Below, piece by piece: positions 1 to 64,000 of a stretch of DNA of 64,000 nt (the stretch's first letter is position 1; each line of letters begins with the position of its first letter). The position numbers and the translations under genes are program-made. The notes under the pieces are model-generated. The model did no database searches, was not told where the DNA came from, and was given only the letters and a program-made list of their open reading frames with translations. The stretch is from assembly GCA_024398105.1 (NCBI GenBank), contig JAKSJP010000004.1, positions 62,001 to 126,000 of the forward strand, read 5' to 3'. The DNA comes from Bacteroidales bacterium. Lineage in GTDB: Bacteria; Bacteroidota; Bacteroidia; Bacteroidales; UBA932.

Positions 1-1
1 C

Positions 2-1543
2 ATTCCGGACAATGACTACATCAGAGTAGGGGATACCTACTATATGATCAGCACCACAATGTACTTCTGCCCTGGTGCTCCTATCATGAAATCAAAGGAC
101 CTTGTACACTGGCAGATCGTGAACTACATCTACGATTTCATCGAGGATGACGACTTCTACAACCTCCGCAACGGCAAGAACGCATACGGAAAGGGCCAGT
201 GGGCTACTACTCTCCGCTATGTCGACGGTGTATATTATGCTCTCTTCATCTGCAACGAGCAGGGCGAGAAGTCATATGTCTTCAGGACGGACGATATCGA
301 GAGCGGCAAGTGGGTGAGGAACGAGCTCCCTAGGAAGTTCCACGACGCATCCCTCCTCTTCGACAATGACGGAAGAGTATATGTTGTCTATGGCAACACC
401 AACATCTATGTGACCGAGCTCGAGCCGGATCTTTCAGATGTCAAGGCAGGCGGTGTCGACCAGCTCCTCATCGAATACCCTGCACAGGGCTATAACCTCA
501 AGGGTGAAGGCGCTCACGTCTATCACATCGGTGACTACTACTATATCCTCCTCATCGACTGGCCACGCGATCCAGGCTGCCGTACCGAGACATGCTGGAG
601 AAGCAAGAGCCTTACCGGACCTTACGAGAGCAAGATCGTGCTCCAGGGCAAGTTCGACGGACGTAACGACGGCGTCGCTCAGGGTGCTATCGTGGATACC
701 CAGTACGGTGACTGGTACGCAATCATGTTCCAGGACCATGGTGCTGTAGGACGCATCCCTACAATCCAGCCTGTGACATGGGTGGAGGACTGGCCTGTCA
801 TGGGTGACAACACCGTTCCTATGAAGGAAGTGACAGTCAACCTTACTGCCGAGGGTGAGGATTATGTATGGGCAAATGACGAATTCGACAGCGACAAGCT
901 CGCTCTCGTATGGCAGTGGAACCACAAGCCTATGAACGAGGCGTGGTCGCTTACTGAAAGACCAGGCTGGATGCGTCTCCATGCAGCATCTGTGGCACAG
1001 AGCGTAGTCGAGGCAAGGAATACTCTCACCCAGAGATCAGTCGGTCCTCAGTGCATCAGCGAGGTACTCCTCGATGCTTCAGGCCTTCAGGCAGGTGACA
1101 GAGCAGGTCTCTGCGCATTCCAGAGCAATAACTGCAGCGTAGGTGTAGAGGTTGCGGAAGACGGTACCAAGTCTCTTACAATCCGTGAGAACAAGCGTGG
1201 AACTAGAATGGTTCCTGGTCAGAAGCCTCAGCCTGGCAGACGCCCTATGATGGAGCGTTACGAGACCAATGATGTAGTCTACAGCGAGCCTCTCAAGAGC
1301 GAGAAGGTATGGCTCAGACTCGACTTCGTGTTCACACCTGCAGAAGGAAGCCTCAGGGAGGCAGATACAGTGACCGCAAGCTGGTCATACGACGGAGAGA
1401 ACTGGGAGACTACAGACTACTCTCTCAAGATCTCTTTCACCCTTGACTTCTTCACCGGCTACAGACCTGCCCTCTTCTGCTATCCTACCACCCAGACAGG
1501 CGGTTATGCAGACTTCGACTACTTCCACCAGGAGGTCTATTGA
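2..1543 (+). CDS. Glycoside hydrolase family 43 enzyme (beta-xylosidase/arabinofuranosidase type), 5' partial
   Basis: The reading frame is open to the window edge, so the N-terminus is missing; the visible part starts at IPDNDYIRVGDTYYM, the first-blade motif of GH43 five-bladed propellers. The pKa-modulating Asp is probable in HDASLLFDNDGRVY and the general acid Glu in LKGEGAHVYH. After the propeller (about visible residues 1-270) comes a beta-sandwich region (about 290-513) like the C-terminal concanavalin-type domain of large GH43 xylosidases. The family releases xylose or arabinose from xylan oligomers. The next gene, 45 bases downstream on the same strand, encodes an esterase, and xylulokinase follows, so a pentose-releasing role fits. 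Exact substrate cannot be read from the sequence. Confidence 0.92.
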   Translation: MPDNDYIRVGDTYYMISTTMYFCPGAPIMKSKDLVHWQIVNYIYDFIEDDDFYNLRNGKNAYGKGQWATTLRYVDGVYYALFICNEQGEKSYVFRTDDIESGKWVRNELPRKFHDASLLFDNDGRVYVVYGNTNIYVTELEPDLSDVKAGGVDQLLIEYPAQGYNLKGEGAHVYHIGDYYYILLIDWPRDPGCRTETCWRSKSLTGPYESKIVLQGKFDGRNDGVAQGAIVDTQYGDWYAIMFQDHGAVGRIPTIQPVTWVEDWPVMGDNTVPMKEVTVNLTAEGEDYVWANDEFDSDKLALVWQWNHKPMNEAWSLTERPGWMRLHAASVAQSVVEARNTLTQRSVGPQCISEVLLDASGLQAGDRAGLCAFQSNNCSVGVEVAEDGTKSLTIRENKRGTRMVPGQKPQPGRRPMMERYETNDVVYSEPLKSEKVWLRLDFVFTPAEGSLREADTVTASWSYDGENWETTDYSLKISFTLDFFTGYRPALFCYPTTQTGGYADFDYFHQEVY

Positions 1544-1579
1544 TACTGAACTGTACTATATCACCTATAATCAATTTAA

Positions 1580-3664
<2,085 letters not shown>

Positions 3665-3666
3665 TA

Positions 3667-3697
3667 TTGCACTATAACAATGCTATACTTATATTTG
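3667..3697 (+). promoter_or_regulatory. Bacteroidota-type promoter for xylulokinase
   Basis: TTG at 3667-3669, then exactly 20 bases, then TATATTTG at 3690-3697: the -33 and -7 boxes of the major Bacteroidota sigma factor. It starts directly after the esterase stop codon, so xylulokinase can be transcribed separately from the upstream genes, with a leader of about 30 bases. Confidence 0.75.
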
Positions 3698-3729
3698 TGA
3701 AATAGAAAACTCAAACTAAAACCAATAAT

Positions 3730-5205
3730 ATGTTATTACTCGGATACGATGTCGGCAGCTCTTCTGTGAAGGCTAGCCTTGTAGATGCTGAAAACGGAAA
3801 GATCGTTGGATCAGTATTCTATCCAAAACAGGAAGCTCCAATTATTTCTGTGAAGACAGGTTGGGCAGAGCAGGAACCTACCATGTGGTGGGAGAACCTC
3901 AAGCTCGCTACAGCTGAAGTGCTTGCAAAGGCAGGCAGAAACGATATCGCTGCTATCGGTATCTCTTACCAGATGCACGGTCTCGTATGTGTTGACAAGG
4001 ATCTCAACCCACTTCGTCCTTCAATCATCTGGTGCGACTCAAGAGCAGTCCCTTACGGCTCAGCAGCATTCGATGCAATCGGACAGAACAAGTGCCTTGA
4101 GAACATGCTTAACTCTCCTGGTAACTTCACTGCAGCCAAGCTTGCATGGGTGAAGGAAAACGAGCCTGAGCTCTATTCAAAGATCTACAAGATCATGCTT
4201 CCAGGCGACTATATCGCAATGAAGCTCACCGGTGAGATCTGCACTACAGTAGGAGGCCTTTCAGAGGGTATCTTCTGGGATTTCAAGAACAATGAGGTTT
4301 CAAAGGACGTGATGAACTACTTCGGTTTCGACAGCTCACTCATCCCTGAGATCAAGCCTACATTCTCTGACCAGGGCCGCGTTACCGCAGCTGTCGCTGA
4401 GGAGCTCGGTATCCCTGCAGGCATCCCTGTTACCTACAGAGGTGGTGACCAGCCTAACAACGCTCTTTCACTCAACGTATTCGAGCCAGGTGAGATCGCT
4501 TCTACAGCAGGTACATCAGGCGTTGTATACGGTGTCCTTGGCAACGTGAACTATGATCCACAGTCAAGAGTCAATACTTTCGCACACGTCAACCATACAG
4601 CAGACCAGACCCGTCTTGGTGTCCTTCTCTGCGTCAACGGTACAGGTATCCTCAACTCATGGGTACGTCGCAATGTAGTTCCTGCAGGCGTTTCATACGC
4701 TGAGATGAACGACATCGCTGCTGAGATTCCAATCGGAAGCGAGGGCGTGACAGTGCTCCCGTTCGGTAACGGTGCTGAGCGTATGCTCTGCAACAAGGAG
4801 CTTGGCTGCCAGGTCGCTGGCCTCAGCTTCAACCGTCACAGCTGGAAGCACATGGTACGTGCAGCTCAGGAGGGTATCGTATTCTCATTCAAGTACGGTA
4901 TCGAGGTGATGGAACAGATGGGTATGGACGTCAAGAAGATCCACGCAGGTCAGGCTAACATGTTCCTCAGCCCTATCTTCCGCCAGACTCTCGCCGGTGT
5001 CACAGGCGCTACGATCGAGCTCTACGACACAGACGGTGCAGCAGGTGCAGCCAAGGGTGCAGGTATCGGTGCCGGTATCTACAAGGATAACAAGGAAGCA
5101 TTCGGTACACTCCAGAAGCTCGAGGTCATCGAGCCAGCTCAGTGCGACCTCTACCAGGAGGCTTACGCCGCTTGGAAGGCTCAGCTTCTCAAGAACATCC
5201 AGTAA
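3730..5205 (+). CDS. xylB: Xylulokinase
   Basis: 491 residues, normal length for FGGY-family sugar kinases. The N-terminal ATPase fold begins MLLLGYDVGSSSVKASL (phosphate-binding loop, Asp7), SYQMHGLV matches the substrate region of xylulokinases, and YRGGDQPNNAL carries the probable catalytic Asp. It phosphorylates D-xylulose to xylulose 5-phosphate for the pentose phosphate pathway in the cytoplasm. The upstream GH43 and esterase and the nearby sugar symporter support a pentose role over another FGGY sugar. Xylose isomerase is not in this window. It has its own promoter and ends at a strong terminator. Confidence 0.93.
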   Translation: MLLLGYDVGSSSVKASLVDAENGKIVGSVFYPKQEAPIISVKTGWAEQEPTMWWENLKLATAEVLAKAGRNDIAAIGISYQMHGLVCVDKDLNPLRPSIIWCDSRAVPYGSAAFDAIGQNKCLENMLNSPGNFTAAKLAWVKENEPELYSKIYKIMLPGDYIAMKLTGEICTTVGGLSEGIFWDFKNNEVSKDVMNYFGFDSSLIPEIKPTFSDQGRVTAAVAEELGIPAGIPVTYRGGDQPNNALSLNVFEPGEIASTAGTSGVVYGVLGNVNYDPQSRVNTFAHVNHTADQTRLGVLLCVNGTGILNSWVRRNVVPAGVSYAEMNDIAAEIPIGSEGVTVLPFGNGAERMLCNKELGCQVAGLSFNRHSWKHMVRAAQEGIVFSFKYGIEVMEQMGMDVKKIHAGQANMFLSPIFRQTLAGVTGATIELYDTDGAAGAAKGAGIGAGIYKDNKEAFGTLQKLEVIEPAQCDLYQEAYAAWKAQLLKNIQ

Positions 5206-5223
5206 TCGGAAATCTTTATATGA

Positions 5224-5254
5224 ATAAAGGCGACCCGGAAGGGCCGCCTTTATT
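5224..5254 (+). terminator. Intrinsic terminator after xylB
   Basis: AATAAAGGCGACCC, loop GGAA, GGGCCGCCTTTATT: a near-perfect hairpin with A-rich and T-rich flanks on both sides, so it can also work for the convergent lipoprotein gene. Confidence 0.85.
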
Positions 5255-5289
5255 GTTCAGATTAATTATTGTATAACATAGGTAGTCTT

Positions 5290-6090
5290 CTAGCAATGCC
5301 AGTCTGCATCGCCGAAGTCAGCCTCACATTTCACTCTGACAAGACCTGTCTGGTCGTTCCATTCAACGATCGCATCGATGAAACCGAGACCCTTCTGGTT
5401 GTAGTGGGCGACGATAGTGTCTGTGTACTCATCGCTTGAAGCGGCATTTGAATATTCTACATAGCTGCCGTTGAAAGTCGCAAGGATGCCGCCGAAGAGC
5501 TGGTCAAGCTCGTAGCTGACCTTGACAGACTGTACCTGGCAATCCTTTGCGAGCCAGTCGATGTTCACGAGGACTACATCGGTAGAAGGTCCTGCCATCA
5601 CTCTCCATGAACCCTCTGATCCGTCAAGGGCTGAGGTTCCGGTGATCCATGCATAGTCTGTCTTGTTCCATTTGTTCCAGAAACTTGCACCTGAGACCTT
5701 GATCTCCCAGTCGACATGGTCCTTGCGTATGACGGTGCCGTTGATGCTGACCTCGTAGGAAGAAAGACCTTCGGTCACGATGACTGACCATGTCCAGGTC
5801 TTGCCGTCCTTGACCGGAGTAACGTTCGATGCGAGCTCGAAGCCGTGGACAGGGATGTTGATGATCGTCTCGTAGATCTTGTTCCAGTTCTCGAGCATCT
5901 GCTCGATGTAGGCGTTGTAGTTGAATGCTGGATCGACGTCGGCCTTTGTGACAGCCTTTTCAGGCATCTTGATCTTGATTGTCTCCACTGATGGAAGAAC
6001 GGGCGCATTGCCGTTGTCCTCCTTCTCACATGAGGTGAATGTCATTGCGGCGAGCAATGCTGAAGCCGCGAGAATCAGAAATTTTTTCAT
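5290..6090 (-). CDS. Lipoprotein of unknown function
   Basis: 266 residues beginning MKKFLILAASALLAAMTFTSC, a signal peptide with lipobox ending at a Cys, followed by acidic residues (EKED). The longer reading frame upstream has no signal and is not used. The mature part looks beta-rich, with many Trp and Thr residues and a repeated pattern of about 40-residue strands, but I recognise no catalytic motif. It is convergent with xylB and lies 164 bases from the end of the GH43/symporter operon. Surface exposure is plausible; function unknown. Confidence 0.8.
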   Translation of the reverse strand: MKKFLILAASALLAAMTFTSCEKEDNGNAPVLPSVETIKIKMPEKAVTKADVDPAFNYNAYIEQMLENWNKIYETIINIPVHGFELASNVTPVKDGKTWTWSVIVTEGLSSYEVSINGTVIRKDHVDWEIKVSGASFWNKWNKTDYAWITGTSALDGSEGSWRVMAGPSTDVVLVNIDWLAKDCQVQSVKVSYELDQLFGGILATFNGSYVEYSNAASSDEYTDTIVAHYNQKGLGFIDAIVEWNDQTGLVRVKCEADFGDADWHC

Positions 6091-6204
6091 ATTAAGGTAG
6101 TATGCTTGTTCTTTATAACTGATATGATAGATGCCAATCATATGCCAAATGTTGCACAGATACATTGAAAATGTTCCAAAAGACAATCAAATTGCTCCAT
6201 AAGG

Positions 6205-6233
6205 AAAAAGCGAGACACATCGTGCCTCGCTTT
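6205..6233 (-). terminator. Terminator of the symporter-GH43 operon
   Basis: AAAGCGAG and CTCGCTTT arms enclose a short CAC/GTG inner stem. On the minus strand the hairpin is followed by a T run. It sits 22 bases past the GH43 stop codon. Confidence 0.75.
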
Positions 6234-6254
6234 CCTATGAATAATTGTACGGGA

Positions 6255-7265
6255 CTATTCGTCGATACCCTCGATTGTCTCGATGTCTCCGTTCTCATCG
6301 AATGTGAGCTCGCAGACCTTGAGGCTACGGAGCCATGACTTGCCGCCTGAAGGGACGCTGTCATGGTGGAAGAGATACCACTTGCCCTCGAACTCGATGA
6401 TAGCGTGGTGAGTTGTCCAGCCTACTACAGGGGTAAGGATCACTCCCTTGTATGTGAATGGACCGTATACATTGTCACCGACTGCGTAGCAGAGGAGGTG
6501 GCTGTCACCGGTAGAGTATGTGAAGTAGTACTTGCCGTCCTTCTTGAAAGTCCAGCTTGCCTCGAAGAAACGATGTGGATCGTCTGCCTTGAGAGGCTCG
6601 CCGTTCTCGTCAACGACTACTACAGGCTTTGGCTCTTCGCCGAACTGGAGCATGTCTGGAGAAAGCTTCACGACGCGGCTAGGAAGTGCAGGCTGGTCAC
6701 CGTGAGGGAGATTAGGACTGTCAGGAGTGTTGTTCTTTGCAGGATCCTCGATGCCGATGTTGTCTCTGTAAGACTGGAGCTGACCACCCCAGAGACCGCC
6801 GAAGTACATATAGTACTCGCCATTGTCCTTGAGGATCGCCATGTCGATCGAGTAGCTGCCATGGACTGGCTCCGGCTGAGGAATGAAAGGTCCTTCAGGA
6901 CGGTCTGCGATAGCTACACCGTGACGGAACACCTCGTTCTTGTCCTTCATAGGGAAGAACATATAGTACTTGCCGTCCTTCTCCTGTACGTCGCAGTCCC
7001 AGAGCTGACGTCCGTGCCATGCGATGTCCTCGAGGCCGATGACCTTGCCATGGTCAGTGACGGTTCCTGTCATAGGGTCGCCGTCGATTGAAAGGACATG
7101 GTAGTCCTTCATGATGTACTGGTCACCGCTGTCGTCCTCGACGTTTGAGTCATCCTCCCAGTCGTGTGAAGGATAGATATAGATTTTACCGTTGAATACA
7201 TGTACTGATGGGTCAGCCATGTAGTCGGCAGGTAAGAGATATCTCTTTACAACTTTCTTTGCCAT
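6255..7265 (-). CDS. Glycoside hydrolase family 43 enzyme, probably cytoplasmic
   Basis: 336 residues with no signal peptide (MAKKVVKRYLLPADYMADPS). The GH43 triad is visible: Asp base in ADPSVHVF, Asp in YSIDMAILKDNG and general acid Glu in FFEASWTF. The protein is a single propeller without extra modules. GH43 enzymes of this short type act on xylo- or arabino-oligosaccharides. It follows the GPH symporter gene with a 26-base gap on the same strand, so imported oligosaccharides are probably cleaved inside the cell. A long open frame on the opposite strand (6363-7091) is a shadow. Confidence 0.9.
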   Translation of the reverse strand: MAKKVVKRYLLPADYMADPSVHVFNGKIYIYPSHDWEDDSNVEDDSGDQYIMKDYHVLSIDGDPMTGTVTDHGKVIGLEDIAWHGRQLWDCDVQEKDGKYYMFFPMKDKNEVFRHGVAIADRPEGPFIPQPEPVHGSYSIDMAILKDNGEYYMYFGGLWGGQLQSYRDNIGIEDPAKNNTPDSPNLPHGDQPALPSRVVKLSPDMLQFGEEPKPVVVVDENGEPLKADDPHRFFEASWTFKKDGKYYFTYSTGDSHLLCYAVGDNVYGPFTYKGVILTPVVGWTTHHAIIEFEGKWYLFHHDSVPSGGKSWLRSLKVCELTFDENGDIETIEGIDE

Positions 7266-7291
7266 ATTCTAGTTATTGTTTGTTTCTGTTA

Positions 7292-8722
7292 TTATGCGTT
7301 TCTAGCCTCGATCTCCTTGTTGATCTCGTCCATCTTCTCGTCTGTGAGCTCATACTTGCTGATGATGTACATAGCGAGGAGGAGGAGAAGTGCAGGGATC
7401 ACACATACGAGCCAGAGGATACCCTGGAGAGCGGCTGGTGTCTGTGAAGCGCTTGCAGCCTGGAATCCTACGATGGCGAGTACGAATCCTGGAACTACAC
7501 CGCCGAGAGCCATACCTGCCTTGAAGAAGATACCTGTGAGGGCGTTGACGATACCTGCGATACGCTTGCCTGTTGTGTACTCGCCATATGTGATGACCTC
7601 AGGAACGAGAGCCCACATGTAACCTGTAGCGATGAGGACACCTGCGCTCTTGACGAACTGTGCGATGCAGAGGAGGGTGAACTTCACTGACTGAGGCATG
7701 TTGATCTGTACGAATACATACATCATTGCCATTCCGAGAATCGCGATACCGAGCGATGCGTAGAACATGTTCTTCTTGCCGATAGCCTTCTTGATTGCAG
7801 GAACGAGAGGCATGAAGATGAGTGCAGGGATTGTTCCGAGCCACATGAAGAGAGTGGTGAGGAGTGGGGTAGCACCTACATTGTATGTCATGAAGTATGC
7901 ATCAGCAGCGTTGCTGACTGAAAGCATTGAGAATGCTGTGATGAAGAAGAACGCGAGGACGCGGAGAGGCTTGTTGCGGAAGAACTCCATCCAGAGGTCG
8001 CTGACCTTCACGTTTGCGGATTCCTTCTCGTCCATTACGACGCGCTCCTTGCACTGGCTGAAGCAGAAGATGAGGAGAGCGAAGCCTGCGATACAGAAGA
8101 TAGCCATGGTGATGAACCATGCGCCGGCAGCGTCAGGTGTGTTGTAAGCAGCCTCCATCTTGCCTGTGGCAGGGTTGAGTACCTTAGGGGCGAAGATTGC
8201 AATCACGAGTGGAAGTGACTTCACGATGAGCGCACCTGAATTCGCCATGAACATACGTACTGATGTGAGGATGGTGATCTCGTCGGTGTCACGGGTGAGC
8301 GAAGAGTTGATCGCACCGTAAGGTACATTCACGAGGGTGTAGCACATCGACATACCTACGTATGTGACATAAGCATAGATGAGAGATCCTGAGAATCCGT
8401 TCCAGAAGCAGAGGATAGCGAGAGCTGTGAGCGGAATACCACCGAGGATGAGCCAAGAACGGTACTTTCCCCACTTAGGATTCTTCTTGTCGACGAGGGT
8501 TCCTACGATAGGGTCCCAGATGACGTCCACGAGACGTACGACGAGGAACATGACGGCTGCTGCGCCTGGGTCAAGTCCGAATACGTTTGTGTAGAAGAAG
8601 AGGAGCCAGATGCTGACTGTCTGGTAGATGAGGTTCTGAGCCATGTCACCTGAACCGAAACCGATTCTCTGGAGCCACGACAGTTTGTAGAAGCCTTTAG
8701 CTTCGCTTGCGTTGTTTGCCAT
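7292..8722 (-). CDS. GPH-family sugar:cation symporter (pentoside/oligosaccharide importer)
   Basis: 476 residues with about 12 hydrophobic segments. The N-terminal block (GFGSGDMAQNLIYQ), the motif VRLVDVIWDPIVGTLVDKK and WGKYRSWLILGG are hallmarks of the glycoside-pentoside-hexuronide family (MelB, XylP, YicJ). It would move pentosides or short oligosaccharides across the inner membrane with sodium or protons. It is the first gene of a two-gene operon with a cytoplasmic GH43. The divergent HAD gene shares the 113-base upstream region. The substrate is inferred from neighbours. Confidence 0.9.
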   Translation of the reverse strand: MANNASEAKGFYKLSWLQRIGFGSGDMAQNLIYQTVSIWLLFFYTNVFGLDPGAAAVMFLVVRLVDVIWDPIVGTLVDKKNPKWGKYRSWLILGGIPLTALAILCFWNGFSGSLIYAYVTYVGMSMCYTLVNVPYGAINSSLTRDTDEITILTSVRMFMANSGALIVKSLPLVIAIFAPKVLNPATGKMEAAYNTPDAAGAWFITMAIFCIAGFALLIFCFSQCKERVVMDEKESANVKVSDLWMEFFRNKPLRVLAFFFITAFSMLSVSNAADAYFMTYNVGATPLLTTLFMWLGTIPALIFMPLVPAIKKAIGKKNMFYASLGIAILGMAMMYVFVQINMPQSVKFTLLCIAQFVKSAGVLIATGYMWALVPEVITYGEYTTGKRIAGIVNALTGIFFKAGMALGGVVPGFVLAIVGFQAASASQTPAALQGILWLVCVIPALLLLLAMYIISKYELTDEKMDEINKEIEARNA

Positions 8723-8756
8723 ATTGATTAGTGTTTTGTGTTATCAACCTATATAA

Positions 8757-8764
8757 CAAATATA
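8757..8764 (-). promoter_or_regulatory. Possible -7 box for the symporter operon
   Basis: TATATTTG on the minus strand, about 35 bases upstream of the symporter start. No TTG sits at the usual distance, so support is moderate. Confidence 0.5.
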
Positions 8765-8783
8765 ATCCAAAAAAGTGAAAAAC

Positions 8784-8814
8784 TTGCATCGCCTTGGCGA
8801 AATAGTTAATTTTG
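8784..8814 (+). promoter_or_regulatory. Promoter for the HAD hydrolase gene
   Basis: TTG at 8784-8786, 20 bases, then TAATTTTG at 8807-8814. The leader to the ATG is about 20 bases. Confidence 0.7.
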
Positions 8815-8835
8815 TTCGGATAAAGACTGAAAAAT

Positions 8836-9534
8836 ATGATCATGGTACCTGGAAAGAGAGTCATCGCCTTCGATGCGGACGACACCCTTTGGGAGAACGA
8901 GCCGCTGTTCAGAGGCGCGGAGAAGAAATGGGCGGAAATGCTTAGGGACTATGGTACCCTGGATGAACTGTCCGACGCTCTCTACGCGGTGGAGGATAAG
9001 AACATGGAACTGCTCGGCTACGGAGCCAAGGCGTTCACTCTCAGCCTTTTCGAGACGACCTTGAAACTTACCGGAGGCAATGTCACCGGGGAGCAGATAT
9101 CAGGAATCCTTGATGCCGGATATGGCCTTCTGCACAATCCTGCCACTCCCCTTGAAGGCGTGGAGGATACCCTCAGGAAGCTCCATGAAAGTGGAAAATA
9201 CTATATGATAGTGCTGACGAAAGGCGACCTTCTCGACCAGGAAAAGAAACTTCAGAGGTCGGGGCTTGAGAATAACTTCGACAGGGTGGAGATCGTCTCC
9301 AACAAGACCGGGAAGGAGTACTTCAGACTGTGTTCCGAGCTGGGCATCACGCCCGAGGAACTGACTATGGTAGGCAACTCCCTGAAATCAGACATCAAGC
9401 CGGTCGTCGACCTTGGCGGCAGGGGAATATTCATCCCATACCACATCACATGGGCGCACGAGCATATCGATGATTTCGATCATCCTGCTATCGTACGCAT
9501 CAAGAAGTTCTCCCAGCTGCTGGATATATTGTAG
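8836..9534 (+). CDS. HAD-superfamily hydrolase
   Basis: 232 residues. Motif I FDADDTLW gives the nucleophile Asp and the +2 Asp; VLTKGD is motif II, a Lys precedes the last third (motif III), and MVGNSLKSDI is motif IV. A helical cap lies between motifs I and II, as in class C1 phosphatases such as phosphoglycolate phosphatase. It probably dephosphorylates a small metabolite in the cytoplasm; the substrate is unknown. ATG at 8836 or 8842 could be the start. It is monocistronic and convergent with the beta-barrel gene, with only 27 bases between stop codons. Confidence 0.88.
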   Translation: MIMVPGKRVIAFDADDTLWENEPLFRGAEKKWAEMLRDYGTLDELSDALYAVEDKNMELLGYGAKAFTLSLFETTLKLTGGNVTGEQISGILDAGYGLLHNPATPLEGVEDTLRKLHESGKYYMIVLTKGDLLDQEKKLQRSGLENNFDRVEIVSNKTGKEYFRLCSELGITPEELTMVGNSLKSDIKPVVDLGGRGIFIPYHITWAHEHIDDFDHPAIVRIKKFSQLLDIL

Positions 9535-9561
9535 AGGCTTGGGATATCCGCCTCCGGAATC

Positions 9562-10263
9562 TTAGAAAAGGAATGAAAGCCTGACGCTGAAACCTCGGCG
9601 GGTGAGCTTCGCACCCTCGTCATGGGCGTTCCTGTTGCCCAGACCGTAGCTGTACAGACCGTGGAGAAGGACGTTGTTGCCGAGTCTCAGTCCGCCGCCT
9701 GCCTGTACGCCGTATTCCAGCTTGGAATATCTGCTTTCGCCAAGTCCTCTGTTGATCGCGTCGAGGACAGGCTCCGGGATGATTTCATCTGAATCGATCC
9801 TGGCGTTGAAATAGTCGTATGTGATATTGCCTGAACCCTCTTCTCCGAATCTGAACTCATAGGTCTTGAGACCGCTGATGCCGTAGGAAGCGTAGCCTCC
9901 TCCGTAGAGTACTATTCCGACCTTCGAGACAGGTATGTCGATCACGAATCTGAGCGGAACGCTTACATACTGCTCCTGCGTTGAGACGTCGGCCTCAAAC
10001 TCTCCCGCTGAGAATGAATTGTCTCTTCGTGTGTTGAACTCGTATCCGACGCCGAAATTGATTCCAAGCACGCCCTTTGCGAACTTTGCGGTATAACCTA
10101 TCTCTGCGCTGAATCCATCGAAAGGATTTCCTTCAGTGCCTTCGTCGAGGACATAGGCCATCCTGTCATAGCCTGCTCCGATCATGAACTGGGCATCGGC
10201 TCTCTTCTGGGAGAGGAGGAACATTGTGCATACGATAAGCACAAATACGGAATATCTTTTCAT
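9562..10263 (-). CDS. Small outer-membrane beta-barrel protein
   Basis: 233 residues starting MKRYSVFVLIVCTMFLL with signal cleavage near ADAQF. Alternating hydrophobic strands, many Gly and Tyr residues (for example GINFGVGYEFN) and a C-terminal Phe after alternating residues (FSVRLSFLF) indicate an 8-10 stranded outer-membrane barrel. I assign no substrate. Its ATG overlaps the TrmO stop codon by one base (TAATG), so the two are translationally coupled, although the functions look unrelated. Confidence 0.8.
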   Translation of the reverse strand: MKRYSVFVLIVCTMFLLSQKRADAQFMIGAGYDRMAYVLDEGTEGNPFDGFSAEIGYTAKFAKGVLGINFGVGYEFNTRRDNSFSAGEFEADVSTQEQYVSVPLRFVIDIPVSKVGIVLYGGGYASYGISGLKTYEFRFGEEGSGNITYDYFNARIDSDEIIPEPVLDAINRGLGESRYSKLEYGVQAGGGLRLGNNVLLHGLYSYGLGNRNAHDEGAKLTRRGFSVRLSFLF

Positions 10264-10937
10264 TATATCTTGTCTATCTTGGTTACTTTCAATAAGCTGC
10301 TTTCGACTGTGAAGTGTACGTCGACTTTGCCGTAGGTCATTCCGTAGACTTTCTCCGGGTCGTCCTGGTAGCGTGGGCGAGGATCCTGAGCGAGAAGCGC
10401 GCAGACAGCATCCGACGCACCGCTTCCGCATAGGCTGTCCGTCAGTTCCCTGAGCTCAGCAGGGAAGTCCACGTCCAGGGCGTGCCATTCGTTCTGGTCG
10501 ACGAAACCGCCTTTCGCATCGGGGAAGGCGTCGGCGTAGGCGAGATATGGCTTGATGTCGTAGATCGGAGTGCCGTCCATCAGGTCAGCACCTTTCACAT
10601 GGATCATGGTACCATGGACCGAGGCAATCCTTACCGAGGAAAGTCCGAGCGGGTTGGGACGATAAGGGGAACGGGTCGCAAAGACGCCCATGGTCCTGTT
10701 TCCGCCGAGCCTTGGAGGGCGTACGGTCGGCTGCCATTCCCTTTTCCGGTTTTCGGAGAACCCCCAGATCAGCCAGATGCGGTCGAAACCGTCCAGGCCT
10801 CTGAGCGCAGCTTCGCAGTCGTATTCCTTGTTGAACACGATGGTCCCGTCCAGTTCGTCTACGATGCTGCTCTGGCGAGGTATGCCGAACTTGGAAGTCA
10901 GTGGACCGTGGAATATTGCTATAGGTTCTATCTCCAT
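10263..10937 (-). CDS. trmO: tRNA N6-threonylcarbamoyladenosine methyltransferase, TsaA/TrmO family
   Basis: 224 residues from MEIEPIAIFHGPL; ten upstream codons are in frame but less likely. The TsaA fold is clear: FHGPLTSKFGIPRQ at the start, GFDRIWLIWGFSENR and FATRSPYRPNPLGLSSV, the highly conserved SAM-binding segment. The family methylates N6 of t6A at position 37 of certain tRNAs using SAM. A minus-strand TAAATTTG box lies at 10955-10962. It overlaps the downstream barrel gene by one base. Confidence 0.92.
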   Translation of the reverse strand: MEIEPIAIFHGPLTSKFGIPRQSSIVDELDGTIVFNKEYDCEAALRGLDGFDRIWLIWGFSENRKREWQPTVRPPRLGGNRTMGVFATRSPYRPNPLGLSSVRIASVHGTMIHVKGADLMDGTPIYDIKPYLAYADAFPDAKGGFVDQNEWHALDVDFPAELRELTDSLCGSGASDAVCALLAQDPRPRYQDDPEKVYGMTYGKVDVHFTVESSLLKVTKIDKI

Positions 10938-10954
10938 AGTTGTCTGTAAACGTG

Positions 10955-10962
10955 CAAATTTA
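10955..10962 (-). promoter_or_regulatory. Possible -7 box for trmO
   Basis: TAAATTTG on the minus strand 18 bases upstream of the trmO ATG. No good TTG at the expected distance. Confidence 0.45.
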
Positions 10963-10975
10963 TGCAATAATTTAT

Positions 10976-10983
10976 TATTTTTG
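10976..10983 (+). promoter_or_regulatory. Possible -7 box for the M1-M23 genes
   Basis: TATTTTTG 30 bases upstream of the M1 peptidase ATG, divergent from the trmO box. The -33 box is weak. Confidence 0.5.
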
Positions 10984-11012
10984 TATAATACACCCTTAGG
11001 TAACCGCTAGAT

Positions 11013-13358
11013 ATGAATATCCGCAACATATTGCTTTCCGCCTTGGCTTTGTTCGCTCTCGCGTGCACTCAGCACACTGAGGAACTTGCCACAGATGGTA
11101 TATCCCTTGACCTTGCAGTGGAACGCAAGGCAGTCATTTCTGATATTGGGTACAGCCTGTCGTTCGAGATACCTCAGGACAGGACGGCGGAAATCACCGG
11201 TAAGGAGACTCTGAGCTTCACGATGTCTGGGAAGCAGGACCTTATCCTGGACTTCACTTCCGACAGGTTCTCGGATGTCCAGGTGAACGGCAAGGCGGTC
11301 AAGGCGAAGTTCGTCAACGAGCATATTGTCATCCCTTCATCTGCCTTCTCGATAGGAAGCAACACCGTAAGTCTGTCTTTCGTATCCGACGACAGGTCCC
11401 TGAACAGGAATGACGAATATCTCTATACTCTTTTCGTCCCGGCCCACGCCCATTCGGTATTTCCATGTTTCGACCAGCCTGACATGAAGGCGAAGTTCCG
11501 TCTTTCGCTCAGCATCCCTGAGGACTGGGTCGCTGTGTCCAACTCTGCAGCACTGGATGGGGATAAGGACTCAGTAAACCAGTCGTTTAAAGTGGTGGAA
11601 TTTGCTGAGACAGAGCTTCTTCCGACCTATCTTTTCTCTTTCGTGGCGGGCAAGTGGAATACTGTCACCCAGACCGTTAACGGCAAGCCAATGACAGCGT
11701 ACTACCGCGAGACTGACCCGGAGAAGATCGCTCAGTTCCCTCAGATCTTCAAGGAACTCGAGTCGGCGTTGGAGTATCTTGAGGACTATACAGGCATCCC
11801 TATGCCTTTCAGCAAATATGATTTCGTGGTTGTTCCGGGATTCCAGTTCGGAGGCATGGAGCACCCGGGAGCTGTCCTTTACAAGGAGAGCACGATTTTC
11901 CTGAGCGCGAATCCTACCGTTAACGAGAGGGAAAACCGTATCCAGCTTCTTTCCCACGAGACTGCCCATATGTGGTTCGGAGACATGGTGACCATGCGCT
12001 GGTTCAACGATGTCTGGACCAAGGAGGTCTATGCCAACTACTTCGCGGCCGAGATGTCCGAACCTTTGTTCCCACAGATCAACCATGATCTCGCATGGCT
12101 TCAGGGCTACTACATACCTTCGTATGCAGACGACAGGACCTCCGGTTCGACACCTATACGCCAGGACCTCGACAATCTTGCCGACGCCGGCCTTATCTAC
12201 GGCAACATAATCTACGACAAGGCCCCGATAGTGATGAAGTCCATGGTGGATTACATGGGGAGGGAGAACTTCCAGGAAGGTATCCGCGAATATCTCCGTG
12301 AGTTCGCCTTCGACAATGCTACCTGGGACGACCTGATCGAGATTCTTGACAGACATTCCGAGTTGGATCTGAAGGAATTCAGCAAGACATGGGTCTATGG
12401 CAAAGGAATCCCAGAGGTAAAGGAACCTCATTCAAGGACCTATGGTCTTCTGAAGATGGACCCGGAGGAGGCGATGGAATGCCTCTGTTCCCTGAGCGGC
12501 GAGGTCGGCGAGACTTACCGCGAGTATATCCTCATACAGGTATATGAGAACTATGTGCAGTATCCCCAGGGCAGAGACGCAGCTGAATATCTCAATGCAC
12601 TTCTGCAGCTGCTGGATAGGGAGACCAATGCCCAGATCGCATCGACTATCATAGGCGAGCTTCCTCTGATACTCAGAGATATCGATGATCCTGGATGTGA
12701 AGAGAGAATGGTTGAACTTTCTAAGAACCATAATCTTACCTCTGTGCGTCAGCAACTCATAAGGAACCTTGCTGCCAACGGGACGTCTGAGGCGACGCTC
12801 TCGTATCTTCACGGCCTTTGGGACAGGGAGGACAACGCGCTGCTAAGTACCAGCGACTATCTGACTCTTTCTTATCAGCTTGCCATCAGGATGCCTGAGA
12901 AGGCCCATGAGATACTTGCGCGCCAGCGTTCGAGGATAGACGGGTCGGATCAGAAGAGGAACTTCAATCCGGATCTTCTCCGTCAGTTCGATTTCATCAG
13001 CCGTGCTGCGGTTCCTGAGCAGGATACCCTGGATGCGGTGTTCGCTGAACTTCTGGAACCTCAGAACAGAGCTGTAGAGCCGTGGGCTGAGTCAGCACTG
13101 GCTCTGCTGAACCACTTCCTGCGCGATGAGGCGTCGGTGAAATATATACGTCCAGCCCTCGAAGAGCTTCTGGAGGTCAAGGCCACGGGAGACATCTTCT
13201 TCCCGGCCGCATGGTGCCGGGCCCTGCTTTCAGGGCACAGGTCTGCGGACGCGTACCATGAATTCGAAGCCTTCATCGAGGCTCATCCTGACTACCCTCA
13301 GCTTCTGAAGAACAAGATACTGCTTAACAGCTACAATCTGGAAAGGGCTAACAAATAA
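11013..13358 (+). CDS. M1-family zinc aminopeptidase, lipoprotein
   Basis: 781 residues. MNIRNILLSALALFALAC is a lipoprotein signal. The gluzincin motif HETAHMWFGD gives two zinc His and the catalytic Glu; the third ligand Glu is in WTKEVYANYFA. The exopeptidase motif appears as GGMEHPG. The order is an N-terminal beta saddle, a thermolysin-like catalytic domain (about 240-460), and a helical C-terminal region. It probably removes N-terminal residues from peptides at the outer membrane or in the periplasm. The stop overlaps the next ATG by one base (TAATG), suggesting coupling with the M23 peptidase. Confidence 0.93.
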   Translation: MNIRNILLSALALFALACTQHTEELATDGISLDLAVERKAVISDIGYSLSFEIPQDRTAEITGKETLSFTMSGKQDLILDFTSDRFSDVQVNGKAVKAKFVNEHIVIPSSAFSIGSNTVSLSFVSDDRSLNRNDEYLYTLFVPAHAHSVFPCFDQPDMKAKFRLSLSIPEDWVAVSNSAALDGDKDSVNQSFKVVEFAETELLPTYLFSFVAGKWNTVTQTVNGKPMTAYYRETDPEKIAQFPQIFKELESALEYLEDYTGIPMPFSKYDFVVVPGFQFGGMEHPGAVLYKESTIFLSANPTVNERENRIQLLSHETAHMWFGDMVTMRWFNDVWTKEVYANYFAAEMSEPLFPQINHDLAWLQGYYIPSYADDRTSGSTPIRQDLDNLADAGLIYGNIIYDKAPIVMKSMVDYMGRENFQEGIREYLREFAFDNATWDDLIEILDRHSELDLKEFSKTWVYGKGIPEVKEPHSRTYGLLKMDPEEAMECLCSLSGEVGETYREYILIQVYENYVQYPQGRDAAEYLNALLQLLDRETNAQIASTIIGELPLILRDIDDPGCEERMVELSKNHNLTSVRQQLIRNLAANGTSEATLSYLHGLWDREDNALLSTSDYLTLSYQLAIRMPEKAHEILARQRSRIDGSDQKRNFNPDLLRQFDFISRAAVPEQDTLDAVFAELLEPQNRAVEPWAESALALLNHFLRDEASVKYIRPALEELLEVKATGDIFFPAAWCRALLSGHRSADAYHEFEAFIEAHPDYPQLLKNKILLNSYNLERANK

Positions 13359-14578
13359 TGAGAAGAATACTGCTTGCAATAACACTCGTGACCCTTATGT
13401 GTCTCCCTTCGTGCCGCGGAGGAAGGCATTCACGTGCTGACGTCGAAACCGTCAAGGATACTGTCTACCCTCTGGGCTTCTGCACGGATTCGTTCCGTGT
13501 CGTTGAAGGTGAACTAAGGAACGGACAGCTTTTCACCGCTCTGATGACCGAGCTTGGTATGAGTGCGGATCGTGCCCATGAGCTGGGTACCATGGTACCG
13601 GATTCGTTGTTCAATACCCGTAAGATGAGGCCTGGCGACCAGTGGTGGGCCTATTACGACACGACTGCGAACCAGCTGAGGTATTTCGTCTATGCCAACA
13701 ACAAGGTCGACCAGACTGTCTTCCAGTGTGCGGACTCGCTTTCTGCATGGAGATATTCGAAGCCTGTCGAGATCACTAGGCGCTTTGCCGACATAACTAT
13801 CACTTCATCGCTCTGGAACGACATGAAGGCGGCGGGTGCGTCGACTCTGCTCATCCTCAACCTGTCCGATGTCTATGCATGGACCGTCGACTTCTTCGGT
13901 CTTCAGGAAGACGACCGTTTCAGGGTCATCTATTCAGAGAAAGTCTGTGACGGAGAGGTCATCGCGATAGATTCGATCTATTTCGCGAAGTTCAACAGGG
14001 GAGAGACCGAACTTCCTGCCATAATGCTTGACAACCATGACGGCGGAAATATATACTGGAACGAGAAGGGAGAGAGCCTGCGCAAGGCTTTCCTCAAGGC
14101 TCCGCTGCAGTTCTCGCGTATCAGTTCCGGTTTCTCTTACCATAGACGGCATCCTGTCCATGGTGATGTCAGAGCACATACTGCCGTCGACTATGCGGCG
14201 CCTACCGGAACCCCTGTGATGTCCATCGGAGACGGTACGGTCATCAGCAAGGGCTGGGCAGGCGGTGGCGGAAACACCGTCAAGATCCGTCACAATTCGG
14301 TATATACGACTTCATACATGCATCTTTCGAAGTATGCCACAGGCCTGAAGGTCGGTGACCATGTCCGTCAGGGACAGGTTATCGGCTATGTGGGTGCGAC
14401 CGGTACGGCGACAGGCCCGCATCTTGACTTCCGTGTATGGAAGAACGGGACTCCGATCAATCCTCTGACCATGGAATCTCCGGCTTCAGAGCCTATCAGC
14501 GAGGACAGACGTCCTGCCCTTGACTCTCTCTACAGGATACTTTCTGCAGAGATGGATTCACTTACAGTAAACAGATAG
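13358..14578 (+). CDS. M23 (LytM-type) peptidase, lipoprotein
   Basis: 406 residues; MRRILLAITLVTLMCLPSC is a lipoprotein signal. Residues about 45-230 form an OapA/LysM-like N-terminal region, and 250-385 the LytM domain: HTAVDYAAPTGTPV (zinc His and Asp), GDGTVISKGWAGGGGN and the final motif GPHLDFRVWKNG. In active M23 enzymes the last motif is HxH; here the second His is Asp, so the metal site is altered. It may still cut peptidoglycan cross-links, or act as a non-catalytic activator. It is coupled to the M1 gene and followed 15 bases later by an MscS channel, forming an envelope operon. Confidence 0.9.
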   Translation: MRRILLAITLVTLMCLPSCRGGRHSRADVETVKDTVYPLGFCTDSFRVVEGELRNGQLFTALMTELGMSADRAHELGTMVPDSLFNTRKMRPGDQWWAYYDTTANQLRYFVYANNKVDQTVFQCADSLSAWRYSKPVEITRRFADITITSSLWNDMKAAGASTLLILNLSDVYAWTVDFFGLQEDDRFRVIYSEKVCDGEVIAIDSIYFAKFNRGETELPAIMLDNHDGGNIYWNEKGESLRKAFLKAPLQFSRISSGFSYHRRHPVHGDVRAHTAVDYAAPTGTPVMSIGDGTVISKGWAGGGGNTVKIRHNSVYTTSYMHLSKYATGLKVGDHVRQGQVIGYVGATGTATGPHLDFRVWKNGTPINPLTMESPASEPISEDRRPALDSLYRILSAEMDSLTVNR

Positions 14579-14593
14579 AACAGTTTCCGATAT

Positions 14594-17200
14594 ATGAGAA
14601 AGAACAGAAAAATTTTCCTGATAAGCATGGTCGCAATCCTGGTTGCGGCAATACCTTCATACGCAGTGTTCAAGGAGAAGAATCTCCGGAAGACACTTGA
14701 CGTGCTTGTCTTCGAGCTTCGCGATGCCTATATGGAACTTTCTGAGACGCAGGAAGGCCAGACGAGGAATGAAGCCCAGCAGCACAGGGAACTCATCAGG
14801 CTGATCGAGAACTGTAACGAGCTGTCTATCATGCTGTATTCGCAGCAGCAGGACTATACCTTTGACCTGACATACGCGCTTAACAAGGTTACTGACCAGT
14901 ATCTCAGCTTCAATGCCTCACGAATGCCATACAACGACATCGTGAATCGTCTTGAGATCGAGATCGACAGGTACGACAAGCTCATCCGTACCCTTAAGAA
15001 CCTTCCTCCAGTCACCAGGGAGGCGGCTCCGGAAATTCCGAAGATGATGGAACTTCTGGATTCTCTCTCGGCGGAGGATGATACTTCATTCGTCGCAGTC
15101 CCTTCCATCCTGGAAGAGGCTGAGGCAAAGCCTTTCATGCTCGATTCACTCGGACAGGCACTGCGTGACAGCTGTGTGTTCTATGCAGAGCTGATCGAGG
15201 ACCTCTACTGGGATGACCTTATCAGGATCGATGAGGATAATAACTATTATATCGAGACTGACAGGCACATCAGGGATGCCTATAACTATGCCCAGGACCG
15301 ATACAAGCTTGTGCAGAAGAAGATCTTCGTGGATGGCCAGACCCCATTCCTGGAGGTGCTTCGCGATTTCAGGAACAACTGGGAGCAGGCGATCTGCAGC
15401 TGTACGGACAAGTATAGCACCAAGTCTGAGAAGGAGGACATAATCAGTGAGTGGAGAGGCCCGATGGTAGTCGGTTTCGGAGCCATCGCCATTTTCTACA
15501 TCATACTTTCATTCTTGATCAGCAACATCGTAGTGAGAGTACTCCTGAAGAAGGCCAAGGCTCTTCAGACCTCGTATTTCCAGGACCACAAGAGTACCTT
15601 CATCCTTTTCCTCGGTGTCGTCCTCTTTGCTCTGACCATCATGGCTATCAGCATGATCGCGAATTCGAACAACTTCATCCAGATGGCAGCTCCTCTTCTC
15701 GCTGAACTTGCCTGGCTCATGGCGGCGATCTTCCTCTCTATCCTGATCCGTCTCAGGAAGGATGAGAGCGCGCTCGCCCTCAAGGCCTATACTCCAGTCA
15801 TCCTGATGGGTGTCGTGATCATCACGCTACGCATCATCTTCGTGCCGAACTCGATGCTCAACATCATATTTCCTCCGGTCCTCCTGTTCTTCTGCATCTG
15901 GCAGCTTGTTGTCAACAGCAGAGTACTCCGTGGAGTTCCAGCCAGCGACAAGATATATATCTGGGCTTCGTTCCTGGTATTCCTCGTCGCCACTGTAGCC
16001 GCATTCATAGGATATGTGATGATGGCTCTCCTGTTCGTGATCTGGTGGATGTTCCAGCTGACTGTGCTCCAGTCAATCGCGGCTGTTTACTTCCTTCTTT
16101 CAAAGTACTACGATGACACTCTCTCAGAAAGGAAGAGGAAGTATCGTCAGAACCATCCAAGCATTCCGCTCAGGCACAAGGGCGCCTACATCGAGATATC
16201 ATGGGGCTATGACCTCCTCAAGATGACAATCGTACCTATGGCGATTCTCTGGTCGATCCCTCTCTGTATCTATATGGCAGGCGGCGTGTTCGATCTTTCG
16301 AAGGCTTGTCTCAACCTCTTCAACGGACCTTTGATCAATGTAGAGAAGCTTCAGCACATCTCCCTCTCGCGCATTGTGACCATCATCTCGACCTTCTATG
16401 TGTTCAGATATCTCATCTATGCGTTCAAGGCTTTCTATAGACTGTTCAAGACCAAGTCTGAGCTGAGGAAGATGGATGACGGAGTCATATTCAAGGACAC
16501 CAATGTCAACTTCACTCTCTCGGACAATCTTACTAGCCTTATCGGATGGGGTCTGTATGTCATCATCTCCTTCATCATGCTCAAGATTCCTACATCTGCC
16601 ATCACGATAGTTTCGACAGGTCTCGCTACCGGTGTCGGTTTCGCATTGAAGGACGTGCTCAACAATTTCTTCTACGGAATCCAGCTCATGTCCGGAAGAC
16701 TCAGGGTCGGAGACGTGATCGAGTGTGACGACATCCGTGGATCAGTTGACAGCATGAGCTATCAGAGCACGCAGATTCTTTCTACTGACGGTGCGATCAT
16801 CGCCATCCCTAACAGTACTCTGTTCAGCAAGAATTTCAAGAACCTTACAAGGAACCATGCCTACGAGCTTCTCAAGATCCCTGTAGGTGTCAAGTACGGT
16901 ACTGATGTGGAGAAGGTAAGGCAGATCCTGACTGAGGCACTGAAGGTCCTTCAGGTCAAGGATAAGTACGGACGGGACATCGTGGATCCTAAGAATGGCG
17001 TGATTGTCAGGTTCCAGGGCTTCGGTGACAACAGCGTGGATCTTATCGTCCAGCAGTACACCACTGTGGACTCTCACTTTACATATGCAGCCAAGGCTAA
17101 GGAGATCATCTACAATGCCCTGAATGAGAACGGAATCGAAATTCCATTCCCTCAGCGCGACCTCTACATCAAGCAGATGCCGGAGGAGATGGATTCGTAG
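14594..17200 (+). CDS. Large MscS-family mechanosensitive channel
   Basis: 868 residues. An N-terminal signal or anchor is followed by a mostly helical periplasmic domain (about 25-285), then about nine or ten membrane segments (290-700). The MscS pore and beta domain follow: STGLATGVGFALKDVLNNFF (pore helix with Gly/Ala pattern), RVGDVIECDDIRGSV and STDGAIIAIPNS. The large periplasmic part resembles MscK/MscM-type channels. It would release solutes on hypo-osmotic shock through the inner membrane. It follows two envelope peptidase genes in one operon. Its last 37 bases overlap the 3' end of the convergent helicase gene. Confidence 0.92.
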   Translation: MRKNRKIFLISMVAILVAAIPSYAVFKEKNLRKTLDVLVFELRDAYMELSETQEGQTRNEAQQHRELIRLIENCNELSIMLYSQQQDYTFDLTYALNKVTDQYLSFNASRMPYNDIVNRLEIEIDRYDKLIRTLKNLPPVTREAAPEIPKMMELLDSLSAEDDTSFVAVPSILEEAEAKPFMLDSLGQALRDSCVFYAELIEDLYWDDLIRIDEDNNYYIETDRHIRDAYNYAQDRYKLVQKKIFVDGQTPFLEVLRDFRNNWEQAICSCTDKYSTKSEKEDIISEWRGPMVVGFGAIAIFYIILSFLISNIVVRVLLKKAKALQTSYFQDHKSTFILFLGVVLFALTIMAISMIANSNNFIQMAAPLLAELAWLMAAIFLSILIRLRKDESALALKAYTPVILMGVVIITLRIIFVPNSMLNIIFPPVLLFFCIWQLVVNSRVLRGVPASDKIYIWASFLVFLVATVAAFIGYVMMALLFVIWWMFQLTVLQSIAAVYFLLSKYYDDTLSERKRKYRQNHPSIPLRHKGAYIEISWGYDLLKMTIVPMAILWSIPLCIYMAGGVFDLSKACLNLFNGPLINVEKLQHISLSRIVTIISTFYVFRYLIYAFKAFYRLFKTKSELRKMDDGVIFKDTNVNFTLSDNLTSLIGWGLYVIISFIMLKIPTSAITIVSTGLATGVGFALKDVLNNFFYGIQLMSGRLRVGDVIECDDIRGSVDSMSYQSTQILSTDGAIIAIPNSTLFSKNFKNLTRNHAYELLKIPVGVKYGTDVEKVRQILTEALKVLQVKDKYGRDIVDPKNGVIVRFQGFGDNSVDLIVQQYTTVDSHFTYAAKAKEIIYNALNENGIEIPFPQRDLYIKQMPEEMDS

Positions 17201-19038
17201 AGTTTCCTGTAGAAAGGATGACGTGTCAATGTTGACGCATCTCCCATGATCATGAGCTTCATACGGGCTCTGGTCATGGCTACGTTCATTCGTCTGAGGT
17301 CGCGAAGAAAGCCGATCTCGCCATTCTCGTTGGCTCGGACGAGGGATATGATGATCACATCTCTCTCCTGTCCCTGGAAACCGTCCACCGTGTTCACTGT
17401 GATCAGCTGACGGTATGGCTTGAAGAAAGGATCGGACTTGATCCTATGCCTAAGATACTGTACCTGGGCCTTGTACGGGCTGATGAGACCGACGTCGACA
17501 TGTTCTTTCAGAACGCGTCTGTGACCGACTTTGGTGTAGTAATCCTTAAGCTGTCGGATGCAGAGCTCTGCCTCAGGCTTGTTGATTCTTCCAAATGACT
17601 CCTGTATGAACTCTTCATTGCAGTCCATACCTGCCGTGTTGATCCATACGACCGGACTGTCAATGTCTGCGTCGAGGATGACACGGTTCTTTACATTCGG
17701 TGCGCTCTGTACTTTCCCTTCATAGAAATAATCTGAGGAGAAGCGCATGATGTTCTCATTCATGCGATACTGCACCTGGAGAAGCGATACGCTTTCGGGA
17801 TGCTTGTCTACGATCCTCTCCATCAAGGTCCGGTCAAGACCTTGACGTGCAGCTTCGTAGCACTTGATTGTCGGCGGAAGCTGCTGATGGTCTCCGGCCA
17901 GGATGACTCGGTCGGCCTTGCGTATGGCAATCCAGCATGCTGCTTCGAGTGCCTGGGCGGCCTCGTCGATGAACAGGGTGGAGAACTTCATTCCGCTCAG
18001 TACCTTGTTGGCGCTGCCGGTCAAGGTACATGCAATGACCCGGCTCTGTGCGAAGAGCTGTTCCCTGATCCTCAGCTCAAGGTCTGTCGCCCTGTCCTTC
18101 AGGGAATTGATCTTCTGCCTTGTGCTTTCTCCTTTGCCTTTCTGGCTCTGCAGGTCTCGTATGGCCTTGCGTATATTCCAGAGCTGGGGATAGTCCGGAT
18201 GGTCGGAGAATAGATGCTCGTATGTGAATGACAGCATCTTGTCGTTGACACGTGTAGGGTTGCCTATGCGCAGTACGCTCAGTCCGGAGTCTACCAGCTT
18301 CTCGCTGATCCAGTCTACCGCCATGTTGCTCTGGGCACATACCATGATCTGGCATTCGCGTCGCAGGGTCTCGTAGATGGCCTCGACCAGAGTTGTGGTC
18401 TTTCCGGTGCCCGGAGGCCCATGGACTACCATGACGTCCTTTGCGCGTAGCACTTCGTTGACCGCCTGTTCCTGAGTGGAATTCAGACCTGGGAAATGGA
18501 TCGGTGTCAGGTTCAGCTTGCCCAGAGGGGAGTCCCCATATATGAGGTCACGCAGCTCCTTGAGGCGTCCCTTGTCGGCATTGATGACTTTGTTGAGGGA
18601 CTCGAACATCAGACGGTAGGAAGTCTCGTCGAAGTATAGCTGTACTCCCAGATTCTCAGCGGCGGCTATCTCTGCGAAGCCTCGTCCCTGTGGCAGGGCG
18701 ACTACCATGCGGTCATCGTCCACATAGCTTACAGTCGCGACATATTTCATGAACTTGACTTCTGGCTCGCTGCTCTTCCATGTGAAGAACATCACTGGCT
18801 TGCCGTATTCGAAACCATGTTCTACGTCCTTGTCCTGAGTACGGTGCAGTTCCACTACCTGCTGGTTCAGTGAGTTGTAGTAGCTCTGCCCGACATGTAC
18901 AGGATACCAGCACATACCACGCCTGACCTTCCTGAGCACACCCATCTCCTGGGTCTGCTTCAGAAAGGAATCCTTCTCAGCTTCATACTCCATCCGGAGC
19001 AGTGAGGCCTGGCGGCTGAGTTCCTGTATTGCGTTCAC
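17164..19038 (-). CDS. Superfamily 1 DNA/RNA helicase, IGHMBP2/Upf1-like
   Basis: 624 residues. Walker A GPPGTGKTTT, Walker B TLFIDEAAQALE, motif III GDHQQLPPT, motif IV-V region TVDGFQGQERDVIIIS and motif VI MTRARMKLM are all present. An N-terminal beta-barrel (about 30-110) precedes the ATPase, as in IGHMBP2 proteins. It probably unwinds DNA or RNA in repair or RNA turnover. The start is GTG at 19038, overlapping the cyclophilin stop by one base (TAGTG). The 3' end overlaps the MscS gene by 37 bases. Confidence 0.9.
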   Translation of the reverse strand: MNAIQELSRQASLLRMEYEAEKDSFLKQTQEMGVLRKVRRGMCWYPVHVGQSYYNSLNQQVVELHRTQDKDVEHGFEYGKPVMFFTWKSSEPEVKFMKYVATVSYVDDDRMVVALPQGRGFAEIAAAENLGVQLYFDETSYRLMFESLNKVINADKGRLKELRDLIYGDSPLGKLNLTPIHFPGLNSTQEQAVNEVLRAKDVMVVHGPPGTGKTTTLVEAIYETLRRECQIMVCAQSNMAVDWISEKLVDSGLSVLRIGNPTRVNDKMLSFTYEHLFSDHPDYPQLWNIRKAIRDLQSQKGKGESTRQKINSLKDRATDLELRIREQLFAQSRVIACTLTGSANKVLSGMKFSTLFIDEAAQALEAACWIAIRKADRVILAGDHQQLPPTIKCYEAARQGLDRTLMERIVDKHPESVSLLQVQYRMNENIMRFSSDYFYEGKVQSAPNVKNRVILDADIDSPVVWINTAGMDCNEEFIQESFGRINKPEAELCIRQLKDYYTKVGHRRVLKEHVDVGLISPYKAQVQYLRHRIKSDPFFKPYRQLITVNTVDGFQGQERDVIIISLVRANENGEIGFLRDLRRMNVAMTRARMKLMIMGDASTLTRHPFYRKLYESISSGICLM

Positions 19039-19778
19039 TAGTCGATGACTTCCATCTTCATGCTGATGTCCTTGAGAGGACGGTCAGAACGGTCTGTAGT
19101 GACTTCCTGGATCTTCGCGACGATCTCGAGACCCTGCTCTACTTCTCCGAAGACAGTGTACTGGTCGTCAAGGAACGGTGTTCCGCCGAGGGTCGTGTAT
19201 GCCTCCTTCTGCTCTGCAGAAAGCTGGCCGAGGTTCTGGTCCTTCACGATCTGCTGGGTCAGCTCGTTGAGCTCGTCCTGGAGCTTCTGGAGAGCGGCGT
19301 TGTCGCGGTTCCTTCTCATTGCCATGATGAGGTCCCTGCGGTCAGAGCAGAGCTGGTTGAATACAGACTGCATAGCCTGCATCTTCATCTGCTTCTCAAG
19401 CTGGCCGAGCTGGCCCTCCTTATAGGTCTGGCCCCATACGATGTAGAACTGGCAGCCGCTGCTGCGTCTTTCAGGGTTGACGTTGTCACCCTGGCGTGCT
19501 GCCGCAAGCGCACCTCTCTTGTGGAAGAGTCCTGTCTTGAACTCTGCAGGAAGGGTGTATCCTGCGTCTCCGCTTCCGAGCTGCTTGCCCTTTGTAGCGC
19601 CCTTGCTCTCAGGGTCTCCGCCCTGGATCATGAAATCCTTGATTACTCTGTGGAAGAGTGTTCCGTCATAGAAACCTTCCTTCGCGAGCTTGATGAAGTT
19701 GTCGCGGTGGAGGGGAGTCTCGTCGTAGAGCTTCACTACGATGTCTCCGAGATCTGTGATTATCTTTACTTTGCTCAT
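19038..19778 (-). CDS. Cyclophilin-type peptidyl-prolyl isomerase with helical insertion
   Basis: 246 residues, no signal peptide. The cyclophilin core is clear: FHRVIKDFMIQGGDP with the active-site Arg, ALAAARQGDNVN, SSGCQFYIVWG, and PFLDDQYTVFGEV. Between FYIV and PFLDD an extra segment of about 80 residues (117-198), rich in Gln, Leu, Lys and Met and predicted helical, replaces the usual short loop. It catalyses proline cis-trans isomerisation in the cytoplasm. It precedes and overlaps the helicase gene by one base and follows the SDR with 15 bases between. Confidence 0.9.
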   Translation of the reverse strand: MSKVKIITDLGDIVVKLYDETPLHRDNFIKLAKEGFYDGTLFHRVIKDFMIQGGDPESKGATKGKQLGSGDAGYTLPAEFKTGLFHKRGALAAARQGDNVNPERRSSGCQFYIVWGQTYKEGQLGQLEKQMKMQAMQSVFNQLCSDRRDLIMAMRRNRDNAALQKLQDELNELTQQIVKDQNLGQLSAEQKEAYTTLGGTPFLDDQYTVFGEVEQGLEIVAKIQEVTTDRSDRPLKDISMKMEVID

Positions 19779-19793
19779 ATTCTTATGTGTTGA

Positions 19794-20555
19794 TTACTGT
19801 TCCCTGTATACTACGCTTCCGCTGCCCTGATGGGTCGCCAGGATGAGGACCTCGGCGATCTGGACATGGGCTGGAGCCGATGCAGCATAGAACGCCACGT
19901 CGGCGATGTCATCTCCTGTGAGAGGCTTGATTCCCTGATAGACCTTGTCTGCACGTGCATCATCACCATGGAAACGTACATTCGAGAAATTGGTCTCGAC
20001 GAGGCCTGGCTTGAGGTTGGTCACGCGTACGGCCGATGGTGCGACGTCGATCCTGAGACCGTCAGAGATGGTCTTGACCGCAGCCTTGGTCGCGCAGTAG
20101 ACGTTTCCTCCGGCATATGCTGCATCACCTGCGACGCTGCCGATGTTGATTATATGACCATGGTTCCTTGAAATCATGCCTGGCACGATGTATCTGGTCA
20201 TGTTGAGCAATCCTTTGATATTGGTGTCGATCATCTGGTCCCAGTCGTCGAAGTCTCCTTCGTACTCCGGTTCAAGTCCGCGGGCGAGACCTGCGTTGTT
20301 GATCAGTACGTCGATGTCCTGCCACTCCTGAGGAATGCTTTCTACGGCAGCCTTCACGGCCTCTCTGTCGCGTACGTCATATGGAAGGACGAGTACTTTT
20401 GCACCATACTGCTCAAGCTCTGTCCTGAGGCTCTCGAGGAGCTCTCCGCGACGTCCTGTGATTATTGTATCATAGCCTCCCTGGGCGAATTTACGTGCGC
20501 AAGCTTCACCGATTCCACTGGTCGCACCTGTGATGAGAACGATTTTTCTGTCCAT
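19794..20555 (-). CDS. Short-chain dehydrogenase/reductase (YdfG-like)
   Basis: 253 residues from MDRKIVLITGATSGIG; the longer upstream frame is not used. The Rossmann motif TGATSGIG, INNAG and catalytic Tyr-Lys in YCATKAAV are intact; the C-terminal NVRFHGDDARADKVYQG region resembles the YdfG/serine 3-dehydrogenase group. It would oxidise or reduce a small hydroxy compound with NADP in the cytoplasm. It heads a three-gene reverse operon with cyclophilin and helicase. Substrate unknown. Confidence 0.88.
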   Translation of the reverse strand: MDRKIVLITGATSGIGEACARKFAQGGYDTIITGRRGELLESLRTELEQYGAKVLVLPYDVRDREAVKAAVESIPQEWQDIDVLINNAGLARGLEPEYEGDFDDWDQMIDTNIKGLLNMTRYIVPGMISRNHGHIINIGSVAGDAAYAGGNVYCATKAAVKTISDGLRIDVAPSAVRVTNLKPGLVETNFSNVRFHGDDARADKVYQGIKPLTGDDIADVAFYAASAPAHVQIAEVLILATHQGSGSVVYREQ

Positions 20556-20628
20556 TTTGTCAAGATTACCCTGCAAAGATGGCGAAATATCCTGACATTT
20601 CTTAAATTTACACGATAAGAAACTGGAT

Positions 20629-21198
20629 ATGAATATGAGAAAGGTTCTTATAGCTGTGCTCATCGCGTCTTTCGCGGCATCCTGCGGAACTTCACGTTCT
20701 GCAGCGGTTGCGGTGTCGGGAGGTGACGAGCTGGCTGTGCGTGGTTCACAGGAACGTAGTGAGATAGTATCTGACGGATATCAGAGGATAGATTCCAGGA
20801 AAAACGCCAGCTCAATAAGCCGTGTGGATATCAAGGACGAGGAGCTTGGGTCGTACAATACTATATTCGAATACCTTAGAGGCCGTGTGCCTGGTGTGCA
20901 GATAGGCTATGCCGGTCCTGGCGGGACCCCTTCGGTCACGATACGCGGCGAGAACTCTTTCAATGCCGGTACCCAACCGCTTTTCGTCGTTGACGGCGCA
21001 GTCGTAAGCGACATCGCCTCCATCAACCCTAACGATGTGGCGAGTGTGAATGTGCTGAAGGATTCTTCCACCTCCATCTATGGCTCAAGAGGCGCCGGAG
21101 GTGTCATTGTCATCAAGACAAAATCCGCCCAGGAGGCTGCCGCAAGGGCTGTAGCGGAGAAGAAAGCCGCGAAGGCTGCCAGACGCTCCGGAAAATAG
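20629..21198 (+). CDS. Lipoprotein consisting of a lone TonB-receptor plug domain
   Basis: 189 residues. MRKVLIAVLIASFAASC is a lipoprotein signal. Residues about 65-165 match the plug domain of SusC/RagA-like TonB-dependent receptors: YLRGRVPGVQI, TIRGENSFNAGTQPLFVVDG, NVLKDSSTSIYGSRGAGGV and IVIKTK. The frame then ends with an Ala/Lys-rich tail and no beta-barrel; there is no barrel sequence downstream that a frameshift could have removed. The next gene is a DUF3298 lipoprotein 36 bases on. Such plug-only proteins have no known role; interaction with a barrel or with TonB is speculative. Confidence 0.85.
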   Translation: MNMRKVLIAVLIASFAASCGTSRSAAVAVSGGDELAVRGSQERSEIVSDGYQRIDSRKNASSISRVDIKDEELGSYNTIFEYLRGRVPGVQIGYAGPGGTPSVTIRGENSFNAGTQPLFVVDGAVVSDIASINPNDVASVNVLKDSSTSIYGSRGAGGVIVIKTKSAQEAAARAVAEKKAAKAARRSGK

Positions 21199-21234
21199 CA
21201 GTATATCCCGAAAGACTATTAGACCGATAATTAT

Positions 21235-22119
21235 ATGACCATGAAGAAATATCTATTTGCTGCAGCTGCGATGCTGTTCTTGCTCGTAGGCTGCGAACCT
21301 AAGCAGAAAGTTTCAAGTGAGACTGAGATAGCTGCATACTCGGATTCGACCGCGTTGCTGATGTTCAATGTCGATGTCGAGCTTCCGATAGCTGCTGACG
21401 AGGTCAATGCCAACGTCCGTCGTGACCTCTTGGATGTCGTTGTTGAGAATTTCAGCAAGTTCGGATATGAGGAATCGGTCATCGGCCACATCGAAGGCGT
21501 TTCGCCTGAGCTGGATATCCAGACACTTGTCGACAAGCTCGGATCAGAGGTCTTCGTGTCTCTTGGTAAGCTGGCTGAGGCAGACTATGAGGACAGGATG
21601 AGGTCCGGCGCTGGAAGGGAGTTCGCGCTTGAATTCGACTTCGACGAGCACTATGATTTCCAGTGGGAGTGCATGAGCACCCTTTCCCGTATCCTCGATG
21701 CAGATAAGTACTGGGTATACCTTTCTGAGGACTATGTCTACATGGGAGGAGCCCATGGCGGTATCGGAGGCGCCGGCTACCTTACCTACAGCAAGGAGGA
21801 CGGCAGCAGGATCACTGGTTTCCTTGATCCGTCCAAGCTTGACGAGATCCAGCCTATACTCCGCCAGGGTATCGTGAGATTCTTTGACGAGTCAGGCGAA
21901 GACATCTCTGAGGATGAGGTGATCGACTATCTCTTCATCGAAGACGGCATAATCCCGTTCCCTGCCTATGAGCCATACCCGACAGAGGACGGTCTCAACT
22001 TCATCTACCAGCAGTACGAGATCGCACCATATGCGATGGGCATGCCTTCATTCACCGTACCGTTCTCCGAAATCAAGCCATTCCTTTCAGAATCAGCCAG
22101 AAAGGCCCTCGGCCTTTAA
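21235..22119 (+). CDS. DUF3298 (RsiV-like) lipoprotein
   Basis: 294 residues. MTMKKYLFAAAAMLFLLVGC is a lipoprotein signal; ATG at 21241 is an equal start. The C-terminal half has YMGGAHGGIGGAGYLTYSKEDG followed by IQPILRQGIVRFF, the signature of DUF3298, a domain shared with the anti-sigma factor RsiV and the deacetylase PdaC. In RsiV it binds lysozyme; here no transmembrane or sigma-binding part exists. It follows the plug-only lipoprotein by 36 bases, so they are likely co-transcribed. Function unknown. Confidence 0.85.
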   Translation: MTMKKYLFAAAAMLFLLVGCEPKQKVSSETEIAAYSDSTALLMFNVDVELPIAADEVNANVRRDLLDVVVENFSKFGYEESVIGHIEGVSPELDIQTLVDKLGSEVFVSLGKLAEADYEDRMRSGAGREFALEFDFDEHYDFQWECMSTLSRILDADKYWVYLSEDYVYMGGAHGGIGGAGYLTYSKEDGSRITGFLDPSKLDEIQPILRQGIVRFFDESGEDISEDEVIDYLFIEDGIIPFPAYEPYPTEDGLNFIYQQYEIAPYAMGMPSFTVPFSEIKPFLSESARKALGL

Positions 22120-22157
22120 TATGCTGAATAGTGTAACTGTTTGAATAGCAGTCTATT

Positions 22158-22195
22158 AAAAAATTACTTTCGGCCTTTTGACCGAAAGTAATTTT
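22158..22195. terminator. Bidirectional intrinsic terminator
   Basis: A near-perfect hairpin, AAAATTACTTTCGG paired with CCGAAAGTAATTTT, with A and T runs on the two sides, between the convergent DUF3298 and esterase genes. Confidence 0.9.
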
Positions 22196-22244
22196 GTATA
22201 TTGCTGATTATCAGTTGATTGTGTTGTTTGCGATTGTGCGTCTG

Positions 22245-23120
22245 CTACTTGCGGACGGTGTCGTTGAGCCATCTCTCGAGCTCGCCGACGAACTCACGCT
22301 TGAAGTTTTTCTCAGACCAGCCCCAGCCGTGACCGCCTGTAGGCCAGATGTGCATTGAAGCGCTGACCTTGTTTGCTACGAGGGCCTCGTAGTATCTGAG
22401 GCTGTTCGCAACCGGTACGAGGTAGTCGTCAGATGAGAGGAGGATGAGTGCAGGAGGAGTCTGCGGAGTGACGTGCTTGTCATTTGAGTAAAGGTCTACG
22501 ATCTCCTGTGACGGGTTCTCGCCAAGGAGTCCGTCGTATGAGCCTTTGTGGGTGATGGCGAGGTCCATGGTTGTCACAGGGTAGAAGAGGATCTGGAACT
22601 CAGGACGGTTCTCGTCGCTTGTGAAATGGGTAGCAGCTGTCGAAGCGAGGTGACCACCTGCAGAACATCCCATGACACCTACATGCTCGATGCCGAGGTC
22701 CTTGCGGCCCTTCATGATCCTGATTGCTTCCTGAAGGTCGCTGAGTGGAACGTCATGGTGTCCTCTTGGAAGACGGTACTCGAGGAGTACGAAGGTGTAT
22801 CCCTGAGCGTTGAACCAATCCTTGAAGTCGCGTCCCTCATGTGTGTCGGACATCACGGCGTAACCGCCGCCCGGGCATGAGATGATGCAGTATCCGTTAG
22901 GCTCCCTTGCAGGGTAGATCTCCATATATGCCTCTGTGTATTTTGTGCCTTCAGGGGTCTCGAAGGCGTTAGGTGCACCGTTTGGCCAGATCTGTACGGT
23001 CTCCATTCTTGGGCCGAAGCTGAAGCCTCTTGGAGCGCGCTGCTGTCCTGCTCCAGGTCCCTGGGCGAGGAGCACTGTTGAAATCGCCGCGAGGGCGATG
23101 GTAAGAAAGATCTTTTTCAT
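22245..23120 (-). CDS. Secreted alpha/beta-hydrolase, acetylxylan-esterase-like
   Basis: 291 residues starting MKKIFLTIALAAISTVLLAQ, a Sec signal. The fold is of the BD-FAE/acetyl-hydrolase type: CPGGGYAVMSDTHEGRD (oxyanion region), nucleophile Ser in GCSAGGHLAS, Asp in LSSDDYLVPV and His in PTGGHGWGW. It probably deacetylates plant polysaccharides or oligosaccharides in the periplasm. It is monocistronic between a terminator and the divergent nhaD gene. It resembles the first half of the two-headed esterase at 1589-3664. Confidence 0.88.
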   Translation of the reverse strand: MKKIFLTIALAAISTVLLAQGPGAGQQRAPRGFSFGPRMETVQIWPNGAPNAFETPEGTKYTEAYMEIYPAREPNGYCIISCPGGGYAVMSDTHEGRDFKDWFNAQGYTFVLLEYRLPRGHHDVPLSDLQEAIRIMKGRKDLGIEHVGVMGCSAGGHLASTAATHFTSDENRPEFQILFYPVTTMDLAITHKGSYDGLLGENPSQEIVDLYSNDKHVTPQTPPALILLSSDDYLVPVANSLRYYEALVANKVSASMHIWPTGGHGWGWSEKNFKREFVGELERWLNDTVRK

Positions 23121-23138
23121 GTGATTAGTTATTTTTTT

Positions 23139-23146
23139 CAAAAATA
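23139..23146 (-). promoter_or_regulatory. Possible -7 box for the esterase gene
   Basis: TATTTTTG on the minus strand, 19 bases upstream of the ATG; no clear -33 box. Confidence 0.4.
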
Positions 23147-23169
23147 AGCAAAAATGTAAAAAAACGGGA

Positions 23170-23177
23170 TATCTTTG
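23170..23177 (+). promoter_or_regulatory. Possible -7 box for nhaD
   Basis: TATCTTTG 29 bases upstream of the nhaD ATG; no clear -33 TTG. Confidence 0.5.
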
Positions 23178-23205
23178 CGACCTGTTTCTTAGTTAGTGTG
23201 CAAAT

Positions 23206-24513
23206 ATGACTACCACCATTGTCCTGATATTCTTGATAGGATATCTTTTTATCGCCGTTGAAAGCTTCACGAAAGTGGACAAGGCGGCCATCTCACTTCT
23301 GATGTGCGTCCTGTGCTGGACCGTCTTCGCCTTGGGCGGAGGGGCTGACGGAAATCTCTCTCATGTACTCGAATCAAGCCTGGGAGAAGCAGGTACGACA
23401 ATCTTCTTCCTCATGGGAGCCATGGCCATCGTCGAGCTCGTCGATACCTACGGAGGCTTCAATTTCGTCCGTAAGCTTCTCATGACGACTTCAAAGCGAA
23501 GTCTCTTCTGGAGAATGGCTGTTATGACCGCGGTCATGAGTGCAATCCTCGACAACCTTACAACTACCATCGTAATGATGATGATACTGGGCAAGCTCGT
23601 GGACAACCATAAGGACGCCCTCATATACACTGCCATGATCGTAATCTCCGCGAACGCGGGAGGTGCATTCTCTCCGATCGGAGACGTCACGACCATCATG
23701 CTCTGGAACGGCAGCATGCTGTCGGCCGTCGGAGTCATCTCACACGTCTTCCTCCCAGCAGTCGTCAGCTTCGTCGTGCCGGGGCTCATCCTGCAGCATA
23801 AGCTTCAGGGCACGCTTGATCCTGTCACCAACTTCAAGCCGATCAAGGTCCATGGTGAGGTGTCAAGACGTGACCGCGCCGAAGTGTTCGCCATCGGAGT
23901 CGGCGGTCTGTGCAGCGTACCTCTCTTCCATAGTCTTACAGGACTTCCTCCATTCATGGGAATACTCATCGTGCTTGCAGTCCTCTGGGTGTTCACCGAC
24001 ATCCTCCACTTCTTCGTCAAGAAGAGTTCTGCAAGCGTGCAGTCAGTGCTCGGAAAGATCGACATGGAGACAATCCTTTTCTTCCTTGGAATCCTCATGT
24101 CAGTCAGCGTGCTTTCTGAGACAGGCGTACTTACAGACTTCGGAAAGATGCTTTCTGAGAATGTGAAGAGCGATTACCTTCAGACAGGTCTTATCGGAAT
24201 CCTCTCCAGCGTCGTGGACAACGTACCGCTTGTGGCGGCGTCAATGAAGATGTACCCAGTAGCGGATGTGGCAATGGTTGCCGCTGATCCTGCCATGGCA
24301 TCTCTTGTCCAGGACGGCATATTCTGGCAGCTTCTTGCCTATTGTGCAGGTACGGGCGGATCGCTCCTGATCATCGGCTCAGCGGCCGGAGTAGTTGCGA
24401 TGGGACTTCAGAATGTCTCATTCGGCTGGTACCTCAAGAACATAACATGGATAGCGCTTGTAGGCTATGTCGCAGGAATCGCGACCTACGCGCTTCAGAG
24501 TCTTGTCTTCTGA
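23206..24513 (+). CDS. nhaD: Sodium:proton antiporter, NhaD type
   Basis: 435 residues with about 12 hydrophobic segments and no signal peptide. Ion-transporter superfamily motifs typical of NhaD are present: AILDNLTTTIVMMM in the first half and SSVVDNVPLVAASMKM in the second, each placing a charged or polar pair in a broken helix, and GTGGSLLIIGSAAG near the end. It exports sodium in exchange for protons at the inner membrane. A sodium gradient is relevant to the symporter at 7292-8722. It is convergent with the AraC-like gene, 19 bases apart. Confidence 0.92.
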   Translation: MTTTIVLIFLIGYLFIAVESFTKVDKAAISLLMCVLCWTVFALGGGADGNLSHVLESSLGEAGTTIFFLMGAMAIVELVDTYGGFNFVRKLLMTTSKRSLFWRMAVMTAVMSAILDNLTTTIVMMMILGKLVDNHKDALIYTAMIVISANAGGAFSPIGDVTTIMLWNGSMLSAVGVISHVFLPAVVSFVVPGLILQHKLQGTLDPVTNFKPIKVHGEVSRRDRAEVFAIGVGGLCSVPLFHSLTGLPPFMGILIVLAVLWVFTDILHFFVKKSSASVQSVLGKIDMETILFFLGILMSVSVLSETGVLTDFGKMLSENVKSDYLQTGLIGILSSVVDNVPLVAASMKMYPVADVAMVAADPAMASLVQDGIFWQLLAYCAGTGGSLLIIGSAAGVVAMGLQNVSFGWYLKNITWIALVGYVAGIATYALQSLVF

Positions 24514-24532
24514 TATCTGGCTAACGTCCTGA

Positions 24533-25132
24533 TTATCTGATCTTCTTGAGCTGGTGGAGCAGCTCGATGATTCCGATGCCGATGATGCGCTTGCACGCAT
24601 TGTTCAGGGCACGGCGGTTAGCGAAACCGCAGTCGGTCGCGATCTGAGCGATCCATGCGTCAAGCTCGCCGTCGTTCAGGTCGTTCTTGAACATCTCGAT
24701 CGCCTCGTTGAGCCTGATGGAATCCATGAAGTCGTTCAATGTGTCGGTAGGGGATGCCTCCTTGAACATGATGTCGAAACTGCTCTTGTCGAGCCCTACC
24801 AGCTCTGCAAGGTCAGCTGCGCTTACCTTGGCGTTCTTATAGATCTTGGTCTGCTTGATCTGGTTCTCGAGATTCCTGAATACACGTCTATGGTCGTGGA
24901 TGCCGGCTACGTCCTCGGCATTGAGATGATATGAGTCGAGGAGACTCTCGTACATATCGGCTTTCTTTCTCTCCATGCGGAGTTCCTCGTACCTCTTGTA
25001 GAGCATAGCATTCCTCTTCTTGAGCTTGCTGCCGACGATTATGAGTCGGATTATCCATGCTATCCAGCAGACTAGGAAGACAACAGCGGATACAATGATG
25101 ATTATATCCAGAGCATTTATATTGTCTGTCAT
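24533..25132 (-). CDS. Membrane-anchored AraC-like DNA-binding protein
   Basis: 199 residues. Residues about 8-33 form one hydrophobic segment, followed by a charged helical stretch (LKKRNAMLYKRYEELRMERK) likely to form a coiled coil. Residues about 100-195 look like an AraC-type double helix-turn-helix: AADLAELVGLDKSSFDIMFK, FMDSIRLNEAIEMF and IAQIATDCGFANRRALNNA. There is no sensor, receiver or kinase domain. If real, it is a DNA-binding domain tethered to the inner membrane. It is divergent from the propeller-lipoprotein operon, a candidate target. The HTH match is by pattern only. Confidence 0.7.
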   Translation of the reverse strand: MTDNINALDIIIIVSAVVFLVCWIAWIIRLIIVGSKLKKRNAMLYKRYEELRMERKKADMYESLLDSYHLNAEDVAGIHDHRRVFRNLENQIKQTKIYKNAKVSAADLAELVGLDKSSFDIMFKEASPTDTLNDFMDSIRLNEAIEMFKNDLNDGELDAWIAQIATDCGFANRRALNNACKRIIGIGIIELLHQLKKIR

Positions 25133-25256
25133 ATCGGTCAGGTTCTAGTGTCTTTTCTTTACGTGTATGCGTCGGGGCTTAATCCCGATTATCAGCAAAT
25201 ATATAAATAAAATCGTTGTTGAAAGAAGGTTATCGCAGTGATTTTTGAAAAATGCA

Positions 25257-25264
25257 TATATTTG
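25257..25264 (+). promoter_or_regulatory. Possible -7 box directly before a start codon
   Basis: TATATTTG ends four bases before the ATG at 25269. If used, the mRNA would be nearly leaderless. No -33 TTG at the normal distance. Confidence 0.35.
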
Positions 25265-25268
25265 TATC

Positions 25269-26593
25269 ATGCGATACTCAAAGGGCATAACGGCTTTTCT
25301 CCTGACATTCCTTGCTTTATCATGCAGGCCTGGAAATATGTGTCAGGTCGATTCCTATCCTGAGATTTTTCCTGACTATATCGGCGTCACCGTCCCGGAG
25401 AGTATGGCAGGACTCCGTTTCTCAATGGCTGACGGCCGCAGGTCCAATGTGGAGACCCGAAAGGAAGGAGATGTGATATGGTATAAGGTATCGGCGTGGA
25501 ACAGGGGAGCAAAGTCAGGTGAGAGCTATAAGGAATTCCCGGTCTACATCAGCCATGATCCTATCGACCCTTATGTCGCATACCGTCTGATCGAGCCGGC
25601 CTATGAAAGCTGGCATGACATGGGCATCTACCAGAGGGAGCTCTCGTCATATAAGGAGACGGCGGTCGTGACGAACAGGATCAACGACCGTGGCTGCGTC
25701 AACTGCCATACCTTCCCGTCAGGGGATCCGTCCAGGATGCTTTTCCATGCCAGGGGACGCAACGGTGGAACCGTGTTCGTCGACGGCGGCAAGGCGACCA
25801 AGGTCGACCTCTCGAAGGTGGGTCCTATGATGCAGGGAACCTATCCTGCATGGAACCCCGACGGACGCTATGTCGTCTTCTCATCCAATTCCACGAACCA
25901 GAGCTTCTACACCGCCGCTCATCAGCAGATCGAGGTCTACGACAAGGTGTCGGACATGATGCTGATGGACCTCCAGACAGGGCAGGTGAGTGTCGTGGCG
26001 CAGACTGAAGGCCTTCTCGAGACCTTCCCGAGCTGGTCCGAGGATGGAAAGACCCTCTATTACTGCGTCTCTGACAACCCTGGAAACCTTCCGTTCTCCC
26101 GCGAGGAGACTCATTATGTGCTGAAGTCTCTCGCTTTCGATGGCGGCAGTTTCGTCGGCGGACCGCAGACTGTCCTCGATGTGGACAGCCTCTCCGTGTC
26201 CTTTCCGCGCGTCAAGGGTGACAAGCTGATATTCACTGCTTCCGCCTACGGAACTTTCCCTATATGGCACAAGGAGGCGGACCTCTGGATGCTTGATCTG
26301 ACCGACGGCTCGCTAAGGCCTCTTGATGAGCTCAACAGCGACGACACCGAAAGCTACCACAGCTGGTCAAGCAACGGCAAGTGGCTGATATTCAGCAGCC
26401 GAAGGATAGACGGCCGATACACAAGACTCTTCATCTCGCACTACGGTGAGGACGGTAAGTTCTCCAAGCCTTTCCTGCTCCCGCAGCGCGACCCTATGCA
26501 CAATACCCTGAGACTCAAGTCCTACAACATACCTGAATTCGTGACGGGACCTGTGGGCGGTCTCGAGAAAGAAACCAAGAAGCTTTTCCAGCC

Positions 26594-26597
<4 letters not shown>
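25269..26597 (+). CDS. TolB/PD40-like propeller lipoprotein with a CxxCH motif
   Basis: 442 residues from MRYSKGITAFLLTFLALSC, a lipoprotein signal. An N-terminal domain (about 20-140) precedes a CVNCH motif (Cys143, Cys146, His147), which is the heme c attachment pattern. The rest is a beta-propeller with PD40/TolB-like blades, for example YPAWNPDGRYVVFSSN, FPSWSEDGKTLYYC and YHSWSSNGKWLIFSSR. It would sit on the periplasmic side of a membrane. It overlaps the next gene by four bases (ATGA). A single heme and a propeller suggest a sensory or redox role, but the function is unknown. Confidence 0.8.
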
Positions 26598-29085
<2,488 letters not shown>

Positions 29086-29151
29086 TAGTTGCCGCAGGAC
29101 TGTCAAGACTGGCGAGGAATTTGCAGACAGGTCTGGAAAACAATCTACACT

Positions 29152-29841
29152 ATGAAAAAAGCATTGATAATCGGAGCGGCAATGGTCATCGCAGCGGCGA
29201 TGCTTCCGCTTTCAGTCGCGAAACTGAAGTCATACGACAGGACGGTCGACGTAAAAGGCCTCTGTGAAAAAGAAGTCAAGGCTGACAAGGTCATCTGGCC
29301 TATCACCTATAAGGAAATGAGTGACGATCTCTCTGCTCTTCTCAAGCAGACTGACGCAAACAATGCCCGTATCGTCGAGTTCCTCAAGAGCGGCGGTCTG
29401 AATGACAGCGAGATAACAGTAGGAACCCCTAAAGTCTCAGACAAGTTCGCCAGCGAGTACGGAAACAATGACAGGCTCTTCAGATATCTCAGCACAAACG
29501 TTGTCACAGTATGTACTTCGAACGTGGATGCTGTCCTCGCTCTCCAGGCAAGGCAGTCGGAGCTGATGAAAAAGGGCCTTACTCTTTCAGAGAATGACTG
29601 GGAGAATCCTCTCCAGTTCAAGTTCGAGGCTCTGAACGACATCAAGCCTGAGATGATCGAGGAAGCTACAGCCAACGCACGTGAGGCTGCAGAGAAATTT
29701 GCAAAGGATTCTGGCAGCAGGATCGGAAAGATCAAGACAGCGACCCAAGGCACGTTCAGCATCGAGAACAGAGACAGCAACACTCCTCATCTCAAGAGAG
29801 TGCGTGTCGTCACATACGTGACATATTACCTCAGGCACTAG
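29152..29841 (+). CDS. SIMPL-domain (DUF541) periplasmic protein
   Basis: 229 residues from MKKALIIGAAMVIAAAMLP. An N-terminal hydrophobic anchor or signal is followed by a SIMPL fold: VDVKGLCEKEVKADKVIWPI, DDLSALLKQTDANNARIVEF and a C-terminal ATANAREAAEKFAKDSGS. Homologues include BP26 and SIMPL; they form channel-like oligomers in some bacteria, but the biochemical role is unclear. It lies 66 bases after the esterase gene on the same strand and is convergent with the methyltransferase, eight bases apart. Confidence 0.88.
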   Translation: MKKALIIGAAMVIAAAMLPLSVAKLKSYDRTVDVKGLCEKEVKADKVIWPITYKEMSDDLSALLKQTDANNARIVEFLKSGGLNDSEITVGTPKVSDKFASEYGNNDRLFRYLSTNVVTVCTSNVDAVLALQARQSELMKKGLTLSENDWENPLQFKFEALNDIKPEMIEEATANAREAAEKFAKDSGSRIGKIKTATQGTFSIENRDSNTPHLKRVRVVTYVTYYLRH

Positions 29842-29849
29842 GCTTGAAG

Positions 29850-30602
29850 CTATTTGCTTGAAAGTTGGATTTTCGCAAGATAGTCGTAGTGGTCGCCCTC
29901 TGCGACTATCTCGCTTTTAAGGCCACACTTGCCGCAGGCTGTGGCAAGGAGTGAGTAGTCGGCATAGAGCCAGTCGAATGGCTTTCCCTTGACATTGCGA
30001 TAGACCATACGGTAGTCGACTTCGCCGTAGTAGGCGCCGCAGAGGTCTATGTCGAACGAGCCGTCCTCATTGAGATAGAGATACTGGAGGTCACTGGAAT
30101 CGATGAGGATGCATCCGTCGGGCGTCAGAAGTTCTGACACTTTCCTCAGCATCGGCTTCAGACCTTCGGCTTTGCCGGCGATGCCTGTACCGTTCATCAG
30201 CATCAGGATGGTGTCGAAGCTGTGGTACCATGGTCCTTCGCCCTCGTCGCTCAGTATGTCCATGCAGCGTACATCGCGCAGGCCGCGCATCTTCATCGCC
30301 TCGCAGCTGAGTGGTGAGATGTCGACGGCGGTGACCTCAAGTCCGCGCTCCTGGAGGATGATTGAATGGCAACCAGCCCCGGCTCCGATGTCGAGGACGC
30401 GGCCGCGTGCCATTGACAGTGCCGTTTTCTCAAGCTCTGGCATGTCTTCCTCGCTGCGGAACAGATGGGCCACAGGGATCTCGTCTTCCTCAAACTGACT
30501 TGACAGTACCCTCAGCTTGGCCGCCTTCCCGGTCTTCTGATATTCAAGGATGGCACTTCCCATCGGGTCGTGCAGTGCGGAGATGTGTGTGCCCTTGGCC
30601 AT
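29850..30602 (-). CDS. Class I SAM-dependent methyltransferase
   Basis: 250 residues, no signal peptide. Motif I VLDIGAGAGCHS binds SAM, the acidic end of strand 2 is in VTAVDISPLS, and motif IV is replaced by ILMLMNGTGIAG. The C-terminal part is acidic and aromatic. The substrate is probably a small molecule; not recognisable. It follows the riboswitch-controlled TonB receptor by 61 bases on the same strand, so it could share that transcript, but nothing else links it to flavins. Confidence 0.85.
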   Translation of the reverse strand: MAKGTHISALHDPMGSAILEYQKTGKAAKLRVLSSQFEEDEIPVAHLFRSEEDMPELEKTALSMARGRVLDIGAGAGCHSIILQERGLEVTAVDISPLSCEAMKMRGLRDVRCMDILSDEGEGPWYHSFDTILMLMNGTGIAGKAEGLKPMLRKVSELLTPDGCILIDSSDLQYLYLNEDGSFDIDLCGAYYGEVDYRMVYRNVKGKPFDWLYADYSLLATACGKCGLKSEIVAEGDHYDYLAKIQLSSK

Positions 30603-30663
30603 AGTTACGTCTTGGATTGTTTGCTTAAAGGTAATTATTCTGCCTTTTTTCTTCCATTTTGAA

Positions 30664-33039
30664 TTACAGTGTCAGGCGGATGCCGAAGTTGACGTTGCGG
30701 CCGTTGCCCCAGTATCCGGTGAAACCGTCCTTGTCGTGCCTGGCCCCGTCCTTGCTTCGTTCAATGTAGAACGCGTCGGTAAGGTTGCCGCCGTTGCAAT
30801 AGATGGTGACATCGCTTCCGAAGATCCTTCCGCTCCAGCTGATGCTGGCGTTGATAAGCGAGTAAGAAGGAATCCTGTACGAGTCACCTCTGTCCTCAGG
30901 ACTGGTCCTGGTGACAGGATCGAAGTCTGCCCAGAGGCGGTCGTTCCAGCTGTATTCAACCTTTGCGACGAAACCTTTGAGGAACTTTGCCCCCGCAGAG
31001 ATGCCGAGCTGGGTCTGAGGAGCGTCTCCGACATGGAGACCGTCGGCATAGACCTTTACCTGTCCCATCTCAAGCATAGTGTCAGGATCGTAGATTATCG
31101 CCTCGACGTCGTTCTTCCATTTCCACTGTCCGATCGATGCGAATCCGTCGAAATCGAGCCATCTGACAGGTCTGTAGCCAGCCTCGGCCTCGAATCCGAA
31201 ATGCTGGGCGTCAAGTCCCTTGACCATATACTTGTAAGGGTCGACGTCTACTGTCTTGTAGGACGCGCTCATCAAGGTCTTGTCCTGCCAGTATGCGTAA
31301 TATGCAGTCACCTCGAAGCTGTATCTCTGGCCGCTGCGTCTGAATCCGGCCTCGGCGAGATAGTTCTTCTCGTTGGTGATGTCCTTTGCGACCTCGTTGC
31401 TTCCGCTTGAGAAGAAGACATTTGAATATGGTGCCCTTGAATATACGGCCGCATTGGCGTAGAGGCTTGTCGACTTGCCGAACTTATGAAGCCATCCAGT
31501 CTTGACGCTCGCACCAGGCTTGCCTGCCCACTTGCTCCTGACGTCGTCGCCTACATAGTTGTAGGCGTCCCATTTCCTGAGGACGGTTCCGCTGGCAGAG
31601 ACTCCGAACGTGAGGATGTCGGACGCATTCTTCCATGTTCCGATTGCGTAGAGGGTGCCGTAGTGCTGGTCCCTTCCGCTGTCGGTCCTGACAAAGTCAC
31701 CGACATGCTTGATGCTCTCTCTCCCAGCTTGTCCGGCGAGGGACTTGCTGTAGTCCTCGTACCAGTAGTCAGCTCCGAGAAGATCGGTGATCTGCTCCCT
31801 TTCCCATGTGCTGTAGAGCTGGTAGTGTATGCCGCCTTCGATCTGGAAGCGGTCGCTGAGATCCTTGGTCACGCTTGACTTCACACCTGCCTGGGTATGT
31901 CCTGCCTGGTAGTCAGACATTATGTTGACCGCAGCGCCGCCGTTGGACTTGTTGAGTGCGACAGCTGCATCCCAGTCGATCTGCCCGTTCTCGTCCATGA
32001 ACGATGCGATCCTCTTTCCCTTGCTTTCAGTGTAATAGCCACCTCCGTTGGCCAACGCGAGATAAGCGGTCGTGCTTACTCTGATGTCGTCGCTGTGGTA
32101 AGAGTGGGTGAGTGTGAAGTATGGCTTGAAGTAATTGTTCCTTGAAAGGGTCCTGGCGGTGCGCTTCCCGTTCTCGTCGGTGTACCATCCCCAGTTCTTG
32201 TTGTAGTTCCTTCCGTACTTCTCGACCTCGGCATAGGTCAGCCTCTGCGACCTTTGCTCGTGCTGCTCAGGGGAACCGAGGGCGGTAAGATTGAGAGAAT
32301 GCCTGTCATTGAACTTCTTGGTGACGGCCAGCTGGTACGACCAAGTGCTGAGATTTGTCATGTCCGCATAGCTGCTTCCCCAGTTGTGTGAGCCCATGAG
32401 GCTTACTGCCCATCCTTTCCTGATGCCGGAATCGACGCTGAGGCTCATTCCGTTGGTGCCATAGCCGGTATGGTAATAGCTTGCTGACGCATGGGCGTCC
32501 TTCGACGGCTGTGTTGTGACAATGTCTATGGTACCTCCGACCGAATTGTCCGAGAGCATCGAGTTTCCGATACCTTTCTGGACCTGGATCGATGATGCGG
32601 CATCCGCCATGCCCATCCAGTTGTTCCAGTACATGCTGCCAGAGGTAAGACCAGAGATAGGCACTCCGTTGAGAAGGACGGAGATGTTCTCCTGCTTGAA
32701 GCCACGGATGTTGATCTTGGCGTCACCGAAGCTTCCGGTCTCGGCTGTCGCGTAGACTCCCGGAACATTGTGGATCAGCTCAGGGAAGGTCTTGCCGGCT
32801 GCCTGCGTGCGGATCTTGTCCTGGGTGATGTCAGTAAGTCTCAGAGGGGATGAGTTCCTGTCTGCGATGCTTGCTGAGATAGTGATCTCGTCGAGGATGA
32901 TGTGGGATGTTGTGTCCTGGACGGACGATGAGGCCCCGTCGGGGCGTGTGACAGGCGTTGTGCCTGCACCTGCGGCGATGACGGGCATGTTCAGCCCAAA
33001 CATCACTGCCGCGATTGCTGGTAGTGATTTGAATGACAT
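30664..33039 (-). CDS. TonB-dependent outer-membrane receptor under FMN riboswitch control
   Basis: 791 residues, with signal peptide (cleavage near VIAAGAG). The plug domain (about 60-180) has FPELIHNVPGVYA, INIRGFKQENISVLLNGVP and DNSVGGTIDIVTTQPS; the remainder is a 22-stranded barrel ending NVNFGIRLTL. There is no SusC-type N-terminal extension and no SusD gene. The FMN riboswitch ends ten bases before the ATG, so the likely cargo is riboflavin or a related flavin. The receptor type is certain; the ligand is inferred from the riboswitch. Confidence 0.92.
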   Translation of the reverse strand: MSFKSLPAIAAVMFGLNMPVIAAGAGTTPVTRPDGASSSVQDTTSHIILDEITISASIADRNSSPLRLTDITQDKIRTQAAGKTFPELIHNVPGVYATAETGSFGDAKINIRGFKQENISVLLNGVPISGLTSGSMYWNNWMGMADAASSIQVQKGIGNSMLSDNSVGGTIDIVTTQPSKDAHASASYYHTGYGTNGMSLSVDSGIRKGWAVSLMGSHNWGSSYADMTNLSTWSYQLAVTKKFNDRHSLNLTALGSPEQHEQRSQRLTYAEVEKYGRNYNKNWGWYTDENGKRTARTLSRNNYFKPYFTLTHSYHSDDIRVSTTAYLALANGGGYYTESKGKRIASFMDENGQIDWDAAVALNKSNGGAAVNIMSDYQAGHTQAGVKSSVTKDLSDRFQIEGGIHYQLYSTWEREQITDLLGADYWYEDYSKSLAGQAGRESIKHVGDFVRTDSGRDQHYGTLYAIGTWKNASDILTFGVSASGTVLRKWDAYNYVGDDVRSKWAGKPGASVKTGWLHKFGKSTSLYANAAVYSRAPYSNVFFSSGSNEVAKDITNEKNYLAEAGFRRSGQRYSFEVTAYYAYWQDKTLMSASYKTVDVDPYKYMVKGLDAQHFGFEAEAGYRPVRWLDFDGFASIGQWKWKNDVEAIIYDPDTMLEMGQVKVYADGLHVGDAPQTQLGISAGAKFLKGFVAKVEYSWNDRLWADFDPVTRTSPEDRGDSYRIPSYSLINASISWSGRIFGSDVTIYCNGGNLTDAFYIERSKDGARHDKDGFTGYWGNGRNVNFGIRLTL

Positions 33040-33048
33040 AATATAATA

Positions 33049-33168
33049 CTTCTTCCATCCGGACTTTACCGTCGGTGCCGTAGTTTCAACGGCTCAACCC
33101 TTGTGGAAGAACGCCACAGAGGGCTCGCGGACTATACCGCCGGTTGGGAATTGCACCCGACCCTGAAG
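33049..33168 (-). ncRNA. FMN riboswitch (RFN element)
   Basis: Read on the minus strand, the conserved blocks appear in order: CTTCAGGGTCGGGTGCAATT, CCCAACCGGCGGTATAGTCC, GCGAGCCC, then after a variable stem GTTGAAACTACGGCACCGAC and GGTAAAGTCCGGATGGAAGA. These match the RFN consensus almost base for base, with P1 formed by CTTC and GAAG. The 3' P1 strand is part of the purine-rich ribosome-binding region ten bases before the TonB-receptor ATG, so FMN binding would hide the ribosome site (translational repression). Confidence 0.94.
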
Positions 33169-33200
33169 TTTATTGTTTTGCAGATTAATGATCTGCGCTG

Positions 33201-33231
33201 CAAAGATATATTATTTTTTCACTGTTTTCAA
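33201..33231 (-). promoter_or_regulatory. Promoter of the riboswitch-TonB receptor transcript
   Basis: On the minus strand, TTG at 33231-33229, 20 bases, and TATCTTTG at 33208-33201. A 17-base hairpin (GCAGAT, 5-base loop, ATCTGC; 33180-33196) lies between it and the riboswitch. Confidence 0.75.
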
Positions 33232-33237
33232 AATGAT

Positions 33238-33245
33238 TACCTTTG
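33238..33245 (+). promoter_or_regulatory. Possible -7 box for the GH97 gene
   Basis: TACCTTTG 21 bases upstream of the GH97 ATG. It lies directly beside the -33 box of the divergent riboswitch promoter. Confidence 0.5.
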
Positions 33246-33266
33246 TGTCACTATCATTATTTTACC

Positions 33267-35279
33267 ATGAAAGTATTCCATCTTATCTCATTGGGCGCAG
33301 CAGCCCTTTTCTCGGTAGCATGTGGGAGCAATACTCTCCAGTCGCCCGACAAGTCGATCAAGGCAGTCATTGACGGTCAGTCAATTGCCGTCTATTATGG
33401 CGTATCGCAGGTCATATCTGACCTTCATGTCGGAATCATCACACAGTCGCAGAATCTTGACTCGGCTCTTGTGCTGAGCTCACAGTCCGGCAGGAAACTT
33501 ATCAAGGAAGAGTATGACATGCCTGCTGGAAAGCGTCTGCATTGCAGCAATTCCGCAAATGAGAAGATTCTTACGTATAAGAATCCTTCTGGCGAGGAAC
33601 TTCAGGTCGTACTTCGCCTCTATAATGACGGTGTCGCCCTCCGTTATGTGACCGCTGAAGGTACCATGGTCATGGAGGACCGTACTTCGTACAGCGTCGC
33701 AGACGGCGTCAACAGATGGATTGCAAACTATGACGCGTCGAATGAGCAGCCGTTCCCGCTTTCGACTGACGGATCTGTAGGAACCAGCAAGTATGGCAGG
33801 GCTGCAAAGAACAGCAAGTGGAGCTATCCTGCCCTCGTAGAACCGGTTCCAGGAATCTTTGCCCTTATCTCTGAGGCGGACATCCGTGTCGGAGACAGCG
33901 GTTCATATCTTGTGAACGAGAAGGACAAGGAAGTCTATGAGGTCACCCTCGAGGGCCCGAACGCCTATAACGAGGGAATGTCTCCTTGGCGCTGTGCGAT
34001 CATCGGAGAGCTCTCTGACATCGCTGAGTCTACTCTCATCACAGACCTCGCTTCTCCAAGCGAGATCGCCGATCCTTCGTGGATCCAGCCAGGAGTCAGC
34101 TCATGGATCTATTGGGCATATAACCATGGTTCAAAGGATTTCGAGCTTTGCAAGACCTTCATCGACCTTGCAGCACAGATGGGATGGCCGTATTGCCTTG
34201 TCGACTGGGAATGGCCGGAAATGACAGGAGGCTATGACCTGAACGATGTCATGGCATATGCTCGTGAGAAAGGTGTCAAGATCAATCTCTGGTACAATTC
34301 AGGAACCTCCTGGATCGGTCCTGGCGCACCTCAGCCACAGGACCGTCTCAATACCCCTGAGAGCCGTGAACGCGAGATGCAGTGGCTTGAGGAGATCGGC
34401 GTAAGCGGTATCAAGGTCGACTTCTTCTCTCCTCTCAACGACGAGATGGCTAAGTACTATATCGACATCCTCAAGGATGCTGCGCGTCACCATCTTCTCG
34501 TAGATTTCCACGGCTGTACGATCCCTAACGGATGGCAGCGTACATGGCCGAACATGATGAGCATGGAGGCTATCTATGGAGCTGAGTGGTACAACAACGG
34601 TCCGTTCTTCGGGCCGACCGCAGCTGTCCACAATGCCACGGTTCCGTTCACACGTAATGTCGTCGGTCCTATGGACTATACTCCTGGCTCATTCAGCGAC
34701 AGCCAGTATGCACATCTCACGACCAATGCCCATGAGCTTGCGCTTCCTGTCCTCTTCGAATCAGGAATCCAGCATATGGCTGACCGTCCTGCAGGCTATT
34801 TCGGAGATGAGGCAGCAAAGAATGTATATGATCCGGACAAGCAGGCAAGGATCGAGCGTGCTGCAGCCATGGCATCAAGACCTTCCGGCGGTCCAGGTCC
34901 TAGAGGAGGATTCGGCAACGTTCAGGTCGCAATCCCTACAGAAGAATGCCCAGGTATTCCACAGGAGGCTCTTGACGTATATTCAGGGCTTCCTTCAATC
35001 TGGGATGACACCAAGCTCCTTGCTGGATATCCAGGTGAATTTGTGGTGATGGCACGTCGCTCAGGCAGCAAGTGGTATATCGCTGGAATCAATGGCAAGT
35101 CTGAGCCTGTTGACATCGCATTCTCGCTTGAACGTCTCGGAGTCAGTGCATCTTCCAACATTCTTTTCTGCGATGGTCCTCAGGACAGGATCATTGATGT
35201 GAAGACCCTCGAACTCAATGGCGACAGTGCATCAGTCCCATGTCGTGCCCGTGGAGGCTTCCTTGTTGTAATCGACTGA
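33267..35279 (+). CDS. Glycoside hydrolase family 97 (retaining alpha-galactosidase type predicted)
   Basis: 670 residues from MKVFHLISLGAAALFSVAC, a lipoprotein-like signal. The N-terminal GH97 beta-sandwich starts with SPDKSIKAVIDGQ and includes GVALRYV; the central barrel has SSWIYWAYNHGSKDF, YCLVDWEWPEM and SGIKVDFFSPLND, where Asp385 is the probable nucleophile of retaining GH97 enzymes. The inverting SusB-type glutamates are not evident. It would remove alpha-linked galactose or similar from oligosaccharides in the periplasm. It is single, with no SusCD, and a CE15 esterase follows. Confidence 0.9.
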   Translation: MKVFHLISLGAAALFSVACGSNTLQSPDKSIKAVIDGQSIAVYYGVSQVISDLHVGIITQSQNLDSALVLSSQSGRKLIKEEYDMPAGKRLHCSNSANEKILTYKNPSGEELQVVLRLYNDGVALRYVTAEGTMVMEDRTSYSVADGVNRWIANYDASNEQPFPLSTDGSVGTSKYGRAAKNSKWSYPALVEPVPGIFALISEADIRVGDSGSYLVNEKDKEVYEVTLEGPNAYNEGMSPWRCAIIGELSDIAESTLITDLASPSEIADPSWIQPGVSSWIYWAYNHGSKDFELCKTFIDLAAQMGWPYCLVDWEWPEMTGGYDLNDVMAYAREKGVKINLWYNSGTSWIGPGAPQPQDRLNTPESREREMQWLEEIGVSGIKVDFFSPLNDEMAKYYIDILKDAARHHLLVDFHGCTIPNGWQRTWPNMMSMEAIYGAEWYNNGPFFGPTAAVHNATVPFTRNVVGPMDYTPGSFSDSQYAHLTTNAHELALPVLFESGIQHMADRPAGYFGDEAAKNVYDPDKQARIERAAAMASRPSGGPGPRGGFGNVQVAIPTEECPGIPQEALDVYSGLPSIWDDTKLLAGYPGEFVVMARRSGSKWYIAGINGKSEPVDIAFSLERLGVSASSNILFCDGPQDRIIDVKTLELNGDSASVPCRARGGFLVVID

Positions 35280-35373
35280 TATATCGTTTGCTATATATGA
35301 TTATTATGGCCGGTCTTTATTTTATTTGAGCAAGAATTTATATATATTCGCACTACTATAATACTAATATACC

Positions 35374-36891
35374 ATGAAGAAGAGTATTTCACTTGCAATC
35401 GCAATGATGCTGTGCGTCCCTATGTTTGCACAGAGTCCTGTAACCTTCACAGCGCAGGAGGACTTCCAGAACATGCTCGACCAGCTTGGAATCAAGTCCG
35501 TAAGACGTGGATTCGATTCAGACCAGAGCAGTCCTTATGCAGCTAACTATGATGAGTCAAAGGCTAATCCTTACCCTGTCATCCCTGACCTTATGACGAC
35601 CAATAAAGGCAAGAAGGTGAAGACCGCGAAGGATTGGTGGGAAGTGCGTCGTCCGGAAATCAAGGAAGGCTTCGAGAGCGAGGTCTATGGACGCGTTCCT
35701 GCAAATGTCCCTGACGTCACCTGGACAGTCGTATGTGAAGAAATCGAAAGAGTCGGTATGATCTCAGCAAAGGCAAAGCAGCTTGTCGGCCATGTCGACA
35801 ACTCATCTTGTCCTGAGATCAACGTAGATATCAAGATGGTCGTAGTGACCCCTGCTGATGCCAAGGGACCTGTTCCACTCCTTATGATGTTCGGTGGTGC
35901 TACACTCCCTAATCCTGTGACACCTGCAAGAGGTGACATGGAAATCATCAACAAGGCTCTCCGCCAGATGCTCGAGGCTAATCCTGAGACAGCAGATCTC
36001 ATGAAGAAGTATCCTGCATGGCAGCCGTTCGAGGCAGCTAATCCTTTCGCAGGCTTCGGCAGACAGCAGCTTGCACCAGGCCAGGATCCACCTTCAAACC
36101 AGCAGCTTCTCGCAGCAGGCTGGGGCTATGCTATGATCGATCCATCAAGCATCCAGGCAGACAACGGCGCTGGTCTTACCCGCGGTATCATCGGTCTTGT
36201 GAACCATGGTCAGCCACGCAAACCGGACGACTGGGGCTCGCTCAGAGCATGGGCATGGGGCGCTGCACGTGGACTTGACTACCTTGAGACAGACCCTGAC
36301 GTCGACGCTAAGCACGTAGGCATCGAAGGCGTTTCACGTTACGGAAAGGCAGCTCTCGTTACACTCGCATTCGAGGACAGGTTTGCTATGGGTCTCATCG
36401 GTTCATCAGGAAAGGGTGGCGCGACACTCCACAGAAGAATCTTCGGTGAAGGTCTTGAGAACCTTGCAACCAGCGGCGAGTACCACTGGATGGCCGGTAA
36501 CTATATCAAGTACAACGCTGTAGAGGGAAAGAACGGTGCAGGTACAGCAGACATGCTCCCTGTAGACTCACACGAGCTTATCGCAATGTGTGCACCTCGC
36601 CTCGTGTTCATCAGCTATGGTATTCCTGAGCAGGGCGATGCCCAGTGGCTCGACCAGTACGGCAGCTGGCAGGCTACAATCGCAGCAGGTGAGGCATTCA
36701 CCCTCCTCGGCTCGACTGACCTCGGTCTCGGTCACGACTATCGCTCAGTTCCAATGCCTGCAGTAAACCAGGACGTCCTTGACGGCAACCTTGCATGGCG
36801 TCAGCATGACGGTGGCCACACCGATGCTCCTAACATGAAGCATTTCATCAAGTGGGCTACGGAAAAGATCGGATACGTCTATAAGAGATAA
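35374..36891 (+). CDS. CE15 glucuronoyl esterase, secreted
   Basis: 505 residues; MKKSISLAIAMMLCVPMFAQ is a Sec signal. The CE15 nucleophile motif is GVSRYGKAA with Ser321; substrate-contact sequences IGSSGKGGATLHRR and EYHWMAGNY are typical of the family, and the candidate catalytic His is in WRQHDGGHTDAPN. CE15 enzymes cleave the ester between 4-O-methyl-glucuronic acid of xylan and lignin alcohols. Bacterial members usually carry an insertion compared with fungal ones, consistent with the length. It sits after GH97 and before a strong terminator. Confidence 0.9.
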   Translation: MKKSISLAIAMMLCVPMFAQSPVTFTAQEDFQNMLDQLGIKSVRRGFDSDQSSPYAANYDESKANPYPVIPDLMTTNKGKKVKTAKDWWEVRRPEIKEGFESEVYGRVPANVPDVTWTVVCEEIERVGMISAKAKQLVGHVDNSSCPEINVDIKMVVVTPADAKGPVPLLMMFGGATLPNPVTPARGDMEIINKALRQMLEANPETADLMKKYPAWQPFEAANPFAGFGRQQLAPGQDPPSNQQLLAAGWGYAMIDPSSIQADNGAGLTRGIIGLVNHGQPRKPDDWGSLRAWAWGAARGLDYLETDPDVDAKHVGIEGVSRYGKAALVTLAFEDRFAMGLIGSSGKGGATLHRRIFGEGLENLATSGEYHWMAGNYIKYNAVEGKNGAGTADMLPVDSHELIAMCAPRLVFISYGIPEQGDAQWLDQYGSWQATIAAGEAFTLLGSTDLGLGHDYRSVPMPAVNQDVLDGNLAWRQHDGGHTDAPNMKHFIKWATEKIGYVYKR

Positions 36892-36909
36892 TCATCTGTC
36901 GAAGATATG

Positions 36910-36942
36910 AAAAAAGGCTGGTCCCTGAGGGCCAGCCTTTTT
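36910..36942. terminator. Terminator shared by CE15 gene and tmRNA
   Basis: AAAAAGGCTGG, GC-rich loop, CCAGCCTTTTT: a perfect 11-base stem. It lies immediately past the mature 3' end of tmRNA on the minus strand and after CE15 on the plus strand. Confidence 0.9.
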
Positions 36943-36944
36943 CA

Positions 36945-37341
36945 GGTGGAGATGGGCGGACTCGAACCGCCGTCCAAACAACGCACCAAACAGCTTTCTA
37001 CACGCTTATCCTGTCTTTGGTTGTCGGCGCATGGCTGCCGATAGGAAGGCTACCATGAGCTTATCAGTTGAATCTTAGCAGACCTTAACTGAGTCTGGTC
37101 TGAGCATCCTGCTTGGATGATACCCCGTGCTCGGCGCATAGCAGGCTTAAAGTCCGCGGGATACTCGTCGGCGCTGCAGCCTTGGCAGCGCGGATTAAGC
37201 TAATGGACTTGGTCGATTAGGCAGCGAGTGCATAGTTGTTGTTGCCAACTGAATTTTTGAGGATCGGGATTAACGGGCCGGCCCACAGCGCCCGACGTGC
37301 TTACTGTCCGACATCGATGCTGTCAAAACCAAAACATCCCC
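36945..37341 (-). ncRNA. ssrA: Transfer-messenger RNA (tmRNA)
   Basis: The 5' end GGGGATGTTTTGGTTTTGAC and the 3' T-arm GGCGGTTCGAGTCCGCCCAT are diagnostic; GGGGAUG pairs with CAUCUCC to form the acceptor stem. The internal frame reads GGC AAC AAC AAC TAT GCA CTC GCT GCC TAA, giving tag GNNNYALAA, close to known Bacteroidota tags. It rescues stalled ribosomes. The genomic 3' end is ACCT, so the final A of CCA would be added after transcription. A TATCTTTG box lies at 37361-37354 on the minus strand. Confidence 0.96.
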
Positions 37342-37353
37342 GTAACAGTTCTG

Positions 37354-37361
37354 CAAAGATA
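37354..37361 (-). promoter_or_regulatory. Possible -7 box for tmRNA
   Basis: TATCTTTG on the minus strand, 13 bases upstream of the mature 5' end; a short 5' leader would be trimmed. Confidence 0.5.
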
Positions 37362-37423
37362 TGAAAGATTCTACTATTATCATTCACAGTCAAAGAAAAA
37401 TTAGGTTATTCAATAAATATGTC

Positions 37424-37431
37424 TATATTTG
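37424..37431 (+). promoter_or_regulatory. Possible -7 box for the SDR gene
   Basis: TATATTTG with TTA rather than TTG near the -33 position. The leader would be about 65 bases and AT-rich. Confidence 0.5.
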
Positions 37432-37500
37432 TAAATGGGGTCTAGCCCTTTCATAAATTGAATTATATTAATTACTTATATAAAACTAATTAACAGAATT

Positions 37501-38274
37501 ATGAGCAAGAATTATTTCGACCTTACAGGTAGAGTAGCTGTCGTTACAGGTGCTTCTACAGGTCTTGGTCTCCAGATGGCAGAGGCTTTCGCAAGCCAGG
37601 GTGCCAATGTTGTTCTTATGGCAAGAAGACTCAACCTCCTCGAGGACAACTGCAAGGCCATCGTCGAGAAGTTTGGTGTTGAGGCGCTTCCTATCGCATG
37701 CGATATCACAGATACAGAGAAGGTAAAGGCAGCTGTCGCTGAGGTCATGGCTAAGTTCGGCCGCGTTGACATCCTCGTGAACAACGCCGGTACTGGCGGT
37801 ATCACTCCAGCTGAGGACGTTCCAGATGAGATGTTCGAGAAGGAGTTCCAGATCGACCTCTTCGGTACATTCAAGTGTGCACGTGAGTTCGGTAAGGAGA
37901 TGATCAAGGCTGGTTATGGCCGTATCATCAACATCGCTTCTATGTACGGTCTCGTAGGTAACATGGCTGCTCCATCTTCACCTTACCATGCAGCAAAGGG
38001 TGGCGTTGTCAACCTTACACGTGCTCTCGCAGCTGAGTGGGGTAAGTATGGCATCACTGTAAACGCAATCTGCCCAGGTTACTTCATGACTCCTCTTACA
38101 AAGTCAACTCTTGAGACAGACTGGTTCGCAGCTTACGCTAAGGGCGCTATTCCTGTAGGCCGTTACGGTAAGGAGGGTGAGCTTGACACAGTTGCTCTCT
38201 TCCTCGCTTCACCTGCTTCTACCTACGTAAATGGTCAGAACATCGCAGTTGACGGCGGTTACACTGCAATCTAA
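37501..38274 (+). CDS. Short-chain dehydrogenase, gluconate 5-dehydrogenase-like
   Basis: 257 residues. NAD(P) motif TGASTGLG, LVNNAG, catalytic Ser in IASMYG and Tyr-Lys in YHAAKGG; the C-terminal GQNIAVDGGYTAI is typical of classical SDRs of the gluconate/2-keto-3-deoxygluconate dehydrogenase group. It may act in hexuronate or aldonate metabolism, which would suit a glucuronoxylan degrader, but the substrate cannot be read. Codon use is strongly biased, as in highly expressed genes. It is monocistronic with its own terminator. Confidence 0.87.
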   Translation: MSKNYFDLTGRVAVVTGASTGLGLQMAEAFASQGANVVLMARRLNLLEDNCKAIVEKFGVEALPIACDITDTEKVKAAVAEVMAKFGRVDILVNNAGTGGITPAEDVPDEMFEKEFQIDLFGTFKCAREFGKEMIKAGYGRIINIASMYGLVGNMAAPSSPYHAAKGGVVNLTRALAAEWGKYGITVNAICPGYFMTPLTKSTLETDWFAAYAKGAIPVGRYGKEGELDTVALFLASPASTYVNGQNIAVDGGYTAI

Positions 38275-38299
38275 TCTTCAACAGATACAGAAAACATAA

Positions 38300-38324
38300 A
38301 GGGCTCGGAGGAATCCGGGCCCTT
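38300..38324 (+). terminator. Terminator after the SDR gene
   Basis: GGGCTCGGA and TCCGGGCCC arms followed by TTGTTCT, just past the SDR stop and just before the stop of the convergent gene. Confidence 0.75.
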
Positions 38325-38327
38325 GTT

Positions 38328-39122
38328 CTATATATGCTTCTGCACTACCTCCAGCAGCCTCCGGTGGTTGGCAGGGGAGTTGGCGGCGACGATTATTCCC
38401 GCTTTCCTGAGCGAAGGCTCGCAGCCGTCAATACCGCTCATTACACCTCCAGCTTCAGTCAGGATGAGCTTGGCGGCCGCAAAGTCCCATGGCAGGAGCC
38501 TGTATTCGAAGTAGAGTTCGATGCGTCCGCAGGCAAGGAAACAGATCTCGAGAGCCGCGGCACCGAATCTGCGTACGTCGTTACACTGCATATAGGTCTC
38601 CATGATTATGTCTGAGCAGGCCTGGGCGTGCTCCTTGCGGTAGAGACAGAGTGCCGAGCATAGGATGCCGTTCTCGAACGAGCGGCCGGAAACCTTGATG
38701 GGAATGCCGTTGCACAAGGCACCATGGTCCTTTTCGGCGCAGTAGAGCTCGTCTCTCATAGGACTGTAGACGACGCCTGCGACGACTTCGCCGTGACGGG
38801 AAAGCGCGACCGAGATGCAGCAGTGGTCGATTCCGCGGGAATAGTTCGCCGTGCCGTCGATAGGGTCGATGATCCAGACATATTCCGGGACTATGGTACC
38901 TTCGCCTCCGTCGCCGTTGCCGTCATGTCCGAGGTCCTCCTCTTCGCAGAAAAAGCCGCTGCCGGGAATCAACTCGGAAAGCTTTTCACAAAGGAAGTGC
39001 TGTACGGCCAGGTCTGAGCTGGTCACGATGTTGGTGAAACCCTCCTTCTGGTTCACGACGAAACCTTCCGTCACCATCAGGCCGGCTGCCTGACGTACTA
39101 TGTCGATTATCTTCTGCAGCAT
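38328..39122 (-). CDS. Inositol monophosphatase-family phosphatase
   Basis: 264 residues, no signal. Metal-binding motifs are intact: FFCEEEDLG, WIIDPIDGTANYSRG and WDFAAAKLILTEAGG. The family includes inositol monophosphatase (SuhB), CysQ and fructose-bisphosphatase-like enzymes; sequence alone does not choose among them, though the DPIDGT motif with length 264 fits SuhB-type. It hydrolyses a sugar or nucleotide phosphate in the cytoplasm using magnesium. It is monocistronic, divergent from the sensor-like gene. Confidence 0.88.
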   Translation of the reverse strand: MLQKIIDIVRQAAGLMVTEGFVVNQKEGFTNIVTSSDLAVQHFLCEKLSELIPGSGFFCEEEDLGHDGNGDGGEGTIVPEYVWIIDPIDGTANYSRGIDHCCISVALSRHGEVVAGVVYSPMRDELYCAEKDHGALCNGIPIKVSGRSFENGILCSALCLYRKEHAQACSDIIMETYMQCNDVRRFGAAALEICFLACGRIELYFEYRLLPWDFAAAKLILTEAGGVMSGIDGCEPSLRKAGIIVAANSPANHRRLLEVVQKHI

Positions 39123-39197
39123 ATTGTCGTTCTGAATTAATGGTAGTATTCGCAGATATCCTGGGCGTAAAGATACTATTATCTTTGAGAAATTGAC

Positions 39198-39205
39198 TAT
39201 ATTTG
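39198..39205 (+). promoter_or_regulatory. Possible -7 box for the trkH operon
   Basis: TATATTTG 29 bases upstream of the ATG at 39235; a second box TATCTTTG is at 39180-39187. Neither has an ideal -33 TTG. Confidence 0.45.
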
Positions 39206-39234
39206 CCTGACAAGCTATCTGTCATTTGCTGGAC

Positions 39235-40068
39235 ATGGGAAAGAAACTAAGGAAATACCTGAAGGAATTCAGGCTCTCGATGAGGATGAAGGCTGTGCTC
39301 GCCCTTGGCGCCATAGCAGTCACTCTTCTCGTCAGCAGTATTCTTTCCGTCATGGAGTATACCAGAATGAGTGACTATGTCTCTGAGCTGATCGGTGAGA
39401 ACATCCGCAGTATCAATGTCGCACAGAGGCTTGCAAATGTCAGCAACGAGTACAATCTCGAGATCCTCACCATCATCGGCGACTCGACCAAGACGACCCT
39501 TCCTCCTTTTGACGAGGAAGAGTTCATGCGCCACTGCGACGACCTGAGGACTTCTCTCGAGACCCGCAACCTTTCAAATCTCGCCGATTCCGTAGAGTAT
39601 TCATTCTCTGCGTACATGCTTACTTCGCTTGAGCTTCCATCTGTCCTTCAGTCTGATTTCATCGATACCAGGACATGGTACTTCGACCGCCTCCAGCCGG
39701 TCTATGGAAGGCTCAGAGGCGATATCGAGAATCTCTCCGTGTCTACCTACCAGGATCTCCAGAAGAACTCAGAGACCTTCGAGAGAGGATTCTACCGAAG
39801 TGTCATCCCAGGAGCGGTCGCCGTAGCTGTCGGCCTTATGCTCGTGCTGATGCTGCTCTTCTTCATCCTCAGCTATTTCGTCAATCCTGTCTATAAGATG
39901 AACGAGGCCTTTGACGAATATAAGGCGTTCAACAAGAAGTATAGCTATACCTTCGACGGGGACGATGAGCTTTCTGACCTGAACAGGAACATCACCGAAC
40001 TTGCGGACGAGAACGCTCAGCTGCGTAAGAGACTCAGGGTGCTACGAGATGCCATGAACCAGAAATAG
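39235..40068 (+). CDS. Two-helix membrane sensor-like protein without output domain
   Basis: 277 residues from MGKKLRKYLKEF (a TTG three codons earlier is less likely). A membrane segment at about 20-42, an extracytoplasmic helical domain (45-185, with NVAQRLANVSNEYNLEI), a second membrane segment (about 190-215), then a short HAMP-like helix pair (NPVYKMNEAFDEYKAFN) and coiled coil (ELADENAQLRKRLRVL). This is the input half of a chemoreceptor or histidine kinase; no kinase or methyl-accepting domain follows. It is 21 bases before trkH, so it may sense ionic or osmotic state. Confidence 0.75.
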   Translation: MGKKLRKYLKEFRLSMRMKAVLALGAIAVTLLVSSILSVMEYTRMSDYVSELIGENIRSINVAQRLANVSNEYNLEILTIIGDSTKTTLPPFDEEEFMRHCDDLRTSLETRNLSNLADSVEYSFSAYMLTSLELPSVLQSDFIDTRTWYFDRLQPVYGRLRGDIENLSVSTYQDLQKNSETFERGFYRSVIPGAVAVAVGLMLVLMLLFFILSYFVNPVYKMNEAFDEYKAFNKKYSYTFDGDDELSDLNRNITELADENAQLRKRLRVLRDAMNQK

Positions 40069-40089
40069 TCCTGAAAACCCCTCGCGACT

Positions 40090-41544
40090 ATGAACCTGAA
40101 AGTAATACTGAGAAATGTAGGACTTGCGCTGCTCGTCAGTGCATTGTTCATGTTCCTGTCCATCCTGGTCTCGGTGTCTGAGGGCAATGACAGTGCGCTA
40201 GCAGCCCTGATGATCAGTTTCGTCATCACTTTCAGCGTGGGCGCTTTCCCTTTCATCTTCGTACGTAAGACCACTGCTATCAACCTCAAGGAAGGCTATA
40301 TGATCATCGTCATATCCTGGGTCCTGTCCTTCCTTTTCGGTATGATGCCATATCTCCTCTGGGGAGGTCCGTTCACCGTCGCCAATGCATGGTTCGAGAG
40401 CGTCTCGGGATTTACGACCACAGGAGCCACGATCCTCGATGATGTGGAGGCTTTGCCAAGAAGCCTGTTGTTCTGGAGGTCATCGACACACTTCATCGGT
40501 GGATTGGGAGTCGCGGTCTTCCTGCTGCTCATCATCCCTCAGTCGTCTCCTATGCGTCTGCGCCTGTCGTCGATGGAACTTTCGTCACTCTCCAAGGGCA
40601 GCTATGGCACGCGTACAAACAAGACTGTGTATGTGTTCACATACGTCTATCTCGCTTTCTTCGCTGCAGCTGTCGTGCTATATATGCTGGGCGGAATGCC
40701 TGCGTTTGACGCGGTCACCCATGCGTTCACGATCTGTTCGACCGGTGGATTCAGCCCTAGGACCCTGTCCATGGGATATTATGGCTCGAACTATTTCAAT
40801 ATCGTCACTACGGTCCTGATGGTGCTGGCTTCCTGCCACTATGCATTCTTCTATCTTGCAGTGGTCAATAGAAGCCTCAAGCCGTTCAACAATCCTATAC
40901 TCAAGTACTATCTCAGCATCCTTGCCGTGGCGGCTTTCCTCGTTACGGTATCCATGAAGACAAGCGGGATTGAACCGACCTGGGGAAAGGCATTGATGAC
41001 CGCGTCGTTCAACGTCGCTGCCTATTCATCTACGACCGGACTTTCGATTACTGACAACACGGGCTGGAACCCGTTCATCGTGTTCATCCTGCTGTTCCTG
41101 AGCCTGCAGTGCGGTATGGCCGGATCGACTTCAGGAGGACTCAAGGCTGACCGTGGCTTCCTCCTTTTCAAGGCGGTGCGTGACAGCGTCAAGAAGACTA
41201 TCAATCCATACAAGATCACAGACGTCCGGGTCGGCTCGAAGATCGTAAGACAGGAGGAGATATATCCGCATCTGGTATATCTTACCTTGTTCTTCTTCAT
41301 GTTCATGCTGTCTGTCGGACTCTGCTATGCACTCGGTAACGGGCAGCATTCGGTGACAGCCTCCATCGCGTCTCTCTCGAACGTGGGCCTCTCCTTCGAT
41401 GCGATTGGCAGCAGCGGAAGCTACGGCTGGATGAATTCTCCGACTAAGTTCATCCTGACTGTCGATATGTTGATGGGCCGTCTTGAGATCTATCCTGTCC
41501 TGGCCATATTCTATATTCTTCTGAACAGAAAAGAACTTAAGTAG
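40090..41544 (+). CDS. trkH: TrkH/KtrB-family potassium transporter, membrane subunit
   Basis: 484 residues with repeated membrane-pore-membrane units. Selectivity-filter loops are visible: SVSGFTTTGATIL, TICSTGGFSPRTL, AYSSTTGLS and SIASLSNVGLSF. It imports potassium across the inner membrane. A cytosolic regulatory subunit (TrkA/KtrA) is usually next to it in Bacteroides; here the neighbours are the sensor-like gene and a helicase, so the regulator lies elsewhere. The stop is immediately followed by the next ATG. Confidence 0.93.
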   Translation: MNLKVILRNVGLALLVSALFMFLSILVSVSEGNDSALAALMISFVITFSVGAFPFIFVRKTTAINLKEGYMIIVISWVLSFLFGMMPYLLWGGPFTVANAWFESVSGFTTTGATILDDVEALPRSLLFWRSSTHFIGGLGVAVFLLLIIPQSSPMRLRLSSMELSSLSKGSYGTRTNKTVYVFTYVYLAFFAAAVVLYMLGGMPAFDAVTHAFTICSTGGFSPRTLSMGYYGSNYFNIVTTVLMVLASCHYAFFYLAVVNRSLKPFNNPILKYYLSILAVAAFLVTVSMKTSGIEPTWGKALMTASFNVAAYSSTTGLSITDNTGWNPFIVFILLFLSLQCGMAGSTSGGLKADRGFLLFKAVRDSVKKTINPYKITDVRVGSKIVRQEEIYPHLVYLTLFFFMFMLSVGLCYALGNGQHSVTASIASLSNVGLSFDAIGSSGSYGWMNSPTKFILTVDMLMGRLEIYPVLAIFYILLNRKELK

Positions 41545-42987
41545 ATGGGCAGGGCTGATTTCCTATACGACAGTTTCTGCTCGAGGCTGCCTTTTGAACC
41601 TACATCCTGTCAGGATTCGCTTTTCCGCGACATCGCTGATTTCATCACTGGCGATGACGGGGACATTCTCGTCGTGAACGGTTATGCCGGCACAGGAAAG
41701 ACATCCGCGCTGGCTTCCGTCGTCTCTACGATGAAGGAACTTGAAGTACCTTGCATACTCCTTGCTCCCACCGGACGTGCCGCAAAGGTCCTTTCCTCAT
41801 ACACGCATTCTCCTGCATACACTATCCATAAGCATATCTACCGTCAGAAGAACGTAGGTGACGACGGCTTCGGCGAATTCTCGCTCTTCATGAACAAGGC
41901 GAAGAATGCTCTTTTCATCGTCGATGAGGTATCGCTTATCGGAATCGACAATGCAGGGGAGGGCCGCAGCGCCCAGTTCGGTACAGGCAACCTGCTCGAG
42001 GACCTGATAAACTTCGTCCGAAGCGGTTCAGACTGCCGTCTGATCATGGTAGGAGATTCGGCCCAGCTACCTCCGGTCGGGCTTGACAAGAGTCCGGCTC
42101 TTTCCGAGGAATACATGTCCATGGCAGGTGGAGTACGCTTTGCCACCCTTACCACAGTCGTCCGTCAGCAGGAGGAATCAGGTATCCTGCATAACGCTAC
42201 CCACATCCGTGAGATTCTCTCGGAAGAAGATTTCTTCGGCATCGAGGCTGATGAGCTTGGGCTGGAAGTCGACGGTTTCCCTGATATAGAACGCATATCG
42301 GGAGGAGAACTGATCGACGCTCTCTCGGAGGCTTATTCCAGGTACGGCGAAGACGAGACCGTCGTCCTCTGCCGTTCTAACAAGAGGGCGATACGCTACA
42401 ATGCCGGCATACGTGCCCAGGTCCAGTATCGTGAGGAAAGGCTTGTGCGAGGCGACAACCTGATGATTGTGAAGAACTGCTATCAGTTCGTCGATGATGT
42501 GGAGAATATGGACTACATCGCCAACGGTGACATGGCGAAGCTTGAGAAGATTTCCCGTTTTGAGGAGCGTTATGGCCTTCATTTCGCAGAGGCCCGCCTC
42601 CGTTTCCCGGACTATGACGACCAGGAGATCTTAGCGAAGGTCTGCCTTGACACGCTTGAGTCAGAATCAGCCTCTCTTACCTACGAGCAGCAGAACAGGC
42701 TCTATCAGGGAGTCCTGGAAGACTATTCGCATCTGACGACGAAGAAAAAGCGTTACGATGCCGTCAGGGAAGATCCTTTCTACAATGCATTGCAGCTCAA
42801 GTATGCCGATGCGATAACCTGCCATAAATCCCAGGGCGGACAGTGGCAATGCGTGTTCATAGACAATCCGTTCTGGCAGGACGAACTTGTGGAAGATGAC
42901 CTGAAGTGGCTCTACACGGCGATCACTCGAGCTGTGGACAAAGTATATCTCGTAAACTTCAAAGACAATCTATTTACTAAACAATAA
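41545..42987 (+). CDS. RecD-like superfamily 1 DNA helicase
   Basis: 480 residues. Walker A GYAGTGKTS, Walker B LFIVDEVS, motif III GDSAQLPPVG, and the C-terminal UvrD-like motif ITCHKSQGGQWQCVF with LYTAITRAVDKVYLV. It lacks the long N-terminal region of true RecD and RecD2, so it is a compact RecD-like 5'-3' helicase family member, common in Bacteroidota. It probably works in DNA repair or recombination. It begins directly after the trkH stop and five bases before the secreted hydrolase, an operon of unrelated functions. Confidence 0.88.
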   Translation: MGRADFLYDSFCSRLPFEPTSCQDSLFRDIADFITGDDGDILVVNGYAGTGKTSALASVVSTMKELEVPCILLAPTGRAAKVLSSYTHSPAYTIHKHIYRQKNVGDDGFGEFSLFMNKAKNALFIVDEVSLIGIDNAGEGRSAQFGTGNLLEDLINFVRSGSDCRLIMVGDSAQLPPVGLDKSPALSEEYMSMAGGVRFATLTTVVRQQEESGILHNATHIREILSEEDFFGIEADELGLEVDGFPDIERISGGELIDALSEAYSRYGEDETVVLCRSNKRAIRYNAGIRAQVQYREERLVRGDNLMIVKNCYQFVDDVENMDYIANGDMAKLEKISRFEERYGLHFAEARLRFPDYDDQEILAKVCLDTLESESASLTYEQQNRLYQGVLEDYSHLTTKKKRYDAVREDPFYNALQLKYADAITCHKSQGGQWQCVFIDNPFWQDELVEDDLKWLYTAITRAVDKVYLVNFKDNLFTKQ

Positions 42988-42992
42988 TAACA

Positions 42993-44069
42993 ATGAACAC
43001 AAAAAAGATTCTCGCATTTGCTGCTGCAGTCGCAGTGTCATGTGCACTGTGCTCAGCGCAGACAACTCAGGTCCAGGTCATCGAGAACGGTGGTACCGGT
43101 CCTTACAAGTCAGTCGCTGTCGGAGACGAAAGTCTTCCTACACACATCATCTATCGTCCTCAGAACCTTGAGGCAGCCGTGGCACAGAACGGAGGAAAGC
43201 TTCCTGTCATCGTCTATGCAAACGGTGCATGTGTGAACAACAGCCTTGAGATGAGCCGCCTCCTCAGCGAGGTCGCTTCATACGGCTATGTCATCCTCGC
43301 CATCGGACCTTACGAGGAGTATTCAGACGAGAAATTCTACAACCAGTGGAAGGGTGTCGTAAAGGGTTCATATCCTTCGACAAAGGAAGTGCTCGTAATG
43401 GGTAACGGAGAGAGAGTCTTCGCCTATACAGCCGAGGAGAGAGAGGCTCAGAGATTGGAAAGAGAGGCAGCACGTGCTGCTGCAGCCGCTGCGGCAAAGA
43501 AGGCTCCTAAGAAGAACGCCGCTCCTGCACCTGCTCCATTCCGCACATATCCTAAGCAGATGCTCGAGGCTATCGACTGGATCACTGACCAGGCTGCTAC
43601 AAAGACCAGCGAGTACTACCACATGGTAGATCTCGACAAGATTGCTGCCATGGGCCAGTCTTGCGGTGGCGCACAGACCCTCGCAGTCGCTCATGACCCA
43701 AGAATCAAGACCTGCGTCATGCTCAACACCGGTATCGGTGAAAACTCCATGCAGGGCGTAGACAAGAACTGCCTTGAGAGCCTCCATACTCCTATGTTCT
43801 ATATGATCGGCGGTCCTGTGGACATCGCTTACAAGAACGCGCAGGGTGACTATGACAACATCAAGGACCTTCCTATCGTCATGGCTAACTCCCTCGACGG
43901 CCACTCAGGTACCTACTACGAGAAGAACGGCGGTCCTTACGCTGTCGCTGCCCGCAAGTGGCTCGACTGGCAGCTCAAGGGCAAGGTGGGAGAGTCTGCA
44001 ATGTTCCTCGACGACGAGTACGAGGCTAAGTTCTACCCGGCTTGGACCTTCGTAAGGAAGAACTGGTAA
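42993..44069 (+). CDS. Secreted alpha/beta-hydrolase, dienelactone-hydrolase/PETase-like fold
   Basis: 358 residues; MNTKKILAFAAAVAVSCALCSAQ is a Sec signal. LPVIVYANGACVNN is the oxyanion-side strand, and the nucleophile Ser lies in MGQSCGGAQT; His is in DGHSGTYYEKNGG and an Asp in GGPVDIAY. An Ala/Lys-rich charged insert (EREAARAAAAAAAKKAPKKN) near residues 150-175 is unusual and may be a flexible loop. It is probably an esterase on an unknown substrate. It ends 26 bases before the first palindrome of repeat element A, whose first hairpin could be its terminator. Confidence 0.83.
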   Translation: MNTKKILAFAAAVAVSCALCSAQTTQVQVIENGGTGPYKSVAVGDESLPTHIIYRPQNLEAAVAQNGGKLPVIVYANGACVNNSLEMSRLLSEVASYGYVILAIGPYEEYSDEKFYNQWKGVVKGSYPSTKEVLVMGNGERVFAYTAEEREAQRLEREAARAAAAAAAKKAPKKNAAPAPAPFRTYPKQMLEAIDWITDQAATKTSEYYHMVDLDKIAAMGQSCGGAQTLAVAHDPRIKTCVMLNTGIGENSMQGVDKNCLESLHTPMFYMIGGPVDIAYKNAQGDYDNIKDLPIVMANSLDGHSGTYYEKNGGPYAVAARKWLDWQLKGKVGESAMFLDDEYEAKFYPAWTFVRKNW

Positions 44070-44094
44070 GCTTCTGACAGACAGAAAAGCTAGC

Positions 44095-44213
44095 GACCTA
44101 GGTCGGCTGAAAATGCCGTGACCTAGGTCGCTTTGTTTTTGTAATAAACTGTATATCAGTATGTTCTGTATTCTGGGTGACCTAGGTCGGGCACGTTTCG
44201 TCTGACCTAGGTC
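44095..44213. repeat. Tetra-palindrome element, copy A
   Basis: Four exact GACCTAGGTC palindromes at 44095, 44120, 44179 and 44204, spaced 25, 59 and 25 bases. Copies 1 and 2 with flanks form a 13-plus-3 base-pair hairpin (AGC...GGC / GCC...GCT) followed by CTTTGTTTTTG. The middle spacer holds a small ACTG/CAGT hairpin. Copy B at 59194-59312 has the same spacing. It lies between two convergent genes. Confidence 0.9.
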
Positions 44214-44224
44214 GCGCACAGAAT

Positions 44225-45490
44225 TTAGAGAATCGTGCAGGCGTGAGGAGCGAGGGTCGCTGAAAGCTCTGTGCCCGGGACGGTGATTGTCTGCTCTTCC
44301 TCGCCGATGTTGAAGAGAGCATGGTAGGTCTTGCCCTCGACTGTAGAAGCGACGATGAGCTGACCGTTCTCGTTGAGCACCTGGTGTACGTTCTCGCCGT
44401 ACTTGTTGAGCTTGAGAAGGGTCTCGTCGGTGAGAAGAGAGAGGGTGAAGTCATCCATTGAAGGGAGGTCGCCTCCGTACATGAGAGGTGAGCGGAAGAT
44501 GCAGAAGAAGGTCATGAGTGACTTCTGCTCGTCCGGGGTAAGTCTGGTAGGACGGTCCTCGCCACGCTCGCCGCGGATTGAAAGACGGCCGAGAGGAATC
44601 ATGTCGCAGTCTGGCCATGTGCCGCCTCCGATATAGTCATACCAGCCCTGGGCAACTCTCATGAGGTTTGTGACATCTCCCCAGATATCCCATACGTCGT
44701 TGACCATTCTCCACATGTTTGCATGATTCTCAAGATGGTCCGCAAACTGAACCGGGGTTGGGCCAGGGGATGTGCTGAGCACGATAGGGCGGCCGCACTG
44801 GTCGATAGCACGACGGATGAGTCCGATCTCCTCGAGATGGTATGGAGATGAAAGGTCGTCGATCTTCACATAGTCGACACCCCATGAAGCATAGAGGTCG
44901 AAAAGCGAGTTATAATACTCCTGCGCACCTGGCTGAGAAGCATCTACTGACTTGTTGTCTCTGAGCCATCTGCAGAGTCTGTCATTGCTATAGATCATAT
45001 CTGCTGTGATTCCATTGGTGCCCTTGATAGGCATCTTGTTCTCTACAGCGACATTTGAGATACCTCTCATGAGGTGGATACCGAACTTGAGGCCCTTGCC
45101 ATGGATATAGTCAGCGAGCGGCTTGAATCCCTTGCCGCCTGCAGCTGAAGGGAACCTGTTCTCTGCAGGGATGTAGCGGCCCCACTCGTCGAGTGAGTAG
45201 ATAGGGTCGGTCTGGTTGTATCCGCCTGCCTTGTCGTTGGCTACGAACCAGCGGATGTCGACGATTACATACTCCCATCCGTACTTGAGAAGGTTCTCGG
45301 CCATGTAGTCGGCATTGGCCTTCACTTCTGATTCAACAACTGTAGGACCATAGCAGTCCCAGCTGTTCCAACCCATAGGTGGGGTAGGAGCCCAGTCGCG
45401 GAAGTCCCCAGAGGAGCTCTGCTTTCCGCCACCGCACGATGTGAGCACGCCCATCACCGCGATTGCTGCAATAATTAAGGATCTTTTCAT
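44225..45490 (-). CDS. Glycoside hydrolase family 27 (alpha-galactosidase-type), lipoprotein
   Basis: 421 residues; MKRSLIIAAIAVMGVLTSC is a lipoprotein signal with a GGGK linker. The GH27 barrel starts with TPPMGWNSWDCYG; the nucleophile is Asp211 in YVKIDD and the probable acid/base Asp265 in MVNDVWDIWG. A beta-sandwich C-terminal domain follows from about 340. GH27 enzymes remove alpha-galactose (or sometimes beta-arabinopyranose) from side chains. It is 50 bases downstream of the methyltransferase gene on the same strand, and convergent with the secreted hydrolase across element A. Confidence 0.91.
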   Translation of the reverse strand: MKRSLIIAAIAVMGVLTSCGGGKQSSSGDFRDWAPTPPMGWNSWDCYGPTVVESEVKANADYMAENLLKYGWEYVIVDIRWFVANDKAGGYNQTDPIYSLDEWGRYIPAENRFPSAAGGKGFKPLADYIHGKGLKFGIHLMRGISNVAVENKMPIKGTNGITADMIYSNDRLCRWLRDNKSVDASQPGAQEYYNSLFDLYASWGVDYVKIDDLSSPYHLEEIGLIRRAIDQCGRPIVLSTSPGPTPVQFADHLENHANMWRMVNDVWDIWGDVTNLMRVAQGWYDYIGGGTWPDCDMIPLGRLSIRGERGEDRPTRLTPDEQKSLMTFFCIFRSPLMYGGDLPSMDDFTLSLLTDETLLKLNKYGENVHQVLNENGQLIVASTVEGKTYHALFNIGEEEQTITVPGTELSATLAPHACTIL

Positions 45491-45540
45491 CTTGAATTGA
45501 TATTAGTTGGTTTGTAATTATCTGTTTCGCTATGAGTGGA

Positions 45541-46857
45541 TCAAGTCCTGGGACGTGTCACCAGCAACAGGTTCTCCGATGCGGAATCCTTCCAGTCTAC
45601 CTTGATTCCGAAAACATGCGGTACAACTTCATGTCCTTCAGTCTTCTTCGCTTTCTTTGGCGAAAGACCCATCTTCTTGCCCAGTTCCTCACTTGTCAGA
45701 GGAATGTTCCTTGCCGTTACGTCTGCCCATCCCAGCTTGTCGCCGACTGACTTGATGGACCTTTTGTCGAGAGTATGGACCTCGTCGATCTGGAAGGTCT
45801 TTCCGAAAGGCATGATGCTTTCCGCCGTTCCGGGACCATGGTACCCTGCATTGCCGTCTTCCCCTGCCAGGTAGAGATTGGTGAATCGTCCTAGCTTCAC
45901 AAGATTGAACCTGTCACACAGGCTGTTCGGTACGCCAGCCTTGCCGAGCGCCTTCCCGGGCTCGAAGAGGGTCATCCCGACAAGCCCGCCGGTGCCCCCT
46001 GGCAATCCGGCACCGTCCTCAGGTGCTCCAATGGCTTTCCTAGGGAGAACGGCCGACGCACGGCGTTCCTCCTCAGGGTCGAACTCAATCGTATTTCCCG
46101 AGTCATGCACGAATAGCCTGTATGGCTCGCCACGGCTTTCCCTGTCCATCAGTATCAGCAGCTCCTTGCATTCACCTCCGGTCGCAACTGTGTGGACCTC
46201 AGTGACATTGCCCAGCCTTTCCACAGCCATCGTGATGTCTGCCATCGGCGAGAGCTTGAGGAATATCCAGCGGCAGATCGCGAAGATCTCGTCCTTCAGT
46301 CCTAGCACGTCCGGCTGGCAGTCCTCGATCAGGAAAACCTTCTTCCCGGACTCAGACCTTCGGGCGGGATCCATGAACACGACGTCCGGTCCGAAACCGT
46401 CAAGGACCTCACTGACATTGCCCGGCTCTACCATCATGGATCTGGTCTTTATGTTCATGGTACCTAGCGCGGCGAAGTTTTCCCGCACGCTTTCGGAAAG
46501 GAGCCCGTCGGCCTCGTTGTGGAGCACGGCTTCGGACCTTCGGGCAAGGTACCATGAATCTACTCCCAGCCCGCCGGTCAGGTCGGCTATCCTTTTCCAT
46601 CCCATCCTTTCGGCTATTGACGCCTTATATGCGGCCGTGGCGGCAGAACTGCACTGTTCGGTACAGAGGCGGGTAGGGTAGAGCAGGTCGCTCCTCGAAC
46701 CCCATTCAGGGACTTTCGCGACGATCCTTCGGCGTCCTTCTATAGTGTTGACAGCCAGGTCGATGTCGATTGAAGGCCACTTCCTGCGTGAAAGAAGCAG
46801 CTTGGTCGTGTCGTCGTCCTGGTGCTCGGTTATGAATTGTCGGAGGATGTGGTCCAT
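45541..46857 (-). CDS. Class I SAM-dependent methyltransferase with THUMP-like C-terminal domain
   Basis: 438 residues. An N-terminal helical part is followed by the SAM-binding motif IADLTGGLGVDSWYLARR and the catalytic-loop-like VFMDPARRSESG, as in RNA methyltransferases. The C-terminal third (about 310-430) matches the THUMP-like domain found with this enzyme in Bacteroidota. It probably modifies rRNA or tRNA, but the target base is unknown. A minus-strand TATTTTTG box lies at 46889-46896, and it is divergent from the phosphohexomutase gene. Confidence 0.85.
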   Translation of the reverse strand: MDHILRQFITEHQDDDTTKLLLSRRKWPSIDIDLAVNTIEGRRRIVAKVPEWGSRSDLLYPTRLCTEQCSSAATAAYKASIAERMGWKRIADLTGGLGVDSWYLARRSEAVLHNEADGLLSESVRENFAALGTMNIKTRSMMVEPGNVSEVLDGFGPDVVFMDPARRSESGKKVFLIEDCQPDVLGLKDEIFAICRWIFLKLSPMADITMAVERLGNVTEVHTVATGGECKELLILMDRESRGEPYRLFVHDSGNTIEFDPEEERRASAVLPRKAIGAPEDGAGLPGGTGGLVGMTLFEPGKALGKAGVPNSLCDRFNLVKLGRFTNLYLAGEDGNAGYHGPGTAESIMPFGKTFQIDEVHTLDKRSIKSVGDKLGWADVTARNIPLTSEELGKKMGLSPKKAKKTEGHEVVPHVFGIKVDWKDSASENLLLVTRPRT

Positions 46858-46888
46858 TGATTGTCGGAAGCTTACCCTATTTGCTTTA

Positions 46889-46926
46889 CAAAAATAGCCA
46901 TAATATGAATTATTTTCATATATTTG
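46889..46926. promoter_or_regulatory. Divergent -7 boxes between methyltransferase and phosphohexomutase
   Basis: TATTTTTG on the minus strand at 46889-46896 and TATATTTG on the plus strand at 46919-46926, each about 30-40 bases from its start codon. No ideal -33 TTG. Confidence 0.5.
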
Positions 46927-46967
46927 TTATCTGGTAAAATACTAAAACTCTAAAAAATAATCATCAT

Positions 46968-48635
46968 ATGGCACAGGATTACATGGAAGTTGTAAAACAG
47001 TGGCTCGAGGGTGACTTCGACCAGGAAACAAAAATGAAGGTTCTCGAACTCCGCAATAACGATCCGGTAGGTCTGGAGGATGCGTTCTACCGTAACCTCG
47101 AATTCGGTACAGGCGGTCTTCGCGGTATCATGGGCGTAGGTACCAACAGAATGAACAAGTACACTGTCGGTATGGCTACCCAGGGCCTCGCAAACTATAT
47201 CAAGGCTCACGTACAGGGTGACGACATCCGCGTCGCTATCTCTTTCGACAGCCGTAACAACAGCAAGCTTTTCGCCAAGATCACAGCTGACGTTCTTTGC
47301 GCAAACGGCCTTCATGTATTCCTCTTCGACAACATCCGTCCTACACCTGAGCTCAGCTACGCTATCCGCAAGGTCGGCGCTACTGCCGGTGTGATGGTCA
47401 CTGCCTCGCACAACCCTAAGGAGTACAACGGCTACAAGGTATTCTGGGCAGACGGCGGTCAGATCACCTCTCCAGTCGATACAGAGGTAGTCGCTGAGGT
47501 TGCCAAGATCACCGATCCTTCAATGGTGAAGTTCGTACCAGGTGAGGATGCCGGCAAGATCGACGTGATGGGCAAGGAAATCGATGAGGCTTATGTAAAT
47601 GACCTCCTCTCACTCTGCCTCAGCCCTGAGTCAGTAGCAAGACACGCCGATGAGATCAAGCTCGTCTATACTCCACTCCACGGCTGCGGTGTGAGACTCG
47701 TGCCTGAGTGCCTCAGAAGAATGGGCTTCAAGAATATCTACAACATCCCGGAGCAGGATGTCAGCGACGGTGATTTCCCTACAGTAGTTTCTCCTAACCC
47801 TGAGGAGCCTGCAGCAATGAAGATGGCCATTGACCTCGCAAACAAGGTTGGTGCTGACATCGTCCTCGCAACAGACCCTGACGCAGACCGTATGGGTATC
47901 GCAGTACGCGACAATGACGGAAACATCGTACAGTTCAACGGTAACCAGACCGCTGCTGTCATGACATATTACATCCTCAACCGCTGGAAGGATCTCGGTA
48001 AGCTTGACGGAACAAAGTACATCGTCAAGACCATCGTTACCACAGAGCTTCTCCGTGAGATCGCTGCCGGATTCGGTGTGAAGTGCTACGACGTGCTCAC
48101 AGGCTTCAAGTACATCGCTGAGGTTGTCAAGAAGAACGAGGCTACAGGTGAGTTCATCTGCGGTGGTGAGGAGAGCTTCGGCTTCAACGTAGGCCAGTAT
48201 GTACGTGACAAGGATGGCCAGGTTGCTGCCATGATGGTCGCTGAGGCTGCTGCATGGGCTGCAGACCAGGGTCTTACAATCTACCAGCTCCTCCAGAAGA
48301 TCTACAAGGAGTATGGCTACCGCAAGGAAGGCCTTACCTCTATCGTCCGCAAGGGCAAGAGCGGTGCTGAGGAGATCCAGCAGATGATGGTTGACTTCCG
48401 TCAGAACCCTCCTAAGGACCTTCTAGGTTCTCCTGTCACAAAGGTCATCGATTATCTCGAACCTGAGAAGACAGGCCAGCCTAAGTCTAACGTCCTCCAG
48501 TTCTTCGATGAGGCAGGTGACGTCGTGTCTATCCGTCCTTCAGGTACCGAGCCTAAGATCAAGTTCTACTTCGGTGCAAAGGGCGCAGACGCAGACCAGA
48601 AGCTCGTAGACCTCAAGGCTCAGCTCATCAAGTAG
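46968..48635 (+). CDS. Alpha-D-phosphohexomutase (phosphoglucomutase/phosphomannomutase)
   Basis: 555 residues. All four signature loops are present: phosphoserine loop TASHNPKEYNG, metal loop ATDPDADRMG, sugar loop GGEESFG and phosphate loop RPSGTEPKIK. The N-terminal FGTGGLRGIMG is typical of the larger PGM2-like group. It interconverts hexose 1- and 6-phosphates in the cytoplasm, feeding glycogen, capsule and envelope sugar synthesis. Codon bias is strong. It is monocistronic and is followed by the repeat locus. Confidence 0.93.
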   Translation: MAQDYMEVVKQWLEGDFDQETKMKVLELRNNDPVGLEDAFYRNLEFGTGGLRGIMGVGTNRMNKYTVGMATQGLANYIKAHVQGDDIRVAISFDSRNNSKLFAKITADVLCANGLHVFLFDNIRPTPELSYAIRKVGATAGVMVTASHNPKEYNGYKVFWADGGQITSPVDTEVVAEVAKITDPSMVKFVPGEDAGKIDVMGKEIDEAYVNDLLSLCLSPESVARHADEIKLVYTPLHGCGVRLVPECLRRMGFKNIYNIPEQDVSDGDFPTVVSPNPEEPAAMKMAIDLANKVGADIVLATDPDADRMGIAVRDNDGNIVQFNGNQTAAVMTYYILNRWKDLGKLDGTKYIVKTIVTTELLREIAAGFGVKCYDVLTGFKYIAEVVKKNEATGEFICGGEESFGFNVGQYVRDKDGQVAAMMVAEAAAWAADQGLTIYQLLQKIYKEYGYRKEGLTSIVRKGKSGAEEIQQMMVDFRQNPPKDLLGSPVTKVIDYLEPEKTGQPKSNVLQFFDEAGDVVSIRPSGTEPKIKFYFGAKGADADQKLVDLKAQLIK

Positions 48636-48697
48636 CTTATACTACGGCGTATATGCATTTCAGTTCGGCATCTACGCCGAATAATGCTGAATAAATA

Positions 48698-48771
48698 ACA
48701 AAGAGGCCAGATGGCCAGGGCTCCCAAAAGAGTTTGGGAATAGGTCGCCCTGATCCACCTGGTCTCTTTGT
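48698..48771 (+). repeat. Long imperfect hairpin S1
   Basis: Outer stem of 13 pairs (ACAAAGAGGCCAG with CTGGTCTCTTTGT, one G-U), then CAGGGC/GCCCTG, then an inner hairpin TCCCAAA-AGAG-TTTGGGA with an asymmetric ATAGGTC side. The core at 48718-48751 is related to the reverse complement of the S2 core. Confidence 0.85.
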
Positions 48772-48787
48772 ATGTTCCTGTCTGCAA

Positions 48788-49146
48788 ATGCCGAGACCTG
48801 GTGCGCTGCTGCGCCGCCGGTGCTGTCAGGAAGGCTGTTGTTGCACCAGGTGTCAATGAAATGCCGAGACCTGGTGCGCTGCTGCGCCGCCGGTGCTGTC
48901 AGGAAGGCTGTTGTTGCACCAGGTGTCAATGAAATGCCGAGACCTGGTGCGCTGCTGCGCCGCCGGTGCTGTTAGGAAGGCTGTTGTTGCACCAGGTGTC
49001 AGTGGAATGCCGAGACCTGGTGCGCTGCTGCGCCGCCGGTGCTGTCAGGGAGGCTGTTGTTGCACCAGGTGTCAATGAAATGCCGAGACCTGGTGCGCTG
49101 CTGCACCGCCGGTGCTGTCAGGAAGGCTGTTGTTGCACCAGGTCTC
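48788..49146. repeat. Five tandem 73-base repeats
   Basis: Units start at 48788, 48861, 48934, 49007 and 49080, an exact 73-base period with only a few substitutions; the last unit lacks the spacer GTCAATGAA. Each unit is bounded by inverted ACCTGGTGC and GCACCAGGT, so each can fold into a hairpin of about 55-60 bases with an inner GCGC-TGCT-GCGC loop. The last unit pairs over 12 bases (GAGACCTGGTGC/GCACCAGGTCTC). Confidence 0.93.
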
Positions 49147-49171
49147 TGACATGAACGCCTCAGCCACCGAC

Positions 49172-49241
49172 AGACAGGTCTCAAAAGTAAGGGCGACCAT
49201 TTTCCCAAGTTCCTTGGGAGCCCGTCTTTTGAGACCTGTCT
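49172..49241 (-). repeat. Long hairpin S2, inverted relative of S1
   Basis: Perfect 16-base outer stem (AGACAGGTCTCAAAAG with CTTTTGAGACCTGTCT), inner GGGC/GCCC and TCCCAAG-TTC-CTTGGGA. On the minus strand the core (49223-49190) begins GGGCTCCCAA and ends GGTCGCCCT, the same ends and the same 34-base length as the S1 core. Confidence 0.87.
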
Positions 49242-49281
49242 GTTGCTAACAGTAGTTCTGTCTGTTGCTAACAGTAGTTCT
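49238..49281 (+). repeat. Two tandem 22-base repeats
   Basis: GTCTGTTGCTAACAGTAGTT plus CT occurs twice in a row; each has a small hairpin CTGTT-GCT-AACAG. The array ends 18 bases before the greA stop codon. Confidence 0.9.
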
Positions 49282-49298
49282 GTCTGCGAGAGATCTGG

Positions 49299-49769
49299 CT
49301 ACCCCTCGAGCGAGACACTGTCGATCCTGAGGCGCAGCGTCGCCGCTGGAACCTTCACCTCGACGATATCACCAGCCTTCTTTCCCATCAATGCGCTGCC
49401 GATAGGGGACTTAAGTGAAATCTTACCTTCCTGGAGATTCATCTCGTGAGGACTGACTATAGTGTAGGTCATCCTGGCACCCGTATCGAGATTGGTGAAT
49501 TCTACCTTGCTCAGAAGACATACCTCGTCCTTGGGAAGAAGCTTCGTGTCAATGACTCTGGAATACTTGAGTACTTTCTGAAGGAAGCGGATTCTGCTTA
49601 TGCATTTAGCCTGGGCCCTTCTGGCGGCACGGTAACCGAAATTCTCGCTCAGGTCTCCCTGGGCGCGGGCCTCTGAGAGATCGTCCTTGATCTTCGGATA
49701 TGTGACGTCGATGAGCTCCTCAAGCTCGGCGACGATCTTGTCATGAGCTTCCTGTGAAAGATATTCCAT
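49299..49769 (-). CDS. greA: Transcription elongation factor GreA
   Basis: 156 residues, normal length. The N-terminal coiled coil begins MEYLSQEAHDKIVAELEELI and includes the acidic tip region KIKDDLSEARAQGDLSEN; the C-terminal FKBP-like domain has GKISLKSPIGSALMGKKAGD. It reactivates backtracked RNA polymerase by stimulating transcript cleavage. A minus-strand TATCTTTG box is at 49793-49786, 17 bases from the ATG. It is convergent with the phosphohexomutase gene across the repeat locus. Confidence 0.95.
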   Translation of the reverse strand: MEYLSQEAHDKIVAELEELIDVTYPKIKDDLSEARAQGDLSENFGYRAARRAQAKCISRIRFLQKVLKYSRVIDTKLLPKDEVCLLSKVEFTNLDTGARMTYTIVSPHEMNLQEGKISLKSPIGSALMGKKAGDIVEVKVPAATLRLRIDSVSLEG

Positions 49770-49785
49770 ATCTGTGGCTTTTTTG

Positions 49786-49793
49786 CAAAGATA
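49786..49793 (-). promoter_or_regulatory. Possible -7 box for greA
   Basis: TATCTTTG on the minus strand 17 bases upstream of the greA ATG. Confidence 0.5.
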
Positions 49794-49811
49794 AACACTA
49801 TATTCGGTGAT

Positions 49812-49901
49812 ATGAAGAAAGTAATAGCAATCACAATGGCGGCTACAATACTGCTGACCGCATGTGGAGACAAAGATATAATAGTTATCCCTTCGGCATA
49901 A
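49812..49901 (+). CDS. Possible 29-residue lipoprotein
   Basis: ATG followed by a complete lipoprotein signal: MKKVIAITMAATILLTACG, then ten residues (DKDIIVIPSA) and TAA. The last six codons form the left arm of the terminator hairpin at 49874-49921. The mature peptide would be only about 12 residues. It is divergent from greA and convergent with the metallopeptidase gene. It could be a real small lipoprotein or the remnant of a longer one; there is no strong promoter box. Confidence 0.4.
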   Translation: MKKVIAITMAATILLTACGDKDIIVIPSA

Positions 49902-49921
49902 TCACCGAAGGGATAACTATT
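49874..49921. terminator. Strong bidirectional terminator
   Basis: AATAGTTATCCCTTCGG paired with CCGAAGGGATAACTATT around an 8-base loop, a 17-base perfect stem with A/T-rich edges. It ends the metallopeptidase transcript on the minus strand and overlaps the tiny lipoprotein frame. Confidence 0.88.
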
Positions 49922-49955
49922 AAGAGTCTGTCGGTCAGGTGTTTATGACCGATCC

Positions 49956-51983
49956 TTATTTCACGATACGGTCGATGGCGTTGAGGATAGGCTGTGTCGA
50001 AACGTCTGAACCTACAGCCTCGTTCATCCATGCGTTTGGAGTAAGGCGGCCGATTCTCCAGATGCGGTCGATCTCAGGAGCGATATGGTTCGGATTGTAG
50101 AGATTTGAGAAATGCTCTTCAATCTGGTACTCGATGATGTGTCCGTATGGATAGTTCGGAAGGTACATCGGCGAGTTGACCATATGTGAGTAGACAGCGA
50201 GGATGGTTGAATCGTGCGTTCCGAGTACAGGCTCGTAATACTTGTTCCACACTTCCTTTGCAATACGGATGCAGTTGTCGCGCAGGTCCTCGGCGGTGGC
50301 ATCAGGGTTGTCATATAGCCAACGCCAGGTATACATGTCCACGAGAGACACTCCCATGATCTCGTACATGCCCCAGAATATGTCGAGGGTGGTGTTGTCG
50401 TCGATTACACTCTTGTAGCCGAGAAGACGGAGGTCGCGCTTCTGGAATACGAACGCGAGAGTCTCGGTGAAACCGGTGTTCGGAACGCCGGAAAGGCTGT
50501 AGTAGTCGATGTCGTAGGTGTCGAGGGTCTGCTCGACATTGTGACCGAACTCATGGACAGCGATGTTGTAGCCCTTGTAGTCCATTCCCTCTGCACCGAT
50601 GCGGGTCCTGAGGAAAGACTTGTAGCCCTTGCCCTGGGTTCCCCATGCGTGACCTGAACCGCGTGCGCCTTCAACGGCGATCTTGTCAGCGATATATGTG
50701 GATCTCTCGCGGCTGAAGCCAAGGTTCTGAAGCATCTTAGGCATTCCTGCCTGGAAAGCGTCAGGATCAGGGTAGAGCTTGCGTGTCTGAGCTGTGAGGA
50801 CATCTTCAGGCATAGTCGAGCGGCTCTTGAATCCGTCGTACCAGATGTCGTATGGACGAAGGTCTCTGCCAAGACGTTCCCTGATGAGCGCACCTACCTT
50901 CTTTACCTGTTCCGACGACACAAGGTCCACAAACAGTCTCTCGATCTCGTCTGCTGAGACCTCCATGCTGCCTTCAAAGTTCCTGATGATGCCTGTAGGC
51001 ATTCCTGGGTTGTACTTGTCAACCAACAGGTCGGCATGGTACTCGTCAAGTATACGCTGGTAGCGGACGGCTCCTTCGGCCTTGAGGGAGACTTCCTTGC
51101 CATCCTTCCATGTCTTGTTGGAATATGGTGCCCAGTCATAGCCAGGGTTGTTGACGACAGCGGCCGGGATGTCCTGGGAGATGATCCTTTCCATGATCTT
51201 GTAGATCATTTCCTGCTTTTCGTTAGCATTCGGAACATCGGCGTAGTTGGACTTGAGCTCGTCACGCAGGTTCCAATGTGAGAGAAGGACCATGTCCTCC
51301 GGGAAGAGTTTGCGGCCGTCGTCGGTAAGGACGTGTCCCATCATGATATTGTAGCTGGCGATATAGTTCTCAGCGTCGCTGTAAGCCTTGCTGCCGACTT
51401 TGCTGACCTCCGCAGGGACGCGTGAGGTATAGCTGTCGCCCATCCTGGCGTACGCCCATTCGAGACGGCTCCAGTCCTTGCCCAGCTCGTTCTTTTCCGC
51501 AAGGGTATAGAACGGGAAGTTGAGCATGGTGATGAAAGCGAGCTTGTTCTGGAACATATCGTCCGACATGTGGGAGTAAGGACTGTATTCACTCAGGATA
51601 TAGTCCACGTTGTCAGGCTCTGGTCCGGCGAGGATCGTCGGCTTCTGCAGGTCTATGGTTACCTGATTGTATGCTCCTGCGAGGATTTCATTCGCCCTTG
51701 CGAGCTTGTCGTAGAGTTCCTTCTTCCTGTCGGGGTCCGCTACGTAGTTCTCCTTTACGAACGCGATGAACTCGTCGGTCGTTCCGTCCTCGCTGGTCCA
51801 CAGGGAGGCAGCCTGGCGTATTCCTCTTTCGAGAAGAGCCTTGTCAGGAGAATCTATCTCAGCAACCAGTTTGGTGATGTAGCTTTCGCTGATATCTGCA
51901 TATGCAGTCTCTTCGCTTTTCTTATTCTCTGTACATGCGACAGCGCACAGCAGCGCCAGCATTCCGATAAGTCTTTTCTTCAT
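49956..51983 (-). CDS. Putative zinc metallopeptidase, lipoprotein
   Basis: 675 residues; MKKRLIGMLALLCAVAC is a lipoprotein signal. The zinc motif HEFGHNVEQ (two His and catalytic Glu) is followed about 30 residues on by TGFTETLAFVF, where a Glu could be the third ligand, as in gluzincins. The largely helical sequence recalls M3- or M49-like peptidases, but I cannot place it in a named family. It would act on peptides in the periplasm or at the surface. It follows the M28 peptidase gene by 19 bases, forming a two-peptidase operon. Confidence 0.8.
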   Translation of the reverse strand: MKKRLIGMLALLCAVACTENKKSEETAYADISESYITKLVAEIDSPDKALLERGIRQAASLWTSEDGTTDEFIAFVKENYVADPDRKKELYDKLARANEILAGAYNQVTIDLQKPTILAGPEPDNVDYILSEYSPYSHMSDDMFQNKLAFITMLNFPFYTLAEKNELGKDWSRLEWAYARMGDSYTSRVPAEVSKVGSKAYSDAENYIASYNIMMGHVLTDDGRKLFPEDMVLLSHWNLRDELKSNYADVPNANEKQEMIYKIMERIISQDIPAAVVNNPGYDWAPYSNKTWKDGKEVSLKAEGAVRYQRILDEYHADLLVDKYNPGMPTGIIRNFEGSMEVSADEIERLFVDLVSSEQVKKVGALIRERLGRDLRPYDIWYDGFKSRSTMPEDVLTAQTRKLYPDPDAFQAGMPKMLQNLGFSRERSTYIADKIAVEGARGSGHAWGTQGKGYKSFLRTRIGAEGMDYKGYNIAVHEFGHNVEQTLDTYDIDYYSLSGVPNTGFTETLAFVFQKRDLRLLGYKSVIDDNTTLDIFWGMYEIMGVSLVDMYTWRWLYDNPDATAEDLRDNCIRIAKEVWNKYYEPVLGTHDSTILAVYSHMVNSPMYLPNYPYGHIIEYQIEEHFSNLYNPNHIAPEIDRIWRIGRLTPNAWMNEAVGSDVSTQPILNAIDRIVK

Positions 51984-52002
51984 GATTATAGGTATTATCC
52001 GT

Positions 52003-53529
52003 TTATTTCAATACATCAGGTTTCACTGGTATTCTTCCTGGGTCTTCCGCTGCGCAGAGGACCAGCCATGCTGTGATGCATGCGTCGATCCTGAGGTCCT
52101 CGAGAGACAGACGCTCGAAGGTGTCCATGATCGTGTGGTAGGTCCTGTCGTACTCAAGCTCATCCTGGATGAACTGATATGCAGGCAGGCCCAGTCGATC
52201 GAAGGTGACATGGTCAGTAGAACCTGTGGTCCTAGGACTGAGGACGTTGAATCCGAGAGATTCTACAGGTCCCATCCATGCCTTGAAGAACGGAACTGCC
52301 ATGTCGTTCCTCTCAAGATGGATGCCACGGAAACGGCCTGAACCGTTGTCCATGTTGAGGTAGAGCGCGAACTTGTCATAGCCTGGGAGCTTCTGCTTGT
52401 CGGCCTTCCTGTAGAGGTTGTTCTCAGCATATCCTGCTGATCCGTAGAGTCCCTGCTCCTCACCGCCCCAGAGAGCGAGACGGATGGTACGCTTCGGCTG
52501 GTAGCCGATGGCCTTGAGGATACGCATAGCCTCCATCATTACTATACATCCCGATGCGTTGTCTGCACCGCCGGTACCTCCATGCCATGAATCCAGATGT
52601 GCTCCGATCATGACGATCTCATCCTTGAGCTGAGGATCGGTACCTGGAATCTCTGCCATGACATTGTTGATCTTCTGGTTGTCAGTGAACCTGTTCTTCA
52701 GCTCGACCTCCATCCTGACCTTTTCGCCTCTCTCGATAAGGCGGACCATACGTCCATGGTCCTCGATAGGCATGATGATCTCAGGAATCGGCTCCGGGTC
52801 TCCGGCCTTATATGACACGCCTGTGGCAGAAGGAACGTTGAACGAACCGCGTCCCGTCACTACGCATATAGGCTTCTCATTCTTGATGAACTCAGCCATC
52901 GCTCTCTGGAGAGCCTGGCTTGGTCCGGTCCTGCGGTAGGTCGACCTAGGTCGGATCTCGGCACGGCTGTCCGTCGCATATCTTTCAAGCTCCTCGTCGG
53001 TAAGCCTGCTGGCCAAAGGCTCGAAGCTCATGGTATATGTCTGGGTCTCAGGCATGAGGACTATCTTCCCCTTGAGCTTGCCCTTGTATTCCTTCAGGTC
53101 GCTCTCCTCGAGCGGGTCGAACAGCACACATTCAGCTTCCTGCAGGCCCTTGGTGCTTCCTGACCACGCCTTCGGATTGACAGAGAATGCACAGTAGTAT
53201 GGTGCTGTCATGGCGGCGTAGGTCTTCTCAACGTCCCATCCACCCTTTGCGAAGTCGCATGCGTATTCAGCGCGTGGGTCGGACAGACCGAATTCCTCGA
53301 GCTTGCTGATCACGAGGCCCTCGGCACGAAGCTTCATCTGAGATGCGGCGAGACGCGATCCGAGAAGGTCTGTCATGAACCTTGAGAGGTCGTAGATCTG
53401 GGAATTGTTGAAAGCTTCCTGCTTGACTTTGTAGGCCAGTTCTTCACTTGGACATACCTGTGCGCTGAGGCTGGTCGCGAAGAATGCTGCCATTGCGGCG
53501 GAGATAATGGTTCTTCTTGTATTCATCAT
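52003..53529 (-). CDS. M28-family zinc peptidase, secreted
   Basis: 508 residues, signal peptide ending near SLSAQ. The M28 metal ligands are visible: His and Asp in GAHLDSWHGGTGGADNASG, the Glu pair in WGGEEQGLYGS, an Asp in MDNGSGRF and the last His in STDHVTFDRLG. A PA-type insert lies at about 130-260. Related enzymes are aminopeptidases or carboxypeptidase Q-like dipeptidases. It is the first gene of an operon with the zinc metallopeptidase. A single GACCTAGGTC at 52943-52952 falls in its coding sequence. Confidence 0.9.
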   Translation of the reverse strand: MMNTRRTIISAAMAAFFATSLSAQVCPSEELAYKVKQEAFNNSQIYDLSRFMTDLLGSRLAASQMKLRAEGLVISKLEEFGLSDPRAEYACDFAKGGWDVEKTYAAMTAPYYCAFSVNPKAWSGSTKGLQEAECVLFDPLEESDLKEYKGKLKGKIVLMPETQTYTMSFEPLASRLTDEELERYATDSRAEIRPRSTYRRTGPSQALQRAMAEFIKNEKPICVVTGRGSFNVPSATGVSYKAGDPEPIPEIIMPIEDHGRMVRLIERGEKVRMEVELKNRFTDNQKINNVMAEIPGTDPQLKDEIVMIGAHLDSWHGGTGGADNASGCIVMMEAMRILKAIGYQPKRTIRLALWGGEEQGLYGSAGYAENNLYRKADKQKLPGYDKFALYLNMDNGSGRFRGIHLERNDMAVPFFKAWMGPVESLGFNVLSPRTTGSTDHVTFDRLGLPAYQFIQDELEYDRTYHTIMDTFERLSLEDLRIDACITAWLVLCAAEDPGRIPVKPDVLK

Positions 53530-53565
53530 GGGATTGTCTTTGTTCCTAAAGATAGAAATAATTGT

Positions 53566-53573
53566 TATTTTTG
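53566..53573 (+). promoter_or_regulatory. Possible -7 box for the Pif1-like helicase gene
   Basis: TATTTTTG 14 bases upstream of the ATG at 53588; a TTG lies 23 bases further upstream, slightly too far. Confidence 0.45.
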
Positions 53574-53587
53574 ACTAATTATTATCA

Positions 53588-55519
53588 ATGAAAATGGCGA
53601 TAGAGAAAGACAGAAGCTTCAGATTAGCGGAGAGATATGTGCAGGAGACCGGAGCATCCGTGTTTCTGACAGGAAAGGCTGGAACAGGAAAGACTACTTT
53701 CCTGAAGACCATCGTGGCGGACAGCATGAAGCGTTGTGCGGTCGTCGCCCCTACCGGAGTGGCCGCGATCAATGCAGGAGGAGTCACCATCCATTCATTT
53801 TTCCAGCTCCCTCTCTGCCCTTATCTTCCAGATGTCAAGGAACTCATAACCGAATATCAGCTCCCGGAAAAGATGAATACTCTCCGCAAGGAAAGGATAA
53901 AGATCCTGAGGACCCTCGATCTGCTGATCATCGATGAGATATCCATGGTCCGCGCTGACATAATGGATGCAATAGACATGGTCCTTCGCAGATTTCGAAG
54001 GAACGACCGCCCTTTCGGAGGCGTCCAGCTCCTGATGATCGGCGACGTCCAGCAGCTGCCGCCTGTGATCAAGGAGGCCGAACGCAAGTATTTCGACCAG
54101 GTCTATCAATCGCCGTTCTTCTTCAATTCCAAGGCTTTGCAGAGACTTCCATTCCTGACGATCGAGCTTGAGAAGATCCATCGCCAGAGCGACGCCGAGT
54201 TCATGGCGATACTGAACAGCGTCCGTGCCGGGAATCCGGGAGGCGAAGTCCTGTCAAGGCTGAATTCACGTCTTGATCCTTCGTTCGATCCGCCGAAGGA
54301 CGAAAGCTGGATCCGTCTCACTACCCATAATGCGCAGGCTGATGCCGTCAATTCGGCAAAGATGTCTGAGCTGCAAGGAAAGGAGTCTGTATATAAGGCC
54401 GACATTGAAGGCAACTTCCCGGAAAGCGCATATCCTGCCGATACGGAGCTGCGTCTCAAAGTCGGCGCTCAGGTCATGTTCATCAGGAACGACTCGTCCG
54501 GTGAGGCGCGCTACTATAACGGCAAGATCGGTACTGTGACAAGCATTTCCCCTCAGCTGGTGGTGACTGACGAGGACGGGAATGCTATAGAGGTCGAGAG
54601 GGTAGTGTGGGAGAACATCAAGTATGAACTCGACGCTGAGACCAAGGAGATCGTCGGAAACTGTGACGGCGTCTTTTCCCAGTATCCGCTGCGCCTTGCA
54701 TGGGCGATAACTATCCATAAGAGCCAGGGACTGACCTTCGACAGGGTCGTCATCGACGCAGGTTCGGCATTCTCGTCCGGTCAGGTCTATGTCGCCCTGT
54801 CCCGCTGCCGTAGCCTTGAGGGCATAGTACTTTCGACTCCGATCACCCGACGCTGCACTTTCGGAAACGAGGAGGTCAACTCCTTCGAGAGCTCCTACAC
54901 CTCGTTCGATTCGGCTGAATCGTCCCTTGTCCTGTTCCAGCAGGATTATTATGTGAAGACTTTGTGCGAGGCTTTTGACCTCCATGAACTCAGGTTCCTC
55001 TATAACAGGCTGAACCGGGTATATCAGGTGGATCTGTCCAACAAGTACCGCGAATCGGCTGAGGCGTTCAAGGCTGTTGCCGAGGCTCCGGTCCCTCAGC
55101 TTCTAAAGGAGGAACAGAAGGACAGGGCTGGAATACGTGCTCTGGTGGATACGTCAGACAAGTTCCAGAACCAGATAAGAAGAATCGTACTGACTGAAAA
55201 GGAAGGGTATAAATCTGACCTTCTGGATGAGAGAGTACACAAGGCGGCTGCATACTACAAGGATCAGCTTGCCAGGACAGCGAAGGAAATCCTTCCTCTG
55301 ATTGACCTGGAAATAGGGGACAAGGCGGTGAAGAAGGTATTCAAGGATGCCTCGGTCGCTTTCCTGAAGGAACTGGGATTCAAGCTTCAGATGATGGGGA
55401 TGTTCTCCCGCAACGGCTTCCTGATGAAGGCGTACCAGAAGGTCCGTCTGGACCTTGAGCTCTCGGGCGACAGTACCTTGAAGGCTGCCGTCAAGAACGT
55501 AAAGGGATTCCTGGCATAG
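53588..55519 (+). CDS. Pif1-like superfamily 1 DNA helicase
   Basis: 643 residues. Walker A GKAGTGKTTF, motif Ia VVAPTGVAAINAGGVTIHSF, Walker B LLIIDEISMV, motif III GDVQQLPPV, then motifs V-VI AITIHKSQGLTFDRV and VYVALSRCRSLEG, the classic Pif1 set. After residue about 430 there is a long helical C-terminal region rich in Lys and Glu without a recognised domain. Pif1-family helicases unwind DNA 5'-3' and resolve G-quadruplexes and stalled forks. ATG at 53594 is an alternative start. It is monocistronic. Confidence 0.9.
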   Translation: MKMAIEKDRSFRLAERYVQETGASVFLTGKAGTGKTTFLKTIVADSMKRCAVVAPTGVAAINAGGVTIHSFFQLPLCPYLPDVKELITEYQLPEKMNTLRKERIKILRTLDLLIIDEISMVRADIMDAIDMVLRRFRRNDRPFGGVQLLMIGDVQQLPPVIKEAERKYFDQVYQSPFFFNSKALQRLPFLTIELEKIHRQSDAEFMAILNSVRAGNPGGEVLSRLNSRLDPSFDPPKDESWIRLTTHNAQADAVNSAKMSELQGKESVYKADIEGNFPESAYPADTELRLKVGAQVMFIRNDSSGEARYYNGKIGTVTSISPQLVVTDEDGNAIEVERVVWENIKYELDAETKEIVGNCDGVFSQYPLRLAWAITIHKSQGLTFDRVVIDAGSAFSSGQVYVALSRCRSLEGIVLSTPITRRCTFGNEEVNSFESSYTSFDSAESSLVLFQQDYYVKTLCEAFDLHELRFLYNRLNRVYQVDLSNKYRESAEAFKAVAEAPVPQLLKEEQKDRAGIRALVDTSDKFQNQIRRIVLTEKEGYKSDLLDERVHKAAAYYKDQLARTAKEILPLIDLEIGDKAVKKVFKDASVAFLKELGFKLQMMGMFSRNGFLMKAYQKVRLDLELSGDSTLKAAVKNVKGFLA

Positions 55520-55523
55520 GCCC

Positions 55524-55545
55524 TGGATCATGGTACCATGGTCCA
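55524..55545. terminator. Near-perfect 22-base palindrome between convergent genes
   Basis: TGGATCATGGTACCATGGTCCA, 22 bases, reads as TGGATCATGG + TACCATGGTCCA; arms pair except one position. It is the only gene-separating structure between helicase and transporter stops; no T run follows, so termination is uncertain. Confidence 0.4.
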
Positions 55546-55561
55546 AGGCTTTCCCGTCTGG

Positions 55562-56473
55562 CTATAAGGTTCCGATCAGGAGCATGCCCATGCTCAGCAG
55601 CACGAAAAGCAGATCGAGCACCTTGCCCTTGAGGTTCTTCTCGTGGAATACGATTGCTCCGAAGATGAACGATACGACCACGCTTGAGCGTCTTGCCATC
55701 GATACGACGGCTATCATCGCGCCTGGACGGCTGAGGGCGGTCAGGTAGAACAGGTCGGCGGCCGAAAGGAAAAGCGAGATGAATACGATCGACCATCTCC
55801 ATTCGAATTTCTCCGGATGCTTCTTCTGGGCAGGCAGCCAGATAGTGAGAAGGATGATACCCATGATGATAGACTGGTAGAAGTTGTACCAGCCCTGCGC
55901 GAACAGCCTGTCGAAATGCTGGCCGTCAGCTGCCATCAGGTATTTATCGTACAGACCGGAAATCGCACCTGTGAATGCTGCGAAGAACAGCAGGAATATC
56001 CACTTGTCATGCTTGAAGTCGATGCCTTCCTTCTTGCCGCTACGGCTGAGCATGAAGACTGCGAATATCGCTGTCAGGACACCAGCCCACTGCCATGCGT
56101 TGAGTTTCTCCCCGAAGATCACGAGAGCTCCGATCAGGGCCATGATGGGCCTTGTGGCGTTGACTGGTCCCACTATGGTGATAGGGAGATGCTTGATCGC
56201 GAAATATCCTGATATCCAGGAAGAAAGGACGATCGCTGCCTTGAGGACTATCCATCTGTGACGCTCCCAGTCTCCGTGAGGAACGAAGAGTACGCTGCCT
56301 TCATGGATGAGCCCGAATTCCGAGCCCAGGATGCAAGGCATGAAGATACAGCTGCAGATTATCGTGTTGATCAGCAGTACCGGGATTACGGCGTTGTCCT
56401 TCAGGGATTTCTTCTTGAATACATCATAGAAGCCCAGAAGGCAGGCGGACGCCAGCGCAAGAAGGATCCACAT
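55562..56473 (-). CDS. EamA/DMT-superfamily membrane transporter
   Basis: 303 residues with ten predicted membrane segments and the two EamA repeats; the first ends near VGPVNATRPIMALIGALVIFG and the second near MARRSSVVVSFIFGAIVF. The family exports or imports small metabolites; substrate unknown. It follows yicC by 18 bases on the same strand and is convergent with the helicase. Confidence 0.86.
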   Translation of the reverse strand: MWILLALASACLLGFYDVFKKKSLKDNAVIPVLLINTIICSCIFMPCILGSEFGLIHEGSVLFVPHGDWERHRWIVLKAAIVLSSWISGYFAIKHLPITIVGPVNATRPIMALIGALVIFGEKLNAWQWAGVLTAIFAVFMLSRSGKKEGIDFKHDKWIFLLFFAAFTGAISGLYDKYLMAADGQHFDRLFAQGWYNFYQSIIMGIILLTIWLPAQKKHPEKFEWRWSIVFISLFLSAADLFYLTALSRPGAMIAVVSMARRSSVVVSFIFGAIVFHEKNLKGKVLDLLFVLLSMGMLLIGTL

Positions 56474-56491
56474 TGTTCAGCGGGTGGGGGA

Positions 56492-57385
56492 TTAGAGGAT
56501 GTTGAGGCTCTGCTCGCGTACTTTCTCGAGTTCGTCCTTCATCCTTACGACAGCCTTCTGGATGTCGGCATGGTTGGCCTTCGATCCGGTTGTGTTGATC
56601 TCTCGGCCCATCTCCTGGATGATGAATCCGAGCTTCTTTCCCGGATACTCCTCACCGTCGATTGTGTCCATGAAATATTTGCAGTGCTGGCGGAGACGGA
56701 CTTTCTCCTCATTGATGTCGAGCTTCTCGAGATAGAAGATCATCTCCTGCTCGAAACGGCTCTGGTCGAACTTCTGCTGAAGGTCCTCAAGGTTCTTGAG
56801 TATCCTTGCCTTGATGGTCTCGACTCTCTCTCCCTCAAAGCTCTCGACCTCGTCGTAGATGCTGAGGATCTTGGCTACTCTTGAGGTGACGTCCTTGTAG
56901 AGGACTGCACCTTCCTTGGAGCGGAAATCGTTGACGGCTGCGAGTGCGTCGTCGATCGCCTTGTCCACGAGAGGCCAGTTCTCTTCTGTGATGATGTCGG
57001 CTTTCTTTGAATCGATGACGTCAGGAAGCCTCATGATGCTGTTCATGAGCGCTGCAAGGCCTTCCGGTTTCATCAGGATGTTCGGACATCCGGCTTCGGA
57101 TGCGATCTCTGCAGCCTGCCTGAGATAGCTGGCTGCTACTTCCTTGTTGATCTGCTTCGCGCTTTCAGCGGCGTTCGGCTCCCAGGTTACGAAAAAGTCC
57201 ATGGTACCTCTCTGGAGCTGAGCAGCTATCTTCTGTCTGATGCCGATCTCCTTGTCCTTAGGGATGAGGGAGGTCTTCAGGTTGATGTCTGCGTTCTTTC
57301 CGTTGAGGGTGCGGATCTCGATGGTGATCTTTCCGTTCTCGAGTATTGCTTCGGCTTTTCCGTAGCCGGTCATTGATTTAATCAT
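56492..57385 (-). CDS. YicC/YloC-family endoribonuclease
   Basis: 297 residues. The N-terminal signature MIKSMTGYGKAEA and the C-terminal FIIQEMGREINTTGSKA are characteristic of YicC proteins, which cleave RNA and influence small-RNA turnover in E. coli and B. subtilis. It is cytoplasmic and lies upstream of the EamA gene, with a minus-strand TAAATTTG box at 57414-57407. GlnRS is divergent. Confidence 0.92.
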   Translation of the reverse strand: MIKSMTGYGKAEAILENGKITIEIRTLNGKNADINLKTSLIPKDKEIGIRQKIAAQLQRGTMDFFVTWEPNAAESAKQINKEVAASYLRQAAEIASEAGCPNILMKPEGLAALMNSIMRLPDVIDSKKADIITEENWPLVDKAIDDALAAVNDFRSKEGAVLYKDVTSRVAKILSIYDEVESFEGERVETIKARILKNLEDLQQKFDQSRFEQEMIFYLEKLDINEEKVRLRQHCKYFMDTIDGEEYPGKKLGFIIQEMGREINTTGSKANHADIQKAVVRMKDELEKVREQSLNIL

Positions 57386-57406
57386 GTCAGATTCAAATTA
57401 GCGGGG

Positions 57407-57444
57407 CAAATTTAGCAATAAAATGTCAAAATGTGTTATCTTTG
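57407..57444. promoter_or_regulatory. Divergent -7 boxes between yicC and glnS
   Basis: TAAATTTG on the minus strand at 57407-57414 and TATCTTTG on the plus strand at 57437-57444. No ideal -33 boxes. Confidence 0.45.
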
Positions 57445-57480
57445 GACCTTTCGTAAGAAATTTGATTCGTTAAGAACTTT

Positions 57481-59157
57481 ATGATGGAAGAGAACAACAG
57501 CAACATCCAGGAGCCAAGGAAGCTCAATTTCCTTGAGGAGATCATCGAGGCAGACCTTGCAGAGGGCAAGGTTGACAGCGTAATGACCCGTTTCCCTCCT
57601 GAGCCGAACGGATATCTGCATCTTGGACATGCCAAGAGCATCTGTATAAATTTCGGCCTTGCCCAGAAATACGGCGGCAAGACCAACCTTCGCTTTGACG
57701 ACACCAACCCTACCAAGGAGGACACCGAGTATGTAGACTCTATCAAGGAGGACATCAAGTGGCTCGGCTTCGACTGGGAGAACGAGTTCTATGCATCTGA
57801 CTATTTCGACCAGCTCTATGACTGGGCGGAGCAGATGATCAAGGAGGGACTCGCATATGTCGATGACCAGACCCAGGAGGAGATCAGCAAGGGACGTGGT
57901 TCAGTCGACAAGCCAGGTGTCGAGAGTCCTTACAGGAACCGCAGCGTGGAGGAGAACCTCCAGCTCTTCCGTGACATGAAAGCCGGCAAGTATGCCGACG
58001 GTGAGAAGGTACTCCGCGCCAAGATCGACATGGCACATCCTAACATGATGTTCCGTGACCCTCTCCTTTACCGTATCAAGCATGCGAACCACCATCGTAC
58101 CGGTGACAAGTGGTGCATCTATCCGATGTACGACTACACCCATGGCCAGTGCGACTCCATCGAGCATATCACCCACTCTATCTGTACTCTCGAGTTCGAC
58201 GTCCACAGACCTCTCTACGACTGGTTCATCAAGACTCTCCGCATCTACCCAAGCCATCAGTATGAGTTCGCGAGACTCAACCTTACATACACTCTCATGT
58301 CTAAGCGCAAGCTCCTCGAGCTCGTGCAGAAGAACTACGTAAGCGGCTGGGACGACCCTCGTATGCCTACGCTCTGCGGTGTCCGCAGAAGAGGTTATCC
58401 TGCAGCTGCGCTCAGGATGTTCTGCGAGAAGATCGGCGTCTCAAAGCGTGACCAGCTGATGGACATCCAGCTCCTCGAGTGGTGCGTACGCCAGGAGCTC
58501 AACGCGAAGTCAAACCGCTACATGGTAGTCCAGGATCCGATCAAGGTGACCCTCACCAACTGGGAGCCAGGAAAGGTAGAATGGTTCGACTGCCCGCTCA
58601 ACCCGGCTGAGCCGGAGGGTGCAACCAGAAAGGTTCCATTCACAGGTGAGCTTCTCATCGACAGGGCTGACTTCATGGAGGATGCTCCTAAGAAGTTCTT
58701 CCGCCTCAAGCCGGACGGAGAGGTGCGTCTCAAGTACACCTACATCATCAAGTGCAACGAGGTGATCAAGGATGCCGAGGGCAACGTGGTTGAGCTCAAG
58801 TGTACCTATGATCCATCAACTCACCCTGTTACAGGTGAGTGGCGTTCAGTCAAGGGTACCATCCATTGGGTATCGACCGAGCATGCAAAGCCTATCGAGC
58901 TCAGGAACTACGACCGTCTCTTCACCGAGGCTGACATGAACTCCATCCCTGCCGACAGGGACTACAAGGAGTTCCTCAACCCTGAGTCGCTCGTCGTCTC
59001 TACAGCATATGCTGAGCCAGCTCTCATCGAGGACAAGAGCGGCATCGCCGTTCAGTTCGAGAGAACCGGTTACTACATCATCGACAAGGACAGCACCGCC
59101 GAGAAGGTCGTCTTCAACAAGACCACCTCGCTCAAGGACTCTTACAGACCGGAATAA
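57481..59157 (+). CDS. glnS: Glutaminyl-tRNA synthetase
   Basis: 558 residues. Class I signatures: FPPEPNGYLHLGHAKS (HIGH variant HLGH) and LMSKRKLLELV (KMSKS variant); FDDTNPTKED is the glutaminyl-type marker. The C-terminal anticodon-binding beta-barrels occupy about 345-558. It charges tRNA-Gln directly, so Gln-tRNA is not made only through the amidotransferase route here. It is monocistronic, with its own -7 box, and is followed by repeat element B. Confidence 0.96.
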   Translation: MMEENNSNIQEPRKLNFLEEIIEADLAEGKVDSVMTRFPPEPNGYLHLGHAKSICINFGLAQKYGGKTNLRFDDTNPTKEDTEYVDSIKEDIKWLGFDWENEFYASDYFDQLYDWAEQMIKEGLAYVDDQTQEEISKGRGSVDKPGVESPYRNRSVEENLQLFRDMKAGKYADGEKVLRAKIDMAHPNMMFRDPLLYRIKHANHHRTGDKWCIYPMYDYTHGQCDSIEHITHSICTLEFDVHRPLYDWFIKTLRIYPSHQYEFARLNLTYTLMSKRKLLELVQKNYVSGWDDPRMPTLCGVRRRGYPAAALRMFCEKIGVSKRDQLMDIQLLEWCVRQELNAKSNRYMVVQDPIKVTLTNWEPGKVEWFDCPLNPAEPEGATRKVPFTGELLIDRADFMEDAPKKFFRLKPDGEVRLKYTYIIKCNEVIKDAEGNVVELKCTYDPSTHPVTGEWRSVKGTIHWVSTEHAKPIELRNYDRLFTEADMNSIPADRDYKEFLNPESLVVSTAYAEPALIEDKSGIAVQFERTGYYIIDKDSTAEKVVFNKTTSLKDSYRPE

Positions 59158-59541
59158 TCATATACTTCGGGAAATCTGCTGATATATGCTAGCGACCTAG
59201 GTCACCTGAAAAGGCCCCGACCTAGGTCACTTTCTTTTGGTATGTATCTGAAATTCAAGCAGATAAAAAATCTGCATGACCTAGGTCACCCATCTTTCGT
59301 CCGACCTAGGTCACCGGACGGTTCCCCGAAGGGACCGAAGACATAAGGGGCGACCTCAGCCGCAGCAGACAAGTCATGAGCGTAGCGAATGACGCAGGAT
59401 GCGAGAATGGACGAGCCCCGTTGCCTTCAGCCCCTTCGGTAGGGGGCGTCGGGCGGCTGTCCCTCTGGGGGACGACGACCGCCTGTCAGGCTTTGGGCGT
59501 CTGGCGGTCTGTTCCTCTGGGGGACGTCGGTCGACGGCCTG
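59158..59541. other. 384-base non-coding interval: element B and GC-rich repeats
   Basis: Between the convergent glnS and nth genes. The left third is the tetra-palindrome element B; the right part is GC-rich (CCTCTGGGGGACG twice) with hairpins such as GGTTCCCCGAAGGGACC and two imperfect repeats of about 51 bases. No gene is supported. Confidence 0.8.
59194..59312. repeat. Tetra-palindrome element, copy B
   Basis: GACCTAGGTC at 59194, 59219, 59278 and 59303, spaced 25, 59 and 25, identical to copy A. The 15-base spacers share CTGAAAA and GCC (first) and CA plus TTTCGTC (last) with A, while the 49-base middle differs but again holds a hairpin (GCAGAT-AAAAA-ATCTGC). Copies 1 and 2 are followed by CTTTCTTTTGG. 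Confidence 0.9.
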
Positions 59542-59551
59542 TCAGACCTTC
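59448..59551. repeat. Two imperfect GC-rich 51-base repeats
   Basis: Unit 1 starts CGTCGGGCGGCTGTCCCTCT and unit 2 CGTCTGGCGGTCTGTTCCTC; both continue with GGGGGACG and later CCTGTCAG. The second unit runs into the last codons of nth. Confidence 0.7.
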
Positions 59552-60186
59552 ACGTGTGTGGCGAGATACTCGCGGCAGAAGTCGGCGAGGCCGCAGGCGT
59601 CGCATTTCGGATTTCGGGCGGTGCAGGTGTAGCGGCCGTGGAGGATGAGCCAGTGGTGGCCGATGGCACGGTCCTCTTCGCTGATGTATTTCTCAAGCTC
59701 TTTCTGGACGGCGACGGGTGTCTTGCCGTCGGACAGTCCGATGCGGTGCGATACCCTGAAGACATGGGTGTCTACGGCGATCACTGGCTTGTCGTAGACG
59801 ACTGCCGCTATGACGTTGGCGGTCTTGATGCCTACACCCGGCAATCTGACGAGATCATCTATGTCCGAAGGTACCATGGAACCGAAATCCTCGACCAGCA
59901 TCTTTGCCATGGCGATCAGGTGTCTGGCCTTGTTGTTAGGATATGAGATGCTCCTGACGTAGCCGAAGACTTCCTCGAAGTCGGCGGCAGCAAGTGATTC
60001 CGGGGTCGGATATGCCTTGAAAAGCGGGGGAGAGACGATGTTGACCCTCCGGTCGGTGCACTGTGCGGACAGGATGACGGCGATCAGGAGGTGGAAAGGA
60101 TTGTCGTAATGGAGCTCTGTCTCCGCGACGGGGACGTTCTCCTTGAACCATCCTATCACTGACGCATATCTGTCTTTCTTCCTCAT
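59542..60186 (-). CDS. nth: Endonuclease III (DNA glycosylase/AP lyase)
   Basis: 214 residues. The helix-hairpin-helix LPGVGIKTANVIAAVV contains the catalytic Lys, the conserved Asp is in AVDTHVFRVSHR, and the four cluster cysteines follow the C-x6-C-x2-C-x5-C pattern in YTCTARNPKCDACGLADFC. It removes oxidised pyrimidines and cuts abasic sites. It lies 48 bases downstream of ftsE on the same strand, and its 3' end runs into GC-rich repeats. Confidence 0.95.
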   Translation of the reverse strand: MRKKDRYASVIGWFKENVPVAETELHYDNPFHLLIAVILSAQCTDRRVNIVSPPLFKAYPTPESLAAADFEEVFGYVRSISYPNNKARHLIAMAKMLVEDFGSMVPSDIDDLVRLPGVGIKTANVIAAVVYDKPVIAVDTHVFRVSHRIGLSDGKTPVAVQKELEKYISEEDRAIGHHWLILHGRYTCTARNPKCDACGLADFCREYLATHVKV

Positions 60187-60234
60187 TCCTGGCTGTCTTT
60201 GAAAATGCGGTAGTCCTGGGTCTCGGAGACCGGA

Positions 60235-60939
60235 CTAGATGTTGAGCGCGAGGTCGATGACCTCGTCCTCTTTCTGCTCGGTGCACTTCTCGCCCTGACA
60301 GACCATGACACGGCCGCGGTAGGTCTCGAAGATGCTTCGGTTGTGGGTCACCATGACGATGGCTGTACCTTCCTTGTTGATCTCTGAGAGGAGGTTCATG
60401 ATGCCGGAAGCGGTCTCGTTGTCGAGGTTTCCGGTCGGCTCGTCGGCGATGATGACCTCAGGCTTGTTGAGCAGGGCCCTTGCAATCGCGATGCGTTGCT
60501 GCTCTCCGCCGGAAAGCTGGTGAGGCATCTTGTGGGACTTGCTCTTCATTCCGACGTCCTCGAGGACCTCGTGGATCCTCTTCTCGATCAGGCCGTTTTC
60601 CTTCCAGCCTGTCGCCCTGAGCACGAATTCAAGATTGTCGTGGACGGTCCTGTCCATGAGAAGCTGGAAATCCTGGAACACCACGCCGAGCTTCCTGCGA
60701 AGGAAAGGAATTTCCTTCTCTTTGATGCTCTGGAGCTTGAAGCCGCAGACTTCGGCCTCACCTTTGCATAGCTTGTTCTCGGCTATCATGGTCCTGATGA
60801 TGGATGTCTTACCGGTTCCGACCTTGCCTACGATGTAGACGAAATCGCCAGGGAAAACCTCCATGTCAAGGCCATATATAACTACATTTTCGCCGTTCAT
60901 GATATCGGCGTTCCTGAATGTGATCACAGCTTGTTCCAT
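60235..60939 (-). CDS. ftsE: FtsE-like ABC ATPase of the FtsEX complex
   Basis: 234 residues. Walker [10 protein letters not shown], signature LSGGEQQR, Walker [13 protein letters not shown] and switch His in VMVTHNR. The overall sequence matches FtsE rather than other small ABC ATPases. FtsEX controls peptidoglycan hydrolases at division; ftsX is not adjacent. A C-terminal extension of about 15 acidic residues is present. The -7 box TATATTTG (60952-60945) lies just six bases before the ATG, suggesting a leaderless message. Confidence 0.88.
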
Positions 60940-60944
60940 AGTAG

Positions 60945-60952
60945 CAAATATA
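60945..60952 (-). promoter_or_regulatory. Possible -7 box abutting the ftsE start
   Basis: TATATTTG on the minus strand with its G six bases from the ATG. Confidence 0.45.
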
Positions 60953-60986
60953 TGGAATTTTAGGCAATCGGAAATGGAATTTTTAT

Positions 60987-60994
60987 TATATTTG
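60987..60994 (+). promoter_or_regulatory. Possible -7 box for the TPR protein gene
   Basis: TATATTTG 26 bases upstream of the preferred ATG at 61020. Confidence 0.5.
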
Positions 60995-61019
60995 TATAAA
61001 TATAGATATGCGTATGAAT

Positions 61020-63968
61020 ATGAAAAGAATGGCGGTCGCTCTGGCTGCTTTCATGATATCCTCTTCGGCTTTCACAGCCTTCGCCGACAGCGTCGACAAA
61101 CGCTTCAAGGAGGCTCTCTCGCTATATGAAAACGGCATGTATGCCCAGGCCAGGACGATATTCGACTCGATCGGAGATGATCCTCAGGCCATAGGCTGGT
61201 CAGTGCTCTGCTCCGTCAACCTCCAGGAGGTCGGATATGAGAACAGGCTGAACAACTTCATAGCCGACTATCCGTACTCCGGCCTGCTTCCAAAGGTCTA
61301 CTGGCAGCACGCCCTCAATCTCTTCGACCAGGAGGCGTATGAGGATGCGCGTTTCTATTTCGACCAGCTCACGGAGAAGAAGGTATCAAAGAAGGACAAG
61401 GCTGAGTATCTGTACAAGGTCGCATACTGTGACTTCGCGAACGGCGAGTCATCAAGCGCAGAGAAGATATTCCGTCAGGTCGAGGCCCTTCCGATAAACG
61501 ACTATACAGCCCCTGCACGTTATGCTCTCGGCTACATCAACTACGAGGACCAGGACTTCAAGGAGGCTCTTTCGTGGTTCGAGCAGTCCGTCAAGGACCG
61601 CCGCTTCGAGGAAGTGTCGAACTACTACATCATGGAATGCCATTTTATGGACAAGGACTACAAGTATGTCACTGACCATGGTGCCGAGATCTACGAGTCC
61701 GTACCTGAAGAGCGTCGTCCGCATCTTGCAAGGATCATTTCCGAGTCCTATCTCGTGCGTGGAAATGCCGACAAGGCAAAGGAATTCTACGACAGGATCG
61801 GAAATCTCAGCGGAAAGAGCAGGGGAGACCTGTTCTACGCAGGAACTCTTCTCTACACCACACAGGACTACAAGGGCGCGATCGAGAACTATGGCAAGAT
61901 GACAGACAGGACTGACTCCATCGGTCAGATCGCAAACTACAACATGGGCTACAGCTACATCCAGACCCGCAACAAGGTCGAGGCTCTTGAGAGCTTCAAG
62001 GCTGCATCTGAAGTCAACCATGATCCTAAGCTTACCGAAGACGCGTTCTACAACTATGCAAAGCTCGCGTTCGACCTGAACAGCGACAATTCGGTCTTCA
62101 ACAAGTATCTCGCAAAGTATTCCGACAAGGTCAAGGGTAACGCAATATATGCATATCAGGCGGTTTCTGCTCTCTATGACAGGAACTACGCCGCTGCGGT
62201 AGAAGCCTATGACAAGATCGATGACCTTGAGGATGATATGGTGGCTAACTATATGAAAGCCAACTATCTGAGGGCTGAGCAGCTTATCGGAAACGGCTCA
62301 TACAGGAATGCGGTTCCTTGTCTCAAGGCTGCTTCGTACTATTCTGACAAGCGTTCTTTCTTCAACCAGCTTTCACGCTACTGGCTTGCAGAGTCATATT
62401 TCAGGAATGACCAGTTCGACCTTGCAAAGGAACTCTATACAGACCTTTACAACAACTCGGCCCTTGACGGAAAGGACGAGGGCAAGATGATTCCTTACGA
62501 CCTCGCGTACTGCTACTTCAAGGAAGGCAATTATGAGACTGCGATAAAGTGGTTTGACCAGTATCTCCAGAACGGCAGCCTCTCTCGACGCAACGATGCG
62601 CAGACCCGCAGGGCCGACTGCTTCTATGCCCAGAAGAACTACAGCCTCGCTGCTGCCGCATACGGCGAAGCATCGAAGGGCGCTCCTGACCTCTATCCTG
62701 CATATCAGTCAGGTATCTCATACGGACTCTCCGGCAACAATGCCAAGAAGATAGATGCCCTCAAGGCAGCGCTCAGCGCTGATCCTAAGAAGGCATACTT
62801 CAACGAGGCCTGCTATGAGCTCGGCAGGACATATCTCGCCTCAGGCGACTCCAAGTCTGCGTCAGACTGCTTCAGCGCGATCATCGAAAAGAGCTCGGAC
62901 AAGACATACATCGCACGTGCACTCCTTGACAAGGGTACCGTGCTTCGCAATGCGAGGGACTATGACAAGGCTCTTGAAAGCTACAAGAGGGTTGTCTCAG
63001 ACATGCCTGGAACTGAATATGCGAACGAGGCTCTCAGCGCTATCGAGCTCGTTTATCAGGCAAAGCAGGATCCTGAGGCCTACGTCGCATATGTGGACAG
63101 CATCGGCGACTCAGCTGTTACAGTCGACATCGACAGGGAGCAGCTCGTGTTCAATGCGGCTGAGCAGATCTATCTCTCAGGCAACTGGCAGAAGGCTGTG
63201 ACCTCGTTTGAGAACTACAAGAGCAGCTATCCTACCGGAAGACGCATCGCTCAGGCTGACTTCTATCTTGCTGAGTCATACCGTGGCCTCGGACGTAAGG
63301 AGCAGGCTGTCGATTCATATTCGAAAGTGCTCGACAGCGACGACGACAGCTTCAAGGAGGTGTCGGCTCTTACCGCTGCAAGGCTTTCGTTCGAGATAGA
63401 GAACTACGCAGATGCACTCGATTATTTCAGAGGACTTGCGAAGATCGCGAAGCTTGACCAGAACAAGCACGTGGCAAACCTCGGTATGATGGAGTCTGCA
63501 TACCATGCAAAGGACTATGAGGCTGCTATCGAGGCTGCAGACATCGTGCGTGACGACAAGGCAAGCACCGATGACGAAGTGCTCCAGGCTGTCTATGTCA
63601 AGGCCAAGTCAAATCTGGCTTCCAGCGACCGAACAGCTGCCATGAACCTGTTCAGGTCCATCTCGTCAAAGACGTCTACCCCTCAGGGTGCCGAGGCTGC
63701 GTACATGCTTGCACAGGACAGCTTCGACAAGGGTGATTTCGACGATGTCGAGACCAAGGTGTTCGCTCTTGCCGAGTCTGGCTCGAACCAGAACTACTGG
63801 CTTGCCAAGTCTTTCATCCTTCTAGGTGATTCATATGTCGAGAGAGGTGATTACAGGCAGGCAAAGGCTACATTCGAGAGCGTCAGGGACGGCTATGGCA
63901 CAAAGGATGACGATGTACTTGACAATGTCGCAGTGAGACTCGCGAAGATCGCGGAAATGGGTAAGTAG
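61020..63968 (+). CDS. Large periplasmic TPR-repeat protein
   Basis: About 982 residues from MKRMAVALAAFMISSSAFTAFA, a Sec signal; ATGs at 61008 and 61014 are also possible. From residue about 25 to the end it is built of tetratricopeptide-like helical pairs, for example FKEALSLYENGMYAQARTIF, DFKEALSWFEQSVKDRRFEE and YDKALESYKRVVSDMPGTEY, roughly 20 or more. Such scaffolds bring envelope proteins together; a YbgF/BamD-like role is conceivable. Partner unknown. A new gene begins 25 bases after its stop. Confidence 0.87.
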   Translation: MKRMAVALAAFMISSSAFTAFADSVDKRFKEALSLYENGMYAQARTIFDSIGDDPQAIGWSVLCSVNLQEVGYENRLNNFIADYPYSGLLPKVYWQHALNLFDQEAYEDARFYFDQLTEKKVSKKDKAEYLYKVAYCDFANGESSSAEKIFRQVEALPINDYTAPARYALGYINYEDQDFKEALSWFEQSVKDRRFEEVSNYYIMECHFMDKDYKYVTDHGAEIYESVPEERRPHLARIISESYLVRGNADKAKEFYDRIGNLSGKSRGDLFYAGTLLYTTQDYKGAIENYGKMTDRTDSIGQIANYNMGYSYIQTRNKVEALESFKAASEVNHDPKLTEDAFYNYAKLAFDLNSDNSVFNKYLAKYSDKVKGNAIYAYQAVSALYDRNYAAAVEAYDKIDDLEDDMVANYMKANYLRAEQLIGNGSYRNAVPCLKAASYYSDKRSFFNQLSRYWLAESYFRNDQFDLAKELYTDLYNNSALDGKDEGKMIPYDLAYCYFKEGNYETAIKWFDQYLQNGSLSRRNDAQTRRADCFYAQKNYSLAAAAYGEASKGAPDLYPAYQSGISYGLSGNNAKKIDALKAALSADPKKAYFNEACYELGRTYLASGDSKSASDCFSAIIEKSSDKTYIARALLDKGTVLRNARDYDKALESYKRVVSDMPGTEYANEALSAIELVYQAKQDPEAYVAYVDSIGDSAVTVDIDREQLVFNAAEQIYLSGNWQKAVTSFENYKSSYPTGRRIAQADFYLAESYRGLGRKEQAVDSYSKVLDSDDDSFKEVSALTAARLSFEIENYADALDYFRGLAKIAKLDQNKHVANLGMMESAYHAKDYEAAIEAADIVRDDKASTDDEVLQAVYVKAKSNLASSDRTAAMNLFRSISSKTSTPQGAEAAYMLAQDSFDKGDFDDVETKVFALAESGSNQNYWLAKSFILLGDSYVERGDYRQAKATFESVRDGYGTKDDDVLDNVAVRLAKIAEMGK

Positions 63969-63992
63969 GGCGTTTAAAAGAAGGATCCGATT

Positions 63993-64000
63993 ATGAAAAA
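63993..64000 (+). CDS. Start of a further gene, 3' partial
   Basis: ATG AAA AA after an AAGGA ribosome-binding sequence 11 bases upstream, cut by the window edge. Probably co-transcribed with the TPR gene; nothing else can be said. Confidence 0.4.

Follow-up and report, generated by a model that had tools for sequence, protein, structure and literature searches.

Four regularly spaced palindromes in a Bacteroidales genome as one copy of a dispersed REPIN-like repeat, probably mobilized by a RAYT-like transposase

What kind of element is built from four exact copies of the 10-base palindrome GACCTAGGTC within 119 bases of a Bacteroidales genome? The window, a stretch of 64,000 nucleotides from contig JAKSJP010000004.1 (assembly GCA_024398105.1), was analysed together with the rest of the genome and with related genomes. 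Exact matching placed the palindromes at 44095, 44120, 44179 and 44204, reproducing all coordinates of the preliminary description of this locus, and the register of 25, 59 and 25 bases (start-to-start distances), which that description saw return 15 kb away, was exact again at 59194, 59219, 59278 and 59303. It had also held that four such palindromes cannot be a chance occurrence, and had proposed a genome-wide search for pairs at 25-base spacing. When up to one mismatch was allowed, GACCTAGGTC had 11 matches in the window, more than in any of 100 dinucleotide shuffles (mean 1.86, maximum 5). Genome-wide (2.43 Mb, 48 contigs), 72 exact sites were found versus 8 for a reversed-pattern control, and the proposed search returned 28 exact pairs versus none. 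A chance origin of the set was rejected on the shuffle, pair and reversed-pattern controls. The features concerned have the following window coordinates.

44095 to 44213, no strand assigned: element A, the whole REPIN-like unit (119 bp), laid out as arm-15-arm-49-arm-15-arm and dyad symmetric
44095 to 44129, no strand assigned: left hairpin of element A, a 10-bp stem of GACCTAGGTC with a 15-nt loop (-11.5 kcal/mol as DNA, z -6.7)
44130 to 44178, no strand assigned: linker of element A, 49 nt, variable among copies
44179 to 44213, no strand assigned: right hairpin of element A, a 10-bp stem with a 15-nt loop (-10.9 kcal/mol as DNA, z -4.9)
59194 to 59312, no strand assigned: element B, a second copy in the register of A, between converging ORFs (ends at 59157, plus, and 59542, minus)
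52943 to 52952, no strand assigned: an isolated GACCTAGGTC within an ORF, probably matching by chance and not an element

Compared with 200 shuffles, both halves of element A and one half of element B folded better than every one, and the second half of B better than 199. The 119-mer of element A can also fold as a single long hairpin (-27.4 kcal/mol, z -8.2). From translations read by eye, the gene to the left of element B presumably encodes a glutaminyl-tRNA synthetase and that to its right an endonuclease III. Immediately before the first palindrome, GCTAGC was observed in three of 15 elements (window 44089-44094 and 59188-59193, and L017:3995-4000); this further palindrome containing CTAG may mark a shared edge or reflect a target preference.

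The four palindromes make up a single copy of a short dispersed repeat, of which 15 elements were spread over 12 contigs of the genome. Among the matches listed, at least 64 of the 72 GACCTAGGTC sites fell in these elements and at least seven stood alone. Slightly decayed pairs are few, since tolerating up to three mismatches raised the number of 25-base-spaced pairs only to 31 (control 0). All four arms were exact in 13 of the 15 elements, one carried a single mismatch and one was short of an arm, counts that favour intact elements as these were located through exact pairs. Copies were mostly extragenic, as REPINs are: by rough ORF calls, two of the 15 overlapped an ORF end and one lay inside an ORF. 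After each element had been oriented to best fit the others, mean pairwise identity among 14 of them was 97% for the arms, 54% for the loops and 48% for the linker, and 53 of their 54 exact arms matched YGACCTAGGTCR; the copy on contig C16 was left out of these counts, an upstream gene (98%) being common to it and the copy on contig C28. Two inverted hairpin units with conserved ends are thus separated by a variable spacer of fixed length, which is the composition of a REPIN.

The same regularities can be read in another way. Perfect 10-bp palindromes, arms far better conserved than linker and loops, the near-uniform fit to YGACCTAGGTCR and a fixed spacing in which the second hairpin follows the first at 84 bp, close to eight helical turns, would also suit a row of four duplex sites, of the operator or nucleoid type, bound by a dimeric protein. 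A nearly palindromic arm, GGACCAGGTCC, in one other lineage (L054) would agree with it as well. The four-site array that the preliminary description had put forward is hence compatible with the data from this species. It does not account for the relatives, in which arms are not palindromic and pairing is kept (see below), and we regard it as quite unlikely.

A gene for a putative mobilizing enzyme was found between two of the copies. On contig C23, elements at L016:4001-4175 and 5582-5756, both of them six-palindrome copies and 94% identical over 178 nt, flank an ORF for a RAYT-like protein of 320 aa (P0001; G000:C23:116840-117799, corresponding to L016:4593-5555). The protein carries the motifs SNHAH and AYIPRNAED. 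Its matches to Pfam Y1_Tnp (E 0.0018, 18.8 bits) and NCBIfam REP_Tyr_transpos (E 0.0019, 18.1 bits) were under the respective cut-offs of 23 and 80. An alignment of 19 sequences of the group showed S66, N67, H68, H70 and Y128 to be invariant, and therefore the HuH metal site and the catalytic tyrosine that characterize RAYT (TnpA-REP) proteins are present; the residue between the histidines was A, C, S, G or F, in most cases not one usually counted as hydrophobic. At E<=0.1, Y1_Tnp matched all 19 members (best 1e-5) and REP_Tyr_transpos ten of them (best 6.3e-5). The Y---NP motif of class 2 was absent: most of the 19 read AYIPRNA, with A at the expected P. In the C-terminal part only weak helix-turn-helix (HTH) matches were obtained, HTH_PafC in four of 19 with a best E of 0.015. 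Alignment with E. coli RayT by hhalign gave a probability of 0.4-0.6% (E 0.1-0.17), the HxH and Y motifs being aligned. A profile search of solved structures returned none at E<=1, and among PHROGs there was one weak match, with none for the second protein queried.

Between the two C23 elements, directly before the RAYT gene, a 117-aa ORF was also observed (L016:4236-4589), possibly a co-transcribed partner. A second, distant RAYT-like gene (L025 / L198) has CCACCTACGTCA-type repeats in its own flanks; roughly 175 bp ahead of the match to this gene there is an isolated TTGACCTAGGTCAA palindrome (G000:C12:60328).

Relatives of the RAYT gene, 36-47% identical, were accompanied by the same two-hairpin design with different stem letters. 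With an alignment as query, 150 RAYT loci were retrieved from named genomes and 80 were kept; the single protein as query on the same contigs gave 20 stretches and no relatives. Titles of the 80 loci named Bacteroidales or Bacteroidia except for two Fibrobacter and one Lachnospiraceae, all three on contigs shorter than 4 kb, and many of them named the rumen or other ruminant stomachs. Hairpins with 15-nt loops and at least nine of ten pairs numbered 224 in 77 of the 80 loci versus 14, 18 and 18 in three shuffles; GGT stood at arm positions 7-9 in 178 of the 224 and in none from the shuffles. Two-hairpin elements numbered 69 in 49 loci (shuffles 0; a seventieth, first listed, consisted of N letters), the other 31 loci having none by these criteria. 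The second hairpin lay preferentially at +75 (43 cases) or -75 (35), with smaller peaks at 62-63 (-62 in 19 cases, +62 in 15) and 73-74 and a median of 0 over offsets, and the linker measured about 40 nt in most relatives' elements versus 49 nt here. Thus the repeats flank a Y1 (RAYT) gene, as REPINs do, in the own genome and in relatives alike. In all 47 loci placed on a tree (see below), a hairpin with GGT and at least eight of ten pairs occurred within 1 kb of the gene.

The arms beside the relatives' genes are repeated and have AGGT/ACCT in common. The commonest words were GGGCAAGGTC, which is also the commonest stem, and GGGGAAGGTC. No palindrome occurred among the 59 commonest arm words of the 80 loci, an N-run being left out, which speaks against the binding array. 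In 29 loci (L034-L062), self-complementary 10-mers were seen twice beside the RAYT gene in three loci and at 25-base spacing in none. What is conserved is therefore the pairing between arms and not the palindrome, since the relatives' arms are non-palindromic yet paired.

This pairing was followed in one element from each of 34 of the 80 loci, picked for pairing out of 47, a choice that raises the percentage paired: 94% of stem cells paired, and both-side changes were seen in 11 of 20 pairs. Cells changed on both sides numbered 50 versus 10.4 in shuffles, a value reached in none of 500, and when partners were shifted by one to three columns, pairing fell to 31-55%. The inner GGT/ACC was nearly invariant and the outer stem bases covaried. 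Such preservation of arm-arm pairing by changes on both sides also counts against double-strand sites for a dimer. Pairing across the whole unit (loop-loop 59% and linker-linker 48% of cells) went little beyond shuffles in most measures; its percentage paired was reached by ten of 500 shuffles, and its covariation score was above all 500.

Taken with the dispersed copies, the RAYT-like transposase between two of them and the architecture in relatives, the covarying stems uphold the suggestion of a REP-like repeat already present in the preliminary description. Element A can very probably be classed with the miniature, non-autonomous mobile elements of REPIN type, most likely copied or moved in trans as single-stranded DNA by the C23 RAYT. 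Each REP-like unit consists of a 10-bp stem closing a 15-nt loop, and two units are inverted around the 49-nt linker. In the mechanism we propose, a transposase of the RAYT type, with its Y1 domain, would act in trans on these single-stranded hairpins. We infer that the enzyme binds and cuts the hairpins and that the copies spread in this way; single-strand copying or moving would then carry elements to scattered sites. The general form of the stem may be written XXXXXAGGTC-N15-GACCTYYYYY, with a variable outer XXXXX and a conserved inner AGGTC. In this species the general stem takes the form of a perfect palindrome, presumably because its outer half here, GACCT, equals the complement of the inner AGGTC.

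The distribution of the family was evaluated at several levels. The generic pattern AGGTC-N15-GACCT-N44..64-AGGTC-N15-GACCT was present in 16 of 101 genomes of the same genus, own included (control 0), and in none of 294 other genomes drawn order-wide, of which one belonged to the genus and two more to the family. An exact GACCTAGGTC pair was restricted to two of 398 same-family genomes, own included (one of 397 others). An absence of further copies from the genome and its relatives, which would have told against the preliminary description, was not what the searches showed: 15 elements in the own genome and the copies in relatives were found. Viral contigs contained no stretch with an exact pair, and a virus origin was rejected on that count.

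Matches to P0001 at E<=1e-10 were obtained in 78 of the 101 same-genus genomes, own included, and the best was at E<=1e-60 in 32. With this last value taken as the line for a close RAYT, a line drawn after seeing the list and applied to partly incomplete genomes, elements occurred in 14 of 32 genomes with a close RAYT versus two of 69 without (p 7e-7), or 13 of 31 versus two of 69 when the own genome was left out (p 2e-6). Two genomes (G008, G011) had elements with only distant RAYTs (21-26% identity), and in G011 three GTGYCAGGTC hairpins at 84-base spacing precede its own distant RAYT (24% identical). On a quick tree of 48 transposases, from 47 of the 80 loci plus P0001 on a long branch, the outer five stem bases required 21 changes versus 32.0 when shuffled (48 rows). 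The two types GGGCA and GGGGA, carried by 14 and nine of the 47 loci, were separated by one change versus 7.3 (23 rows). The stem type was thus shown to follow the transposase tree. This is an association and not an interaction, because common descent of both parts would give the same pattern.

Mobility was considered from the one exact-pair copy in another species (genome G410). It was 88% identical to the copy on C28 over a stretch starting 2 nt ahead of the first palindrome and running 1 nt past the last; with laxer settings this match ended 4 nt past the last palindrome, and the match against the C16 copy ended 9 nt past it. Among ORFs of 80 aa or more from the own-genome loci, none matched the 6 kb around the G410 copy (E<=1e-3). 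A match that stops at the inverted ends, with no neighbouring gene in common, would also be expected of a MITE with long terminal inverted repeats, derived from a conventional DDE insertion sequence. Against this, two copies enclose a gene of the Y1/HxH type, and the arms are exact around a variable interior, with hairpin covariation inside each end, so that this origin appears highly improbable.

For the preferred REPIN-like element, the evidence of a clean jump is mixed. On the same strand, a near-match of 17 out of 18 letters (E 0.23) stands 12 nt beyond the C28 copy and 119 nt beyond that of G410; it may be chance or the trace of a shared site, counts against a clean jump, and makes descent of both copies from one old site a possibility. 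The 18-mer concerned, GAAGTAT[CT]TACTTAGTAG, was seen at L020:4131-4148 and L199:406-423 and at no other examined locus (L159 and L199 are the same place in G410). In G410, which is 98% complete, no RAYT relative was detected at E<=1e-6; its copy would consequently be an orphan or relic, or have been acquired by transfer, which argues against a simple dependence on the enzyme. A search for empty sites found the neighbours of element A absent in five of five loci and those of element B in 19 of 19 (loci of 19 genomes out of 195 matching, own included), and so there was no syntenic site in the loci examined.

Where copies stand relative to genes bears on a different explanation. Element A begins 25 nt past one stop codon and ends 11 nt ahead of another, its flanking ORFs converging. 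Of 12 elements among the 15 that could be classified by their neighbours from rough ORF calls, six were convergent, five co-directional and one divergent. The hairpin of palindromes 1 and 2 followed by a T-rich tract, as first described, was confirmed by the fold at 44095 and extends into the flanks.

44092 to 44141, plus strand: extended left stem of element A, at least 12 bp through flanking bases, then TTTGTTTTTG; terminator-like, 3' of a plus-strand ORF ending at 44069

The host might accordingly maintain the copies as 3'-UTR signals, either transcription terminators or hairpins at mRNA 3' ends, the transposase link being secondary. The convergent settings, the stem outgrowing the palindrome (RNA fold z -6.2) and the single terminator-like match at A, where shuffles gave a mean of 0.4 (sd 0.6), fit this possibility. 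As an account of all copies, the terminator idea of the preliminary description did not hold: from reading the sequences, a T tract follows the hairpin in only some of the 15, and the flanks of element B add no stem pairs. Moreover, GACCTAGGTC is nearly species-specific, the same design surrounds the RAYT genes of relatives, and REPs elsewhere likewise lie mostly 3' of genes, according to the accessible portions of PMC3733652. Host-maintained terminators are thus an unlikely primary explanation. The idea does suit the 44095 copy, and terminator activity at element A is plausible as a by-product of the mobile repeat; a terminator or mRNA-end role may arise likewise wherever a copy lies directly 3' of a gene. 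A search of the window against Rfam at gathering thresholds gave no RNA family at element A, and a known RNA family was ruled out on this basis. The search did report an FMN riboswitch (33043-33174) and a tmRNA (36944-37341), both on the minus strand.

A second set of hairpins was seen in the same window.

48786 to 49143, no strand assigned: 4.9 tandem copies of a 73-bp unit with hairpins GCACCAGGTG-N15-GACCTGGTGC, which form a further hairpin family of similar general type

These hairpins resemble a second REPIN-type family. Six of the 19 own-genome matches to the generic pattern belong to a second family with stem GCACCAGGTC. G000:C6:225-475 and contig C34, close to its end, also have arrays with that stem. 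A hybrid hairpin (L012; G000:C5:34486-34520) has one arm GACCTAGGTC and the other GACCTGGTGC, and at 49171-49286 of the window an inverted repeat AGACAGGTCTCAAAAG...CTTTTGAGACCTGTCT is followed by a 22-bp direct repeat.

Comparison with known systems places these repeats close to REPINs. According to the parts of the sources available to us, the REPINs and RAYT/TnpA-REP REPtrons of Pseudomonas fluorescens SBW25 and E. coli share with the present elements two inverted, hairpin-capable palindromic units, whose ends are conserved and whose spacer is less so, as well as extragenic dispersal and the placement of copies next to a gene for a Y1 tyrosine transposase (PMC3116915, PMC8266576). A repeat family proper to each transposase is a further likeness (PMC6006769, in part). 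The REP superfamilies described in the portions of PMC3733652 at hand carry GTAG or CGTC tags and come mainly from Proteobacteria. In contrast, the GTAG foot is absent here: inspection of 15 elements by eye for GT[AG]G showed no constant GTRG beside the arms. The conserved tag is instead AGGTC...GACCT beside the 15-nt loop, and the stem word itself is a perfect palindrome in this species. At about 300-320 aa, and in their long C-terminal part, the transposases also differ from E. coli RayT (165 aa, solved as 4ER8). Because of the missing GTAG tag and the protein scores under RAYT cut-offs, the system is considered a variant of REPIN/RAYT and not a described REP family. The titles and abstracts found, in a search whose scope left most subscription journals outside, held no description of this repeat family.

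Among described groups, TnpA-Y1 subclass 2.6 (Bertels group 5) is the nearest description in the available parts of PMC6006769, a comparison made by description since the letters of its structures are not given there. It is mostly from Bacteroidetes, with flanking atypical secondary structures without GTAG and copies elsewhere in the genome, but its median length is 179 aa with YIH[QN]NP, versus about 300-320 aa and AYIPRNAxD here. TIRYTs with their TIRtrons and TnpA-Y1 subclass 2.1 are similar as Y1 proteins flanked by inverted repeats, some of them dimers or double palindromes (PMC3733652, PMC6006769, both in part). Subclass 2.1 has a C-terminal HTH-like part; it differs by a median of 238 aa and is, in the accessible text of PMC6006769, reported without REP-like repeats. 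By eye, the TIR motif GGGG[AT][CG]A[CG] was unmatched by the commonest arms GGGCAAGGTC and GGGGAAGGTC.

One extension of the REPIN-like mechanism concerns the long C-terminal part. Recognition could be two-fold, the Y1 domain reading the single-stranded hairpin and a C-terminal HTH part the duplex stem word, in a separate RAYT branch of gut Bacteroidales; we consider this rather improbable. If true, each copy could be both a transposition substrate and a double-strand binding or regulatory site, and the perfect-palindrome stem could be held by a protein dimer.

The elements and their transposases provide a large, tag-free transposase-repeat set in Bacteroidales, with a strict register and visible covariation. 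As a natural series, they lend themselves to studying joint change in a single-strand transposase and its hairpin. They also illustrate how four conspicuous palindromes can come to look like a 'binding array', once half of a stem has turned into the complement of its other half.
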